Of a DNA stretch of 52,951 nt, positions 1 to 52,951 are shown piece after piece; position 1 is the first letter of the stretch, and each line of letters starts with the position of its first letter. The notes under the pieces are model-generated. The model was not told the DNA's origin and did not search any database. It was given only the letters and a program-made list of their open reading frames with translations. Source of the stretch: a virus; IMG/VR virus record IMGVR_UViG_3300042691_023337, positions 1-52,951 of that record. One strand, written 5' to 3'. Made by a program: the position numbers and the translations under genes.

Positions 1-58
1 GCCCAAATACTGCTGCTGTAGCAGATAAAAAAAGGGCTATAAGAAATATTTTCCTCAT
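1..58 (-). CDS. N-terminus of an exported or fibre-type protein (cut by window edge)
   Basis: Only the first 19 codons are in the window; the gene runs off the left edge. They start with ATG at 58 and read Met-Arg-Lys-Ile, then a hydrophobic stretch ending in Ala-Ala-Val-Phe-Gly, a textbook Sec signal peptide. The neighbouring tail fibre gene at 1268-3052 begins in the same way, so this is probably another late fibre-region gene on the same strand. The tnpB gene lies directly upstream, so its native promoter may now be 1.2 kb away (see 1241-1248). Function cannot be told from 19 residues. Confidence 0.6.
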   Translation of the reverse strand, partial: MRKIFLIALFLSATAAVFG

Positions 59-105
59 CAATTAATTTTCTTGTACTTGAAAAATAAAATACCTATATTT
101 ACATT

Positions 106-1209
106 GTGAAACTTACACTTCAAATAAAAATATTGCCAGATAATAAGCAAGCTGATTTGCTCATAAAAACAATAAAGGAAGCGAATTCGGCTTGCAATAC
201 TATTTCTAATATTGCTTGGAATAAAAAGTGTTTTCAGCAATTTAGACTTCACAAAGAATGTTACTATGAAATTAAATCCGCATTTAATCTTAGTAGCCAA
301 ATGATTGTTCGTGTTATAAGCAAGGTTTCCGACGCTTACAAGTTGGATAGAAAAACAAGAAGGGTATTTAATGAGTTTGGGGCTATCTCGTACGATAATA
401 GGATTTTGACATTCAAGCCTAATAACATTGTGTCTATATGGTCTATTGGTGGAAGGCTTAAAATCCCATTTATATGCCACAATACCAATTATATCCCTTT
501 TATCAAGGGAGAAGCGGATTTGGTTTATAAAAATGGTAAGTTTTATCTTTTTCAAACAGTTGATATACCCGATGAATATATTGATGATGTTGAAGAATTT
601 ATAGGGGTCGATTTTGGTCAGACAGACGTAGCAACGCTTTCTGACGGAGTAAGTTATAATTCTGAATCCATTAAAAAAATTCGCAAAAAATATTCTAAAG
701 TAAGAGCCAGCGTTCAAGCTAAAGGCACAAGAAGCAGTAGAAAGCTGCTGAAACGGCTTAGTGGCAGAGAACGAAGGTTTGTTTCCATTTCTAACCATAC
801 CATAGCAAAGCAGATTGTAGAAAAAGCAAAATCCGAAAAAAAGGGCATAGCTATTGAGGATTTGTCTAATATTCGCAATACTGCAAAACCAAAGAGCAAG
901 AATCAAAAAACAGAACTTAACAGATGGGCTTTTAACCAACTTAGACGATTTTTGACATACAAAGCCAAAAAAAGTGGAGTTAGGTTGATTGTAGTTCCGC
1001 CAGCCTACACATCTAAGATGTGTTCTGATTGCTTGCATATTGGTAAACGAAATGCGAAACGATTTAAGTGTGAAAATTGTGGCAATATTGCTGACGCAGA
1101 CGTAAATGCTGCCAAGAATATTGCTACATGGGGCTGCATTATAAACCAGCCCGAAAAGCAAAGTATTATGTATTGCGATATGCGTCATAATTGTTGCTTA
1201 AAACCATAA
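106..1209 (+). CDS. tnpB: TnpB-type RNA-guided nuclease (IS200/IS605 OrfB family)
   Basis: A 367-residue TnpB-like protein, the ancestor-type of Cas12 nucleases, expected to be guided by an omega RNA made from the element's right end. RuvC motif I is at 166-172 (GVDFG, Asp169), RuvC II at 249-253 (IEDL, Glu251), a zinc ribbon with Cys306, Cys309, Cys322 and Cys325, and RuvC III at 330-336 (DADVNAA, Asp332), so all catalytic residues are present. Start is GTG at 106; a near-consensus promoter (TTG at 71-73, TATATTTA at 94-101) precedes it. It is on the strand opposite to the late genes. There is no TnpA transposase nearby, so the element would be mobilised in trans or be domesticated. Family assignment is secure; activity is inference. 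Confidence 0.93.
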   Translation: MKLTLQIKILPDNKQADLLIKTIKEANSACNTISNIAWNKKCFQQFRLHKECYYEIKSAFNLSSQMIVRVISKVSDAYKLDRKTRRVFNEFGAISYDNRILTFKPNNIVSIWSIGGRLKIPFICHNTNYIPFIKGEADLVYKNGKFYLFQTVDIPDEYIDDVEEFIGVDFGQTDVATLSDGVSYNSESIKKIRKKYSKVRASVQAKGTRSSRKLLKRLSGRERRFVSISNHTIAKQIVEKAKSEKKGIAIEDLSNIRNTAKPKSKNQKTELNRWAFNQLRRFLTYKAKKSGVRLIVVPPAYTSKMCSDCLHIGKRNAKRFKCENCGNIADADVNAAKNIATWGCIINQPEKQSIMYCDMRHNCCLKP

Positions 1210-1240
1210 TTATGTATATTATTTATGGTAGTTTATAGCC

Positions 1241-1248
1241 CAAATATA
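1241..1248 (-). promoter_or_regulatory. Late promoter -7 box, possibly orphaned by tnpB
   Basis: The minus strand reads TATATTTG here, a perfect TAnnTTTG box. The 16 bases 1233-1248 are identical to 29119-29134, the sequence in front of the portal gene. No minus-strand gene starts just below it; the next one starts at 58, on the other side of tnpB. Confidence 0.5.
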
Positions 1249-1267
1249 TGAAAATTTTAATCAAATT

Positions 1268-3052
1268 TTAATTTACCAACGCTAATTTATATGCAGTTCC
1301 GTTTATGGTTACGTTAATGTATGCGTCTGTTTTCAATGTAAACCCGCTACCCGTTGTAGCACTACCAAATAACCATGTTTGCGTACCTGTTAAAGAACCT
1401 AATGTTACCCAATTAGATGTACTTCCTGCTGTTTGGAATATCTTAAAAGCGTTTTCACTAAATTCTGCCGCCCTGCTATTACCTACTGTTCCTAACCCAA
1501 AAACTATTTTTTTATTATCCCCTACAGCAAGTACCATATCTCCTGTTGTTTCACCCGCTGCTATACCAACAAAACCCCCTCTTGTATTGTAGTCGTTTTT
1601 AAATACCCATTGAGAACCTACGTTTACCCCCGTACCCACTAATGTACCTACAATAGAAGTATCTGTAGGTAGGGCAATATTTAATTGTCTAGGAACTGAT
1701 AAAGTGGTGGATGTTTGAGTTAAGGCACTATTACCCACTGTACCACTAGCTGTAAACATAGCTATTGTATTGGTAGTACCACTTACCCTTGTGTTAAATA
1801 CAGAAAGCAAACTATCTACCCCTTTTTGTCGCCAAGCCCTAGTTGAAAGTGTTACGGTATCTACTACGGATGCACTTATAGAACCGCCAGAAATAGTTAT
1901 ACCTGTACCTGCTGTTATTACACTACCATTTGCCGCTAGTATTTGTGAAGATGTGCCACCCGTTTTAATAAAAGCAGTAGAAGTAACACCCGTTCCGTCT
2001 ATGTAAGCCAAAGAAACACTGCTTGAATTTAATATATTAGCCCATCCTTTTGCGTAAACATTTAATCCTTCGCCACCCCCGCCACCAACACCAAATCCCA
2101 CACTAGCAGAAAGATTCCCATTCCCAATCAAAACCCTTTGATTTGGTTGGTCTAAATCAATATTAACTTGTGTCCCAAAATTTATTGGGGCAAAAACCCT
2201 AGCACCCATAACCCCGTCAGAACTCAATACACTTAGGCTATTTAAAATAGAAGTAGCACCGCTTACTCCAAGTGTACCACTCAATCTTTGATTCACCCCA
2301 ACAATACTATCCGTAAATGTTTGTTTAGCACTCCAAGTATTAGATGCAAACTTTAAGCTATCAATTACTTTAATAACTCTTAACCTAGATGCCAATGAAT
2401 TAGCTGTATCAGCTACAAGTGTCCTATCTGTAGTTAAATTTCCCCCACCTGTTAATCCAAATCCTGTAGTTATATTTCTTGATGTAGTGGCGTAGTTTGA
2501 AAGTAAAGCAGCAACACTATCAGTACCTTTCTTACGCCAAGCCCTTGTACTTAATTGTGTAGTATCGGCTTCAAGTGAAAGGCTTGTTGTTAACGTACCC
2601 CCACCTTCAAGACCGTAACTCGTACTTACAGATGTAGAAGTTGGAACTGTTCCGCTAATGATTGCCCCTAAGCTATCAGCTACTTTTTGGAGTCTTGCCC
2701 TTGCTGCGATTACAGATGTATCTACTCTAAAAGTTGTACCCGAAAGTGCTAAACCGTTACCTGCTGTGTACACACCAAATGTTCCACCCGTACCCGCCAA
2801 ATCCCATTTCTTGCCACTTGTTTTGCCTGTAGAACGGTAAACTAAACTATCCGCAGGTCTTGTTACTAACACACCCGCCCTAAATGCAACAAAGTTTGTA
2901 TCTCTATATGGCAATCCAAATAAACTATCTACCGTCATGTAACGGCTAAATCTATACCATTGGTTGCTAAATTGTGTGGGCAATCCCGTAGGAATCTGCC
3001 CGTAGGAAGCAACCGCCACCATACAAAAAACAATCAATAACCATTTTTTCAT
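1268..3052 (-). CDS. Tail fibre or spike protein with N-terminal signal peptide
   Basis: A 594-residue receptor-binding-type fibre. The first 19 residues form a Sec signal peptide (Lys-Lys, hydrophobic core, Ser-Tyr-Gly-Gln). The body is rich in Gly, Thr and Ser with repeated fibre-like blocks, for example YGLEGGGTLTTSLSL near 145 and FGLTGGGNLTTDRTL near 198, and repeated Ser/Thr-Arg-Ala-Trp-Arg-x-Lys-Gly motifs near 170 and 405. Such Gly-Gly-Gly-x-Leu-Thr-Thr repeats are typical of trimeric beta-helical tail fibres. It is the last gene of the late operon before tnpB. The signal peptide on a virion protein is odd; a minor alternative is a surface adhesin-like moron. Confidence 0.75.
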   Translation of the reverse strand: MKKWLLIVFCMVAVASYGQIPTGLPTQFSNQWYRFSRYMTVDSLFGLPYRDTNFVAFRAGVLVTRPADSLVYRSTGKTSGKKWDLAGTGGTFGVYTAGNGLALSGTTFRVDTSVIAARARLQKVADSLGAIISGTVPTSTSVSTSYGLEGGGTLTTSLSLEADTTQLSTRAWRKKGTDSVAALLSNYATTSRNITTGFGLTGGGNLTTDRTLVADTANSLASRLRVIKVIDSLKFASNTWSAKQTFTDSIVGVNQRLSGTLGVSGATSILNSLSVLSSDGVMGARVFAPINFGTQVNIDLDQPNQRVLIGNGNLSASVGFGVGGGGGEGLNVYAKGWANILNSSSVSLAYIDGTGVTSTAFIKTGGTSSQILAANGSVITAGTGITISGGSISASVVDTVTLSTRAWRQKGVDSLLSVFNTRVSGTTNTIAMFTASGTVGNSALTQTSTTLSVPRQLNIALPTDTSIVGTLVGTGVNVGSQWVFKNDYNTRGGFVGIAAGETTGDMVLAVGDNKKIVFGLGTVGNSRAAEFSENAFKIFQTAGSTSNWVTLGSLTGTQTWLFGSATTGSGFTLKTDAYINVTINGTAYKLALVN

Positions 3053-3066
3053 CTCTACTATATTTT

Positions 3067-3915
3067 TTAAACCATGTAAGAAACCATGATAACTTGGTCG
3101 CCCGTAAATATATCCCCACTTGGTAAGTCAAATCTACCCGTAGCTGCTGTGTATTGTATCTCACCCATATTAGATGTTGGCGCACCTACAGGTCGTCTTG
3201 GGAACTGCATAAACACAGAAATAATATCTTCAAGTGGTATATTAACCAATTCAGGGAACACTACAAATGTTTCACCATAAGCAGGTGTATCGTACAATGT
3301 AGGCTGCGTAGATTTAGTAACACTACCTTGAATCTGACCGCCCTTAATGTACTTAAATGTAATAACTTGACCGTTTACTAATGGTTGGTTAAATGTTACG
3401 TGGATAGATGAAGGGGCGTATATTGCTGAAAAACTAAATTGGTCGTTGAGGTCTTGCGGCAATAAAACGTCCCCTGCAAATACATCTAAAGTTCCTGCGA
3501 TAATTCTTGCATCTGTAATTGTGTATTCAGTATCTCCTTCTGAAAGGGGGCTACCCGAACCACCCACTACAAACTGCAATTCAGGGAAAAGTAATCCGTT
3601 CAATAGTTGTCCTGTATTGTTGTCGTAAATAACTTGACCGCCAATTATCTGTAAGATATTTTCCGCTATTGCAGCGTTTTTAGCACCACATAGAGAGTAT
3701 AAATAGTTGGCGGTTTTTCGTAGGGTAGAGTAGTTGGGGTTCTTTGCTTGCATCCACTTAACCCTTCTTGTCGCCCACTTCAAAAGGTTTACATCTTGTG
3801 GCTTAAAAGCACCGCTACGTGAAAATATGCTTTGCTTATCTATATCACGAATGCCTAACCACAAGCAGGTTTCGGCTATTTCAATAATATCCGATATTGA
3901 CTTAGTAGCAGCCAT
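3067..3915 (-). CDS. Structural protein, likely tail or fibre-attachment
   Basis: 282 residues, not recognised. The first third is helical and basic (ATRRVKWMQAKNPNYSTLRK), the rest is beta-rich with Gly/Pro turns and aromatic residues, like a baseplate or fibre adaptor. It lies between the fibre gene (14-base gap) and the gene at 3915-4433, with which it shares one base (TAATG), so the three are translated together. Position at the tail end of the late operon is the main argument for a virion role. Confidence 0.5.
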   Translation of the reverse strand: MAATKSISDIIEIAETCLWLGIRDIDKQSIFSRSGAFKPQDVNLLKWATRRVKWMQAKNPNYSTLRKTANYLYSLCGAKNAAIAENILQIIGGQVIYDNNTGQLLNGLLFPELQFVVGGSGSPLSEGDTEYTITDARIIAGTLDVFAGDVLLPQDLNDQFSFSAIYAPSSIHVTFNQPLVNGQVITFKYIKGGQIQGSVTKSTQPTLYDTPAYGETFVVFPELVNIPLEDIISVFMQFPRRPVGAPTSNMGEIQYTAATGRFDLPSGDIFTGDQVIMVSYMV

Positions 3916-4433
3916 TAAAAGTAAAAGTTAGCGTTATCAATAAGTTGCTTTGCTTTATCCAAACAGGCTTGGCTTGCTTGAATATTTGAGCCGTACGTAA
4001 TTGCATTAGTCGCCCCCTGAATTAAGGTATCTAACCAATAAGCATTTTTGATGAAGTTTGCGTCTGCTATAATGGTATTATCGGTTGCAACATCTTCTAA
4101 AAGACCGTAAGAAAAAAACTGTGATTCTAGGTCAAACCTAAATGTATCTTGTTCTGTATAAACAACCACATTAGATACATTAAGCCATTGAACTGTAATA
4201 TCTAGGGCGTAATCTTGGTCTAATACATCTATATCAATAAAACTTACAGCGTAAGACCATTGGATATAGTCGGTAGTAGTACCCGTTGGAACCAAATAAG
4301 TGCCGTCAGACTTCCTTAAATATACCCGTCTTTGGGTAATAGTACCATCTGTCCCCGTAGAACTATCTACTATATTTAAAATACTAGGGGTTGAAAATGA
4401 TTGAGATACCGTAAAGGCGGGTGTTAAAGCCAT
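3915..4433 (-). CDS. Late-operon structural protein of unknown function
   Basis: 172 residues, not recognised. Beta-rich N-terminal two thirds and a helical end with a hydrophobic tail. It has its own promoter-like box: the minus strand reads TAAATTTG about 20 bases before the ATG (plus 4451-4458). It overlaps the next gene by one base. Probably part of the fibre/tail module. Confidence 0.5.
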   Translation of the reverse strand: MALTPAFTVSQSFSTPSILNIVDSSTGTDGTITQRRVYLRKSDGTYLVPTGTTTDYIQWSYAVSFIDIDVLDQDYALDITVQWLNVSNVVVYTEQDTFRFDLESQFFSYGLLEDVATDNTIIADANFIKNAYWLDTLIQGATNAITYGSNIQASQACLDKAKQLIDNANFYF

Positions 4434-4456
4434 TGTCTTATTCTTTTAAGCCAAAT

Positions 4457-5020
4457 TTAAGGTATTTTGTTTGATTTTGCAGTCCTATATTTTGTAAGAA
4501 TTTCTGATATTCTTGGTGTCTTTATAAAACTCTCATAGTCTGTTCCATAGTCAACCTTGCCGCCCATGTTATCGCTTTGGCTGAATATAGGGTAGGCTAA
4601 TTGGCTTGTCCTTGAGCCCAACCAACCATCCACAGGGGAAACTTCTTTTGATTTATACATAGGGGGTAGAAACTCATAAATAGTGGCACTTTCATCTTCA
4701 CCTAATTTCGGGAAAGCCCCCTTACGTCTAATTAAATCATTCTCATATTGGGCTATCTGTATAAATTCTTTTGGCACTTGGTTTTTAGGGTTTAGCTTGT
4801 TGTATTCGTCTAGTATTTTATACCCTAATGATTGGTCTTTTCTGTCTAAATCTTTTGAACCACTTAACCCCCTTTCATATACAAATCTTAATAGCTTATT
4901 CCAATTAGCCCTTTGTTCAGGGGTGCTAGGGGCGTAACCCTTTACAGGCTCATCACCCCCTAATGTAGCAAGTAATTCAGCACCCTTATTGTTTGTTATT
5001 TGGGATATTTTCTTTTTCAT
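4457..5020 (-). CDS. Late-operon protein of unknown function
   Basis: 187 residues, hydrophilic and charged, no membrane segment or motif recognised. It overlaps the 1246-residue cargo-like gene upstream by four bases (ATGA, 5017-5020), so its translation is coupled to that protein. It could be a partner or accessory factor of it. Confidence 0.5.
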   Translation of the reverse strand: MKKKISQITNNKGAELLATLGGDEPVKGYAPSTPEQRANWNKLLRFVYERGLSGSKDLDRKDQSLGYKILDEYNKLNPKNQVPKEFIQIAQYENDLIRRKGAFPKLGEDESATIYEFLPPMYKSKEVSPVDGWLGSRTSQLAYPIFSQSDNMGGKVDYGTDYESFIKTPRISEILTKYRTAKSNKIP

Positions 5021-8000
5021 TCTTTTGCCGCTTTAATCATGTTAAGGTATTTCTCCCTTTTCTTTTTTTCTTCGGGAGTATTTAAAATCATACCCGCATT
5101 TATCATTTCTTGAAAAAACATTTCTTTGCCTTCTTCAAATCCTCTTTTATACTCTTGCTGTAGCCTTTCTGCTTTTTCTTCATCATTAAGTTGATTGTAT
5201 TTAACCTTTTCTAAAGCCCTATTCCTAACTATTAATATATCTGAATTTAAAATAGCGGATATATTAGACTTTCTTCTTTGCCCAACAAGCTCTTTTAGCC
5301 TATCATGCTGCTGCGTGCTTAATTCATATTCAACTCCTTCGTAAGTAACTTTATTTAATGGTTCTGAAGGGAAAAATTTAGTATTTCCTGTTCTTACAAA
5401 GTCGTCATAAATAGGTCTTGCAAAAGCATTTGGGTTCATTTTTGATATACCAAAATACCTTAAAGCCGTTGTTCCAAAATCACTGCCGCCCCTATATATT
5501 TTATCCCCCCATACACCTATTCTTGCGGGCGGATATTGGTTAGCCAATTTTCTGTATATAACATTATCTGCTGAAAACCTATTTTTTAATTGGTCTAAAA
5601 AATTATCCCCTTTAATTCTATACTCATAATCTAATGCAGCCCTACTAAAAGAACCCGAAAATGGTACAGGAGAAAGCATTGTGCTAATAAATCCAACACC
5701 GTAATTAGTGAATCCATCTTCACTTGACAAAGCCCTTGTAAATGTTTTTTGTGCTTCAAGTACGGTTGCGTTAGCTGAAACCTCTACACCCTTATACAAT
5801 CTGCCACCTAATTCGGTAATATAAGATTGTGTTTCTTTGTCCTTATCAAATTGCTTTTTAAGTCTTGCCTTTAAATCCATAATTGCCCCCGTTGTACCAA
5901 ACCAACTCATATCTACCAAATAATCCGATTCGCCTTTAGGTGCATCTAATGGTTCGCCAAGCAACAATCTTTTGAATCTTGAATAGTTAAACTTATTACC
6001 TGCTGCATAGTTTTTCTCTGCTGATTGACCTTTTCTATCATCTTCTTCTGAAGTTGGGATGATAATTTTATCATCTATAAGACTTGAAACAACCGCACCC
6101 AAAGCAAAACCAACTGCCGCTACCCCCAAGTTATCCCTTACTTCATCCAACTGTATTTTATATCTTTCATCCCCTTGCTTTTTCATTCTTTTTGCCTTAG
6201 CAAAATTTGCCGCAGCCTCTATTAAAGCAACTTCAGGGTTAATCATTTTAAAAGTTTTCCAAGCAATGTTAGCAGGGGTTTTTCTAAACAATACTGCTGG
6301 CATTGTTGCTATTTGGAATGGCTTACTAATAAGTTTGAATATCGGGTACTTTTGCTCAAATTCATCAGAAACCTTGCCCATTCTTGTTATAAAATCAGAT
6401 AGCAAGTTTTCCTGCTGCATAACCGCTTTGTCGCCTTGTCTTAATGCCCTTTCCTGAAATACCTCTGCTTTTTCTGTAGCTTCAATATCACTTAGACCTT
6501 TTGATTTTAAATGCTTGTATGCTGCTTCTTTAGGGTATCTTTCAAATAATTCAAGTTCTGCCTTATCTGTTACACCCAATTCATTCTTAGCCATTGTAAT
6601 TGACTTAGCCGATTCTGCACCAAATCTTGCAGGCTTATCAAATAAAGACATTGTTCTTGCCGCAAACTCTCCATAAAACCCCGCTGTTGATTGTATTAAC
6701 TTGTCAACTAATTCAGCATTAGACATTCTTTTTACAGGACTGCCATCTGAAATATCTTCAAGGTCTGACTTAGATAACCTTTCTTTCAGCCTTAATATTA
6801 TTTCGTTCTTTACGTCTTTTGCTGATTTTATTGGTTGAATGGGCGATTCAACCATTGTTGTACTAAAAATGTCTTTAGAAGAAACCCCCTTAAACATTGT
6901 ATTAATACCTTGTTTAATACCAATATTCGCAGAACGGAAAAACGGATTAAACCCATCTATAACAGAAGTTTGTGGCTGATATATTTTTGTTTTGCCGTTA
7001 GTAGCTTTGTTTAAAACCCAACTTGAAGCGTACAACGCCTTTTCCGCCATCCCAACAAAAGCGTTACCTGTAAACCTTGTGGCTTGCTCAAATATATTCC
7101 ACGTTACGTTTTTAGTTAATGTAACGGGCGACATTACGTTTAACTGAATCATTTGGCGTATTCTCGCCATTAAATCAGTTTGATTGTACACAATCTTACC
7201 AAGTTCACGCTTAGATTCGATTCCTAATGTTTCCGCATCTTCAAGTCTTTTTCTATTTTCTTTTGTTGGATTGTCAACAAATTCTTGTCTTGCCTTGTCT
7301 AATGCTGAAATGTTTTCTACATATTGCCTAAACCTTGCTGCTGTGGCATTATCCATTTTACCAAGACCCAATACGTCTGCTATGATTGTTCTTAAATCTT
7401 CTCTTTCTAATGCCCCCGCTTCTGTTGCCTTCTTAAACATTCTACGGATTACCTCGCCCTTTTGGGCTTCGTTCATTCCGTCTAATTTCTTTTTAAGGGA
7501 ATCCAAGAACTTAGCATTTACCCTTTCTTTGTAGGCTTCTGTGTTTTTCTTTATTTCGTTGTACTGCTTTTCAAGTTCTTTCTTTTGTTCTAACAGCTTT
7601 TTAATTTCTTCTGTTTCTACTTGTTTTTCTTTAGGGGTGTACTCTCCTTTTGCAATCTTTTCTTTTAGATTAGCAATAGACTTATTCAGCGATTCAATTC
7701 TTTCGCTTACCTTTTCTTCCATTGACTTTTCTACTGCACCCGTTTGTCTATACTGCTGTCTTAACCAATTAGCTATTTCTTTTTGGTCTGCACTAAGTCC
7801 GTATTTTTCTTTAAGGGTTTTTGCTTGTTCGTTTACAACTTCTGAAAGTTTGCCCCCCGCTTTAATAGCTGCCGAAATAGCCCTAATAGCGGTAGCAACC
7901 GCCTTGTTAAGCACGTTAATATCAATACCCTGCTGCTGTGTTCCTTCGGGTAAATCAGCCTTTAACCAATCAGGTAATACGGACTTAATACCTTCTTTCT

Positions 8001-8757
8001 CAATTTTATCCGCTAACTTATCTAATGATGCAGCCGCTTTTCTTGCAAAGTTCTTATCCTTCACAAGCACCTTATCTACTTCTTCTTGTACTACTGCTGC
8101 AAATTCTTCTGATTCTTTAAATTGTTTTAGGGCTTGTTCCCAAGACTTACCATTCTCTTTTTCTACCTTTTTAAATTCTTCTTCTCTACGCTTGTTTTCG
8201 TAAAACTCTTGTCCTAATGGGCTATCGTAAAATATTGTAGCACCGCTTGTTAGTTTACCCGCTTCTGTATTTTCTTTGGCAAACTCCGTGAAAATATCTG
8301 CACCCTCTTTTGCGTATGCTATTTTTTCTTCATTTGTTTTAGCGGCTCTTTCTAAAGCACTCATTTCATTAAGCACTCTTGAATATAAAGCAGCCCTAAC
8401 AACCCCATCCACATTCTTATCTCTTGCCATTTCCAATGCGGGGTATAATCCATTTTCCTTAAAAACACTTTCCGCTATCTTTTCCGCTTCTAATTTATTT
8501 TGCGGAGAATAATACAAACCATCGCTTTCTACCCTCTCACGTTGGCTTTCATCTACCGCCTTAATCATGGAAGCAATAACAGACCTTTTCTTCATTTTTG
8601 GCTGTTCTTCACCCCCTTCTACTTTAGTTGTTGTTCCTGTTGGTGGGGGTGGGGTATTTAGTGCATCCAAAACTTCTTTCATTAACCCTTCTTGAAGTTT
8701 CTGTGCAAATTCTTCATAAGTAAGTTCTTTACCGTCTAATATGTAAGTACAAGCCAT
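5017..8757 (-). CDS. Large internal cargo/ejection-type protein
   Basis: 1246 residues. After a charged N-terminal part there is a long coiled coil around 340-430 (Glu/Lys heptads such as ESLNKSIANLKEKIAKGEY), a helical middle with several hydrophobic segments around 540-620, a possible membrane helix near 865-885 (GVAAVGFALGAVVSSLI), and a charged helical C-terminus. This is the make-up of phage internal virion or ejection proteins and large polyvalent proteins that travel with the DNA. No catalytic motif could be named. It starts just after a terminator and a TAAATTTG promoter box, so it can be expressed apart from the upstream genes. Confidence 0.6.
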   Translation of the reverse strand: MACTYILDGKELTYEEFAQKLQEGLMKEVLDALNTPPPPTGTTTKVEGGEEQPKMKKRSVIASMIKAVDESQRERVESDGLYYSPQNKLEAEKIAESVFKENGLYPALEMARDKNVDGVVRAALYSRVLNEMSALERAAKTNEEKIAYAKEGADIFTEFAKENTEAGKLTSGATIFYDSPLGQEFYENKRREEEFKKVEKENGKSWEQALKQFKESEEFAAVVQEEVDKVLVKDKNFARKAAASLDKLADKIEKEGIKSVLPDWLKADLPEGTQQQGIDINVLNKAVATAIRAISAAIKAGGKLSEVVNEQAKTLKEKYGLSADQKEIANWLRQQYRQTGAVEKSMEEKVSERIESLNKSIANLKEKIAKGEYTPKEKQVETEEIKKLLEQKKELEKQYNEIKKNTEAYKERVNAKFLDSLKKKLDGMNEAQKGEVIRRMFKKATEAGALEREDLRTIIADVLGLGKMDNATAARFRQYVENISALDKARQEFVDNPTKENRKRLEDAETLGIESKRELGKIVYNQTDLMARIRQMIQLNVMSPVTLTKNVTWNIFEQATRFTGNAFVGMAEKALYASSWVLNKATNGKTKIYQPQTSVIDGFNPFFRSANIGIKQGINTMFKGVSSKDIFSTTMVESPIQPIKSAKDVKNEIILRLKERLSKSDLEDISDGSPVKRMSNAELVDKLIQSTAGFYGEFAARTMSLFDKPARFGAESAKSITMAKNELGVTDKAELELFERYPKEAAYKHLKSKGLSDIEATEKAEVFQERALRQGDKAVMQQENLLSDFITRMGKVSDEFEQKYPIFKLISKPFQIATMPAVLFRKTPANIAWKTFKMINPEVALIEAAANFAKAKRMKKQGDERYKIQLDEVRDNLGVAAVGFALGAVVSSLIDDKIIIPTSEEDDRKGQSAEKNYAAGNKFNYSRFKRLLLGEPLDAPKGESDYLVDMSWFGTTGAIMDLKARLKKQFDKDKETQSYITELGGRLYKGVEVSANATVLEAQKTFTRALSSEDGFTNYGVGFISTMLSPVPFSGSFSRAALDYEYRIKGDNFLDQLKNRFSADNVIYRKLANQYPPARIGVWGDKIYRGGSDFGTTALRYFGISKMNPNAFARPIYDDFVRTGNTKFFPSEPLNKVTYEGVEYELSTQQHDRLKELVGQRRKSNISAILNSDILIVRNRALEKVKYNQLNDEEKAERLQQEYKRGFEEGKEMFFQEMINAGMILNTPEEKKKREKYLNMIKAAKE

Positions 8758-8784
8758 GTAAGGGGTTTAGTATCTCAAAAATAA

Positions 8785-8792
8785 CAAATTTA
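8785..8792 (-). promoter_or_regulatory. Promoter -7 box for the 5017-8757 gene
   Basis: The minus strand reads TAAATTTG, matching TAnnTTTG, 27 bases before the ATG at 8757 and directly after a terminator. No TTG is at the usual -33 distance. Confidence 0.5.
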
Positions 8793-8794
8793 CA

Positions 8795-8822
8795 ACAAAA
8801 AAGCCCCGTTTTAGGGGGCTTA
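8795..8822 (-). terminator. Intrinsic terminator after the GHKL-like gene
   Basis: On the minus strand AAGCCCC pairs with GGGGCTT (seven base pairs) around a short loop and is followed by TTTTG. It lies four bases beyond the stop codon of the gene at 8826-10163. Confidence 0.85.
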
Positions 8823-8825
8823 AAA

Positions 8826-10163
8826 TCAAAAAAACAAACCATGATAATTCTCCATCGTCTTTAACCAAGAACTTATTAGGTGGTTCTGAAAACCTCTTGT
8901 TTCATCTTGCTGGCCGCTTGCTATGTGTTCAACTTCTTCCATTATGGTCATAGCTATCTCCCTTCTACCCATATCAAACAATTTGTCAGATAGGTATATT
9001 TTCTTATCCTTCACATCAGCCTGCCCTAAAATATCTTCATTATCAAATTGAACAACCCCTATTTCAAATGGTATTTTATACCCCATCTCACTTAATGATT
9101 TAGAAACATCCTTTAAAAGATACTCCATTTTTGGGGTAATCTCAATATCAGTTAACCCAATATTACCCAATGACTTACCCATCCCAAGTATGCTTACTTG
9201 CGGGAAGTCCTCTTTTAAAGCCCTTGCAAAATTTTGAGGGACAAGCAAAACTTCCCTTCTATCTCTACCTATCTGTTCTGCGAACTTCCCAGACTTTTCC
9301 CTAATTACCAATAAATAATCCTTAGCAAAATCAATCCACTTATCAGAAAAAGAACTATCTGGCTTTGTGGTTTCAATAGATTTGTACTCATAGCAAGGGT
9401 TATCGGTATTCCCGCTTCTTAAAACAGTCAAAACATATCTATCACAAGGGAATTTAGCCATTAAATCAGAAAAGCAATATGATAAAGCAGATGTGTTTTT
9501 AGCTGTTCTATCTTCATTAATGGCAACATCATCAAATCCGTAATCAAAAACAAGACTTTTATCAGAATAAACCCTTATCCCTTTTCGATAAATAACACCA
9601 TCCGTTTTCTTATAAATAGAAACATTCTGTCTTGCAATTTTGCCGCCTAAATAACAAGTGTAGACGCTGCCAACATTTTCAATATAATCCCTATCGCTTG
9701 AAAAATAAGAATCCCAATTATTAACAATTTCAGACAACTTCTGAGTGTATTCTATATATATTCTGGTTTTACCTTCGCATGGATTTACATTTTCTGTTTC
9801 TCTAACCATTTGACAACCGCCTTCATCAAGCGCATTGCAATAAATCTCTCTTAACACAAACCAATCTTCAGTCCACGTTGGCCCCATAGTAATAGTATAA
9901 CTTGTGGGTGAGCCGTTTATGCAAATTCTATCAAATTTCTGGTCTTTAAGTTTTTCAGGCGTGGTAGTAAACAATATCTCATTCAACCCAGAAAAAACCT
10001 TAAAATCAATTCCGTTTCGCATCATATAAGCTATGGAATACTTAAGGCCGCTACCAAAAAAACCGATTTTGCCAGAATTATCTCTTTTGGTTGAAGCCCC
10101 TATTAATTCAAATGAATTTGTTTCAATTTCTCCATCGTTTTGAATAAGAATGTACTTTTTCAT
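8826..10163 (-). CDS. GHKL-type (HSP90/MORC-like) ATPase with zincin-like C-terminus, possibly permuted
   Basis: 445 residues. Residues 33-45 (IGFFGSGLKYSIA) resemble the G2 box of HSP90/MORC-type ATPases, followed by a strand like the one seen there. Residues 105-116 (REIYCNALDEGG) resemble the N box with its Glu, Asn and Asp. In ordinary GHKL folds the N box comes first, so the order here is reversed. The C-terminus has a strand (KKIYLSDKLF), then EEVEH at 409-413 and a downstream Asp420, resembling a zincin HExxH site whose first His is Glu. It sits in the cargo gene block but is isolated by terminators on both sides. Role unknown: chaperone, anti-host or defence function, or virion protein. 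The motif reading is mine and unverified. Confidence 0.5.
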   Translation of the reverse strand: MKKYILIQNDGEIETNSFELIGASTKRDNSGKIGFFGSGLKYSIAYMMRNGIDFKVFSGLNEILFTTTPEKLKDQKFDRICINGSPTSYTITMGPTWTEDWFVLREIYCNALDEGGCQMVRETENVNPCEGKTRIYIEYTQKLSEIVNNWDSYFSSDRDYIENVGSVYTCYLGGKIARQNVSIYKKTDGVIYRKGIRVYSDKSLVFDYGFDDVAINEDRTAKNTSALSYCFSDLMAKFPCDRYVLTVLRSGNTDNPCYEYKSIETTKPDSSFSDKWIDFAKDYLLVIREKSGKFAEQIGRDRREVLLVPQNFARALKEDFPQVSILGMGKSLGNIGLTDIEITPKMEYLLKDVSKSLSEMGYKIPFEIGVVQFDNEDILGQADVKDKKIYLSDKLFDMGRREIAMTIMEEVEHIASGQQDETRGFQNHLISSWLKTMENYHGLFF

Positions 10164-10218
10164 GGTTTGTTTTTTTTGTAAAAATAATTACAACCAAAAC
10201 ATCCACAAATTAAAATGC

Positions 10219-10247
10219 AATTAAAAAGCCCCGTTTAATCGGGGCTT
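10219..10247 (-). terminator. Intrinsic terminator after the ferritin gene
   Basis: The minus strand has AAGCCCC pairing with GGGGCTT, loop of eight, followed by TTTAATT. It begins five bases after the ferritin stop codon. Confidence 0.85.
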
Positions 10248-10251
10248 CTTT

Positions 10252-10746
10252 TTAGCTAAAGTGTTCGTTAAACCAAAGGTGTTGGAACTTATCATCCTCT
10301 TTTATTAGTTGCAGTTGGTTTAGGTAGTTTGAGTATTCTATTACTGAATCGTTTTGTATTTTTCTTAGTGGGGTTAGGAAGTCAAACGCGCATAAGTCAA
10401 GGTTAAACATTTCCTTAGAAGTATCTTCGTATGCTTCGTAAAGGGCGTATTCTATTTGATAGGCTTGTGAGAATAGGTCGTGGATGTTTTTAAATTCAGT
10501 CTTGGGGGCATCTACCCTTTCTAACTTAGGGTTCACATTCCAATCTACAAGGTACTTTTCTATTAGTTTGGCGTGTTCTCTTTCGTCTAAACTTTCTTGT
10601 CTAAAGAAGTCTGCTAACTTAGCAAACCCCTGAATATCACACCAATTAGCCGCCCCCGCATAGAAATAAAAAGCATCCATTTCATCTGTATGTCTTTCTA
10701 ATAGTAGGGCTACTACTTTACTACTTAATTTTTTGGGTGTTTCCAT
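10252..10746 (-). CDS. Non-haem ferritin (FtnA-like)
   Basis: 164 residues, the usual ferritin length. It can be aligned by eye with E. coli FtnA over almost its whole length, including Trp35-Cys36 and the four-helix pattern. The ferroxidase ligands are all present: Glu22, Glu55, His58, Glu99 and Gln131, plus Tyr29. Ferritins oxidise Fe(II) and store the mineral in a 24-subunit shell. Here it lies between a 1020-residue cargo-type gene and the GHKL-like gene, with a TAAATTTG promoter only four bases before its ATG and its own terminator. It may protect phage or host DNA from iron-driven oxidation, starve the host of iron, or be packed in the particle; none of these is shown by sequence. Confidence 0.9.
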   Translation of the reverse strand: METPKKLSSKVVALLLERHTDEMDAFYFYAGAANWCDIQGFAKLADFFRQESLDEREHAKLIEKYLVDWNVNPKLERVDAPKTEFKNIHDLFSQAYQIEYALYEAYEDTSKEMFNLDLCAFDFLTPLRKIQNDSVIEYSNYLNQLQLIKEDDKFQHLWFNEHFS

Positions 10747-10750
10747 AAGT

Positions 10751-10758
10751 CAAATTTA
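10751..10758 (-). promoter_or_regulatory. Promoter -7 box of the ferritin gene (leaderless spacing)
   Basis: The minus strand reads TAAATTTG-ACTT-ATG. The box ends only four bases before the start codon, so transcription should begin at or very near the ATG. The same arrangement is found at 22680-22687. Confidence 0.55.
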
Positions 10759-10764
10759 ATAATT

Positions 10765-13700
10765 TTAAGGACAATCGGGACTACTTTTTTTAAGCCTACC
10801 TTGTTTTTCTAAATATTCTGTGGCTTTACTAAAGTTCTTTACTGTTTCTGCTATTTCAGGGTTTTGTTTTAGATACTCTGTTATTTTTCTTTTCTTTAAA
10901 GTGGGGGCTTCATCAGATAGTTGAATGTCTGCTATGTCTTTGAATTTATCCGCTAGGGTTTTGGTGGTTTCTGTTGGCTTAGTTTCACTAACAGGAATTT
11001 CTTTTGTAAATCCGTTAGTTTCTTCGTAGGCTTTCCAGTAGTCGGCTTCAAGTTGTTGTTCTGTTTCATAGTCTTGTTCAGCGATAAGTTGCTGTTCTTT
11101 TGTAAGTTTTTTAAATTGTTGTTCTACTACCTTTTCGGCAATTTCTTTATTTAGGTTTATGCCTGTTAATTGTTTGAATTTGTTGGCGGCTTCTAGGGCT
11201 ACATCTGTTTCCACCAATCGCAAGGCCTGTCTTTCCCCGCTTGGAAATCTATCCATGAAGTCTATAAGGTCTGACGGTAAAATCTCAAAACCGTAATGGT
11301 CTGACATTTCTTTTGCTATAACATCTAGGCTTCTACCATCTCTACTTATGTATGTGCGGGCTTTTGATAGGTTCATATTATTCCTATCGCCAAATTCATT
11401 GTAACTATCCCCCTTAACCTTACCTATACCATATTCCGCTATCATTCTATCTTTACTAGATAAGGCTGCGGTTGTTGGTTCTTCATTAGCGTAAAGTTCT
11501 GCAAGTTCGTATGGGTTGTTGCTATTTTCTACCACATAACGCTTTGCTTCTTCTTCGCTTGTAAAACGAATATCGGTTGGTTCTGGGGCTTTTTCACCTA
11601 CCGTATAATCAAAGTTTTCAGCATATTCTTGAATAGCCTTTTTTCTTGTCTTTTCACTTACCTCTTTGCCGTCTTTATCTTTTACAATAAGGTCGCCATT
11701 CTCATCATATTCTACGGTTTGCCTGCCGCTTTTAGTTGTGAAAGGCTTTCTATTGTTTATTTTATTTTGCTCAACCACACCCTTATCCTTAACCTCTAAT
11801 TCAGGTCTTGTTTCAGATATAGTAGTTGTTTCTTTTTCTATGGTGGGGGTTGGTTGTTCTGCTTTTACAGCATCATTTACGGCATCATTTACAGCATCAC
11901 TTATTTCCTTAGACGTATCTACAGGTTCTAGTTCTATTGGTTGTGTTATGTTTTCTGGTTCTCCTTTTAGTTGTTCTTCTGTTAGGGGTGTTTCTTCGAT
12001 TACTTTTTCTTCTGCTATTACGGGTTTTAGTTCTGATATTTTTTTGCCTGTAATATCGTATTCGTGTTGTTCTACGGGCTTACCCTCATAGATAGCATCA
12101 ATATCTTTATCAAGTGCTTCTATTTCGGCTTGTATTTCTTTTTTACGGGCTTCTACTTTTGTTTCCTCAAGTTCCCTTTGCTTTTTAAATTTAGCCTCTA
12201 ATTTGCCCGTTAAAGCATCTACCGTATCTGTCTTTTCTATTGTTTCGGGTACGGAAGCCTTTGCTTCATCGTATTGTTTAAGGGTTTCTGCTACCTTTTC
12301 GGTTGTTCCTTTAGGGTACACACCACTTTCTTCACCTTGTCTATAAACGGTTAATACTTCTTCTCTTGGTAATTCAGATACAATAGCTTTAGCCTTAGAA
12401 TCTACTGCTTTAGATGGGGTTCTTACAAGCCCCGCAACAACAGTCATAGCGTGGGGCAATGCAGCCATAGCCACCTTGCCAACCCCTAATGCACCAACCA
12501 ATTCTGCACCACTTTTAGCCGATTCTAATGATTCTTTGACAATGTCTGAATATGTTAAATCAGCACCCGCTTCTTTTGATATGATACCCCTTGCTGCTGC
12601 ACCCGCACCCATAATAGTTGCCGCTTTAGGGGCTTCTGTCATTGTGTGTTTTGCAGTCTTTTCTACTAAGTCAAGATAACCGCCTGCCGATTGTTCCATC
12701 TTAGCCAACTTGCCAAATGGAATAGAAAACGCAGTTGCTTCTAATGCACCCACCGCAGATGCAGCTACAGCCGCTTGGTCTGCTTCTAATGCTGCTTGCT
12801 TTTTTTGCTGTTCGGTTGGGTTTGGTATGTCTTTTAGTTTACCCGCATACACTCTCTTAAATGTTTCAGCCCTATTGCCGTACATCATATCTTCTATGAA
12901 AGCAATAGATGAGCCTACTGTTTGTGCGCCCGCAGCAGCAGCCGCAGGTGCGTTCAGCATAGCAGCCCCCGCAGTCGCAGCCATACCATACATAATAGGT
13001 CTTACAAGTGGGGTAGTTGCCCCCGCTATATATTCACCTAAAGAACCCATAGCCCCCGACGGCAATTCAGGTAAATATTGTTCACCTTTATTTATTTCTT
13101 CTTCTGCATACTTAATCTTATCATCTAATGACAAGTCGCTAAATATCTTGTTGTCTTGTCTATGCTTTTCTACTCTTTTAGCAGAATCCCACAATGAACT
13201 AAAAAAGTTTTCATTCTTGTAGGCTAATATTCTTTGCCCTGTGTTTGGGTCTTTCGCAATTTGCAAATCGCCATCATTCAACATCTTTTCAAGTTTCTTC
13301 CTTTCAGATTCCACTTGTGTTTCAGATGCCTTAAACTTGGTCTTGTACGCTTTTAGTGTATTTTCAAATGCGCTTTGCTTGGCTTGTTCTTGCCTTTGTT
13401 TAATCAAAGGTCTTTCTTCCACCAATGCTGCTGTTTGCTTTGCAGGTGTAACCGCCCCCGCTAAATCAGTCTTAGGGGAAACAGTTTTATCTTGTGGTAA
13501 AAATGAACCTAATTTGTTTGGGTCGGGTAATGGCTTAGTAGCCCCCGCTTCCACCCTTACCTTCTCACTCTGCCCTTGTGGTCTTGGTATTTCTAATGGT
13601 GATAGTGTAGCCGAAGATGGTACACTCGAAGTAGCCTTTGGAGAAGCGTTTTTTTTTAAATCTAACGAAGTTTCAAAGTCGTCATAATCTAAAAAAAGAC

Positions 13701-13827
13701 CATCATCTTTAACTAAACTAAAAACATCTTTGGGGGCTTTTTGCAACTGCTCCCTAAAATCTTGTTCATCTAAAAAAATATTAGATGATTTTATTGACTT
13801 AAACGCTTCTGTAATTTTATCTGGCAT
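10765..13827 (-). CDS. Large internal cargo-type protein
   Basis: 1020 residues. Low-complexity Pro/Lys/Glu-rich N-terminus, a middle with small hydrophobic, Ala/Gly-rich segments around 265-310 and 350-460 that could enter membranes (for example AATAGAAMLNAPAAAAAG), then a long Glu/Lys/Thr linker and a folded-looking C-terminal region around 690-900. This mix is common in phage ejection proteins and polyvalent proteins co-injected with DNA. No enzyme motif was recognised. It is followed by the ferritin gene and preceded by another cargo-type gene with a two-base gap. Confidence 0.55.
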   Translation of the reverse strand: MPDKITEAFKSIKSSNIFLDEQDFREQLQKAPKDVFSLVKDDGLFLDYDDFETSLDLKKNASPKATSSVPSSATLSPLEIPRPQGQSEKVRVEAGATKPLPDPNKLGSFLPQDKTVSPKTDLAGAVTPAKQTAALVEERPLIKQRQEQAKQSAFENTLKAYKTKFKASETQVESERKKLEKMLNDGDLQIAKDPNTGQRILAYKNENFFSSLWDSAKRVEKHRQDNKIFSDLSLDDKIKYAEEEINKGEQYLPELPSGAMGSLGEYIAGATTPLVRPIMYGMAATAGAAMLNAPAAAAAGAQTVGSSIAFIEDMMYGNRAETFKRVYAGKLKDIPNPTEQQKKQAALEADQAAVAASAVGALEATAFSIPFGKLAKMEQSAGGYLDLVEKTAKHTMTEAPKAATIMGAGAAARGIISKEAGADLTYSDIVKESLESAKSGAELVGALGVGKVAMAALPHAMTVVAGLVRTPSKAVDSKAKAIVSELPREEVLTVYRQGEESGVYPKGTTEKVAETLKQYDEAKASVPETIEKTDTVDALTGKLEAKFKKQRELEETKVEARKKEIQAEIEALDKDIDAIYEGKPVEQHEYDITGKKISELKPVIAEEKVIEETPLTEEQLKGEPENITQPIELEPVDTSKEISDAVNDAVNDAVKAEQPTPTIEKETTTISETRPELEVKDKGVVEQNKINNRKPFTTKSGRQTVEYDENGDLIVKDKDGKEVSEKTRKKAIQEYAENFDYTVGEKAPEPTDIRFTSEEEAKRYVVENSNNPYELAELYANEEPTTAALSSKDRMIAEYGIGKVKGDSYNEFGDRNNMNLSKARTYISRDGRSLDVIAKEMSDHYGFEILPSDLIDFMDRFPSGERQALRLVETDVALEAANKFKQLTGINLNKEIAEKVVEQQFKKLTKEQQLIAEQDYETEQQLEADYWKAYEETNGFTKEIPVSETKPTETTKTLADKFKDIADIQLSDEAPTLKKRKITEYLKQNPEIAETVKNFSKATEYLEKQGRLKKSSPDCP

Positions 13828-13829
13828 AA

Positions 13830-15311
13830 TTATTTCACTTTACCACCCTTTTGTAAAAACGCTTGTCTTTCGGGTATTGTCATTTTTCTAAAAACATCTT
13901 TCGTAACAGTAACCCCATCCAACTTTTTACCTTCCTCTTTAGGCTTACCCGCTATTGGGTTATCAAATTCAGGTGAAGATATTAATTCTTTTTCCATTTT
14001 AGCATCGCTACCTGTAAATCTTTGGTATATTTTACCAATCTTTCTATATACTTGCGGGTCGCTAAAGTCTATTTCAACATCTTGTTCTGTTGGGTCGGGC
14101 ACTTTTACTTTAATTCTTAATCCGTTTTGATTCTCTACATAATCGAAAAGCTGCTTGAATTTTAACTTATATTTATTCCCCTCTCTTACAACACCTGTAA
14201 TATCTACATCAAAATTATTGCCCGCAGACATATTCGTTAATAAATTACCAATTTCTTCATTTTTCCCTTTTTTTGCCGCATCCATAATTCTTCTTACGAA
14301 TTGCGTTGCACTCTTACCTGAACCGCCACTTGTAGAAGAAGAATATTTTTGTTGTAATTGCTGTTGCTTTTCGTATTCCTTCATTCTTGCAGCCCTTGTT
14401 AGTTGCGCTTGTCCTTGTGCTTCTTCTCTATCTTGTGGCATATAGTTATCTTTAAGATATTCTACTGCTACAAATTGTTTGGGGTCTGCACCATCCGCAA
14501 TAGCACCTGCGTAGTTCCTTACGGCTCTGTCAAATAATTGAAGATACTTTTCCTTTGGCAATCCTTCAATTACTTTTTCTCTAAACCTGTCGTCTGTATT
14601 GTAAGCTGTTAATGCCTTTTCTTCAAATTGTCTTTTTGCTTCATTTGTTAACCCAATTTTCACATACGCTTGCTCCCTATCTTTATCTGTGGTTAATGGT
14701 CTAAAAACAGGTTCACCTAAAGGGGCTTCTTTTAAGCCACTTGCAAGATACGTTCTTAATCTTGTGTCGTCATTAATATCCCACGGCTTAGTGTTTTCTT
14801 CAATATCTGCAACCCCTAACATTTTAAATTTAGGGTTATCTTTTAGTTCACCGTTTACATAAATAAATCTTGGTTCTTCCATAAAGGCGGGTAGTTCCTG
14901 TTGCATGAATCTATCAGTAACCCCGTACTTCTTTTTTTGAATGGCAGAATTAATTTCTTTTGCTCTGTTTTGTATCTCTAACCCACCATTTAACACATCT
15001 TGAATATCAGAACCGTATCTGTAAAATCTTTGTAAAGCATCAAGGTCGCCACGTTTAAGTGCTTCAAGGTTTCTCTTATCAGATGCAAACAGTTTTCTTT
15101 CGTTGGCTATTTGGCTAATAAGGGCTTGTTCTTTGCTTCTTAACCCTCTTGTGTTTACATCTTTTACAAGCTGCTCACGGAAATACTTATCTAATGCTTC
15201 TTGTTTTGCTTGTTCTTTTGCTTGTCTTTCAAGAAACACTTTTGTATAAGGGGTGGTATCAAATACCTGCGCCCCGTAAGCATAAGGATTTACACCGTAA
15301 GTTTGTGCCAT
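13830..15311 (-). CDS. Cargo/ejection-type virion protein
   Basis: 493 residues, strongly helical and Gln/Lys/Glu-rich with coiled-coil stretches near 25-45 (RQAKEQAKQEALDKYFREQL) and near 300-325. The N-terminus has Tyr-Gly-x-Asn-Pro-Tyr-Ala-Tyr. No known motif. It lies between the membrane-active-looking protein at 15315 and the 1020-residue cargo protein, at the place where podoviruses keep internal core proteins. Confidence 0.55.
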   Translation of the reverse strand: MAQTYGVNPYAYGAQVFDTTPYTKVFLERQAKEQAKQEALDKYFREQLVKDVNTRGLRSKEQALISQIANERKLFASDKRNLEALKRGDLDALQRFYRYGSDIQDVLNGGLEIQNRAKEINSAIQKKKYGVTDRFMQQELPAFMEEPRFIYVNGELKDNPKFKMLGVADIEENTKPWDINDDTRLRTYLASGLKEAPLGEPVFRPLTTDKDREQAYVKIGLTNEAKRQFEEKALTAYNTDDRFREKVIEGLPKEKYLQLFDRAVRNYAGAIADGADPKQFVAVEYLKDNYMPQDREEAQGQAQLTRAARMKEYEKQQQLQQKYSSSTSGGSGKSATQFVRRIMDAAKKGKNEEIGNLLTNMSAGNNFDVDITGVVREGNKYKLKFKQLFDYVENQNGLRIKVKVPDPTEQDVEIDFSDPQVYRKIGKIYQRFTGSDAKMEKELISSPEFDNPIAGKPKEEGKKLDGVTVTKDVFRKMTIPERQAFLQKGGKVK

Positions 15312-15314
15312 AAT

Positions 15315-16061
15315 TTATATCCCGCCCTTTTTGTTAAATCTTTTGTTATAATTCACATCCCACATATATGGAGCAACACTTGGTTCTTCAATAGGGGCTG
15401 TTTCTGTAAGGTTCTGATACATCTGCATAGACTTTGGTAATGGGCTTACCTTTACATCGGGCAAATTAGGGATAGTGGTTTTGCCCCCACCCAACTTAAT
15501 ATCACCTGCCATTAAAGCTGCATTACCCGCAGCACCAAAGATATTTTTCAAACCTGCATCAAATCTTGCGTTGGCTGCTGCTGCTTTTTGTCTTGCTAAT
15601 AAATCTTGTCTGTTAAATTTCTCTAAGCCACTTTGGAAAATCATTCTATCATCTGCTGCTTTCATTCCTGTAGCACCGCTTAATTCTCTAAAGCGTTGGT
15701 CTTTCATTTGTTGGGCGGTTGCTGCTGCACCCATTAAACCTTCGTTCTGAATACCCGCCAATCTCGCTGCTGTTGCAGACGCACCCCCACGACCTTGTAA
15801 ACCACCCAATGCAGTTGCAGCTACTCTATCTGCATTTTGTTTTGCTTGAAGATATACAGGGTTATTAAGTAGGTTTTCGTTGTATCTGTTTTGCGCTTGT
15901 TGGTAAAAGTCATTAATAGACTTATTGCCCGAATAAACAGGCATCTTATTACCTAAAGCATCTAATTCTCTTTGGGCTTTCTTTCTGCCCGAAAAAAGGC
16001 TTTGTCCTAAACCTGCTACTGCTTGTGCGCCTGCTAAGGCTAAACCTAAAGGAATTGGCAT
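15315..16061 (-). CDS. Small internal virion/ejection-type protein (T7 gp14-like organisation)
   Basis: 248 residues. An Ala/Gly/Leu-rich hydrophobic N-terminus (PLGLALAGAQAVAGLGQSLF) is followed by helical, Ala/Gln-rich sequence and another Ala/Gly-rich hydrophobic stretch near 190-205. Such proteins directly after the nozzle gene are typical of podovirus DNA-ejection proteins that line or open the injection channel. One base separates its ATG from the stop of the nozzle gene. Assignment is by composition and position only. Confidence 0.55.
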   Translation of the reverse strand: MPIPLGLALAGAQAVAGLGQSLFSGRKKAQRELDALGNKMPVYSGNKSINDFYQQAQNRYNENLLNNPVYLQAKQNADRVAATALGGLQGRGGASATAARLAGIQNEGLMGAAATAQQMKDQRFRELSGATGMKAADDRMIFQSGLEKFNRQDLLARQKAAAANARFDAGLKNIFGAAGNAALMAGDIKLGGGKTTIPNLPDVKVSPLPKSMQMYQNLTETAPIEEPSVAPYMWDVNYNKRFNKKGGI

Positions 16062-16062
16062 A

Positions 16063-19000
16063 TTATCTATTAGTTAAAGGGCTTGGAATATATTTAACAC
16101 TTACCCCACTCAAATATACGAATTGAGATGGATTTGTTGCACGAAATTTAATCAAAATGTATTGTCCTTTTAAGGTTTCCCCGTTAATTAAACCACGTTG
16201 GCTGTTTATATCTCTTTTGAATGTGGCGTGGTACTGTCCTTCCTTCAGTTTAAAATCACCCACTATAAGGTTAGACTGCTGTTTAGTTGTACCGTAGCTG
16301 TACATTTGGGTTGATATTTCAGGGCAAGTCCACACACCACTTGATAGTTCTGAAAGCGAAATAAAGGTCTTTTTCTGCAACATATTGTCATTAAAAGCAC
16401 CGTCTATTTCTGCTTGGTATTGTGTGCCGTAAAAGTTACAGTAAGTTGTGCTGTCATGCTTCCAAAGTTCACCTTCTTTAAAGCTAACCAACAAAGTACC
16501 CAAACAAGTAGCGCCTTCAGGTTTCCATGAATAGAAACTTTCAAAACCGTTTAGTCTTTCATCGAAACATACTGTATAGCCTTCTTGTTGGAAAGATATT
16601 GTGCTTGGGTTGCTGTATCGGGTAATTTGCTCCATCATAATAATGTACTTATTTGTGGCAGCATCAAATACCCCGTACACCTGTGGGTCGCCCTTATAGG
16701 TTTGTCCTGTAGCGGCAATTCCGTTATTTAAATCGGTTCTGTATGCTTTTAGTTTATCTACAAAGAAAGCGTTTGTTTCGTGTACTATGCTTAAAGGGGT
16801 AATACCCTCTTGTCCTAGCCTACATACAACCCCCCTGTAATCATCTACAAAGTAATCTGCAAAGTTATTCCATGCAAGACTGTTGGGGCTGTCGCCTATT
16901 CCATATTCGCCTGAATAGTATTGAATCTTATTGATTAATCTATCACTTTCAGCCTGTAACGGGTTGCCTTGTACGTCTTTTACTATTTGGGTTAATACAG
17001 GCACGTTACCCACCTTGAATTTCTGATACACTTTCATGTACCTATCTCTTACGTGCAATCTTCTTACATCTCCAAAAGACCTGTCGTAAGTATCAAAATT
17101 GTCAAATAAGAATCGGTTTGTGCCGTTTATGCTTGTATCGGCTTGATAAGATTGTCCAAATCTTACAAGGGTTGGATAGTAGGTTTGTTTTGCGTTTTCA
17201 TCTACCGCACTTGCCCTACCGTTTGAATTACCAACCAAATTATATGTATCACTAAAACTTTGTTCAATGATAGGGATAGTTAGTTTAGTGTACGCTTCTG
17301 CGGTTAAGTTAAAAGAACCTACGCCCACATTTGGCGGGGTTGCGGTTCTTCCTAACACATGAGAAAGTAAAAACACTTTGGCATTTGCGGGTACGGTAAT
17401 AACTCTATCAAACTCAAAATTATACCCTGCATCGGGTAAAGTAATAGACTGCGCTTCCATAACCGTTTGAATGGTTGTGGTTGATGCAGTAGTAATCTTT
17501 GCTATAAGGGCGTATGAAGCGGAAGCATCGGAAGTTACAGGAATAGTACCCGCCAATCTTAAAAAGCAAGGGTTAGCCCCTGTGTTATTAAACACACATT
17601 CGTTGCTTGCGTTGGTTGGGAATACACCTGCTGCGTTACTTGCCGCATTTGAATTTTGTGTCCTGAATGTAAAGTTTCCGTTGGTGATTGTTCCAACAGG
17701 AACACCCACCATCCAAAAAGGAGAAACAGTACCAAAATTGGTTGTGTACAAACCCGAACCGCTAAAAGTCTTTCTTGTTCCTAATGGGATAGTTCTTTTT
17801 CTAAAGAATAAATCTCCGTTAGCTAATGTGATTTTTGCGGGGGTTGCGAGGTCTGCACTTTGGGTTTGGTCAAGTCCAATGTGGTAGGCGTTTGCTGTTC
17901 CAGCGTTACCAATTCCAAAGCATTTGCCGAACTCAAAGTATAACTTTTTAGTGTCTGCTGCTGTTTGTCTAATACTATAAAGTAGAATTTCATAATTCTG
18001 ATAATCTGCTGTTCCGTCAAATAAAATTCCTGTAGGTAGGGATTGTGGGTATTTAACCTTTACAAAGTTTCCGCTATATTCTGCACCATTAATTACAGGG
18101 TTTGTTTCTAATCCCAATACTTCATAATCCACTTGTTCTACTGCGTTCAATACGCCCAAAGCGGAATATCTGTTTGTAATGCGAATCCTATCTCCTTGCT
18201 GATAACTATAAGATACAATACCCTTAGTCCCCTCTATCTGATTATTATAAAGGTCAATGTTTGATATGCCTATGTAAACATACCTATCTCCTGAAGGGGT
18301 TGAAGCAGAATCCGAATAAGCACTATCACTTATCCATTGCAATCGTTTTTGATAGGTAGTGTTGTTTGTTCTTACAATCTTGTAATATACAGCCCACGTA
18401 GGCGGTCTGTGGTTGATTATAAGTTGCGGTTGCGGGAAATCTACTGCATTACTACCCGAAGGAGTTTTAAAGTTTCCATCTACGTCATAAGTAACACCGT
18501 TAGTCCTACCCTTACTATCAAAGTACATTAATTGAAAAGTAGCACCCGCATCGTATGGATAAGCAAACTGTGTTGTTTGTCTATTAATTGAAGATGAGTT
18601 AAGTTTTAAGCCACTTGAAAACAATGTAAACCCACCCGCATAATTCATTGTTAAAACACCATTAGAAAGACTTACAAAAGTCCATCCATTAGATATTAAA
18701 GCAGCTTGAATATTGCCTAACAATGTAGAAACAGAAACTTGGTCGCCACTTGTGTAAGAATATTCTACGCCAATACTTGAACCAGAACCATTTATAGCAT
18801 TAATGACATACTTTGCACGTCCATTTAATAAATCATCTGCATTTACTTGAAACCCGTTTAAAACAATTTTTATTTGTGTTCCTTGTGTTCCGCTATCTAC
18901 ACCTTTACAAAATGCAGTAAAAAGTGTTCCTGAATAATCTAAAAAGTAATCAGATGCAGCACCAACACTAACAGAAACAACCACATTCGTAATACTTCCG

Positions 19001-20322
19001 TTTACACCATTGATTGTTTGAACTCTAATAAGCCCACCGCCCAAATTTTGTGCATCAATGTTATTACCCGAAAGTAATGAAGCAATGCTATTTGCTATTG
19101 TGTTCTGGTCGCCACCACCCGAAAACAAATAAGAAATATTTTTAGGGGAAGCATCGCCTACGGCATTAGAAACATAATCAAAACTAACATTATAAGTAGT
19201 ACCCGCTACAACAGCCGAACCAACATACAATGTTATTTCGTCAACCCCCGCATATTCGTACTTTAAACTAGGTAAAGCGTTATCTATGTTTACTTCAATA
19301 TCTGCATTTACTTTATTATACCCTTCCGTAATACCACCGTAAATAGGAGTATTACCATTAAGCATTTCTGCTGCATTAGCCTTTAAAGGAACGTAGTCTT
19401 GAATCTCATTAAATTCTGTTAAGTCAATAGGGGTATATAAGCCATCGTTCTTAAAATGTGTCAAATAAAATTCATCGTCTGAAATAGACAATTCATCTTT
19501 GTCTATAATTTCAAACAACTGCCAATCGGTAGTAGCCCCGCTTACAATCTCTCTTACCGCAACTTCAATCTTTTTTACTTCAAGCGAACCAGTACTTAGA
19601 TATATTGCAATCTTGTTGTTTTTTGTCGGGTCGTCTGCATAAGTATCATCATAATCAAAAGGCAAAGGAACTGCTGAAAATTCAGACCATACGGACTTTT
19701 CGTAGTTCTCAAATACCCATCTATATGAAAATTGAAACAGTTTATTTTTAAGATTGTTTATTGTTACGTTTGTATCGTTTACATAAACAACTTTTGGAGC
19801 CATTTGTGGGCAAGGTTTAGCCACATCTAAGTATTCTTCCAACCATGTAGAGTAAGTAGCACCTACGTTTATGCGTCTTGGCTGGTTCAGCCCGTCATTA
19901 AAAAATAACAAGTCCCCTTCACTTTCATCTCTATGAATTACGTTTATAGAGTTTACTTTATATGAAGGGTTGAAGTTTAAAATATCTACGCCACCACTAT
20001 CTGTTTTGCTTTCTAAAACCTTAGATATTGTATCTGTATTTCTGTTGTAAGCAAGTATGCTGTGGAAGTTGTTACTATTCCAAATAAAGTAGTAAATCTT
20101 GTTTCTTACTAAGTCGGGGTAGTGCCCTATTTCTTTATTGTCGCCACTTGGTAAAGTATAGTTTACCTTTCTGTTGCCTAATATATTAGCCACAACCCTA
20201 TCTTGCCCTTCACCTAAAGAATCTTTTGTAATGTTTAAGGCATAAGTATAATCACCCGCAGGCACTTTAAAGTCCTGCACATCTAAGTTCAACTTACCGC
20301 TAAAATCCCTGTTTATAAGCAT
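16063..20322 (-). CDS. Tail nozzle/muzzle protein
   Basis: 1419 residues, beta-rich throughout. The N-terminus (INRDFSGKLNLDVQDFKVPAGDY) and the following region with repeated Tyr/Phe-rich strands and the phrase NDGLNQPRRINVG near 145 look like nozzle proteins of the T7 gp12 type and the muzzle of crAss-like phages, which form a propeller-like tube at the tail tip. Large insertion domains (around 330-600 and 850-1000) are Ser/Thr/Gly-rich. It is flanked by a ring-type protein and an ejection-type protein, as expected for a short tail. Exact family could not be checked. Confidence 0.65.
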   Translation of the reverse strand: MLINRDFSGKLNLDVQDFKVPAGDYTYALNITKDSLGEGQDRVVANILGNRKVNYTLPSGDNKEIGHYPDLVRNKIYYFIWNSNNFHSILAYNRNTDTISKVLESKTDSGGVDILNFNPSYKVNSINVIHRDESEGDLLFFNDGLNQPRRINVGATYSTWLEEYLDVAKPCPQMAPKVVYVNDTNVTINNLKNKLFQFSYRWVFENYEKSVWSEFSAVPLPFDYDDTYADDPTKNNKIAIYLSTGSLEVKKIEVAVREIVSGATTDWQLFEIIDKDELSISDDEFYLTHFKNDGLYTPIDLTEFNEIQDYVPLKANAAEMLNGNTPIYGGITEGYNKVNADIEVNIDNALPSLKYEYAGVDEITLYVGSAVVAGTTYNVSFDYVSNAVGDASPKNISYLFSGGGDQNTIANSIASLLSGNNIDAQNLGGGLIRVQTINGVNGSITNVVVSVSVGAASDYFLDYSGTLFTAFCKGVDSGTQGTQIKIVLNGFQVNADDLLNGRAKYVINAINGSGSSIGVEYSYTSGDQVSVSTLLGNIQAALISNGWTFVSLSNGVLTMNYAGGFTLFSSGLKLNSSSINRQTTQFAYPYDAGATFQLMYFDSKGRTNGVTYDVDGNFKTPSGSNAVDFPQPQLIINHRPPTWAVYYKIVRTNNTTYQKRLQWISDSAYSDSASTPSGDRYVYIGISNIDLYNNQIEGTKGIVSYSYQQGDRIRITNRYSALGVLNAVEQVDYEVLGLETNPVINGAEYSGNFVKVKYPQSLPTGILFDGTADYQNYEILLYSIRQTAADTKKLYFEFGKCFGIGNAGTANAYHIGLDQTQSADLATPAKITLANGDLFFRKRTIPLGTRKTFSGSGLYTTNFGTVSPFWMVGVPVGTITNGNFTFRTQNSNAASNAAGVFPTNASNECVFNNTGANPCFLRLAGTIPVTSDASASYALIAKITTASTTTIQTVMEAQSITLPDAGYNFEFDRVITVPANAKVFLLSHVLGRTATPPNVGVGSFNLTAEAYTKLTIPIIEQSFSDTYNLVGNSNGRASAVDENAKQTYYPTLVRFGQSYQADTSINGTNRFLFDNFDTYDRSFGDVRRLHVRDRYMKVYQKFKVGNVPVLTQIVKDVQGNPLQAESDRLINKIQYYSGEYGIGDSPNSLAWNNFADYFVDDYRGVVCRLGQEGITPLSIVHETNAFFVDKLKAYRTDLNNGIAATGQTYKGDPQVYGVFDAATNKYIIMMEQITRYSNPSTISFQQEGYTVCFDERLNGFESFYSWKPEGATCLGTLLVSFKEGELWKHDSTTYCNFYGTQYQAEIDGAFNDNMLQKKTFISLSELSSGVWTCPEISTQMYSYGTTKQQSNLIVGDFKLKEGQYHATFKRDINSQRGLINGETLKGQYILIKFRATNPSQFVYLSGVSVKYIPSPLTNR

Positions 20323-20327
20323 TTATG

Positions 20328-21092
20328 TTACACTTTAACTGTTAGTCGCTGATTCTCTAAGTTCCATTGGTATGCTTGGTTCAAATCAAGCGGATTCCAT
20401 TGTGCAATAGCGTGTCGTCTTTCGTTGTAGAAATTTGACTTTAATTCACTTACAGGCACACCCAACTTTCTACCCTTAAAAGAAAGTTCATTGTCTTTCC
20501 ATGCCAACCATGCTATAAGCGCTTCTCTAAATACAAGTGGAATAGAATACTCTTGGCTTTCATCGGGGGCGCATTGGTACTCTAGCATAATGTAATCGTA
20601 GGCAAAATCTTCGTTCAAAAGAATTACACCATCGCTTACGCTTACCTTATACCCGCCCACCTGTGTACCACTTGGCGCACCGTATAATTGATAAAAGAAA
20701 CCGCCCGTCCAAAAATTAAAGAAATTGTAAGGGTTTTGGTTGTAAATATCTACTAAAGTATTATCTTCTGTCTTTGTTTGTCTGTCGGGTAGGTTTGCTG
20801 CAAAGTTGGTTAGTTTGTCGTTTTGCTTTAAAACAACAATCTCCCCCCTGCTATTTAAGATACCTACTTTATTCCACCTAATACAATCGGCAGGTATATC
20901 TACTGTTTTGTTACCTTTTACGGGTAACTTCTGTGTTCTAATTTGATAAAACATACCAATCCCCAACTTATCCATTCCACGAAAAGCCAAATTCCACAAC
21001 TTATTATACTTGTGGTTTGATTGTTCGCTTTGGGTAAGGTAGTCAACGACTACGGAATCTATGCTTATCCAACCTGCGGTTTTAGGTGTCAT
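20328..21092 (-). CDS. Neck/ring-type structural protein
   Basis: 254 residues. Begins with TPKTAGWISIDSVVVDYL, has a strand-rich middle with several Tyr/Phe and a helical end containing FREALIAWLAWKDNELSFKG. This arrangement, a helical core around a beta-domain with a late helix holding Ala-Trp-Lys/Arg, fits the head-to-tail connector or ring proteins of podoviruses. It is placed directly before the nozzle gene (five-base gap). Not recognised at family level with certainty. Confidence 0.5.
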   Translation of the reverse strand: MTPKTAGWISIDSVVVDYLTQSEQSNHKYNKLWNLAFRGMDKLGIGMFYQIRTQKLPVKGNKTVDIPADCIRWNKVGILNSRGEIVVLKQNDKLTNFAANLPDRQTKTEDNTLVDIYNQNPYNFFNFWTGGFFYQLYGAPSGTQVGGYKVSVSDGVILLNEDFAYDYIMLEYQCAPDESQEYSIPLVFREALIAWLAWKDNELSFKGRKLGVPVSELKSNFYNERRHAIAQWNPLDLNQAYQWNLENQRLTVKV

Positions 21093-21098
21093 TTATTG

Positions 21099-21371
21099 TT
21101 AATTTTCTGTATAACCCAAAATATCATAATCATCTATCAGCACATACGTTTCGCCATTTTCTTCAATCTCCAACCCTGCGTCTTTAATATGCCAACAAGT
21201 TTGACCTGCTTTAAACTCCATTGGCTTTTTTGCCGTTCCGTTACCCACATCTACAATCTTTGCTTGGCATCCCCTTTTCTTAAAAGAATCAGGCACAATA
21301 ATACCACTATCTGTTACATCTTGCATAGGTACTGGCTTTAATAGCACCTTGTTTCTAATTGGCTTTATCAT
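21099..21371 (-). CDS. GroES-like co-chaperonin (Cpn10)
   Basis: 90 residues, close to the 95-97 of GroES. It starts IRNKVLLKPVPMQDVTDSGI, with the mobile-loop region and the GIIVP motif that contacts GroEL, followed by AKIVDVGNGTAKKPMEFKAG (the GxVxxVGxG and K-x-G-Q/D strands) and ends with ETYVLIDDYDILG, matching the Cpn10 C-terminus. Phages such as T4 (gp31) carry their own co-chaperonin so that host GroEL can fold capsid protein. Here it lies in the neck-gene cluster, 2.4 kb from the capsid gene, and may serve that purpose. Confidence 0.85.
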   Translation of the reverse strand: MIKPIRNKVLLKPVPMQDVTDSGIIVPDSFKKRGCQAKIVDVGNGTAKKPMEFKAGQTCWHIKDAGLEIEENGETYVLIDDYDILGYTEN

Positions 21372-21386
21372 GTTTATTTGTTTTTC

Positions 21387-22010
21387 TTATGCAACGTCCA
21401 CACCATCATTAGCGGAATCTTTCTTTTGCCCACGTTCAAAAACTAATTGCCTAACTACATATTCACGAAGTTGTGGTATGTAATCGTCAGGAACATTTAG
21501 CTTGCTATCCAAATCGGCACTATCCCCACCGCTAATAATTCTTACTTTCGCTGTATAATCAGTAAGGGGTATTACACTCTTAATGTAGAAACTATCCCCT
21601 TCATTCCAACCAACTACCCTGTTTTGAATAGGTCTTGCGCTTGACAAAAAGCTAACCTCATTCATGCTTAAAATAACCACTTCTAATGAAACGTCTTTGC
21701 CATCTTTAAGCTGTACAGACGCAACCCCTTCGTTTTTGCCTACGCCTACGGGGACTTGTGGGATAGTCAACTTATAAATAAAGTTTTCATCTTGCGTAAT
21801 AGCAAGCCCCTTGTAAGTAGTATAAAAGCTATTGTTTACATAAGCAACCCCATCTAAGGCATTACTATCTGTATAGTTTTTTCTTGCTACAAAGCCAATA
21901 GCTTCATTTAGGTATGAATTAACTAAACCTTCGGTAATAGCGGCATCATCGTTGGGCTGCCCACCGTACACCTGCCTAAGTACCTGTTCTATAAAATACC
22001 TTCTTGTCAT
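21387..22010 (-). CDS. Neck/head-completion-type structural protein
   Basis: 207 residues. Helical N-terminus (TRRYFIEQVLRQVYGGQPNDDA), beta-rich middle, and a C-terminal helix (IPQLREYVVRQLVFERGQ) followed by an acidic tail. The pattern with a late LREYVVRQL-type helix is shared by several podovirus connector proteins. It overlaps the gene at 22010 by one base. Probably a ring or stopper protein; the exact role is not visible. Confidence 0.5.
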   Translation of the reverse strand: MTRRYFIEQVLRQVYGGQPNDDAAITEGLVNSYLNEAIGFVARKNYTDSNALDGVAYVNNSFYTTYKGLAITQDENFIYKLTIPQVPVGVGKNEGVASVQLKDGKDVSLEVVILSMNEVSFLSSARPIQNRVVGWNEGDSFYIKSVIPLTDYTAKVRIISGGDSADLDSKLNVPDDYIPQLREYVVRQLVFERGQKKDSANDGVDVA

Positions 22011-22675
22011 TATTGACCTTGTGCTTTAAGTTGAGCAGCGTAAGCCGCAATATCGTTTGCTTGAAGGTTTACACTTATCATTGGTAAAGCCCTTGCTATA
22101 ATCTGCATAATATCCACATCGTACCATTCGGGCTGTACGGAAGTACCCGAATTATATACAGGGCGACCATCGCCATCTAAGGTATAACCCCATTGCATAT
22201 AGTTAGGTGTTCTAACATAGCTTAATTTGGGATTTGAGATACTATTAGGATAGAATAAGAAACCGTTTGACTGAATAAGATAAATAGGGTTTGTTGCTAC
22301 GGGGTCAATTACGCTATTCTTATAGCTATAAAGACTATCCTGTTGAACAAAACGAACCCTTTTATCATCACTTGTGTACATTGCTACTGCCGCTTCAAAA
22401 TCTGCGGGATATGCTGCCACCCCACTTGAAACTGACAATGTAACGGGGGCTTGAATAAACGGTGTTAATCTTTGCATAATTGGTTGGTTCATACCCAACT
22501 CAATTCTTGCTACCTGTCTGCCGTATTGGTATTGTTCGGGGTTGCCCAACAAAAACGCCAAATAAGACCTTTCAGCCTGTGGCATAATCAAATTAAATTC
22601 ATCGGGAGATAGGTCGCCCGTTTGCTGCTTATTGATTATGTATTGTATAAGCTGATAAACCTGATTGACGTTCAT
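22010..22675 (-). CDS. Neck/ring-type structural protein
   Basis: 221 residues from the ATG at 22675. A longer reading from 22714 would run through the promoter box, so the shorter start is chosen. N-terminal helices (QVYQLIQYIINKQQTGDLSP and SYLAFLLGNPEQY), a beta-rich middle with Tyr/Pro, and a helical end. Position and make-up fit a connector component. The promoter TATATTTG lies four bases before ATG, so the transcript is likely leaderless, and a terminator of the previous unit lies just upstream, making this the first gene of a neck/tail sub-operon. Confidence 0.55.
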   Translation of the reverse strand: MNVNQVYQLIQYIINKQQTGDLSPDEFNLIMPQAERSYLAFLLGNPEQYQYGRQVARIELGMNQPIMQRLTPFIQAPVTLSVSSGVAAYPADFEAAVAMYTSDDKRVRFVQQDSLYSYKNSVIDPVATNPIYLIQSNGFLFYPNSISNPKLSYVRTPNYMQWGYTLDGDGRPVYNSGTSVQPEWYDVDIMQIIARALPMISVNLQANDIAAYAAQLKAQGQ

Positions 22676-22679
22676 AAGC

Positions 22680-22687
22680 CAAATATA
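22680..22687 (-). promoter_or_regulatory. Promoter -7 box for the neck/tail sub-operon (leaderless spacing)
   Basis: The minus strand reads TATATTTG-GCTT-ATG, the same geometry as in front of the ferritin gene. It follows directly after the terminator at 22700-22727. Confidence 0.6.
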
Positions 22688-22699
22688 ATTAATTCCAAC

Positions 22700-22727
22700 A
22701 AAAAAAGCCCACAAAAAAGTGGGCTAA
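22700..22727 (-). terminator. Intrinsic terminator after the 22747-23646 gene
   Basis: On the minus strand AGCCCAC pairs with GTGGGCT around a T-rich loop and is followed by six T's. Confidence 0.85.
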
Positions 22728-22746
22728 TTTTTAAAAACAATTCAAA

Positions 22747-23646
22747 CTACATTACAGCGTATTGTTTTAGTTGCTGCAAGAACTCTGTAGATTCTTTTGT
22801 TCTGTTTAAAGCAAAGTCAATTAAGTGCTTTGTGGGATTTACAGCAGGTGGAACAGAACAGATAAAACCGCCCGTACCCCAATAAATCTTATCGCCATTA
22901 ACCATAATCTTGCTTTGACTAACAGCCCTTCTTACCATGTAAGATACCTCTACTTGTTCGCTGTCAAATGTTTTATGGAAAAATTCAGGGTTGGCTTTTG
23001 CCTTTTGCGCGTATTCGTAGCGAATCATCTTTTCGGGCTTCAACTCCCCAAATTCATCTGTAAACCTTACACCTAAGAATGAAGCGTGTTTTTTAGCAAT
23101 TTCATAATCGCAGGTAAGTGCTTTTTGCATTGCATCAAATTCTGCCATTGCTTGTTGTTCGGCTTGTTGTGCTGCCTTTAATGGGTCGTGCTTTTCAAAT
23201 TGGAAACGGCAATAACGTATTTTTTTCTTTACATCTACGTTACCATTGTGTAAGTCTAAAAACAACAAAGCAGTTTCATCGTGTGCTGAAATTCTTGCAA
23301 TACGGTTATCAAACCTAATGCTTCTACGGTTTCTGTTTACGTAGTCTTTGTCGTACTCTTTTTGTTCGTCCATCCAAATGGTAGAAACACCCGAAAGCAG
23401 TCTTGCTCGTCTTGTTTTACCTGTGGCGGGGTCAATTACATCTTCGATACCATCAATATAAATCGTCCCCTTTCTACTACCCTTCATTCTATAGATATAG
23501 AACTCTTTTTGGGGTTTTGGTTTTTCATTTTCAAATACAGTATCATCACTTGATACTAACTCTGGTAACGGCTCAAGATTTAAAGAACCTTCACTACCAT
23601 TCATTGATTGCTGAACATTAGTCAGCGTTGTGGCTTTGCGTCCCAT
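22747..23646 (-). CDS. Head protein downstream of the capsid gene
   Basis: 299 residues from the ATG at 23646 (Met-Gly-Arg-Lys). An in-frame Met further up at 23727 would start inside the capsid terminator hairpin and is rejected. Hydrophilic N-terminus, then FYIYRMKGSRKGTIYIDGIE and a long helical charged region, no enzyme motif. Its place right after the major capsid gene, with its own terminator, suggests an abundant head-associated or cement/neck protein. The ATG is preceded by an 11-A run and two small hairpins (23650-23700). Confidence 0.5.
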   Translation of the reverse strand: MGRKATTLTNVQQSMNGSEGSLNLEPLPELVSSDDTVFENEKPKPQKEFYIYRMKGSRKGTIYIDGIEDVIDPATGKTRRARLLSGVSTIWMDEQKEYDKDYVNRNRRSIRFDNRIARISAHDETALLFLDLHNGNVDVKKKIRYCRFQFEKHDPLKAAQQAEQQAMAEFDAMQKALTCDYEIAKKHASFLGVRFTDEFGELKPEKMIRYEYAQKAKANPEFFHKTFDSEQVEVSYMVRRAVSQSKIMVNGDKIYWGTGGFICSVPPAVNPTKHLIDFALNRTKESTEFLQQLKQYAVM

Positions 23647-23702
23647 TTTATTTTTTTTTTTACATTTAACACCCAATATTGGGCAACTCCCTGCGGGGAG
23701 AT

Positions 23703-23734
23703 ATTTAAAAATGGGGCGGAATTTCACCGCCCCT
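23703..23734 (-). terminator. Terminator after the major capsid gene
   Basis: The minus strand has GGGGCGG, a seven-base loop, CCGCCCC, then ATTTTTAAA. It begins 15 bases after the capsid stop codon. A strong stem here is usual after the most highly expressed phage gene; some read-through must reach the next gene. Confidence 0.85.
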
Positions 23735-23747
23735 AAGTTATTGGTAA

Positions 23748-25172
23748 TTAGCCTCTAACGATGATGAACTGGTTACCCGCAACAACACGGCTGCCTCTGT
23801 AACAGATCATTTCTACGTTATCTTCCATTTTACCTGAAGTTGGGTTTTCAGAACCACCGCCCCATCTCCAAACACGAATACCGTTACCGATAGTACCACC
23901 TTTAACAGGCTGTTGGTACATAATCTGAATGTTTTTGTAAACATTAGCAGCGTTACGGGTATCACGTGCTTCACCTTGTGGGATGATTAAACCGTAATCA
24001 CGGAAGTAATCATTTGCGGGTGTTTTACCATAAACAGCTTCGGTGTTGAATGGAGTGTACTTCTTGGTTTGGAACAAGTAGCCATCAATCATTACGCTTT
24101 CAAAGCCGTAAGCCAAAGATGCTTCTTTAGACTTTTCACCGCTACCCCATACCCATGCACCAGCAGGGAGGTCTTTGTACAAGCCATCAGAGAAGTTTTG
24201 CTTTTGGTAAATATCCATCAACCATACGTTCTGCTTGGCGCAACCTTGAACGTCCATGCTACGAGTAATCTCATGCAGCTTAGAAATATCCAAAGAACCA
24301 GCAGAGTAGTTGATTTCAGTAGCAACATCTTCAACCTGTGGGATGATACCCTTAGAACCAACGGAAGTACCGCCAGAGATGTTGTTAACTGTGTTACCAC
24401 GCATCAGCTTGAACTCGATGTTGTTCTTGAAGCGTTGGTTAGTCTTAAACAAGCCTTTCAGAGTGAAGAAAGAAGGGCCAGCCAAACCACCACCCGCAGG
24501 GGCAGAACCGCTTACACCGCTATTGTAGAATACTTCAGCCATTTCAGCTAAGTCAGTAGCAGAGAATGTATCACGGATTTCGGTGGTTGTGTTGGTCTTT
24601 TTCTCGTCCAAATGTACTTGTGTATCGTTTGTATCAGATGCTTCACCTGCGTCTGTGATACCAGAAAGCAACAGGACTTCGTTTGCTAACAGGTCTGTGC
24701 TACCAGCAGATACAAATGCTTGAGAAGAAAGCAAAGGACGGATAGTACAAGTTTGAGGGTTTGCGCCTGTGTTTACAGTCAGGATTTTACCTTCGATATT
24801 GCTTGAAGCAATACGTACTGTTTCACCTACACGCAAAGGAGAGCTATCAGAATCGTACATATCTTCAGCAGAGATAGTTACGGTTACAGTAGCACCCGCA
24901 GCAGGAGCAGAAACTACAGAACCAACACTAACCGCTAATTGGTTACGACCTCTGTTTTGGAACCAGAAAAATTCACGGTTCTTAACTTCTTCCATACCAC
25001 CAAATGTAGCAAGCCACATGGTAAAATCTTCGTTACCATATTTTTCGGTGTACTTAGAATAAAATTGAGGGGTCAACAACTGAAGGTCAGAAATTAACGC
25101 CCTATCTACGCCATTCGGTACTGTAATTGCACCGGGTTTTGGCACTAATGAAGTAGGGATTCCACTTGACAT
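23748..25172 (-). CDS. Major capsid protein
   Basis: 474 residues, the expected size for an HK97-fold capsid protein of this phage type. N-terminal helix region, then a domain with FWFQNRGRNQ near 70, and a C-terminal part with Gly-rich turns (VWRWGGGSENPTSGKMEDN) ending in FIIVRG. The identification rests on its place directly after a scaffold-like gene and portal, its length, and codon choice: Arg is often CGT and Gly GGT, unlike the AGA/GGG use of neighbours, as in very highly expressed genes. A strong terminator follows. Confidence 0.75.
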   Translation of the reverse strand: MSSGIPTSLVPKPGAITVPNGVDRALISDLQLLTPQFYSKYTEKYGNEDFTMWLATFGGMEEVKNREFFWFQNRGRNQLAVSVGSVVSAPAAGATVTVTISAEDMYDSDSSPLRVGETVRIASSNIEGKILTVNTGANPQTCTIRPLLSSQAFVSAGSTDLLANEVLLLSGITDAGEASDTNDTQVHLDEKKTNTTTEIRDTFSATDLAEMAEVFYNSGVSGSAPAGGGLAGPSFFTLKGLFKTNQRFKNNIEFKLMRGNTVNNISGGTSVGSKGIIPQVEDVATEINYSAGSLDISKLHEITRSMDVQGCAKQNVWLMDIYQKQNFSDGLYKDLPAGAWVWGSGEKSKEASLAYGFESVMIDGYLFQTKKYTPFNTEAVYGKTPANDYFRDYGLIIPQGEARDTRNAANVYKNIQIMYQQPVKGGTIGNGIRVWRWGGGSENPTSGKMEDNVEMICYRGSRVVAGNQFIIVRG

Positions 25173-25210
25173 TTTTTAAAAATTTAATTGGGTTTTTGAA
25201 TAATTGTTTA

Positions 25211-26386
25211 TCAGGAATTTTCAAAGAAGTATGCAACTGCATCTGCGGGGATTTCCGCTTGACCGTTGGTGTTTCCTTGATATGCACCTCCTGAAGTGCT
25301 TGTCAAGTTGATATTCTTTTTTGCTTTGATTAATCCTACTTTAAACTGCGATACTGCTTCGTTTGCAATTTTTTGAAAGACCTTTTCTTTGTTTTGCAAC
25401 AAATACAAATCTTCCATTGCCTGTTTAGTATTGAATTTACCTTCATCGGAAATCCACATACTACCCAAAAACTCGTCAGCATTAAAGTTTTCAAGTACGT
25501 TTTTCAAAGCCAACTTTTCTTCGTTGGTTGGGGTGTAAGCTACTGCTACTTCGACATCCTCGTCTTTAGCGGCTACTTTAAAACCATCGAACAAGTTGTA
25601 CTCTTTTTTCAATGTATCTAAGTATTTCTGTCTAACAGCAGGGTCAACTTGAACTCCCTGTTCTTGTTGTGTTGCTTGTTTTTCAGAACTTTTTAGCACA
25701 TCGGGTAATACCAACTCAATTTTAGCTATTTCGGGCTTAGCGATTTTGGCATCTACAATAATCTCTTTTTCTACAAGTGATTTTTCTTTTTGCCATGCGC
25801 TAAGTTTTCTTTCGTAATCTTCATCAGTATCGTAATCATCTCGTACAGGTTGTTCGGGAATACGGTACTGCTTACTTAGTTTGTATTCAATTTCGTCAGG
25901 GGTAAGTTCCTTGTATTGGTTGGCAAGCTTAGCGGCAAGAATTTCAAGTCCAGACTTTGCATCTGTAACTTCTAAATTCGCAAGTCTATCCACCTTTTGC
26001 TTTTCTGCTAAGTAGGAATAAACTTCTGCTTCTTTGCCTTCCAAAAGTGCTTGATACAGGTTCTTACTAATTTCGTTTGAAAACTCTACTTCTGTTTTAG
26101 GTGTAGATTTCAAAACCTTGTACTCATCAATAGCAGACTTGATTTCATCTACACTTTCAAAGCCAAAGGTTTCCTTTACGAAAGCTGAATAATCTACAGT
26201 ATTGGTTTGTTTATTTTCTTCTACTGTAGTTTGTGTTGCTGTAGCTTGTGCAACTTGTGTTTCTTCGCCCTGCGGGGCGGCAGTCGGAGCAGCTTCAACC
26301 CATGAAGTTTCGTCAAACGGATTAAATTGCGCTTGAACGTCTTGGGTTTCTGTTCCTTCTTGTGCTACTACTTGTTCTTCAGACAT
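25211..26386 (-). CDS. Capsid scaffold-type protein
   Basis: 391 residues, very acidic and Gln/Glu-rich at the N-terminus (VVAQEGTETQDVQAQ), long helices in the middle (YKVLKSTPKTEVEFSNEISK; LAAKLANQYKELTPDEIEYK) and a C-terminal helical end. Extended helical, low-hydrophobic proteins coded directly before the major capsid gene are scaffolds in most tailed phages. A protease role is unlikely because no Ser/His motif is seen. Confidence 0.65.
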   Translation of the reverse strand: MSEEQVVAQEGTETQDVQAQFNPFDETSWVEAAPTAAPQGEETQVAQATATQTTVEENKQTNTVDYSAFVKETFGFESVDEIKSAIDEYKVLKSTPKTEVEFSNEISKNLYQALLEGKEAEVYSYLAEKQKVDRLANLEVTDAKSGLEILAAKLANQYKELTPDEIEYKLSKQYRIPEQPVRDDYDTDEDYERKLSAWQKEKSLVEKEIIVDAKIAKPEIAKIELVLPDVLKSSEKQATQQEQGVQVDPAVRQKYLDTLKKEYNLFDGFKVAAKDEDVEVAVAYTPTNEEKLALKNVLENFNADEFLGSMWISDEGKFNTKQAMEDLYLLQNKEKVFQKIANEAVSQFKVGLIKAKKNINLTSTSGGAYQGNTNGQAEIPADAVAYFFENS

Positions 26387-26403
26387 ATATATTATGTTTT
26401 GGT

Positions 26404-26760
26404 TTATGCTATTTTCATCAGGTGCAGAATAACCTTAGTTGCGGTTACGCCTGTTTTGTTGAAGTTTAAAAACTTACCAACTCTTTCAAATCTAAAAGTT
26501 GCGCTACCTGAAGCAAGTGAAGTTGCGCCCGCGCCTGTGGCAAGGTTTACTCCTTGTACAGAATAAAAATCTGTTGCAGTTTCAGCACTACCCGCACCAA
26601 ACAAAGTAGAATTACCCGTATCATCCACACTTGCTTGGAAGTTTACGGTACTTGTTACGGTGTTTAGTCTTACAACTACAAAGTCGTATTGGCTTACGTC
26701 AAACGTAGCATTGTTGCTTGCGTTAAATTGACTTGTAAAATCCACACTTTGAACTATCAT
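26404..26760 (-). CDS. Small beta-rich head protein (candidate decoration protein)
   Basis: 118 residues, rich in Val, Thr, Ser and Asn with alternating strands and little charge, starting MIVQSVDFTSQFNASNNATF. Between portal and scaffold genes. Its composition and the lack of a catalytic motif suggest a head decoration or fibre protein, but this is inferred from position only. Confidence 0.5.
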   Translation of the reverse strand: MIVQSVDFTSQFNASNNATFDVSQYDFVVVRLNTVTSTVNFQASVDDTGNSTLFGAGSAETATDFYSVQGVNLATGAGATSLASGSATFRFERVGKFLNFNKTGVTATKVILHLMKIA

Positions 26761-26778
26761 AATTATTTAGTTTAATTG

Positions 26779-29106
26779 TTATGCCATTTGTTGTTTCTGT
26801 TCTTGTGCTGCCATCATTTGCTCTTGTTCGGCTGCTACTATTTCTTGTTCTTGCTGCTTATTATCCATATACAGACTCATTGCTGCTTTTTGAATGATTT
26901 GCTGCAACAGCTCGTTCATTTCGGGCTTCATTTGCACACCGTTCTTAGTCAACTCAATAGCCCCCTGTAATACAATCTGTCTTTCTTTTGCTGTTGCTTC
27001 TGCGTCTTTAATCATCATATCAGAATTAGCCTTTTCTTTTGCAGATGCTATTTGGCCTTGAATATTCATTTCACTATTCTGTTGGGCTATTTGCTGCTTG
27101 GCTTTAATGTATCTTTTTTGCGCCCTACGGAAATATAACTCCGCTAATCTTACATCTTCCTTAGCCATTCTTTTAATCTTGAATGGGTCTATGTATAAGA
27201 TAAATTCAGGGTCGGATATAATTGCGTTATTCAACATACCTTCCAAATTCGCAATGTCTTGCGCTTGGGGCATCATTTCTACTTTTGTAGCAAACACTCT
27301 ACCATCTACATCTTCTTCTTGAAGAATGTCTTTGTAAGTCTTTGCACCATACTTAACACTATCACTACATAAGCAAGCAACCTTTTTAGCTACATCTTCC
27401 ATCAAATACAAGTAAGAATCGTAAATGTGTTCTGTAGCTTGCTCGGCTGTTACAAGTGCGTTTTGTGCGTTTTCTGTGGTTACTCTTGGGGCTGAAATTG
27501 CATTAGAAATGTTCGGGTTTTCGCCTAGTTCATCTTGTAAGACTTTGTAGTGAAACTCGTACAATCTAATCAAACCTTCAACTTGCGATTGAAATGCGTT
27601 GTTAGCTAATTCAGTAATAGGTGTTTGTAAGTAATTACCTTCCGCATCTCGTCCTCTGTAATATAAATCACCCGTTTGTTCCCAAATCTTTTTAATCTGC
27701 AAGGGGCTTGTAGGTTCTGATAACCCCATATCAATCGCTTGCAAGGCATCAATATTTACAGCAGAACCCGAAGGCTTCATTTTAGCTACAAGTTGCTGAA
27801 TTTTCAGCCTTGCCAAAATCATTTGTTCAATAGGTTCTTCTACTTTTTCAGGGATAGCTACATTTCGCATATCCTGATTTTGGTACATATAGAAACTATA
27901 AGAAAACTCTGCGTTACCTAATTCTTTGGGGTCTTGTGGTCTTACCATGTTTTTCTTTACGCCCCACTCCAACATAATCTGTGGGTTCATAATAAACACG
28001 CCCCTGTAGATATTATACTCACCGCTTTTTACTACGGATTGATTTTCTTTTATCTTTTCAGGTAAGCCACGTCTTACAATAGTGTTGTTCTTTTCTTTTG
28101 TCTTAGTAACGGTGTACGCTTCTTCGTCAAAAGATTTAATTTCAAACTCTATTGTATCAATATTCCATTCATCGTATGGTCTAAATAATGAAGTATTCCA
28201 CTCTTGCAACCATGTAAGTCTATCAATAAGCTGATATTCTTTACACATCTGTGCAATCTCAAATAGTTTTTCTTCTGTCAATGTTCCGCCCGCTTGCACA
28301 CCATACTTTTGTCTTAAAGCACTAATCTTTACAGAACGGATATAACCTCTCCATGAAGTATCTCTAAAATCATTAAACTCCGAAAATGAATAAATAATAT
28401 TTTCAGGGCGCAGCCATTCACTTACTACTTCGCCTTGTTCGTTCATGTAAGTGTAAGTACCAATTAAACCAACAGATGCAGCATCCCAAATAAGTTTTTC
28501 TTTGATTGTGCTATACAAACCATTTGCAGACAAAATATTATTTGCTGCAAGCGAAAACTTAATTTCTTCAGGTAGTTGGTTAAACTCTGCAACCCATTGG
28601 TCAAGTTCGTCTTTATCTTCGGGCACGAATTGGTCTTGTGGTATCATTTGAACACCTGTAGCTTCTTGTTCCGCTAACAGTTGTTCTTTATTCAACATGA
28701 AAAACTCCGCTTCTAATGCGGCTTGATTCTTTCTTTTTTTGGCATCTAAATCTACGGCAGATACTTGTATCTTTTCTTTTCTACCCATAAAACGGGCGAC
28801 CATTCTACCGATAGCAGTATTTACTATCTTAATGGCTTGCCAGTTAATGTTTGCGTAGTTTACTTTCCCGTCAAAGTTCAACCTATCCATGAATACTTGC
28901 ATATTCATGCGGCCATTAGCAATCTCTCTATTCTTTCTGAAACGCTGATTTCTTAAAAAGAAATAGCTTTGGTTTCCTGTAACAGAACCATAAATTGTCT
29001 TAGCAATAGATTCACCCCAACTCCAATCTTTTTTAGACTTTACATCGGGGGTAAGCTGAAATTGCTTTATTGCTTGTGAACCTTCGGGTATGCTATTTTG
29101 AGCCAA
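26779..29106 (-). CDS. Portal protein
   Basis: 775 residues. Portals form the dodecameric DNA gate at one vertex. It follows terminase and precedes head genes. Features that fit are an N-terminal region with repeated Arg/Asn (NQRFRKNREIANGRMNMQVF), helical segments around 530-620, and a long C-terminal helix rich in Gln/Glu/Met (from about 680) as in the barrel of large podovirus portals. The start codon is TTG; the only other starts lie far inside (Met64), and TTG follows a perfect promoter. The length is similar to the large portals of crAss-like phages, which is a weak argument. Confidence 0.8.
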   Translation of the reverse strand: MAQNSIPEGSQAIKQFQLTPDVKSKKDWSWGESIAKTIYGSVTGNQSYFFLRNQRFRKNREIANGRMNMQVFMDRLNFDGKVNYANINWQAIKIVNTAIGRMVARFMGRKEKIQVSAVDLDAKKRKNQAALEAEFFMLNKEQLLAEQEATGVQMIPQDQFVPEDKDELDQWVAEFNQLPEEIKFSLAANNILSANGLYSTIKEKLIWDAASVGLIGTYTYMNEQGEVVSEWLRPENIIYSFSEFNDFRDTSWRGYIRSVKISALRQKYGVQAGGTLTEEKLFEIAQMCKEYQLIDRLTWLQEWNTSLFRPYDEWNIDTIEFEIKSFDEEAYTVTKTKEKNNTIVRRGLPEKIKENQSVVKSGEYNIYRGVFIMNPQIMLEWGVKKNMVRPQDPKELGNAEFSYSFYMYQNQDMRNVAIPEKVEEPIEQMILARLKIQQLVAKMKPSGSAVNIDALQAIDMGLSEPTSPLQIKKIWEQTGDLYYRGRDAEGNYLQTPITELANNAFQSQVEGLIRLYEFHYKVLQDELGENPNISNAISAPRVTTENAQNALVTAEQATEHIYDSYLYLMEDVAKKVACLCSDSVKYGAKTYKDILQEEDVDGRVFATKVEMMPQAQDIANLEGMLNNAIISDPEFILYIDPFKIKRMAKEDVRLAELYFRRAQKRYIKAKQQIAQQNSEMNIQGQIASAKEKANSDMMIKDAEATAKERQIVLQGAIELTKNGVQMKPEMNELLQQIIQKAAMSLYMDNKQQEQEIVAAEQEQMMAAQEQKQQMA

Positions 29107-29126
29107 TTTAACAAATTGTTATAGCC

Positions 29127-29134
29127 CAAATATA
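29127..29134 (-). promoter_or_regulatory. Late promoter -7 box before the portal gene
   Basis: The minus strand reads TATATTTG, followed by GGCTATAA, 20 bases before the portal TTG start. The 16-base stretch 29119-29134 is repeated exactly at 1233-1248. Confidence 0.65.
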
Positions 29135-29163
29135 GTATATTTTGATATTACATTAAAAAAACC

Positions 29164-31221
29164 TTAAAACTTTTCTACTTGTTGTGAGAAATATTCTTTA
29201 ATAAAGGGTTCTGAAGGCGAAATTTGTTGTGGTAAAGGTTCTGTGAGCACCACTATAAGCATCATAAAAGATACTACGCAGTCAAACTTGGTTCTATCGT
29301 ATGGGTCAAAATCTTTGGCAAATTTTAACAAAATAGGATAATCTATTTTATGGCAATAATTTTCAAAGTAAGCGATACCGCAATCTAACTGCTTAGTTAG
29401 TGAAAATGGGGTTACGGGGAAGCCCCTTAATCTTTCTGCTTTACCCCTATCTTCGGGCTTTATTGCGCTAACGGGGTACAAGCCAAGATAAGCCAACTTG
29501 CCTCTTTCTCTAAAATACGAAAAGTAATCATCGCCCCCCGCGTGTTCATACCATGCTTGATAGCCGTAGTATTCAGATGCAAGCATTACTTGTTCGTGTA
29601 ATTCTTCCTTTACTTTGGGTCGCCCGTATAAGTGTCCTACAGCCTTAAAACTGTTTTGCGTATCTGAAAGGTCTATTCTTCTACCTATCCATGCGGAAGC
29701 CTTTGAACCGTACTTTCTGCCGCCTTGTGAACTTGAATAACTATCCACCGTAATAGCACCATCCCTTGTGTTGTCAGGAATAAAATCTATCCCTACTTTT
29801 TTTCTCTTGTTTGGCACTTTAGGGAACCATGTAATTTCCCAATGAAATTCGCTGTTTTGGTTGGCATCCCGCCACTTAACCGTACCGTCAAAATCTCTGT
29901 AAAATTGTACTTTTCTTAGGTGTACGGGCTTTTCTGATAATTCCTTTTCCCTTTTCTGTATGTTTAAAATATTGAATACGCAGTTTTCGGAATCTATTAA
30001 AAACGCCTCATCAATAGTAAGTGGTTCTTTTCTAATACGGGCAGCAAGTGAACGGGGGTTGTTTTTTACTTTCTCACGGTCAAGCAAAATCATCTTTTCC
30101 GTAAGTGCTTCGTCAGGGTGTCCGTATGGGTCAAAGTTCCTTGTTCTTTTGGCAGACATAAAGAATCGGTACAAACCACTACCCGTCATGCCATCTTCGC
30201 CCTTTCTTAATTGGTCGCTTTCATCCCAAAGCAATTTAAAGGCAGACGAAATATCTTCATCTTCACCCTCAATTTTTTCTACGGTTGTGGTGTACAACGC
30301 TTTACCAATAACCCTACCTTCATCATCTAATAAACAATAACGAACAACCTCATGCCTGTTGTAAACATCCACGCCCTTAGTCTTTGCAACCTCGTCCGCT
30401 ACGTATCTATGTAGTTTTTGACCATCGTATGCTACTTCTTCTGATGAACCCCAATCTATGATTGAACCAAGTTCATCTTCGCCTACGTTTTGGTTAGCCC
30501 TTTTGCCCTTTACGTTTGGTCTTTGAAAACGCATTTCAGACTTAGGGTTCACACCAAGACTATCATCATAAACAGGTCTAAAAAACTTAGGTAATCTTCT
30601 AAAAGGATTTACAACCGTTTTAGAAAAGAACTTTTTAGCATCTGCGCCCGTCTTAGATTGAATACCTGCGTTAGTCATTTTAGTACGGGTAACGTATTCC
30701 GTAAGAAACACGCCCGCCCAAAATGATTTACCAAATCTTCGTTTCGTTACTTCAACCATCCCCATACACTTAGGGTCTTCTATGCAATACTGCATAAAGT
30801 AAGCCTTTTCTAAGTCGGGAATCCTGAATTTTGGGTAGCCAATATCAATCGGCCACCACATAAGGTATAAATAATGCGTACCCGTTAGGTAAACCGCTTC
30901 ACCGTTATTTCTAAACCAAAACCCGTTAAGTCGTCTATCCCACTCTTGCCTTTTAAATTCTTCAAGTCTTACATCGTAAAAGTCGGGTTCTGTTTCTTTC
31001 TTTTTGGAATCGTAATCATCCCATTCCTTCATTACATCTTTGTACCAAAGCGGGAGCTGTGGTCGTTCCCAATATTGCTCTTTTGCATCCTCACTACGTT
31101 CCCATACGCCTCTGTATTCTAGCTTTTTAGTGATGATATTATACACATACCCTTCGGGGGGTAGCCAACAGTCTAACCCCTGCACATGAACACACTTACC
31201 CCCTTCTATTGGTTGATACAT
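29164..31221 (-). CDS. terL: Terminase large subunit
   Basis: 685 residues. The packaging motor ATPase/nuclease. A Walker-A-like motif is at 160-167 (KRRFGKSF), in the modified form typical of terminases; a Walker B is at about 272-277 (RYVADE). The C-terminal nuclease domain shows candidate metal ligands: Asp in VGIDFIPDNTRDGAITVDSY, Asp-Asp in GGDDYFSYF and Asp in KFDCVVSFMML near the end. The N-terminal adaptor region (WERPQLPLWYKDVMKEWDD) is long. It opens the late gene block and follows a possible small subunit by two bases. Confidence 0.9.
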   Translation of the reverse strand: MYQPIEGGKCVHVQGLDCWLPPEGYVYNIITKKLEYRGVWERSEDAKEQYWERPQLPLWYKDVMKEWDDYDSKKKETEPDFYDVRLEEFKRQEWDRRLNGFWFRNNGEAVYLTGTHYLYLMWWPIDIGYPKFRIPDLEKAYFMQYCIEDPKCMGMVEVTKRRFGKSFWAGVFLTEYVTRTKMTNAGIQSKTGADAKKFFSKTVVNPFRRLPKFFRPVYDDSLGVNPKSEMRFQRPNVKGKRANQNVGEDELGSIIDWGSSEEVAYDGQKLHRYVADEVAKTKGVDVYNRHEVVRYCLLDDEGRVIGKALYTTTVEKIEGEDEDISSAFKLLWDESDQLRKGEDGMTGSGLYRFFMSAKRTRNFDPYGHPDEALTEKMILLDREKVKNNPRSLAARIRKEPLTIDEAFLIDSENCVFNILNIQKREKELSEKPVHLRKVQFYRDFDGTVKWRDANQNSEFHWEITWFPKVPNKRKKVGIDFIPDNTRDGAITVDSYSSSQGGRKYGSKASAWIGRRIDLSDTQNSFKAVGHLYGRPKVKEELHEQVMLASEYYGYQAWYEHAGGDDYFSYFRERGKLAYLGLYPVSAIKPEDRGKAERLRGFPVTPFSLTKQLDCGIAYFENYCHKIDYPILLKFAKDFDPYDRTKFDCVVSFMMLIVVLTEPLPQQISPSEPFIKEYFSQQVEKF

Positions 31222-31223
31222 AA

Positions 31224-31646
31224 TTATCTTTTATGCTGCCCCGCTAATTCACCTACAGAATCCGCAACTGATTCAGGCGTAAATGATGGCTTCCCAATTT
31301 TAGTGTCTTTATCTTTGTCCCCGCTAAGGTTTAACTCTCTTTTCAGGCTATCAATCTTTACAGCGTTAGCCGATAGTTTTTCAAATAAATCCATAGCCCT
31401 GTCGTAAATTTTATCTTCTTTTGGGTTTACACCTATTTCTCTCTCCAAGTCAAACTTATCCAAATAGTCCACCTGCTGATTAAGAATCTTTTGCCCAACA
31501 TAATAAGCCCTTGCGGGGGAAGGTAATTCATACAACCTAATCTTGCCTAAAAGATATTGGTTGCTATTTTTTTCAGTAATAAGCCTATCAATCAAATCTT
31601 CTTTTGATAATTGCTCTAGTTCTTTTCTATCAATCATTTGTGGCAA
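31224..31646 (-). CDS. Possible terminase small subunit
   Basis: 140 residues from Met1 (a second Met at residue 4, 31637, is an equally good start). Helical and charged (DRKELEQLSKEDLIDRLITE), with a Lys/Asp-rich linker before a short C-terminal helix. It lies two bases before terL, the usual place of terS, and overlaps the gene upstream. No helix-turn-helix could be named, so the role is by position. Confidence 0.4.
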   Translation of the reverse strand: MPQMIDRKELEQLSKEDLIDRLITEKNSNQYLLGKIRLYELPSPARAYYVGQKILNQQVDYLDKFDLEREIGVNPKEDKIYDRAMDLFEKLSANAVKIDSLKRELNLSGDKDKDTKIGKPSFTPESVADSVGELAGQHKR

Positions 31647-32382
31647 TTTTAGCGTCAGTTGGTGTTAATCCTACAAGTAGCTTTCCTTCGTTTATTAATT
31701 CAGTAAGGTCGTCTGCTACTGCTATGATTTCTTCTCTTTCAGCGTACTTATTTTCTTTTTCAAAGTGGCGACATCTAATTAGTCTTTCTTCTCTGCCTTG
31801 CACACCTTGAAACACCATTTCATAATCGCAATGCTTTAGCGTATGCACCACCTTGCCCTTAAATTCACCTGTTTTGATATACAGTACGCTTTGTATTTGG
31901 GTGGGCAATATACCCTGCAAAAAACCACTATAGGGTCTAAACACCCTTTCCGCTATACAAAACCCCTCACAAGCGTTCCACGTGAAACTTTCAGGACTTC
32001 TCCAAATATAACACTCATTGCTTAAAATGGAATAGTATTGAATAGGGTTTGATGCTTCATCTACTAATCCTGTAAAGTTAAAAAGCCTGTTTACGGGGTG
32101 TATGGAATTGTGGTTAAAGATAATTTCAGAACCGTTTGGAATATTGGCGGCAGAACCATCTACAACTGTACCGTTTACGGGTTGGGTTTCCCTTTGGTTT
32201 AGGTTGTTCCACCCCCTTGCAAGTTTTAATTCTTGTCCATTCTCCATTCGGTGGCTGTTCTTTTTTTCTATATCCACCTTTACTATTACCCTATCATTTG
32301 CCCCTTTTACGTTGGGCACTAACCGCTTAATATCTTCCTTAAATTCGTATTCTTTAAGGTCGTGTAATATTTGGTCAAGCAT
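31630..32382 (-). CDS. Protein with GroES-like strand pattern
   Basis: 250 residues. Residues about 25-100 have the order of a Cpn10 fold: a strand with NDRVIVKVDIEKK, a Gly/Asn turn, then QPVNGTVVDGSAANIPNGSE with the G-x-V-x-x-x-G and P/K-x-G-S/D-E pattern seen before the last strands of GroES, and IIFNHNS. The remaining 150 residues are Cys- and aromatic-rich and unknown. It could be a T4 gp31-type divergent co-chaperonin or an unrelated beta protein. It overlaps both neighbours. Confidence 0.35.
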   Translation of the reverse strand: MLDQILHDLKEYEFKEDIKRLVPNVKGANDRVIVKVDIEKKNSHRMENGQELKLARGWNNLNQRETQPVNGTVVDGSAANIPNGSEIIFNHNSIHPVNRLFNFTGLVDEASNPIQYYSILSNECYIWRSPESFTWNACEGFCIAERVFRPYSGFLQGILPTQIQSVLYIKTGEFKGKVVHTLKHCDYEMVFQGVQGREERLIRCRHFEKENKYAEREEIIAVADDLTELINEGKLLVGLTPTDAKIATND

Positions 32383-33193
32383 TGGCTAACTTTTTAAAGT
32401 AAAACTCTACTGCGTTTTGATGATAAAATCCATAGTTATGTTCACCCACAAAGGGTATGCAGTTGGGGGCGTATTCGTACATTTCTAAGATTCTTGGCAC
32501 ACCCAAAGCTGTTGCTAAGTTCCAACAAAAAGACTGATTACCCATAAAAAACTTACACTCCATAAGTAGTTGTGCTAATTGGTAAAAATCATCTACAATT
32601 AGTCTTGGCACATCCAAATTCCATTTTTTACAAAAATCGTAGTGTTCATTTTCAGTGCCCACAAACAATAATTGGCTCTCGTATTCTTTTAAAAAGTAAT
32701 ACTGAATAAACTGATTTCTATATCTGTGTGTAAAGTTAATCAAAATTTTGTCGCTAATTTCAGTAACCCCTTCTTCTAATTCACGCTTTTGAACTTTAAT
32801 CCACGGTTTTGAAAAATCACAATGCAGGTCGGGGAAAACAAAACCGTACCATGCTTGAATCGGGGTGTACGGGATATTGGCGGGGTTTCCTATTCTAATC
32901 TTGTTAAAATCCACCACAACTTCTTGCCCTGTATATTCTTCAAAAGAACGTATGTATGGTTGCTGTTCTACTAGTGGCTTAATCATGTCAAACATTTTTT
33001 GGTTGCACATGACTTGTTTGCCGCCTTCTTGTGTTGGGTGGTAGGCGTTGTTTACATACACCCCATCCACGTTTAATTCCTGTAAATAGACAAAAGTATT
33101 CCCGTATTCTTTCCAATGATTATACAACCCGCAAAGACTGGCAATTAAATCGCCAATATTACAGGAGTGTCTTACTGAAATAGCTTTACTCAT
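32375..33193 (-). CDS. Glycosyltransferase-like protein (GT9/GT-B type)
   Basis: 272 residues. The N-terminus has VRHSCNIGDLIASLCGL, like the Asn/Gly-Asp-Leu/Ile loop that begins heptosyltransferase-type (GT9) proteins. The second half has ILINFTHRYRN, then LLFVGTENEHYDFCKKW and MECKFFMGNQSFCWNLATALGVPRIL, which fits the nucleotide-sugar side of that fold, where a Gly-Asn/Asp-Ser helix and Ala-x-x-Leu-Gly-x-P close the site. Phage homologues may modify capsid, DNA or host surface sugars. No partner synthesis genes are seen. It has a TAAATTTG promoter 20 bases before the ATG. Confidence 0.6.
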   Translation of the reverse strand: MSKAISVRHSCNIGDLIASLCGLYNHWKEYGNTFVYLQELNVDGVYVNNAYHPTQEGGKQVMCNQKMFDMIKPLVEQQPYIRSFEEYTGQEVVVDFNKIRIGNPANIPYTPIQAWYGFVFPDLHCDFSKPWIKVQKRELEEGVTEISDKILINFTHRYRNQFIQYYFLKEYESQLLFVGTENEHYDFCKKWNLDVPRLIVDDFYQLAQLLMECKFFMGNQSFCWNLATALGVPRILEMYEYAPNCIPFVGEHNYGFYHQNAVEFYFKKLANA

Positions 33194-33213
33194 GTTTTTT
33201 TTCTATTTTAATA

Positions 33214-33221
33214 CAAATTTA
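33214..33221 (-). promoter_or_regulatory. Promoter -7 box of the terminase/late operon
   Basis: Minus strand TAAATTTG, with TTG (plus 33238-33240) 16 bases upstream. It precedes the glycosyltransferase-like gene and so the whole overlapping chain through terS-like and terL. Confidence 0.6.
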
Positions 33222-33271
33222 AGTATTTTAGCCTTGTCAACAATCATTCAATCACAAAAAAAATGTAACAA

Positions 33272-33514
33272 ATGGCAGCAGTAATCACCCCAAATGTTTA
33301 CCGAGTGAACAGTAGCGACATTACCGTACAGCGTTTTGGCTTTCCTGTTTCTTCTGTAATCTTTCGTGAGGTATCTGGCGTAGTAACTACCGCAGCAGGC
33401 GTACGCTTGTATGGTATCGTTGAACTCAAAAAGCAAGGTCTTGAAGTTTTGAGTCAACCGCAATACTACACCGTAGAGACTGTTCAGCAACTCGCATCTT
33501 TGGCTAACGCCTAA
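33272..33514 (+). CDS. Highly expressed-looking small structural protein (80 aa)
   Basis: 80 residues on the plus strand among minus-strand late genes. Val/Ser/Thr-rich, mostly beta (VITPNVYRVNSSDITVQRFG), ends with a short helix. Its codons are unlike the neighbours': CGT/CGC/CGA for Arg, no AGA or AGG, GGC/GGT for Gly. The capsid gene shows the same bias. A strong terminator follows it. Taken together, it may be an abundant virion component such as a decoration protein. Function is not known from family. Confidence 0.6.
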   Translation: MAAVITPNVYRVNSSDITVQRFGFPVSSVIFREVSGVVTTAAGVRLYGIVELKKQGLEVLSQPQYYTVETVQQLASLANA

Positions 33515-33532
33515 TTCGTTTTGTTGAAAAAC

Positions 33533-33562
33533 AATTAGCCCCTTATTACAGGGGCTTTTTTA
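33533..33562 (+). terminator. Intrinsic terminator after the 80-aa gene
   Basis: AGCCCC, an eight-base loop, GGGGCT, then TTTTTATT on the plus strand. The stem also overlaps the end of the methyltransferase gene on the minus strand. Confidence 0.85.
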
Positions 33563-34115
33563 TTACCACTTCTATTTGATACTCTCCGTTTCCGTGTTCG
33601 TTTTTATTTTCATTATTGGTGCAAGTGTTTATTGTTTTCATGTAAACAATTTCATGTGGTAAATCCCATAATGCTTCATGTAGTAACCCCCTTAGCGAAT
33701 ATGTATTAGGAGGGAATGATTCATTTTCGGTAATAAAAAACTTGTGATCTTCATTCCATCTGCTTGGCAGTCTTTCTTTTCTTTCGTAGCTATCTCTATC
33801 GGGAACAGCTATAATTAAGTACCCCCCTTTCTTACATATTCTATACCAATTTCTTATGGCTTTTGATGGATAGTTTACGTGTTCTAAAATGTGGCTTGCG
33901 TAAACATAGTCGAATGTTTCATCTTGAAACACATCCATAGTAACGGCATCGCAAGTGTCCTTATCGTGGTGGAAACAGTTTTCTACCGAAATTGGGTCTG
34001 CCCCATCAAAAGTATCAATACGACCAACACCAATATCTATACCATACCCTTTGATAAACTTTTCATAAAATCCCTCCGATTCTCGTCTTGGTTTACTTTT
34101 ACTTGTTTCTGCCAT
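33546..34115 (-). CDS. SAM-dependent methyltransferase-like protein
   Basis: 189 residues, short for the class I fold. Motif I is YGIDIGVGRID near 25 (normally GxGxG), an acidic residue follows after the next strand (CDAVTMDVF), then the Asp/Tyr-rich motif TFDYVYASHILEHVNYPSKA with the His-x-Leu-Glu-His that marks methyltransferase type-11 proteins, and KKGGYLIIAVPDRD. Substrate unknown. It could act with the glycosyltransferase-like gene nearby on the opposite side of the 80-aa gene. Confidence 0.75.
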   Translation of the reverse strand: MAETSKSKPRRESEGFYEKFIKGYGIDIGVGRIDTFDGADPISVENCFHHDKDTCDAVTMDVFQDETFDYVYASHILEHVNYPSKAIRNWYRICKKGGYLIIAVPDRDSYERKERLPSRWNEDHKFFITENESFPPNTYSLRGLLHEALWDLPHEIVYMKTINTCTNNENKNEHGNGEYQIEVVIKKPL

Positions 34116-34251
34116 TGTTTGTCTTTTGGGTTTTAGTTAGCGTCTTTTGAACCTGCTTCATTTCTTTGTACACTTTTTCTTCATCGTTCCCGTAAAGTGT
34201 AGAAATAGCTTTAGCTGCTTTTCTTATTTTCTTGGCTTGTTTTCGGTTCAT
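34099..34251 (-). CDS. Small basic protein (50 aa)
   Basis: 50 residues, very Lys-rich (MNRKQAKKIRKAAKAISTLY), helical. It is joined on both sides: its ATG overlaps the stop of the HTH gene as ATGA at 34248-34251, and its last codons overlap the start of the methyltransferase gene by 17 bases. Such tight coupling supports a real gene. Function unknown. Confidence 0.6.
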   Translation of the reverse strand: MNRKQAKKIRKAAKAISTLYGNDEEKVYKEMKQVQKTLTKTQKTNNGRNK

Positions 34252-34526
34252 TTTGTAGATTTTTCTTTAATATAATCTTTCATCTTTTTAATTCCGTTTT
34301 TGTTGTAGTCGGTGTAGTTAAGTCTGTACTCGTAGTATTCTCCTTTTCTACCATAACGGGATTTGAATTTCTTGGGGGTTCTGCTTACTATTACATTAAA
34401 TGGTTGTTCAATAGCTCTTGATATTTCACGGGGGACGTTTGTAATACCAAACAACTTAAACCCATCCATAATAGAAACTACATTACCTTCTAATAGGTAT
34501 TTTGCTAATGCTGCTGTTGCTGTCAT
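34248..34526 (-). CDS. Helix-turn-helix protein (phage HTH_39-like)
   Basis: 92 residues. Residues 10-70 match, by eye, the HTH_39 type domain often found in phages: LLEGNVVSIMDGFKLFGITN followed by Pro-Arg-x-Ile-x-Arg-x-Ile and a Tyr/Lys-rich strand pair (GEYYEYRLN). Likely a small DNA-binding regulator. Confidence 0.6.
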   Translation of the reverse strand: MTATAALAKYLLEGNVVSIMDGFKLFGITNVPREISRAIEQPFNVIVSRTPKKFKSRYGRKGEYYEYRLNYTDYNKNGIKKMKDYIKEKSTK

Positions 34527-34529
34527 GTT

Positions 34530-34763
34530 TTATTTTTTTTTTCTTTTAAATCTAAGATTAATTGACTTTCCTTTTCCCAAGCCTATATTATCATTTATAT
34601 TAAGTGGCATTATTTTTACATCTTTAGAATTTGGCATAATATTAATTTTTAAAAAACACCAACTTCCATTATACCACAATATATAAGACAAATCGTTTAT
34701 TTTTTCTACACCAAACCTACGGTCTAACCACAAATCAAATTCCGAAACAAAAGAAGCTGTCAT
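34530..34763 (-). CDS. Hypothetical protein (77 aa)
   Basis: Not recognised. A Trp/Tyr-rich first half (FDLWLDRRFGVEKINDLSYI) and a very basic end (LRFKRKKK). Overlaps the upstream gene by four bases. Confidence 0.5.
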   Translation of the reverse strand: MTASFVSEFDLWLDRRFGVEKINDLSYILWYNGSWCFLKINIMPNSKDVKIMPLNINDNIGLGKGKSINLRFKRKKK

Positions 34764-35113
34764 TTTTCTTTGTTTTTATTTATTCTCTCCATTATTTTTT
34801 GCCAAAGTTCTTCTGCTTTGTCTTTGGATAGTTTAGGTAGTTTACCGTATCTTTTCTCCCACTCTGCAAGTTCTTCTTCTGTAACGGGGCTGCTTATTTT
34901 TAATTTCTCTACCAACTCTCTTAATGATACAATATCCACCTTTCTATCTTCGTATATTCTTCTTTTCATGTTACCGTATAATCGGTATATGATACGGGGG
35001 CGGATTCTACCATTAATCTCTATCCACTCTTTACTTAAATAATAAGCATCTAATACATCAAGTAGTTCTTGAACGGTATCGGCTGCAAGTATGTTGGATG
35101 CTACGTAAACCAT
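34760..35113 (-). CDS. Hypothetical helical protein (117 aa)
   Basis: Not recognised. Almost entirely helical and charged, with repeated Arg (GRIRPRIIYRLYGNMKRRIY) and a Glu/Lys-rich C-terminus. Encoded in the small-gene run between the methyltransferase and SSB. Confidence 0.5.
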   Translation of the reverse strand: MVYVASNILAADTVQELLDVLDAYYLSKEWIEINGRIRPRIIYRLYGNMKRRIYEDRKVDIVSLRELVEKLKISSPVTEEELAEWEKRYGKLPKLSKDKAEELWQKIMERINKNKEK

Positions 35114-35314
35114 TTATTTGCAAGTTTCTACTTTAACCACTTTTACATTATCAGTAAAGTTTTCGGGAGAATCTCTAAAATCATCTGAAATAAATTTGTA
35201 CCAATTAAATGCGTCCTCGTAAAAGTCATTAACAAAATCAAACTCGCTAATAGCATCTTTGATGTAATACTCTACTGTAACTTTTATACTAATATTCTTG
35301 TCTTTATTCTCCAT
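35114..35314 (-). CDS. Hypothetical protein (66 aa)
   Basis: Start taken at 35314 (Met-Glu-Asn-Lys), which overlaps the previous gene by 11 bases; the longer reading would cut deeply into it. Acidic and aromatic (FDFVNDFYEDAFNWYKF). Function unknown. Confidence 0.5.
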   Translation of the reverse strand: MENKDKNISIKVTVEYYIKDAISEFDFVNDFYEDAFNWYKFISDDFRDSPENFTDNVKVVKVETCK

Positions 35315-35513
35315 AAATTCTTTCGTAATACTTCTTCGCAATTTGAGTTTGTAATTCATTTTTCTGTAAACCATCTAGCCAAGCATCAATAATCTGCTGG
35401 CGTTCCATTTGCTTGGCTTGCTCAAATACTTTGTCTATTTCAGGTTGATTCATAGATGCAGAATTTGCCATTGTATCAATCAACCAATCTACTGCCGTTT
35501 GCTGTTTACTCAT
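35304..35513 (-). CDS. Small phage protein, paralogue of 43920-44138
   Basis: 69 residues from Met at 35513 (MSKQQTAVDWLIDTM). It shares its layout with the protein at 43920: MSKxQxxVDxL at the start, an Ile-Ile-Asp-Ala-x helix in the middle and a Tyr-Tyr-x-Glu/Tyr end. Two copies of this family in one phage are kept in separate operons. The role is unknown. Confidence 0.6.
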   Translation of the reverse strand: MSKQQTAVDWLIDTMANSASMNQPEIDKVFEQAKQMERQQIIDAWLDGLQKNELQTQIAKKYYERIYGE

Positions 35514-35523
35514 AGTTGTGTGT

Positions 35524-35736
35524 TTATTTTTGACCAATCTTTAATTTACGTTTCTCCCAATGTTCCATAAAAGTTCTGTACATTAACTCTGCAAAATCTT
35601 GTGCTTCTTCTTTTGTAAAGTTGGCTATATCAAACCCTTCATCTTTTTGAAAACCATCTTGTCTTAAACCAACAGATTTTTCAAACCTTACAAAATTAGG
35701 CATAGTAGGAGGCAATACTTTAAATGTTTTTTCCAT
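35524..35736 (-). CDS. Hypothetical protein (70 aa)
   Basis: Not recognised. Ends with a helix (ELMYRTFMEHWEKRKLK). Lies between SSB and the paralogue-family gene in the same run. Confidence 0.5.
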   Translation of the reverse strand: MEKTFKVLPPTMPNFVRFEKSVGLRQDGFQKDEGFDIANFTKEEAQDFAELMYRTFMEHWEKRKLKIGQK

Positions 35737-35747
35737 ATTATACTAAT

Positions 35748-36137
35748 TTAAAATGGCAAGTTTTCTATTGGTTCTGTAATATCGTTTGCGTTCTCATTTT
35801 GTTGCTGCGTTCCACCACTATTACCCTTAGATAAAAGTTTCAAGTAACTTACTCTTACTTTTAATTGAGGAATAGTTTGTCCTTGTTTGTTTGTGTAAAG
35901 GGATGCCTCGGGGGTTCCTTCCAAGAAAACAGATGTTCCTTTTTTAAGATATTCTGCTACTTTAGTCTTTTCAGCCCAATAAGCGCAGGACACCCAATAT
36001 GTTTTCTCCATAGGTTCACCACCAACCCCTTTCCACTTTTCAGTAATTGCTACCGAGAAATTTACAACTGTTTTCCCATTAACATTATTTACTACTGCAT
36101 CTTGTCCCAAGTTTCCAATTAATTCTAATTTTAGCAT
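35748..36137 (-). CDS. ssb: Single-stranded DNA-binding protein
   Basis: 129 residues, an OB-fold SSB: LELIGNLGQDAVVNNVNGKT, FSVAITEKWKG, YWVSCAYWAEKTKVAEYLKK with the Trp and Ala-Glu helix, and FLEGTPEASLYTNKQGQTIP. It ends with an acidic tip, then Leu-Pro-Phe, the C-terminal tail that recruits partner proteins. It coats ssDNA during replication and recombination. Its own promoter (TTG-N16-TAAATTTG) is just upstream. Confidence 0.9.
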   Translation of the reverse strand: MLKLELIGNLGQDAVVNNVNGKTVVNFSVAITEKWKGVGGEPMEKTYWVSCAYWAEKTKVAEYLKKGTSVFLEGTPEASLYTNKQGQTIPQLKVRVSYLKLLSKGNSGGTQQQNENANDITEPIENLPF

Positions 36138-36163
36138 TGTGTGTTTATTTTAAAAGTATAAAT

Positions 36164-36190
36164 CAAATTTACTACTCCCACTACATACAA
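36164..36190 (-). promoter_or_regulatory. Promoter of the SSB operon
   Basis: Minus strand TTG (plus 36188-36190), 16 bases, TAAATTTG (plus 36164-36171), about 26 bases before the SSB start. Lies in the gap after dnaB, so SSB can be made apart from the helicase. Confidence 0.6.
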
Positions 36191-36225
36191 ATAACCAAGT
36201 ATTTTAGTTTTAAGGTTATTTTAAT

Positions 36226-37665
36226 TTAGAATGGTAGTGGTTCTGCCGTCCCTATTGCTTTTTTAAAGTCAAATGTTTCTTCTTCCCATTCTGTTAATAA
36301 TGATTTTTCAAGGTGGGCTTTAAGTTTTATTCTTCCTATTCTACCATCTCTGTGTTTTGCTACTATTTGGTACATAAGACCTTTTATGTCGTTACCATCT
36401 TCATCTACTGTTGCTTGTGGGTCGTAATATTCGGGGCGGTGTAAGAAAGATACTTGGTAGGCAAGTTCTTCAATACTGCCCGACTGCTTTAAGTCTGCAA
36501 GGTTTGGTTCTTTTTTACCATGCCTGCCTAGTATTTCACGGTTCATCTGTGCGTAAAGAATGATAGGTATTTTCAATTCTTTTGTAAGATTCACAAACAC
36601 ATTCAACACATAATCTACTTTTTGTTTGTCGGTCATGTATCTTTCGTGTTCGGGTGGCACTTGGAATATGGTAAGAAAGTCTGCCAATACACATTGCACC
36701 CCGTCTTGTTTAACCCACAATCTTATCTTATTTGCAATTACATCTATTCGTCTTTTATCTTCAAGTTTTATGTTCAATTGTATAGCTTCATCCATTGCTT
36801 CACGAACCAAATCCATATCTTCATCTTTGATATATTCGGGCTTTTTCTTAAACAAAAAGTTATCTATTCCTTTCAAGTTACACCCAATTCTTATGAGTAA
36901 TTGTTCGTTTGTCATTTCCCCGTTCACAATTCCTATCTTGTATCTTTTACCCATGTTTACTGCCAGTTGCGTTAGGTGTACACCCTTACCCATTGCGGGG
37001 CGACCTGCGATAATATACAAACCGTTAAATAAAGCACCATTCATTTCATCCCATTCTTTTATTCCTGTGTAAACAGCTTTTTCATCTACCTCACCACGTC
37101 TTGCTTTGTACACTTTTTCGCAGAAACTATCAATCACATTTGCGGCTACGTTTTCTATTGGCGTAACCTTCATTTGTGCAAGTTCGTTGTTTATTTCTGA
37201 AAGGTAGTTTTCGGAATATCTTAATGTTTCAAAAACATCTTCACCATCATCCATTGCGGCAGTTAGTGTTTTTGAACTAAATTCAACCAACTTTCTTTGT
37301 AGGCTTTTTTGCTTAATTATCAAGCAATGTTGCCTAATAGGCGTGGCTGTTGGGGTAACCTCCAAAAAAGAAACCAAAAATGGCATCCCGCCAATTTGCT
37401 CTAATTTTTCACCCGATTTTAAATGTTCCATAACAAGCCTAATATCGGGTACTGTTTTTTCTGAAATTTCTACAACCGCTTCGTAAATAATAGCATTTTC
37501 GGAAACGTAAAAATCTTCAGGCTTTAAAATTTCTTTTACGGCTGTAAGATATTCTTTCGGATGGTTCAAGCAAACCCCTAAAACATACTTCTCTGATTCC
37601 TTCGCATTTGGTTGAACCTTCCCGAAAATCAATGATAAATCGTCTTTTTTCTTGGTCTTAGTCAT
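36226..37665 (-). CDS. dnaB: Replicative DNA helicase (DnaB type)
   Basis: 479 residues, the normal DnaB length. The N-terminal collar domain spans 1-165 (with AKESEKYVLG and a long helix pair), then the RecA-type motor. Walker A is at 221-229 (GRPAMGKGV): the usual Thr after Lys is Gly here. Walker B is VQCVLADFLTIF near 320, followed by LAQMN-like ILYAQMNREILGRHG and the Leu-Lys-Gln-Ser-Gly-Ser-Ile-Glu motif of DnaB motif 4. The very end is Pro-Leu-Pro-Phe, resembling an SSB tip. It sits next to a loader ATPase. Confidence 0.9.
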   Translation of the reverse strand: MTKTKKKDDLSLIFGKVQPNAKESEKYVLGVCLNHPKEYLTAVKEILKPEDFYVSENAIIYEAVVEISEKTVPDIRLVMEHLKSGEKLEQIGGMPFLVSFLEVTPTATPIRQHCLIIKQKSLQRKLVEFSSKTLTAAMDDGEDVFETLRYSENYLSEINNELAQMKVTPIENVAANVIDSFCEKVYKARRGEVDEKAVYTGIKEWDEMNGALFNGLYIIAGRPAMGKGVHLTQLAVNMGKRYKIGIVNGEMTNEQLLIRIGCNLKGIDNFLFKKKPEYIKDEDMDLVREAMDEAIQLNIKLEDKRRIDVIANKIRLWVKQDGVQCVLADFLTIFQVPPEHERYMTDKQKVDYVLNVFVNLTKELKIPIILYAQMNREILGRHGKKEPNLADLKQSGSIEELAYQVSFLHRPEYYDPQATVDEDGNDIKGLMYQIVAKHRDGRIGRIKLKAHLEKSLLTEWEEETFDFKKAIGTAEPLPF

Positions 37666-37677
37666 GTTTTCTACAGG

Positions 37678-38271
37678 TTATTTACGAAGGCTTCCACCCT
37701 CAAAAGTAATGATTTGGCACATTTCACGAACTCTATCCATCACCCTTGCTGTTAAAATTTTTTCTAAAGTAGGAACTTTTGCATCATTGTGGCGGGGTGG
37801 TAGGTTAGTGGAAAGGTGGGTTAAGTACCCCTCGCTAATAAACAAATCGTACCGTTCAAGTAGCAGTTCCGCTAAAATGTTAGTTGTGTTTCCATACTTC
37901 ATGTAATCGGATGAAGTAACCCCTATATCGTCAATGTACAAATCTTGTTTTAAATCCCTTCCGTAATGCTTTTTTACCCAAGCAACCCCCTCTGTTTCCA
38001 AAAGGTCTTTTAACTCATAGGCAGAAAGCCATTTAAACCGTCTTTCCGTATTTCGCATTATACGCTGGAAAATTCGCATCAAAATTGTCTTTCCTACTCC
38101 TACCCCACCAACATGGAGAAAGCCCTTTTTTGGGCACTCTAAGGGGCAAATAAAGCTATTCTTAAACCCCTCATACACCGTTTGGTAGTTTTTTCTCAAA
38201 TTATTAGCGTCTAAACTAAAATTTGGGGTTATTTTTTTGCCTTCCTGAATTATGATTTCTGAAAACTTCAT
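37678..38271 (-). CDS. Helicase loader ATPase (DnaC/IstB-like)
   Basis: 197 residues, AAA+ core only. Walker A at 55-62 (GGVGVGKT), Walker B at 110-117 (DLYIDDIG), sensor-1-like THLSTNLPP near 160, and the Arg box RVMDRVREMCQIITFEGGSLR near the end. DnaC-type proteins open and load DnaB on ssDNA; the place 12 bases before dnaB agrees. The IstB helper of IS21 has the same fold, but no IstA is nearby. Confidence 0.8.
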   Translation of the reverse strand: MKFSEIIIQEGKKITPNFSLDANNLRKNYQTVYEGFKNSFICPLECPKKGFLHVGGVGVGKTILMRIFQRIMRNTERRFKWLSAYELKDLLETEGVAWVKKHYGRDLKQDLYIDDIGVTSSDYMKYGNTTNILAELLLERYDLFISEGYLTHLSTNLPPRHNDAKVPTLEKILTARVMDRVREMCQIITFEGGSLRK

Positions 38272-38291
38272 GTTTTACTTTTTTCGGGTGG

Positions 38292-39134
38292 TTAATCCCA
38301 ACTAATATTCGAGTAATCGTATTCATCCTTTGGCGGTTCATCCCACCCGTACATCATTTCCTCTTTCGTCATTGTCATGGGCGGTTCTACTATCGCTGTT
38401 TTTCTGCCAACATCCCCCGAACTAAAATCAGGAACAGCTACACCGTGTTTGTTTAGTGAATTTGAAAAGTGCCGTTTTAAAGCGGGCACATCTTTCCAAT
38501 CTAGGGTTTCGTCTAATCTTTTCAGGAAAGCATTGAGCCTAACTTGAATTTGTTTAAACTCAACCCTGTGTTTCATGGCTATGGCTTCAATGTAGGGTTT
38601 GTCGTCTTTTAGGATTCTTTGTGCATTAATCCATGATTCTTCCAAAATTCCGTTTACCGTTTTTTCTTTAGTTTCCTTTTCTTTACTTTCTTTTACTTTC
38701 TTTTCATTTCCTTTAGTTTCCTTTCCTTTCCTTTGTTCATCCGCAGTTGAACCGTTGTTTAACCGTTGTTGAACCATTGCTGCTCTTTTTTCGCCACTTT
38801 TCTTTCCTTTATCTGAATTTCTTAATCTAATTTGCTCTCTTTCAAACAGATGCGCATTTAGTCTATTACTAAAGAAAATCTCATTTTCTTCTACCTCAAA
38901 AAGACCAAATTGCTTAATAACAGCAGTTACTTTCACCTCTGGAACCTGCATTTGCATGGCTAAAACGGGAATAATTTGCAACGGCAATTTACCACCTGAA
39001 TTAGCTAATTGTTCAACCAAAAACCAAAAAATACCATACCCTTCCATACCAAGTTGCTGCCTAAGAAAAAGGCATTTTACATCGTTAGCGGCATTGTAAT
39101 CGTGTGGGAAATAAAAAGCGTCTTTTTTAGGCAT
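38292..39134 (-). CDS. DUF4373-type replication-associated protein
   Basis: 280 residues. The first 100 residues (FYFPHDYNAANDVKCLFL, then QLGMEGYGIFWFLVEQL) match by eye the N-terminal domain common to DUF4373/Lin1244-type proteins of phages and plasmids, which often precede dnaC-like genes. A Lys/Glu linker with simple repeats follows at about 125-160 (DNA 38655-38745, T/C-rich on the plus strand), then a helical C-terminal part. A replication-initiation or primosome role is likely from position. Confidence 0.55.
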   Translation of the reverse strand: MPKKDAFYFPHDYNAANDVKCLFLRQQLGMEGYGIFWFLVEQLANSGGKLPLQIIPVLAMQMQVPEVKVTAVIKQFGLFEVEENEIFFSNRLNAHLFEREQIRLRNSDKGKKSGEKRAAMVQQRLNNGSTADEQRKGKETKGNEKKVKESKEKETKEKTVNGILEESWINAQRILKDDKPYIEAIAMKHRVEFKQIQVRLNAFLKRLDETLDWKDVPALKRHFSNSLNKHGVAVPDFSSGDVGRKTAIVEPPMTMTKEEMMYGWDEPPKDEYDYSNISWD

Positions 39135-39174
39135 TTGTCTGTTGTTTTAAATTTTTTACTAATTTTTTCATAAT

Positions 39175-39816
39175 TTATTGACTTTCAATTGGTAAATTAT
39201 TTGCATAAAGATATTTACTAACTATTTTCTTGCACATTGCATAAAATTCATTTCCATCCATAGCACCCTTCATTAAGTTACAAATATTGCAGCTTGCAAC
39301 TAAGTTTCTAAACCTATTCTTTCCACCCTTATGTAAACTTTGAAAGTGGTCTAAGTGAAAGGTTTTTGGATGTAATTGACAACCACAGTAAACGCATCTA
39401 AAATCAGAAATTTGTAACACCTTAAAAACTTCTATACCAGTTATTTTATCCATAGCCCTAGCATTAGCAGATGTGGCTTTAATATGACAATTAAAATCAA
39501 AAAGCAGTTTTTCTTCGTGTGCTGAAAGTTTATCATTCCCAATAGCCGACCTAATCCTAATAGAATTGTAACTAATCTCTAAATTTTTATTAATCTTGAA
39601 CTTTATACTATCTGTTGGCTTTATTTCCCCAAAAAAATACTCTATCATCAAATATAATAGATTACAGTCCTTACCATTAACAAAAACTCTAACCTCTTTA
39701 GATTTAGGTGTTAACCTAGCTTTACACCTAATCTCTTTACCCTTTTCCACCTTAAAGACATAACCATTTGATGAAATAAAATAATTCCGTGTACCTTTTA
39801 TCAAATGCGTTTTCAT
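39175..39816 (-). CDS. HNH homing-type endonuclease
   Basis: 213 residues from Met at 39816. A longer reading from 39870 passes through the hairpin leader and is rejected. The C-terminal HNH: CVYCGCQLHPKTFHLDH with Cys-x2-Cys and His-Leu-Asp-His, then NLVASCNICNLMKG with the second Cys-x2-Cys zinc pair and Asn. The N-terminus (NYFISSNGYVFKVEKGKE) looks like a NUMOD4-type DNA-binding strand set of free-standing phage homing enzymes. It is at the edge of the replication gene block and behind a 112-base structured leader. Confidence 0.8.
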   Translation of the reverse strand: MKTHLIKGTRNYFISSNGYVFKVEKGKEIRCKARLTPKSKEVRVFVNGKDCNLLYLMIEYFFGEIKPTDSIKFKINKNLEISYNSIRIRSAIGNDKLSAHEEKLLFDFNCHIKATSANARAMDKITGIEVFKVLQISDFRCVYCGCQLHPKTFHLDHFQSLHKGGKNRFRNLVASCNICNLMKGAMDGNEFYAMCKKIVSKYLYANNLPIESQ

Positions 39817-39928
39817 ACAAAAAATAACCTGTACGGGTTTGGCCCGACAGCCGCCCCCATACAGGTTCAAATAAGTTTTATGTTAGCTGTGTCGGCAGCT
39901 TTTACTAAATCACAAAGGTGATGAACTG
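39817..39928 (-). ncRNA. Structured leader RNA of the HNH gene
   Basis: In minus-strand order: hairpin ATCAC/GTGAT (39909-39922), hairpin AGCTG/CAGCT (39885-39900) with loop CCGACA, then a long stem AACCTGTA/TACAGGTT (39826-39867) holding an inner CGGG/CCCG. The loop CCGACA is perfectly complementary to TGTCGG at 39844-39849 in the second structure, so the two could kiss. A T-run follows, ending at the ATG. It may act as an attenuator, riboswitch-like leader or as a guide-type RNA of a mobile HNH element; the class is not recognised. Confidence 0.5.
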
Positions 39929-39933
39929 TATCG

Positions 39934-39965
39934 CAAAAATAATAAAAAACACATACGAAAAACAA
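39934..39965 (-). promoter_or_regulatory. Promoter of the HNH leader
   Basis: Minus strand TATTTTTG at plus 39934-39941 with TTG at plus 39963-39965, spacing 21. It faces away from the plus promoter at 39973-40022; the two sit back to back. Confidence 0.5.
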
Positions 39966-39972
39966 AAAAATA

Positions 39973-40022
39973 TTTTTTAAGGTAGTTTTAATTTGTGGTG
40001 GTTGGTTGGTTGGTTAATTTTG
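39973..40022 (+). promoter_or_regulatory. Early-type promoter with TTTTTAAGG box
   Basis: TTTTTTAAGG at 39973-39982, TTG at 39993-39995, 19 bases, TAATTTTG at 40015-40022. The start codon at 40028 is five bases later, so the mRNA may be leaderless. Three other plus promoters share this box at the same spacing. Confidence 0.8.
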
Positions 40023-40027
40023 TGTTT

Positions 40028-40222
40028 ATGGAAAAATGGTTGCAATTATTTACTTCAGAAAGTGAAAACGGTAGTTTTGAGTTTATTCATTATAGCACAT
40101 CATCTATTGTTAGGTTGATGAAAGTTGATGCTGATAGTGAAGTTGTATCTGAAATGTATCTTGATTATAATGAATTTATAGAACTGTGTGATTTTATTGA
40201 TAAGTTACGTTCAAAAATTTAG
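40028..40222 (+). CDS. Hypothetical protein (64 aa)
   Basis: First gene of the first plus-strand unit. The start at 40028 is chosen because the longer reading from 39995 overlaps the promoter. Acidic with aromatic residues (KWLQLFTSESENGSFEF). No family recognised; early phage proteins of this size are often host-takeover factors. Confidence 0.6.
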   Translation: MEKWLQLFTSESENGSFEFIHYSTSSIVRLMKVDADSEVVSEMYLDYNEFIELCDFIDKLRSKI

Positions 40223-40224
40223 TA

Positions 40225-40500
40225 ATGAAAAAAGAACTTGTACCATTTAAGGGTGGTTATATAGATGTAGTATTGTATGATGCTTATTTGTTATTAAGGG
40301 GGGCGGAAGTTAAGGGGTTAGGTATGGGGGCGTTACTAGAACCGAAAGGTCTTATCTACAACTACATTTACATATTTACTACGGGTGTTTTATTAGAGAA
40401 AGTAAAAGACAAATTGGTTGAATTATTAGGTAACCTCCCCGTAACCGTACAAACATTACCTAATCAAGAAGAAATTAGAATAACTGTAAAAAATAAATAA
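40225..40500 (+). CDS. Hypothetical protein (91 aa)
   Basis: Not recognised. Hydrophobic middle (LRGAEVKGLGMGALLEPKG, LIYNYIYIFTTG) without a clear membrane helix. Gap of two bases to the previous gene; last base shared with the next start (TAATG). Confidence 0.5.
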   Translation: MKKELVPFKGGYIDVVLYDAYLLLRGAEVKGLGMGALLEPKGLIYNYIYIFTTGVLLEKVKDKLVELLGNLPVTVQTLPNQEEIRITVKNK

Positions 40501-40769
40501 TGAAAAAGGTAGAAGTAATAGAAGGTGTTGCCGCAATGTATAATGGTAAATTTTGGGGGTTTGAGCATAATTATGGGGATTCACCAAGTAAGGGCTTTGT
40601 TGATTTTGATAATGCAGAAATAAGCGACCCAAGATATTGTAAAGAACCAACAGATATGACATGGAACCCCGCAAACACTAATAGATATAACCCCGAATAC
40701 GGTATGCTTAAAAAGGCTACATTGGTAAATGTAAGAAAAACCGTAACTACAGAATTTGAAGTTTTATAA
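40500..40769 (+). CDS. Hypothetical protein (89 aa)
   Basis: Not recognised. Aromatic, Asn/Pro-rich (NPANTNRYNPEYG) with Val-rich ends. Start overlaps the previous stop. Confidence 0.5.
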   Translation: MKKVEVIEGVAAMYNGKFWGFEHNYGDSPSKGFVDFDNAEISDPRYCKEPTDMTWNPANTNRYNPEYGMLKKATLVNVRKTVTTEFEVL

Positions 40770-40778
40770 ATATTTGAA

Positions 40779-41300
40779 ATGCCAAAACAATGTCAAGTAA
40801 TTGGTTGTAATAATAATGTTTGGGGTAAGGGTTATTGTAAGATTCACCAATACTACCGAACAGATAAGAAAGAAAAAAAAGTATCAACAAGATTTATTCA
40901 AGAAGAAGATGACTTACAAACACTAATAGACGACTTAGATGAAGTAACAAGTAGGATGATAAGGTTTAAGTATGCGGGGAAAGATGGGTTGGTAGAATGT
41001 TTTACTTGCGATGCGAAACATCCCATATCCCATATACAGTGCGGGCACTTTATACCCCGTTTGCACATGGCAACAAGATTCTTAACAGATAATTTAAGAC
41101 CACAATGTAAAACTTGCAATGAATACAAACAAGGAAATCTTACTATCTTTGCTGAAAGACTTGAAAAAGAAAAAGGTGGTATTACAGAATGGTTACACGA
41201 ACAAGCAAACACCGTACATAAATTCACCCGAACAGAACTAAAAGAACTACTACTAGAATACAGACAGAAACTACAACTATACCAAAGTAAATTTAAATGA
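40779..41300 (+). CDS. NinG/Rap-like HNH recombination protein
   Basis: 173 residues. The N-terminus has a zinc knuckle (CQVIGCNNNVWGKGYCKIH) and the C-terminal half has CFTCDAKHPISHIQCGHFIPR, TRFLTDNLRPQCKTCNEYKQ and GNL, which match lambda NinG (Rap), a structure-specific nuclease that promotes phage recombination. It overlaps the DnaA-like gene by four bases. Confidence 0.8.
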   Translation: MPKQCQVIGCNNNVWGKGYCKIHQYYRTDKKEKKVSTRFIQEEDDLQTLIDDLDEVTSRMIRFKYAGKDGLVECFTCDAKHPISHIQCGHFIPRLHMATRFLTDNLRPQCKTCNEYKQGNLTIFAERLEKEKGGITEWLHEQANTVHKFTRTELKELLLEYRQKLQLYQSKFK

Positions 41301-41815
41301 GAAGATTAAGTTTAAAGCCAGATGATTTAGAAATTGCAACAAGGTACATTCATGCTGCCGCTAATCTTTGCGGTAATGATGCAGGTATGCTAAAGCCGCA
41401 TGAATTTAAAAGACTTATCATGCACCTTGTAAAGTCTATTTCACTTTTATCCAACTATCAAAGACGAGAGAATAGACCCAAAAGTGATTACGACATTGTA
41501 TTAAAGATTTACAACGAGCAACACCCTGAATGGAAAGAAAGGAACAGAAAAGATGAAACAATCTTAGCAAGGTACACCCTTGTATATTTTCTTAGAGAGT
41601 ACACTACATTAACCTTGCAAGAGATTGGTATTAAGTTGGGTGAACAATGTAAACGTAGAAAGTTCGACCATTCAACAATGGTACACGCCTACAATTCGGT
41701 AATTGATATGCTTGAAACAAACGACCCTCAATACACAGAAATAGTTTACAAAATGGAATCAATAATCCAAGACATATTAGGTATTACAGAACAAAAACAA
41801 ATTGAAGCTGTGTGA
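41297..41815 (+). CDS. DnaA domain IV-like DNA-binding protein
   Basis: 172 residues. Residues 89-145 resemble the C-terminal duplex-DNA binding domain of DnaA: a helix ARYTLVYFLREYTTLTLQEI, GxxLG and the signature FDHSTMVHAYNSV (123-135), the counterpart of DHTTVxHAxxxI. No AAA+ ATPase part is present; the first 88 residues are helical and unknown. It could bind phage origin sites or block host DnaA boxes, or act as a repressor. It overlaps the NinG-like gene. Confidence 0.75.
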   Translation: MRRLSLKPDDLEIATRYIHAAANLCGNDAGMLKPHEFKRLIMHLVKSISLLSNYQRRENRPKSDYDIVLKIYNEQHPEWKERNRKDETILARYTLVYFLREYTTLTLQEIGIKLGEQCKRRKFDHSTMVHAYNSVIDMLETNDPQYTEIVYKMESIIQDILGITEQKQIEAV

Positions 41816-41960
41816 CGTTTTGCGGCTTTGCGATGGTGGGGAAATCGAAGCCGAAAAGTTGAATTTATTACTAATGCTTAATCAAGGTACTAATGTTGAA
41901 TTTTGCACGTCAGACCCCACTATTGCAAAACCAATGTTAGCCGCAGTAATTTTATGGTAG
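41802..41960 (+). CDS. Small protein with TTG start (52 aa)
   Basis: 52 residues, leucine-rich (EAEKLNLLLMLNQGTNVEF). The only good start is TTG at 41802, overlapping the end of the DnaA-like gene. Its stop at 41958-41960 overlaps the ATG of the next gene. The dovetailing supports it, but an ATG is lacking, so it is provisional. Confidence 0.4.
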   Translation: MKLCDVLRLCDGGEIEAEKLNLLLMLNQGTNVEFCTSDPTIAKPMLAAVILW

Positions 41961-42097
41961 ATTATAAAATTGAGGATTGTAAAGAGAAATTGTCTAAACT
42001 TTCAAAAGAAGAATGTTTAAGGTTAATTTATACTTGGGTAAAGCAGGATTATATAAACCTTAAACAATTTAAAGAGTTGGTCGTTTATTGCGGCTAA
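41954..42097 (+). CDS. Small hypothetical protein (47 aa)
   Basis: Start at 41954 (MVDYKIEDCKEK); the longer reading from 41903 contains the previous gene's end. Charged helical protein without recognised motif. Confidence 0.5.
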   Translation: MVDYKIEDCKEKLSKLSKEECLRLIYTWVKQDYINLKQFKELVVYCG

Positions 42098-42170
42098 CTG
42101 ATATATGTACGAAATAGTGCTTAACTGTTTGACAACCAATATGTTTTAATTTCTATATCGGAAAGTCTTG

Positions 42171-42178
42171 TATTTTTG
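42171..42178 (+). promoter_or_regulatory. Promoter -7 box
   Basis: TATTTTTG, matching TAnnTTTG, 24 bases before the ATG at 42203. No TTG at the usual distance. Confidence 0.4.
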
Positions 42179-42202
42179 TTTCCGAAAAAAAATATTTTAC
42201 AA

Positions 42203-42472
42203 ATGAAAGTAAAAGCCCAACCTAAACCCGAACCAATTAAAGCCATACAGCAACCAGATTTTAGAGAATTAGACATTCATGTCCCCCACATAGTATATGA
42301 CCTATCAATAGAAAATATAGAAGAAAGAAGGGCTAAAGCACAAAGGTTTGAGAATGTAGCACAGGTGGCAGCTTTTTTAGGGGTGTGGGTGGAAACCGTC
42401 TTTAGAAACAGAATACCCAAAAAAAGAATAAAGGCTATTAATGATAGGTATTATGCAGTAAGAAAATTATAA
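42203..42472 (+). CDS. Small putative DNA-binding protein (89 aa)
   Basis: The ATG at 42203 (MKVKAQPK) is preferred over a TTG at 42176 that lies in the promoter box. Pro/Lys-rich N-terminus, and a C-terminal helix-turn-helix-like run VAQVAAFLGVWVETVFRNRI followed by Lys/Arg. Probably a small regulator; family not recognised. Confidence 0.55.
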   Translation: MKVKAQPKPEPIKAIQQPDFRELDIHVPHIVYDLSIENIEERRAKAQRFENVAQVAAFLGVWVETVFRNRIPKKRIKAINDRYYAVRKL

Positions 42473-42475
42473 GTT

Positions 42476-42664
42476 ATGATAAAGAATGAAAATTGTATAA
42501 CCGTAAAGCAGCTAAAAGAATTTATTAAAGACTGGCCTGAACAAAACGAACAGGGAGAAGATAATGAAGTGTGGATTGAAACATCTGATGGATTAAGTAA
42601 TACGTGTAAGTCCGTTTGGAAGCTAAATGGGGGCGATTTGATTTTTAATTTAGAATGCTATTAG
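42476..42664 (+). CDS. Hypothetical protein (62 aa)
   Basis: Not recognised. Acidic, with a Trp-rich second half (EVWIETSDGLSNTCKSVWKL). Three bases after the previous gene. Confidence 0.5.
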   Translation: MIKNENCITVKQLKEFIKDWPEQNEQGEDNEVWIETSDGLSNTCKSVWKLNGGDLIFNLECY

Positions 42665-42665
42665 T

Positions 42666-42679
42666 CATTTCGCGAAATG
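42666..42679. promoter_or_regulatory. 14-bp perfect palindrome, possible operator
   Basis: CATTTCGCGAAATG between the stop of the 62-aa gene and the next ATG at 42686. Could be a regulator site or a weak RNA hairpin at the start of the next gene. Confidence 0.35.
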
Positions 42680-42685
42680 CAAATT

Positions 42686-43207
42686 ATGAAAACATTAGAA
42701 GAATATAAATTACATTTTCAAAAAAGGTTATTTGAAAGATACTTTTTAACAATATCGGATGAAGATTACTTTGCTTTACATAGTAATTTTGTTGGTCTTT
42801 TTTGCAAAAGTGCATCTTATACGGTTGGATATGTTTATATAGATGGGGTTAAGGTTTTTGTTTTATACATGAATGAATTAAAAATAATGCCAACTTGCTA
42901 CCCCGATTCTGTTGGGGTTGACCCAATTCAAACAATTAACGCTTGCTTTAGTAAACCAGTCAGAGGTGTCGCAACTTGGATATACGAACAATATTTATTA
43001 GAAAAAGATTCTATTAAAAATAATTTTGAAACAAAAAGAGATGCCGCAATTTTTTATTTTAGCAAAACAAAATTTCCCGATGCACATATAAGGTCTTATG
43101 AAAATAGATTTGACTTTTTTAGACTAATGCACCAAATAAAAAACATCATTGACGGTGATTCAAAGTATGCTAAACTAACATTGTCTTTAAATGATTCAAA
43201 ATATTAA
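42686..43207 (+). CDS. Hypothetical protein (173 aa)
   Basis: Start taken at 42686 (MKTLEEYK) rather than 42677, because the palindrome overlaps the earlier one. Aromatic, no motif recognised; the middle is beta-rich (YTVGYVYIDGVKVFVLYMNE). Its stop codon falls inside the first stem of the RNA at 43204, so the gene and the RNA are physically joined. Confidence 0.55.
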   Translation: MKTLEEYKLHFQKRLFERYFLTISDEDYFALHSNFVGLFCKSASYTVGYVYIDGVKVFVLYMNELKIMPTCYPDSVGVDPIQTINACFSKPVRGVATWIYEQYLLEKDSIKNNFETKRDAAIFYFSKTKFPDAHIRSYENRFDFFRLMHQIKNIIDGDSKYAKLTLSLNDSKY

Positions 43208-43338
43208 GTCAGTTAGCTGATAGCGGGTGCGAACTACATGGCTGCGGTAGCAATCCAAATGCGTAAATCCAAATCAACCTTCCGAGGGTCGGAAGATACC
43301 CAAGAGCAATATCGGACAAGGTAGTTTAGCTGACTTAA
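43204..43338 (+). ncRNA. Candidate pseudoknotted structured RNA
   Basis: No ORF fits the 143-base gap. A 9-bp stem TTAAGTCAG/CTGACTTAA (43204-43212 with 43330-43338) closes it. Inside: CTGATA/TATCGG (43217-43222 with 43310-43315), GGGT/ACCC (43225-43228 with 43298-43301), a 7-bp hairpin CTTCCGA/TCGGAAG with loop GGG (43279-43295), and AACTAC (43232-43237) pairing with GTAGTT (43321-43326), which crosses the other stems and makes a pseudoknot. A 9-base direct repeat AATCCAAAT is at 43252 and 43266. A terminator follows. Class unknown; could be a ribozyme, riboswitch or phage regulatory RNA. Confidence 0.55.
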
Positions 43339-43343
43339 TAAAG

Positions 43344-43367
43344 AAGCCCCTTAATTGGGGCTTTTAA
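43344..43367. terminator. Bidirectional terminator between convergent units
   Basis: AAGCCCC, TTAATT, GGGGCTT with TTTT on the plus side. It ends the plus-strand RNA and, on the minus strand, its loop carries the stop codon of the gene at 43351. Confidence 0.8.
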
Positions 43368-43527
43368 ATTTACGAACAATCATTGCTAAAAGAAATACAG
43401 GCCACACAAGGGAGTAAGCAACCCCCAACAAACCATCTACCTCTACGGTTATCTTTCCTGTTTTTACTCTATAAGCACAATAAAGGGGGAATAATACCAT
43501 CCCCAACAAATAAATAATCCAAAACAT
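43351..43527 (-). CDS. Small membrane protein (58 aa)
   Basis: Start at 43527 (MFWIIYLLGMVLFPLY). Two hydrophobic segments near 2-16 and 30-50 with a short Lys-containing loop, so an inner-membrane protein. Has a TACCTTTG box in front of it and lies after the terminator of the upstream operon. Could be a superinfection-exclusion or holin-like protein; unproven. Confidence 0.55.
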   Translation of the reverse strand: MFWIIYLLGMVLFPLYCAYRVKTGKITVEVDGLLGVAYSLVWPVFLLAMIVRKFKSPN

Positions 43528-43556
43528 AATTACATTGATTTTAGGGTGGCAAAGGT

Positions 43557-43590
43557 AACAAAAAACCACCAGCTTTTCAACTGATGGTTT
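43557..43590 (-). terminator. Terminator at the end of the regulator operon
   Basis: Minus strand AACCATCAG, eight-base loop, CTGGTGGTT (one G-T pair), then TTTTTG. Confidence 0.7.
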
Positions 43591-43617
43591 ATATTGGTAG
43601 GTTAGTACGCAAGAGTG

Positions 43618-43923
43618 CTAAAACAAAGATACGGAATTTACTTCATGTGAATCAGTAACTTCTTTAAATTTATATTTTACCGTGTCGTTTGTGGATAATA
43701 GTAGGAAAATAAGTTGGGCTTCTGAATAGTCTATTTTAATAGGCTTTCTTCCTTCGAGGGTAATTGATAGTCCGTTACCATCTTCTACCATTTTAGCGTT
43801 TATTACTTTTGAGTTTACGTCTTTAATGTGGGTTGTGTTTTTTACATCTTCCCAAAGGTCGTATTCGTGCTTTACACCTTCGCCCTTAACTGCTTCAAAC
43901 CATACTTGATAATATTTACTCAT
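43618..43923 (-). CDS. Hypothetical protein (101 aa)
   Basis: Not recognised. Beta-rich, charged (KYYQVWFEAVKGEG). Overlaps the previous gene by four bases. It contains a single perfect DnaA-box-like 9-mer (43690-43698), which may be chance. Confidence 0.5.
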   Translation of the reverse strand: MSKYYQVWFEAVKGEGVKHEYDLWEDVKNTTHIKDVNSKVINAKMVEDGNGLSITLEGRKPIKIDYSEAQLIFLLLSTNDTVKYKFKEVTDSHEVNSVSLF

Positions 43924-44138
43924 TGGTTAAAATTTTCATTGTAGTATTGTTGTGCAGTATCTCTATATCCTACAAGCCTTTTAGATTCGTGATGGCATCC
44001 AACACCAAAAGCATCAATTATTTCGCTTTCGTGCTTTCCCTTAGCATCCATAAGAATATTGAACCAATTTATCTTATCCTTTGGTGTTTCCCATAGCTTA
44101 TCAAAAAGATAATCTACTGATGATTGTTTTTTACTCAT
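43920..44138 (-). CDS. Small phage protein, paralogue of 35304-35513
   Basis: 72 residues from Met at 44138 (MSKKQSSVDYLFDK). Shares the MSKxQxxVDxL start, a central helix with Glu-Ile-Ile-Asp-Ala-Phe and the Gln-Tyr-Tyr-x-Glu end with the SSB-operon protein. Function unknown. Confidence 0.6.
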   Translation of the reverse strand: MSKKQSSVDYLFDKLWETPKDKINWFNILMDAKGKHESEIIDAFGVGCHHESKRLVGYRDTAQQYYNENFNQ

Positions 44139-44340
44139 TTTCATTCATGTTTTTTATTAAAGATTCTTTTTCTTCTGTATCAAAAGGTAAGCAGTCGTGC
44201 TTTATAAGTAGTTTGTCTATTAGGTCTATTAGGGTGGGGGTTGGTAGCATATCTACATCTTTTCTACAAGGTTCGCCCAAGTCCTTACACCAAGACCTAT
44301 ACAACCTAACATAATCAGTCTTTTTGTGGTACTTCTTCAT
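44131..44340 (-). CDS. Hypothetical protein (69 aa)
   Basis: Not recognised. Basic and helical (KKYHKKTDYVRLYRSWCKD). Overlaps both neighbours. Confidence 0.5.
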   Translation of the reverse strand: MKKYHKKTDYVRLYRSWCKDLGEPCRKDVDMLPTPTLIDLIDKLLIKHDCLPFDTEEKESLIKNMNENE

Positions 44341-44455
44341 CTTTATCTATATCTGCTTTTGAACGAATAATAAAAAATAAAACAGTACCCGCCACTACCC
44401 CCAAAAACACAACAAAATAAAAAACAAGCCTACCTGTTATTTCTTCTGCTCCCAT
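44315..44455 (-). CDS. Small single-pass membrane protein (46 aa)
   Basis: 46 residues with one strong hydrophobic helix (VFYFVVFLGVVAGTVLFFII) and a short charged tail. The ATG overlaps the stop of the upstream gene as TAATG, and the end overlaps the next start. Context supports a real gene; function unknown. Confidence 0.6.
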   Translation of the reverse strand: MGAEEITGRLVFYFVVFLGVVAGTVLFFIIRSKADIDKDEEVPQKD

Positions 44456-44730
44456 TATTTTTTAGGTTTAAATTCCTCTACATCTTCTATTTCTTCCATT
44501 TCAAATGGGTAGGGTATGTAAAGGGTTTGGTTGTTGAATGTTTGTTTGATAAAGGGGTTGTCGTAATCATCAAAGACTAACTCGTAGTGTTTCCCCTCTA
44601 TGAAGATAAATACACCTTCTTCTTGTGGTTTGTTCCTTTCCATGTGGCGGGTGAATGTCCACCCAAATAACCCCACCAATAAAACCACCACAAAAGCAAA
44701 CTGTAAAAAATCAATTACCTTCTTCTTCAT
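44455..44730 (-). CDS. Single-pass membrane protein (91 aa)
   Basis: A hydrophobic helix at 8-25 (LQFAFVVVLLVGLFGWTF) anchors it, followed by an acidic cytosolic or periplasmic part ending in EEIEDVEEF. Neighbour of another membrane protein and of an HTH regulator. Function unknown. Confidence 0.55.
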   Translation of the reverse strand: MKKKVIDFLQFAFVVVLLVGLFGWTFTRHMERNKPQEEGVFIFIEGKHYELVFDDYDNPFIKQTFNNQTLYIPYPFEMEEIEDVEEFKPKK

Positions 44731-44914
44731 TACTTTCTTCTTTTAAGTTAAAGTGTGCTTTACATTTTTCCAAAGAAGCCTTAGATAATTTAGTTCGCCC
44801 CTTTAACACATTACATAAACTGTTCTTAGGTAAACCAATTTCCTTTTCTAAGGAAGTCTTACTTTTGCCTTCTTCTACTTGCTTTTTTAAAGCATCTAAT
44901 ACTAATTGTTCCAT
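44711..44914 (-). CDS. Small HTH regulator (67 aa), paralogue of 45759-46250
   Basis: 67 residues, almost only a helix-turn-helix domain: SKTSLEKEIGLPKNSLCNVL, then GRTKLSKASLEKCKAHF. The corresponding stretch of the protein at 45759 is nearly the same (KTFLEKQIGLPKNSLASYL). Probably a small repressor of phage promoters. Confidence 0.75.
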   Translation of the reverse strand: MEQLVLDALKKQVEEGKSKTSLEKEIGLPKNSLCNVLKGRTKLSKASLEKCKAHFNLKEESNEEEGN

Positions 44915-44935
44915 TTTTTATTGTTTGTTTTTAGT

Positions 44936-45121
44936 TTAATCTTTTGCACGGATTTTGAAGATGGCGATGGTTTTGCAGTCATCCAATTCTTCTGTACATT
45001 TTATAGCATCATCAATAAACCCTATATCGCAAGGTGTTCCTGAATTAAATGTTTCTTGATAAATTTTATACACCTCAATAAAATGCGTAGCAGGTTTAAG
45101 GTTGTTTTGCAATACTCTCAT
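44936..45121 (-). CDS. Hypothetical protein (61 aa)
   Basis: Not recognised. Overlaps the ASCH gene by 26 bases. Short acidic and hydrophobic stretches (GFIDDAIKCTEELDDCK). Confidence 0.45.
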   Translation of the reverse strand: MRVLQNNLKPATHFIEVYKIYQETFNSGTPCDIGFIDDAIKCTEELDDCKTIAIFKIRAKD

Positions 45122-45410
45122 TCTTTACAATTTTACCAAGTGAAATAATAAACACATCCCCTTGCCAATTATCAGACCATTCAGGCTTTGCTTCACCTAT
45201 TCTTAAGCCATTAAATTCGACAAGCATTGTTGGCGCATTTTTGCCGTAACCGTTTTTAAATTCAATAAAGTCATATTTCTTAAATGAAAGGTCTGTACAA
45301 AGTCTATTAATCCAATACTTCTTAAACTCACGATATTCCTCTTTTTTTTCTCCAGAAGCAATCATGTCAAACCACTTCTTTTTTATCGTAAGTCGCAATA
45401 CTTTTTCCAT
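45096..45410 (-). CDS. ASCH-domain protein (putative RNA-binding)
   Basis: 104 residues. The start (VLRLTIKKKWFDMIASGEKK, then EEYREFKKYW) has the conserved Lys-x-x-x-Trp/Ile-x-x-Ile-x-x-Gly-Glu-Lys-Lys-x-Glu motif, followed by YDFIEFKNGYG and FIISLGKIV, as in ASCH proteins, a PUA-like fold thought to bind RNA or modified bases. Common in phages, role unclear. Confidence 0.75.
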   Translation of the reverse strand: MEKVLRLTIKKKWFDMIASGEKKEEYREFKKYWINRLCTDLSFKKYDFIEFKNGYGKNAPTMLVEFNGLRIGEAKPEWSDNWQGDVFIISLGKIVKNESIAKQP

Positions 45411-45423
45411 GTGTTATTACTTT

Positions 45424-45684
45424 TTATTTAGGTTGAATGACTAATCCGTTTGGGTAGCATTTTTTAAAAAAATCAGAAGTGTCATCATAATCGCTACAAA
45501 CTTCAATCCAACTTTTTTCTACAGGTAATACTATTGCTGATGATAGGATTTCTTGGTAGGTTACCTGTGAACTATTATATTCCCTCCATATACAATCCTC
45601 ACAATCTTCCTTTAAAATTTCAAGTTCAGCTATCTTGACTTCAAGTTCTTTCTTACCTTCTTCCGTAATGTATATTCCTTTCAT
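45424..45684 (-). CDS. Hypothetical protein (86 aa)
   Basis: Not recognised. N-terminal helix (ITEEGKKELEVKIAELEILK) and Cys residues at two pairs (CEDCIW, CSDYDD). First gene downstream of the promoter/operator at 45705-45734. Confidence 0.5.
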   Translation of the reverse strand: MKGIYITEEGKKELEVKIAELEILKEDCEDCIWREYNSSQVTYQEILSSAIVLPVEKSWIEVCSDYDDTSDFFKKCYPNGLVIQPK

Positions 45685-45704
45685 GTTTTTAGTTTTTAAT
45701 CATA

Positions 45705-45712
45705 CAAATATA
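45705..45712 (-). promoter_or_regulatory. Promoter -7 box of the 43.6-45.7 kb operon
   Basis: Minus strand TATATTTG about 20 bases before the ATG at 45684. The palindrome at 45721-45734 occupies the position where the -33 element should be. Confidence 0.6.
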
Positions 45713-45720
45713 CCCACAAT

Positions 45721-45734
45721 AACTAAATTTAGTT
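45721..45734. promoter_or_regulatory. Operator-like perfect palindrome
   Basis: AACTAAATTTAGTT, 14 bases, in the -33 region of the promoter at 45705. A likely target for one of the two paralogous HTH proteins coded on either side. Confidence 0.55.
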
Positions 45735-45758
45735 GTTAAAATAGGATTAAAAGTTTGG

Positions 45759-46250
45759 TTATATAGGTAGTTGGTTCATTTTTTCTTGCCACTCATGCAG
45801 CCTAATAGAATAATCCAAACCACTTTCCCCCTTCATTCTTTCGGGTTTTGCTATTTTAATCGGTTCTACGGGCTTTTCTTCTTTTTTGGGTACTTGTATT
45901 GCCATTTGGGGTTTTTGGGCTTGTCGGGGCTTATTTTGCCTCAATTCGTCATTATTGATGCCATTTTCATCCCTGCCCCTTGCGGCATTAATTAGCGGGT
46001 TGCTTCTAAATTCATCTTCTAATGACAAATTGATTGATAACCCCCTAGTCCTTCTAGGCATAACTAAAATATCCAAGTTGGGGTTTTGCTCAAAAAATTT
46101 AACCACCCTTGCTTCATTTGCTTTAGTCATTTTTTTAACCCCCGTTAAATAACTTGCAAGGGAGTTTTTGGGCAAGCCGATTTGCTTTTCAAGAAACGTC
46201 TTTGTGAACCCTTTTTCAATTTCAGACCTTAATTTTTCAATACAATCCAT
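45759..46250 (-). CDS. HTH regulator (163 aa), repressor-like
   Basis: The N-terminal 55 residues are a helix-turn-helix (KTFLEKQIGLPKNSLASYLT) closely related to the 67-residue protein at 44711. The rest is a long Pro/Lys/Gln-rich, probably flexible linker and a C-terminal helix (IRLHEWQEKMNQL). Its own promoter is TTTG-N19-TACATTTG at 46279-46309. Probably the main regulator of this region, with the palindrome at 45721 as target; inferred. Confidence 0.75.
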   Translation of the reverse strand: MDCIEKLRSEIEKGFTKTFLEKQIGLPKNSLASYLTGVKKMTKANEARVVKFFEQNPNLDILVMPRRTRGLSINLSLEDEFRSNPLINAARGRDENGINNDELRQNKPRQAQKPQMAIQVPKKEEKPVEPIKIAKPERMKGESGLDYSIRLHEWQEKMNQLPI

Positions 46251-46278
46251 ATTTTAGATATTTTTAGATTTATTTATG

Positions 46279-46309
46279 CAAATGTAGTTATTTTTAGCAT
46301 CGACACAAA
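46279..46309 (-). promoter_or_regulatory. Promoter of the HTH regulator gene
   Basis: Minus strand TTTG (plus 46306-46309), 19 bases, TACATTTG (plus 46279-46286): a full Bacteroidetes consensus, 29 bases before the ATG. Confidence 0.75.
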
Positions 46310-46320
46310 TAACTCTTCGT

Positions 46321-46550
46321 TACCCCTATATTAAAATCCCCCCCCCCCTACAATACACCCCCACACCACAAACAGAGGGAGCGCAACCAATTCAAACCCC
46401 ACCAAACAACAAAGCAAACCAGCCAGCAACCCCCACCATACAGAGCCACCACACAGCCCACAACCCAACACAGGCAAGCCCTTTAGCCCCAAAGCCCCAC
46501 AACACCACAACGGCAATCAATCCACACAGCTACAGGCAATCCTCAAAAAA
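46321..46550 (+). other. C/A-rich, G- and T-poor non-coding stretch
   Basis: About 230 bases made nearly only of C and A on the plus strand, including an 11-C run at 46338-46348. There is no convincing gene; the minus-strand reading is a Gly/Trp/Cys-rich artefact. Such C-rich, G-poor sequence is what Rho utilisation sites look like, and unstructured single strands are also found at origins. It lies between the minus operon and the next plus promoter. Confidence 0.5.
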
Positions 46551-46578
46551 TCGCCAGTACTCGGGTTGCTAATGGCGA
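46551..46578. repeat. Inverted repeat (TCGCCA/TGGCGA)
   Basis: TCGCCA at 46551-46556 and TGGCGA at 46573-46578 could form a hairpin with a 16-base loop at the right edge of the C-rich stretch. Function unknown. Confidence 0.35.
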
Positions 46579-46613
46579 AACCCCTAAAACCGACCCCACC
46601 CCAAAATATAAGG

Positions 46614-46647
46614 CCACCCCTGTGCGTTTGCGGGTGGTGTATTTTTT
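46614..46647 (+). terminator. Possible terminator before the plus promoter
   Basis: CCACCC pairs with GGGTGG across a 12-base loop, then TGTATTTTTTG. It would stop plus-strand transcripts coming from the left. Confidence 0.45.
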
Positions 46648-46667
46648 GTATAAATGGGGTAGGGTGA

Positions 46668-46716
46668 TTTTTAAGGTTTATTTAAGGTGTGGTTATCAGG
46701 GGGTTATGTAATTTTG
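46668..46716 (+). promoter_or_regulatory. Early-type promoter with TTTTTAAGG box
   Basis: TTTTTAAGG at 46668-46676 and TAATTTTG at 46709-46716, 33 bases from the end of the box to the -7, as in the other three copies. GTG stands where TTG is usual. It lies 22 bases before the ATG at 46739. Confidence 0.6.
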
Positions 46717-46738
46717 TGGGGTAAAAAATGTACGTTTT

Positions 46739-47026
46739 ATGTCGTTAATAAGGGGTAGGGTTTATTTTAACAAGGGGGTTAATCTACCTAAGATTACGCT
46801 TTTGAGAAGGGTGTCTTTTTCTGTTTGCAGTAAGGATTCTTGGGGTAGATATTCTTTGGCAATTTGGGTTCGCCCAACTATCGGGGTGGGTATTATTGGT
46901 AAACCAAACAGGATATTCAAGTATTTAATGGTTGGGTTGGATTTGTTTTCCTTGAGGGTGTTTGTTGAATTTACTTATATCGGCAACAGTAAAAAGGATA
47001 TTAAGCTAAAGCTAAAAGATTTGTAA
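46739..47026 (+). CDS. Hypothetical basic protein (95 aa)
   Basis: Not recognised. Basic and hydrophobic (ITLLRRVSFSVCSKDSWGRY; VGIIGKPNRIFKYLM). It lies directly behind a promoter of the early class, which supports expression, but codon use is unusual (many GGG and GTT). Confidence 0.5.
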   Translation: MSLIRGRVYFNKGVNLPKITLLRRVSFSVCSKDSWGRYSLAIWVRPTIGVGIIGKPNRIFKYLMVGLDLFSLRVFVEFTYIGNSKKDIKLKLKDL

Positions 47027-47028
47027 GG

Positions 47029-47073
47029 CTATACCCTGACATTTGCGTGGTGTTTGTAAGGGTATAACCTGAC
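47029..47073 (+). repeat. Two direct repeats TATAMCCTGACA
   Basis: CTATACCCTGACA ends at 47041 and GTATAACCTGACA at 47073, 32 bases apart (three turns of the helix), directly before the TTTTTAAGG box. A possible activator or repressor site pair. Confidence 0.4.
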
Positions 47074-47076
47074 AAG

Positions 47077-47128
47077 TTTTTTTAAGGTATTTTTAATTGG
47101 AAGTGGGGTGAATGTTGTTATATATTTG
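47077..47128 (+). promoter_or_regulatory. Promoter of the RNA unit, with TTTTTAAGG box
   Basis: TTTTTTTAAGG at 47077-47087, TTG at 47097-47099, 21 bases, TATATTTG at 47121-47128. Transcription would begin about 30 bases before the tRNA. Confidence 0.75.
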
Positions 47129-47158
47129 CACTTGGAGAATGGTTAAGCTATTCTTTTT

Positions 47159-47252
47159 GAACGGGTGGCGGAATTGGTAGACGCTATGAATCTTAGGAAG
47201 ATACGTAAATCGTGACAATGCTTCCTTGCAGGTTCGAGTCCTGCCCCGTTCA
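47159..47252 (+). tRNA. tRNA-Leu-like gene (probable UAG anticodon)
   Basis: Acceptor GAACGGG/CCCGTTC with A as discriminator, D-arm GCG-GAATTGGTAGA-CGC, T-arm GCAGG-TTCGAGT-CCTGC, and a long variable region, as in class II tRNA-Leu. The loop CTTAGGA (47192-47198) reads as anticodon UAG. No CCA is encoded. The anticodon stem is poor: only three of five pairs form in this register. A shifted register gives four pairs but an unusual AGG anticodon. Could be a degraded or a specialised tRNA. Confidence 0.75.
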
Positions 47253-47258
47253 CTAAAA

Positions 47259-47289
47259 ATGCGGAGAATAAATATGATAATCTCCGCAT
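47259..47289 (+). other. Hairpin between the tRNA and the tRNA-like RNA
   Basis: ATGCGGAGA pairs with TCTCCGCAT (nine base pairs) around a 13-base A/T-rich loop. Probably a processing spacer; it has no T-run of a terminator. Confidence 0.55.
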
Positions 47290-47300
47290 AAAGTTCTTTG

Positions 47301-47456
47301 TAGTTGGTGTGGCGGAATTAGACGCTAACAAGTAGGTAAAACTCTGTTGAGCTTGTAGTCTGGCAAGACGTGATCGTAGATCAACACTAGCCATGTTGGT
47401 AGGGTTTTATCATGTAGGTAAACGGCGGAATTGGCTGCCAATCCTACCACCAACTA
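47301..47456 (+). ncRNA. tRNA-like structured RNA with extra arms
   Basis: TAGTTGGTG (47301-47309) pairs perfectly with CACCAACTA (47448-47456). Two bases later comes GCG-GAATTAGA-CGC (47312-47325), the same D-arm sequence as the tRNA next door less GGT. Further arms: ACAAG/CTTGT (47328-47356, holding CTC/GAG), GTCT/AGAC (47358-47369), TGATC/GATCA (47371-47383), and GTAGG/CCTAC (47414-47447), which abuts the acceptor strand exactly as a T-stem does but has a 24-base loop with ATTGG/CCAAT. So it is a tRNA skeleton of about 155 bases. It lies between a tRNA and a terminator on one promoter. Class unknown. Confidence 0.6.
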
Positions 47457-47519
47457 CATTTTTAATTTTGGGTGATTTTGATTTTCTCATAGGTGCAGGA
47501 TTTTTTGGTTAAGAATTAC

Positions 47520-47550
47520 GGGGGATGTTTCTACATTCCCCTATTTTTTT
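47520..47550 (+). terminator. Terminator of the tRNA/RNA unit
   Basis: GGGGGATGT, four-base loop, ACATTCCCC, then TATTTTTTT. Very strong. The stretch 47457-47519 before it is T-rich and shows nothing else I can support. Confidence 0.85.
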
Positions 47551-47597
47551 GTTATGTTTGTAATGCTTTCTGGTGCAATACTTTTTTCATGTTTTCT

Positions 47598-47625
47598 CCC
47601 CCGTTTATTCTTATTCGGGGGTTTT
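47598..47625 (+). terminator. Second terminator before the next promoter
   Basis: CCCCCG, 12-base loop, CGGGGG, then TTTT. Doubles the insulation between the RNA unit and the next genes. Confidence 0.7.
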
Positions 47626-47627
47626 AC

Positions 47628-47677
47628 TTTTTTAAGGAGATTTTAATTTGAACAAGGGAGAATGTTGCCTAATTTTG
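47628..47677 (+). promoter_or_regulatory. Early-type promoter with TTTTTAAGG box
   Basis: TTTTTTAAGG at 47628-47637, TTG at 47648-47650, 19 bases, TAATTTTG at 47670-47677. Drives the recombination gene block. Confidence 0.8.
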
Positions 47678-47691
47678 TTGGGTACAAAAAC

Positions 47692-47961
47692 ATGAATCAT
47701 TATATGAAAAAAACATTATTAGTATTTGCTGTTATTATTGGTTTATCATTTGTAGCCGAAAAGCAGTATGTTGTAAAGTATGAAGTAAAAGATTGGGCTA
47801 CTAAGGTTCAGGTTTTGCAAGCTGCATCTGCCGCCCTTAAACAAAGCGACCTACCCGCTAAATCAGTTAACCCACTTGCAGATAGCCTAACAAAGTTTGC
47901 AAACGAAATAGTATCACAGGTAAATGTTCAGTTGAATGATACTACCACAAACAAAAAATAA
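47692..47961 (+). CDS. Small exported protein (89 aa)
   Basis: Start at 47692 (Met-Asn-His-Tyr-Met-Lys-Lys), or at the second Met, 47704. A Sec signal or anchor (hydrophobic TLLVFAVIIGLSFV) is followed by a hydrophilic helix-rich domain. It is the first gene behind the early-type promoter. An exported early phage protein is a good candidate for superinfection exclusion, but no family was recognised. Confidence 0.55.
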   Translation: MNHYMKKTLLVFAVIIGLSFVAEKQYVVKYEVKDWATKVQVLQAASAALKQSDLPAKSVNPLADSLTKFANEIVSQVNVQLNDTTTNKK

Positions 47962-48144
47962 ATGTCAGCAACAAAAGAACAGGCTTTAGGGTGGACTATG
48001 ACTGTTATTGAATCCTGTAAAACAGAATTTGATATAGACGGGTGCAAGGTTATTATAGAATACTACCTTGAAAGGTATAAAGACCTTGATGGCTACCAAC
48101 TACTGCTTGATAGAACACTTGAAAAACTTAAACTACTACGATGA
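47962..48144 (+). CDS. Hypothetical protein (60 aa)
   Basis: Not recognised. Helical; contains the stretch FDIDGCKVIIEYYLERYKDL. Overlaps the next gene by four bases. Confidence 0.5.
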   Translation: MSATKEQALGWTMTVIESCKTEFDIDGCKVIIEYYLERYKDLDGYQLLLDRTLEKLKLLR

Positions 48145-48800
48145 CATTATCAGATGCTTTAGCATACGGTGAACCCCACTTTGAGTTTATTAAAAGACTT
48201 GTAAAAGAGGGGTTAACCAACGATGCAAACGCTTATATCAGGGAAACACCCCCACCACAAGAATGGTTGGTAGAATACCCTTCATTATTGGATGCTGAAC
48301 AAAGGTTCTATACTATTCCCATTCAGATACTTGAACAAGCTGCTTATAGGATATACGGGGATTGGAGAATCAAAAACATCTACACCCCCGATATTACACA
48401 TGAAAAAGGCAAAGTAGCGGTAACTACAACCATCACGGTCAAGTATAAAACACTTGATAATAGCGATGAATATTTGCAGGGGGTTGCTTCGGAGTTCGCT
48501 TCGGGTATTCATTATCTTCCCCTTCTCACGGCAAAAACCATTGCATCTGCTAAGAAACACGCCTTTAAACAATTAGGTGCTTTCTTTGGTGGTGAATTAA
48601 ACAGAACACTAGATGAATTTCAGTTTACGGTAACAGACGAACCCGCAAAGGTCGCCCCCGAAATAAAAAGACTACGTGAACTTATCGAAAAGTCAACCAC
48701 CCTAGAATCACTAGCACAACACAAGCAGCACATACAAGTAGGAGATAAAGAAACCTACGACCTATACATGAACAAAGTAAAAGAACTTTCAAAAGAATAA
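48141..48800 (+). CDS. Candidate single-strand annealing protein
   Basis: 219 residues. A strand-rich core (VAVTTTITVKYKTL) and a helix-strand region with TAKTIASAKKHAFKQLGAFF and GGELNR, which recalls the Lys-x-Ala-x-x-x-A-x-K-x-x-G-x-x-F motif of Rad52/Sak/RecT-type annealing proteins. The gene behind it is a PDDEXK nuclease, the usual partner of such proteins. So it is probably the annealing half of a two-gene recombination system. The family is my best guess, not a secure call. Confidence 0.45.
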   Translation: MTLSDALAYGEPHFEFIKRLVKEGLTNDANAYIRETPPPQEWLVEYPSLLDAEQRFYTIPIQILEQAAYRIYGDWRIKNIYTPDITHEKGKVAVTTTITVKYKTLDNSDEYLQGVASEFASGIHYLPLLTAKTIASAKKHAFKQLGAFFGGELNRTLDEFQFTVTDEPAKVAPEIKRLRELIEKSTTLESLAQHKQHIQVGDKETYDLYMNKVKELSKE

Positions 48801-48807
48801 AGCTATA

Positions 48808-49575
48808 ATGGACTTTTCACAAACATTAATACGTGCATCTGCTTTGGGGTTGATTATGGTTGAACCTAGAGATAAAGCGGCAAAAGATAGTGGGGAGTTG
48901 TCAGCAACCGCCAAGTCCTACCTATATAAAGTATATACCCAATTAAAATACAAAAGGTTTTATGATATTAATACTAAGGGTATCTTAAAGGGGAAACTTG
49001 TAGAAGAAGAATCAATCACCAACTTGTCCCTTTACCTTAACAAATTCCTTAAAAAGAACACAGAAAGGGTAACAAACAGCCATTTTACAGGTGAATATGA
49101 TATTTACGAGGGCGAATCACCAACCAATGCAGACGTAATTTGGGATATAAAGTCCCCCGAAACCCTTGAAACCTTCATAGCAAACCTTGAAGATGATGAT
49201 TTAAAGAAAAATAACCCTATTTATTGGTGGCAATTACAGGCTTATATGGACTTATCAGGGGCGAATGTAGCCCGTGTAGCTTATGTGCTATCAAATACCC
49301 CCGAAACTCTGTATGAGGGCGAAAAATGGGCTTTATTGAAGCGTTTAGACGTGGTTTCAGAAGAATCCCCCGAATTTAAAGAAGCAGAAAGCCAATTAAA
49401 GCTGCTTCACAACTTTGATGACATCCCCCTTAGCGAAAAAATACTCATATTTTCAGTAAAAAGAGATGATGAAGCCATCCAAAAAGCCAAACAAAAAGTA
49501 GAAAAAGCAAGAGAATACTTGCAAATCATCGAAGAAAAACATAAAACACATAATCAAAAACAATTAGCACTATGA
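48808..49575 (+). CDS. PDDEXK-type exonuclease (YqaJ/Cas4-like)
   Basis: 255 residues. Glu at 67-69, then GEYDIY with Asp98 and VIWDIKSP with Asp113 and Lys115, then WWQLQAYMDLSG, the Gln/aromatic helix typical of the YqaJ/RecB-nuclease set. These make a complete PDDEXK site. The C-terminus is a long helix. It follows the annealing-protein candidate by seven bases. It has a paralogue at 51872 with the same layout. Confidence 0.75.
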   Translation: MDFSQTLIRASALGLIMVEPRDKAAKDSGELSATAKSYLYKVYTQLKYKRFYDINTKGILKGKLVEEESITNLSLYLNKFLKKNTERVTNSHFTGEYDIYEGESPTNADVIWDIKSPETLETFIANLEDDDLKKNNPIYWWQLQAYMDLSGANVARVAYVLSNTPETLYEGEKWALLKRLDVVSEESPEFKEAESQLKLLHNFDDIPLSEKILIFSVKRDDEAIQKAKQKVEKAREYLQIIEEKHKTHNQKQLAL

Positions 49576-49805
49576 CAAACGCAAAAGACCCAATCCACTT
49601 TATGGATAGCAATGTTAAATACAACGAAGGCTTAACCAAACGTGAATACTTTGCAGCACGGGCTATGCAGGGGATGTTGGCAAATAAAAGCATTTTTAAT
49701 GGTGAGATTGAAGGCAACCACGATGCTGAAAACTATGATTTTATTGGCAAAGAAGCTGCATTTATAGCAGACGCATTAATCAAAGCGCTAAACGAAAACC
49801 AATGA
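49572..49805 (+). CDS. Hypothetical protein (77 aa)
   Basis: Not recognised. Helical, with FAARAMQGMLANKSIF in the middle. Overlaps both neighbours by four bases. Confidence 0.55.
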   Translation: MTNAKDPIHFMDSNVKYNEGLTKREYFAARAMQGMLANKSIFNGEIEGNHDAENYDFIGKEAAFIADALIKALNENQ

Positions 49806-50038
49806 ATAAGTTTATAACGGCTGTTGTATCGGGTATGGTTTTAATGATGTATATTTCGATACTTGCTTTAGTTTTTTATGTTTACAAGTACGTCCACAAC
49901 GTACTTGTAAAATATTCAGATAATGATTCTATTTTTTTATCTGGCTTATTTTTGTTTGTTATTGGGTTTATTCTTATTGTATATTGCGTAATAGGGATAA
50001 TCAACTTCATTGATATAAACAAGGATAATCATGAATAG
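49802..50038 (+). CDS. Small two-helix membrane protein (78 aa)
   Basis: Two strong hydrophobic segments near 7-28 and 47-68 with charged ends. Integral membrane protein of unknown role. Confidence 0.55.
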   Translation: MNKFITAVVSGMVLMMYISILALVFYVYKYVHNVLVKYSDNDSIFLSGLFLFVIGFILIVYCVIGIINFIDINKDNHE

Positions 50039-50213
50039 CCTACAACCGCCCCCTTTAACCCCCTTACAAGCCCAAAAAAGAAGAATACAAGTATTAGACA
50101 GAATGAAGAAGTGTAGAAACAATTATTGGTGGGCGGAACATACCCAACTGCAAACAGAACTTGAAAACCTTAACATCATACTATTCGGGACACCAGCACC
50201 CGCCCATTATTAA
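50031..50213 (+). CDS. Hypothetical protein (60 aa)
   Basis: Not recognised. Pro-rich start, then a basic helix (QKRRIQVLDRMKKCRNNYWW). Overlaps the previous gene by eight bases. Confidence 0.5.
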   Translation: MNSLQPPPLTPLQAQKRRIQVLDRMKKCRNNYWWAEHTQLQTELENLNIILFGTPAPAHY

Positions 50214-50222
50214 AAACAAGTT

Positions 50223-50387
50223 ATGATATACGCGAAATATGGAATGATGGGGGAAGTTGTAGGATATTACATACCAACTCCCGAATCAATGATGCCCAAA
50301 GTTGGGGTATTTGTAAGGGGCGTATTTTATACGATTGATGATTATGTCAAACTGTTGACACTACAATTACAAAGAACAAAATATTAA
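50223..50387 (+). CDS. Small hypothetical protein (54 aa)
   Basis: 54 residues (begins MIYAKYGMMGEVVGYYIPTP), beta-rich. In line with neighbours and followed four bases later by another small gene, so probably real. Function unknown. Confidence 0.5.
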   Translation: MIYAKYGMMGEVVGYYIPTPESMMPKVGVFVRGVFYTIDDYVKLLTLQLQRTKY

Positions 50388-50390
50388 ACA

Positions 50391-50522
50391 ATGCGTAAAA
50401 AGGCTCTTAAAAATTGGCTGCTAAAAAGAAGATTGGTAGGCAAGTATGAAAGACATTGGATGCGAAGGTTTGGCAACTACTTTTACACAGAACAGAAATA
50501 CATACAAATTACAAAAAACTAA
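50391..50522 (+). CDS. Very basic small protein (43 aa)
   Basis: 43 residues with 14 Lys/Arg (MRKKALKNWLLKRRLVGKYE). It could bind nucleic acid. Short, so provisional. Confidence 0.45.
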   Translation: MRKKALKNWLLKRRLVGKYERHWMRRFGNYFYTEQKYIQITKN

Positions 50523-50526
50523 AACA

Positions 50527-50859
50527 ATGAAAAAGACACTATTAACAGCTATTCTTGTATTCATTTCGTTTATTTCTTTTAGTCAGGAACCAACCCTCTC
50601 CTTAAAGGAATACAGACCAACACTAATGTATTACATTGATTCATCACTATGTATTGTTATTAAAGGTGAAAAATACAAGGTAACCGAACTAAAGCAAATG
50701 CTTGATTGGTACAGAAACCAAAAGAAGTCCACCCCCAAAGTAGAAACAGTAAACGAATACCTTATCTACTACAACGACACCCCCTACATAAAACTATCCA
50801 CCCACTACGACTTAATACAAAACCTAATCAACACCCCACCCAAAAGAAGAAAAAAATAA
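50527..50859 (+). CDS. Small exported protein (110 aa)
   Basis: The start at 50527 (Met-Lys-Lys-Thr) gives a clean Sec signal peptide that ends in Ser-Phe-Ser-Gln, a common cleavage site in Bacteroidetes. Mature part with Tyr-rich strands and a Lys-rich end (Lys-Arg-Arg-Lys-Lys). The longer reading from 50446 overlaps the basic protein and would hide the signal. Function unknown. Confidence 0.6.
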   Translation: MKKTLLTAILVFISFISFSQEPTLSLKEYRPTLMYYIDSSLCIVIKGEKYKVTELKQMLDWYRNQKKSTPKVETVNEYLIYYNDTPYIKLSTHYDLIQNLINTPPKRRKK

Positions 50860-50897
50860 CATCAAATGATACTATCACAGCTAATAAAACAAACCAA

Positions 50898-51119
50898 ATG
50901 AACACACAAAACAAAGTAGAACGCATAAAGCAGATAATTTCAGATGAACTAGCAGACGACAGCCATTTTTCATTGATTATCTTTGAGCAAGAGGTTGGAG
51001 ACCTTTGGAAGTATTTTCACGTCCATAACTTTGACAGAGATTCAGTCATAGCAGCACTTAGGTCAGCAGCAGACAGCCTAGAAGAAATGGAAGATGAAGA
51101 TGATTTTAACCTTAACTAG
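50898..51119 (+). CDS. Hypothetical acidic protein (73 aa)
   Basis: Start at 50898 (MNTQNKVERIKQII). Acidic helices and an end with EEMEDEDDF. The earlier start at 50706 overlaps the exported protein and is rejected. Confidence 0.5.
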   Translation: MNTQNKVERIKQIISDELADDSHFSLIIFEQEVGDLWKYFHVHNFDRDSVIAALRSAADSLEEMEDEDDFNLN

Positions 51120-51183
51120 ATTCCGCCACAAACTAATCCAACAGAAGATATACACTTAGAATTAAACTAAAACATAAAAAAAC

Positions 51184-51399
51184 ATGGCAAAGAAAAACTA
51201 CCAAGTAACAATCGGCTACAAATCAATCGTGTGTGTTGATTTAAAAGCAGAAAACGAAGAAGAAGCCAAGAAAATGGCTGTTAAGATTTTTTCAGACGAA
51301 AGACACAAGATGTTTTCCAAAAGAAACGTAACACTCCAAGACGATAGCTTTAGAGCCGATGGTGTACTTAACATGGACGAAACATGGAATATGCTTTAA
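51184..51399 (+). CDS. Hypothetical protein (71 aa)
   Basis: Not recognised. Beta-alpha mix (YQVTIGYKSIVCVDLKAENE). Followed by a strong terminator. Confidence 0.5.
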   Translation: MAKKNYQVTIGYKSIVCVDLKAENEEEAKKMAVKIFSDERHKMFSKRNVTLQDDSFRADGVLNMDETWNML

Positions 51400-51414
51400 A
51401 AACCCAACACTAAC

Positions 51415-51446
51415 TGAAAACCCGTCAATTTAGACGGGTTTTTGTT
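51415..51446 (+). terminator. Intrinsic terminator
   Basis: AACCCGTC, six-base loop, GACGGGTT, then TTTG and further T's. Ends the block begun at 47628. Confidence 0.9.
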
Positions 51447-51472
51447 TTGTATTATTATTTCACTTATATTTG
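51442..51472 (+). promoter_or_regulatory. Promoter of the RHH/PDDEXK unit
   Basis: TTG at 51442-51444, 20 bases, TATATTTG at 51465-51472. It lacks the TTTTTAAGG box of the other plus promoters. Confidence 0.65.
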
Positions 51473-51491
51473 TGTAAAATAATTATCAAAT

Positions 51492-51659
51492 ATGCCACAA
51501 GTAAGTGCAACCGTAACCACTGAAACCTACGAAAAGATACGTCAGGTACAAGAGAAAGAAAGCAGGTCATTGTCTAATACAGTAGAAGTCCTACTTGAAA
51601 GAGCCTTGAAAGAAAGGGAACGTAAGACCAAAAAGAAAACAAATGACAAACAGAATTGA
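51492..51659 (+). CDS. Ribbon-helix-helix regulator (55 aa)
   Basis: 55 residues. VSATVTTETYEKIRQVQEKE, then SRSLSNTVEVLLERALKER: a beta strand followed by two helices with the Ser-x-Ser/Leu-Ser-N-cap pattern of Arc/CopG-type ribbon-helix-helix proteins. Likely binds DNA as a dimer, possibly its own promoter. First gene of the unit; overlaps the next by 17 bases. Confidence 0.75.
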   Translation: MPQVSATVTTETYEKIRQVQEKESRSLSNTVEVLLERALKERERKTKKKTNDKQN

Positions 51660-51882
51660 AGAAACATACAAGGGGTACAAGCTGATAGCTCAAAAGGATG
51701 AAAACGGTATTGTATATACATCCGCTTCGAGAGATAATAATGTATCTTTTTGGTTCAGGGACAATACTGGTCAAGATTTCAAGACAACTGAACAAGCAAT
51801 GTCTGTAGCTAAGAAAATGGTAGATGAAATAGCAGGACAAACAAATAGTTTCACCATGAAACAATTAACAAATGAACTTTAG
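51643..51882 (+). CDS. Hypothetical protein (79 aa)
   Basis: Not recognised. Begins MTNRIEETYKGYKLIAQKDE; a single beta-alpha module ending in a helix (VAKKMVDEIAG). Overlaps the RHH gene and the nuclease gene. Possibly works with one of them. Confidence 0.5.
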   Translation: MTNRIEETYKGYKLIAQKDENGIVYTSASRDNNVSFWFRDNTGQDFKTTEQAMSVAKKMVDEIAGQTNSFTMKQLTNEL

Positions 51883-52744
51883 TGAATTAAAATTTAATTG
51901 CTCTGATTTGCCGCAACTTATGTCAAATGGCAGAGAAAATAAGCCATTGAATGATGCACAAAAGATGCAGTTTGCGAAGATAAAGGCTAAAATATACAAT
52001 GGTATTAAGCTGACTAAAACGGATTTGGATAACTACGAGAAATTTTCAAAGAGAGAAGATGCAGATGGGAAATCGGTTCTATTATGTAAAGCTAATGAAA
52101 CTGTACTAAAAAGGATATATTCAAGAGAAAAATACGGGAAACAGGCTTTATTGGGCAAAGAAAACATACCACATTTGGTTAATGGTGTTGTTTCTGAAAG
52201 GGATTCCCTTAAATTGGCTTCAGAGGTTTTAGGTATAAAACCTAAGGTTTACAAAGACACAATATCAAACGACCATATAAAGGGTAGAATAGATGCCTAT
52301 TCTGGCAGCAGTATTAAAAAAGCCAAGCATATATACGAGATAAAGACGGCAAGCAACTATGAAACCTTTTTAGACTTCATAGACAACGCCCAAGAAGAAT
52401 CATTGTATTATTGGCAAATGCAGGGGTATTTAAGTATTACGGGTGCTAAAAGGGGAACTTTGATACATTGTTGCACATCTTACCACCCCGATATTGTAAC
52501 ACAGCAGGTAAACATATATTTGTCAAGAATAAAGGGGTTGAACCTTCCGCATGAATATGTAAGCAAAAGGATAGAACACATAAGAAAAAACATGAATTTT
52601 GACGACATACCAGCCCACCAAAGAGTATATGCAATAACAATAGAAAGGAATGATGATGATATAGATGCCATAAGACAAAAGATGGCTTTATGTAGAGATT
52701 GGCTTGTTTCTTTTGAAGAAAGGTGTTCGCGAATGAATAAGTAA
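51872..52744 (+). CDS. PDDEXK-type nuclease, paralogue of 48808-49575
   Basis: 290 residues. Active-site set: Glu109 (VVSERD), Asp141 (KGRIDAY), Glu156 and Lys158 (IYEIKTAS), then YYWQMQGYLSITG, matching WWQLQAYMDLSG of the other nuclease. The C-terminal part DDIPAHQRVYAITIERNDDD is also shared (DDIPLSEKILIFSVKRDDE). The N-terminal 80 residues are longer. Probably a second recombination or DNA-degradation exonuclease, with a different partner. Confidence 0.75.
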   Translation: MNFSELKFNCSDLPQLMSNGRENKPLNDAQKMQFAKIKAKIYNGIKLTKTDLDNYEKFSKREDADGKSVLLCKANETVLKRIYSREKYGKQALLGKENIPHLVNGVVSERDSLKLASEVLGIKPKVYKDTISNDHIKGRIDAYSGSSIKKAKHIYEIKTASNYETFLDFIDNAQEESLYYWQMQGYLSITGAKRGTLIHCCTSYHPDIVTQQVNIYLSRIKGLNLPHEYVSKRIEHIRKNMNFDDIPAHQRVYAITIERNDDDIDAIRQKMALCRDWLVSFEERCSRMNK

Positions 52745-52764
52745 TACAAGTATTTCACTCACAG

Positions 52765-52951
52765 ATGACTAAGCGGTTTATATCAATACAGGGAACACCA
52801 ATACCACCGTTCAAGGAAACCAAACTGGGGAACGGCTCTGTAAGCATACGATTTGTAATAAAGGGCAACATAGTCAGCAAGAAGAACAACAATTTATCCG
52901 TAACAATAAGAAAAGCAGCAAGAGATTACCTAAAGAAAGTTAGTAAGAACG
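52765..52951 (+). CDS. RusA-like Holliday-junction resolvase (cut by window edge)
   Basis: 62 residues to the right edge. The reading has SIRFVIKGNIVSKKNNNLSV and a Arg-Lys-Ala-Ala-Arg-Asp-Tyr helix, the strand-Gly-x-x-x-x-Lys-Lys pattern that opens RusA. RusA resolves recombination junctions during phage replication. Only the first third is visible, so the metal-binding Asp residues cannot be checked. Confidence 0.5.
   Translation, partial: MTKRFISIQGTPIPPFKETKLGNGSVSIRFVIKGNIVSKKNNNLSVTIRKAARDYLKKVSKN

Follow-up and report, generated by a model that had tools for sequence, protein, structure and literature searches.

The ferritin gene found among the late genes of an uncultivated phage raises the question of whether it is a genuine viral gene and, if so, whether its product acts in the infected cell or in the virus particle. 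The window analysed here, a linear IMG/VR virus record of 52,951 nucleotides, encodes a terminase, a portal protein and a 1419-residue structural protein that belong to families of Flavobacterium Elemovirus and Cellulophaga phi38:1-type podoviruses (Table 1). A box of Bacteroidota type, TANNTTTG, is over-represented ahead of the window genes: it precedes 10 of 62 starts, where shifting gives an expectation of 2.4. Together with the phage-family matches, this enrichment suggests that the host probably belongs to the Flavobacteriia or to a class related to them. The structural block includes a gene for a GroES-like co-chaperonin (21099-21371), and the early region contains a single tRNA-Pro (AGG) gene (47159-47253).

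Table 1. Coordinates of the ferritin gene, its neighbours and the main late genes in the window
Feature	Position	Strand	Basis
Terminase large subunit	29164..31221	-	phrog_6681, 5.5e-66; Elemovirus and Cellulophaga phages
Portal protein	26779..29106	-	phrog_6547, 9e-36
Virion structural protein, 1419 aa	16063..20322	-	phrog_14478, 3e-69; phi38:1 gp97
Late protein, 248 aa	15315..16061	-	Weak profile match to phi38:1 gp99 / elemo gp20 virion proteins, probability 54 %, E 1e-4
Late gene, 493 aa	13830..15311	-	Position of phi38:1 gp100; sequence match to gp100 not detectable
Upstream giant gene, 1020 aa	10765..13827	-	Homology to giants of relatives
C-terminal tag of upstream giant (..LEKQGRLKKSSPDCP*)	10768..10893	-	Profile built without the window, 2.4e-7; alignment
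TAAATTTG box, 4 nt before ferritin ATG	10751..10758	-	Resembles Bacteroidota -7 element; too close
Viral ferritin gene, 164 aa	10252..10746	-	ORF with ATG start, Pfam/PDB matches, AlphaFold model
Intrinsic terminator directly behind ferritin gene	10223..10250	-	11-bp stem, -19.7 kcal/mol, z -4.4
445-aa gene, between ferritin and second giant	8826..10163	-	phrog_8203, 4.5e-59
TAAATTTG box, 27 nt upstream of second giant	8785..8792	-	Promoter-like
Second giant gene, 1246 aa	5017..8757	-	ORF downstream of ferritin
N-terminal tag of second giant (MACTYILDGKELTYEEF..)	8674..8757	-	Profile built without the window, 2.4e-4

Fold and ferroxidase centre

The window gene encodes a ferritin that is specific to viruses and has the Ftn fold of non-haem bacterial ferritins. 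A preliminary description of this DNA had placed a complete FtnA-type ferritin gene here, and its coordinates proved exact: PF00210 (Ferritin) matches residues 13-148 with an E value of 5.6e-17 (62.4 bits, with the curated cut-off at 24.5, over profile positions 2-142 of 142), and the closest PDB sequences are bacterial non-haem ferritins (E 2.4e-11). An AlphaFold model computed with 52 viral homologues as input (mean pLDDT 95.5) has the four long helices (9-39, 42-68, 88-116 and 118-145) and the short fifth helix E (153-161) of the Ferritin family. Foldseek ranks ferritins of H. pylori, Vibrio and Campylobacter at the top, with TM scores of about 0.9 (0.91 to 5c6f/3bve); the structure model, a check that the same description had suggested, shows the four-helix bundle with its di-iron ligands intact. 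Dps proteins have no helix E and carry the ferroxidase site between subunits; helix 153-161 and ligands at the intra-bundle Ftn positions rule out this identity, and phage Dps models rank far behind in a BFVD structure search with the viral ferritin. Bacterioferritin, which has Glu and His at the FtnA Q127 and E130 positions, is likewise ruled out by Gln131 and Ser134, and the Bfr model TIGR00754 gives 16 bits against a cut-off of 125.6.

Glu22, Glu55, His58, Glu99 and Gln131 align with E17, E50, H53, E94 and Q127 of E. coli FtnA, which serves as the numbering reference; the cellular sequences used for comparison came from retrieved loci. These five A- and B-site ligands are invariant in 52 viral homologues and also in 63 rows of the second viral subtype (type 2, described below). 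The C-site glutamates E49, E126 and E130 and the tryptophan W122 never vary among the 42 cellular FtnA-type sequences used for comparison, whereas nearly all type-1 viral sequences have other residues at these positions. The window protein has D54, I130 and S134 at the three C-site positions, which sets it outside the FtnA subfamily, and P126 at that of W122; it scores 39.8 bits against the cut-off of 178 for the bacterial FtnA equivalog PRK10304 (NCBIfam). Type-2 ferritins keep the E49 equivalent but have I130 and A134. The earlier statement that every ferroxidase ligand is kept is thus right for the A and B sites but incomplete, since the viral family has lost the C-site glutamates of bacterial FtnA. 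A glutamate at the E130 position is missing from animal H-ferritins as well, so a mechanism using only the A and B sites is expected for the viral protein.

In its fold (TM 0.91), helix E, A/B ligands and conserved Tyr24 (Tyr29 in type 1), the viral ferritin resembles H. pylori Pfr and E. coli FtnA, from which it differs by an identity of only about 20-25 %, by the altered C site and W122, by its placement in a separate clade and by virus-specific residues. The latter, N34, E51, Y106, Y138 and S/A134, mostly with Y103, occur in both viral subtypes and are missing from the cellular sequences, which favours a single viral ancestor.

Distribution and selection

As far as our searches reach, the ferritin clade appears confined to one lineage of uncultivated Bacteroidota podoviruses, in which about 155 IMG/VR contigs carry it, a count that includes near-identical contigs and comes entirely from metagenomes. 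Type 1 was found in 21 relatives by a single-protein scan and in 93 contigs by a profile scan; the divergent type 2, carried by the closest terminase relatives, was found in 62 contigs by its own scan. TerL of phrog_6681 was present in 29 of 38 type-1 and all 24 type-2 carriers tested. Selection on the gene is strongly purifying (median dN/dS 0.053 over 112 pairs). The search for the same gene in related phages, which the preliminary description had proposed, therefore succeeded, and its view of a maintained gene is borne out by the number of contigs, their shared neighbourhoods and the low dN/dS.

Patterns of the viral ferritin retrieved no relative from 84,980 prokaryote species genomes. Among 395 Bacteroidota genomes there was no viral-type copy, and the best match to the viral profile (92 bits) falls among ordinary cellular ferritins in a tree that separates 28 type-1 and 2 type-2 viral sequences from 43 cellular ones with an SH-aLRT of 96, as read from a quick tree with long branches and unknown root. 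Ferritins are common in Bacteroidota, which would make recent pickup of a host gene or a misassembly conceivable; against this stand the conserved neighbours across all these contigs, the separate clade, the dN/dS of 0.05 and the lack of a cellular copy in both genome sets, and we give such an origin practically no weight. Host contamination or misassembly in particular is ruled out by the number of contigs and the want of any viral-type copy in the species genomes scanned.

Isolated phages lack the gene: a tblastn search of 50,697 phage records recovered no member of the clade and only two weak matches of bacterial type. The gene is absent from the nearest cultured relatives (phi38:1 and Elemovirus) and from two close TerL relatives (G002 and G015), indicating that ferritin is dispensable for this type of virion.

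Two structural positions

In most loci the ferritin lies in a late context between two giant virion-type genes, in agreement with the initial description of a gene between cargo-type virion genes. That description had also given the gene a promoter and a terminator of its own. The terminator, a hairpin (Table 1), is confirmed and makes ferritin the last gene of a late transcription unit. The promoter found no support: 18 nt separate the ferritin start from the stop codon of the giant gene upstream, a site of the sigma-70 type is missing just ahead of the start, and the sole TANNTTTG box nearby, probably no promoter, stands 4 nt before the ATG, whereas at nine other window genes this distance is 18-35 nt. 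In related loci the ferritin start often overlaps the upstream stop.

The upstream giant is 27-30 % identical to untagged giants of ferritin-less relatives and 49 % identical to the tagged giant beside type-2 ferritin in the nearest terminase relatives. Type 2 behind so similar a giant indicates that one ferritin subtype was exchanged for the other in place, and the occurrence of both subtypes at the same spot behind homologous giants indicates that ferritin is selected there. Homology of the window giants to phi38:1 gp101 or elemo gp18 was not detected, and the case for their being virion proteins comes from their position and from other members, such as the L019 giant, which matches elemo gp18 (33 %, 1e-58). 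Neither the giants nor the 445-residue gene gave anything firm in Pfam, PADLOC or the PDB, and the latter gene was not found in the seven nearest TerL relatives. The downstream giant of another contig (L003, 10498-18009; 2503 aa) contains an ART-PolyVal domain (2e-19) and is a polyvalent protein; this domain is typical of polyvalent proteins, for which packaging and injection have been inferred (PMC5512222).

The giants flanking ferritin carry cysteine-containing tags on their facing ends. The C-terminal tag, conserved in ferritin-adjacent giants, follows the pattern ..NP.L.YI..N..I.KQLE..GL..K.GNCP*, and the N-terminal tag of the downstream giant reads MAxPCxIxYxGKxYSYEEFAxMLHDGLL. A cysteine occurs within the last five residues of the upstream giant ORF in 61 of the 80 type-1 loci with enough flank and within the first eight residues of 60 of 63 downstream giants, again in type-1 loci (near-identical contigs are counted, and the effective numbers are smaller). 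Scans with the tags found ferritin carriers only (15/15 with the N-terminal and 17/17 with the C-terminal tag, in overlapping sets), including two contigs that the ferritin scans had missed and in which ferritin still lies beside the tag. Two ferritin-less terminase relatives encode the homologous giant in one gene that carries no tag. The converse, that tags occur wherever ferritin does, is ruled out by 19 of the 80 type-1 loci and all loci of the portal type described next; untagged giants are found in four portal-type genomes and, beside ferritin, in one other genome. Four contigs have an extra giant with both tags: L048 (7032-9986), L049, L050 and L064 (7322-9976).

The second location is the head module. 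In 36 type-2 contigs (see L282-L310, for example L289 4998-5492), ferritin starts one to ten bases behind the portal gene (in L289, phrog_6547, 1e-66) and is followed by genes of 380 and 450 residues at head-gene positions. This location strengthens the option of a virion component, one of the roles originally considered. Two late structural positions support, without proving, an association of the ferritin with the particle or its assembly, and these positions, translational coupling and replacement in place together suggest that ferritin is needed with virion proteins.

Possible roles and known systems

We favour, at a probability of about 60 %, a late-expressed and probably virion-associated ferritin that detoxifies Fe(II) and peroxide and whose A/B centre is under strong selection. 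The protein would be made late, alongside virion proteins; its A and B sites would bind Fe(II), to be oxidised with O2 or H2O2, and the ferric product would be stored in an oligomeric shell, for which the presence of helix E makes a 24-mer probable. Without a C site, turnover like that of the animal H-type centre would be expected. Less certainly, a ferritin attached to the virion or its assembly, as its place either immediately after the portal gene or flanked by virion-type giants suggests, may keep iron and peroxide from phage DNA and metal-sensitive late proteins. Precedents for this reading are the putative ferritin in the Sajous1 proteome, discussed below, and the ART-PolyVal domain of one downstream giant. 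A 12-nm cage is too wide for a phage tail, and ejection into the cell would thus need disassembly or a smaller oligomer. That the C-site-less shell sits in or on the head, partnered with the giants through their Cys tags to give an iron-oxidising particle, seems to us rather doubtful.

The main rival to virion association is late intracellular protection, whereby an unpackaged auxiliary would buffer iron freed from host proteins late in infection and lessen Fenton damage to phage DNA. We consider this a serious possibility, if not the one we would choose: the ferroxidase centre is intact, the ferritin itself has no recognisable packaging signal, giant-virus ferritins are read in the same way (PMC7136201), and late operons also hold non-virion helpers, as the GroES gene in the structural block of the window illustrates. 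What speaks against it is that virion genes closely adjoin the ferritin in every case, at two separate structural positions, whereas Lactobacillus phages have their Dps near replication genes. In a Ferrojan-type role, iron-loaded particle ferritin would offer iron at adsorption and exploit the iron-uptake receptors of the host, which would suit the richness of Bacteroidota in TonB receptors. This hypothesis is published, and Salmonella phage Sajous1 has a Phyre-predicted ferritin, gp217, that was detected by mass spectrometry (PMC10892097), in a different phage family and from a Phyre model only, with 22 % identity to its template. We nevertheless think the role improbable here, because the neighbours of the viral ferritin are head-module and giant cargo-type genes, with no tail-fibre or receptor-binding context, and because Sajous1-type phages infected TonB- and FeoB-deficient hosts normally.

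Two described groups of phage proteins of the ferritin-like superfamily are Dps or catalase, not FtnA-type: 'Gratiaviridae' phages encode Dps and Mn-catalase (Benler 2021, PMC8008677), and Lactobacillus phages carry Dps near replication genes (PMC6669764), all read as iron/peroxide protection. Giant viruses also encode ferritins (PMC7136201), but have eukaryotic hosts and belong to an unrelated virus realm. The view that phage-coded ferritins are rare thus fits isolated phages and the literature, and fails for this lineage, in which they are widespread. Our searches of open-licence papers brought up no account of FtnA-type ferritins as a phage gene family, of its genomic context or of its altered active site; two database entries relate to it. 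A0A6J5MFB8, automatically labelled 'Ftn Ferritin-like protein (Fragment)' in BFVD, is 43 % identical in structure alignment and probably of the same family; phrog_16594, which carries no functional annotation, matches both viral subtypes.

It has been proposed that phages carry iron and play a part in the iron cycle of natural waters, but the phage ferritin-like proteins described so far are Dps or uncertain predictions. The large, sharply defined viral clade reported here has a changed ferroxidase centre and is kept among virion genes by strong selection; it suggests that these phages either handle iron while their particles are being made or have an iron-oxidising protein in the particle itself, and it offers a concrete protein for asking whether phage particles hold protein-bound iron. 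It also provides a natural C-site-less ferritin of bacterial type, useful for mechanistic work.

Ferritin sequences in Staphylococcus phage records and in unannotated faecal fragments were rejected as members, since they match cellular ferritins better than the viral clade, and are possibly bacterial DNA. The Staphylococcus records, OR845001.1 and OR850087.1 (Staphylococcus phage SA 1306/1298 Kay), contain an unannotated cellular-type ferritin and may be bacterial DNA that was deposited as phage.
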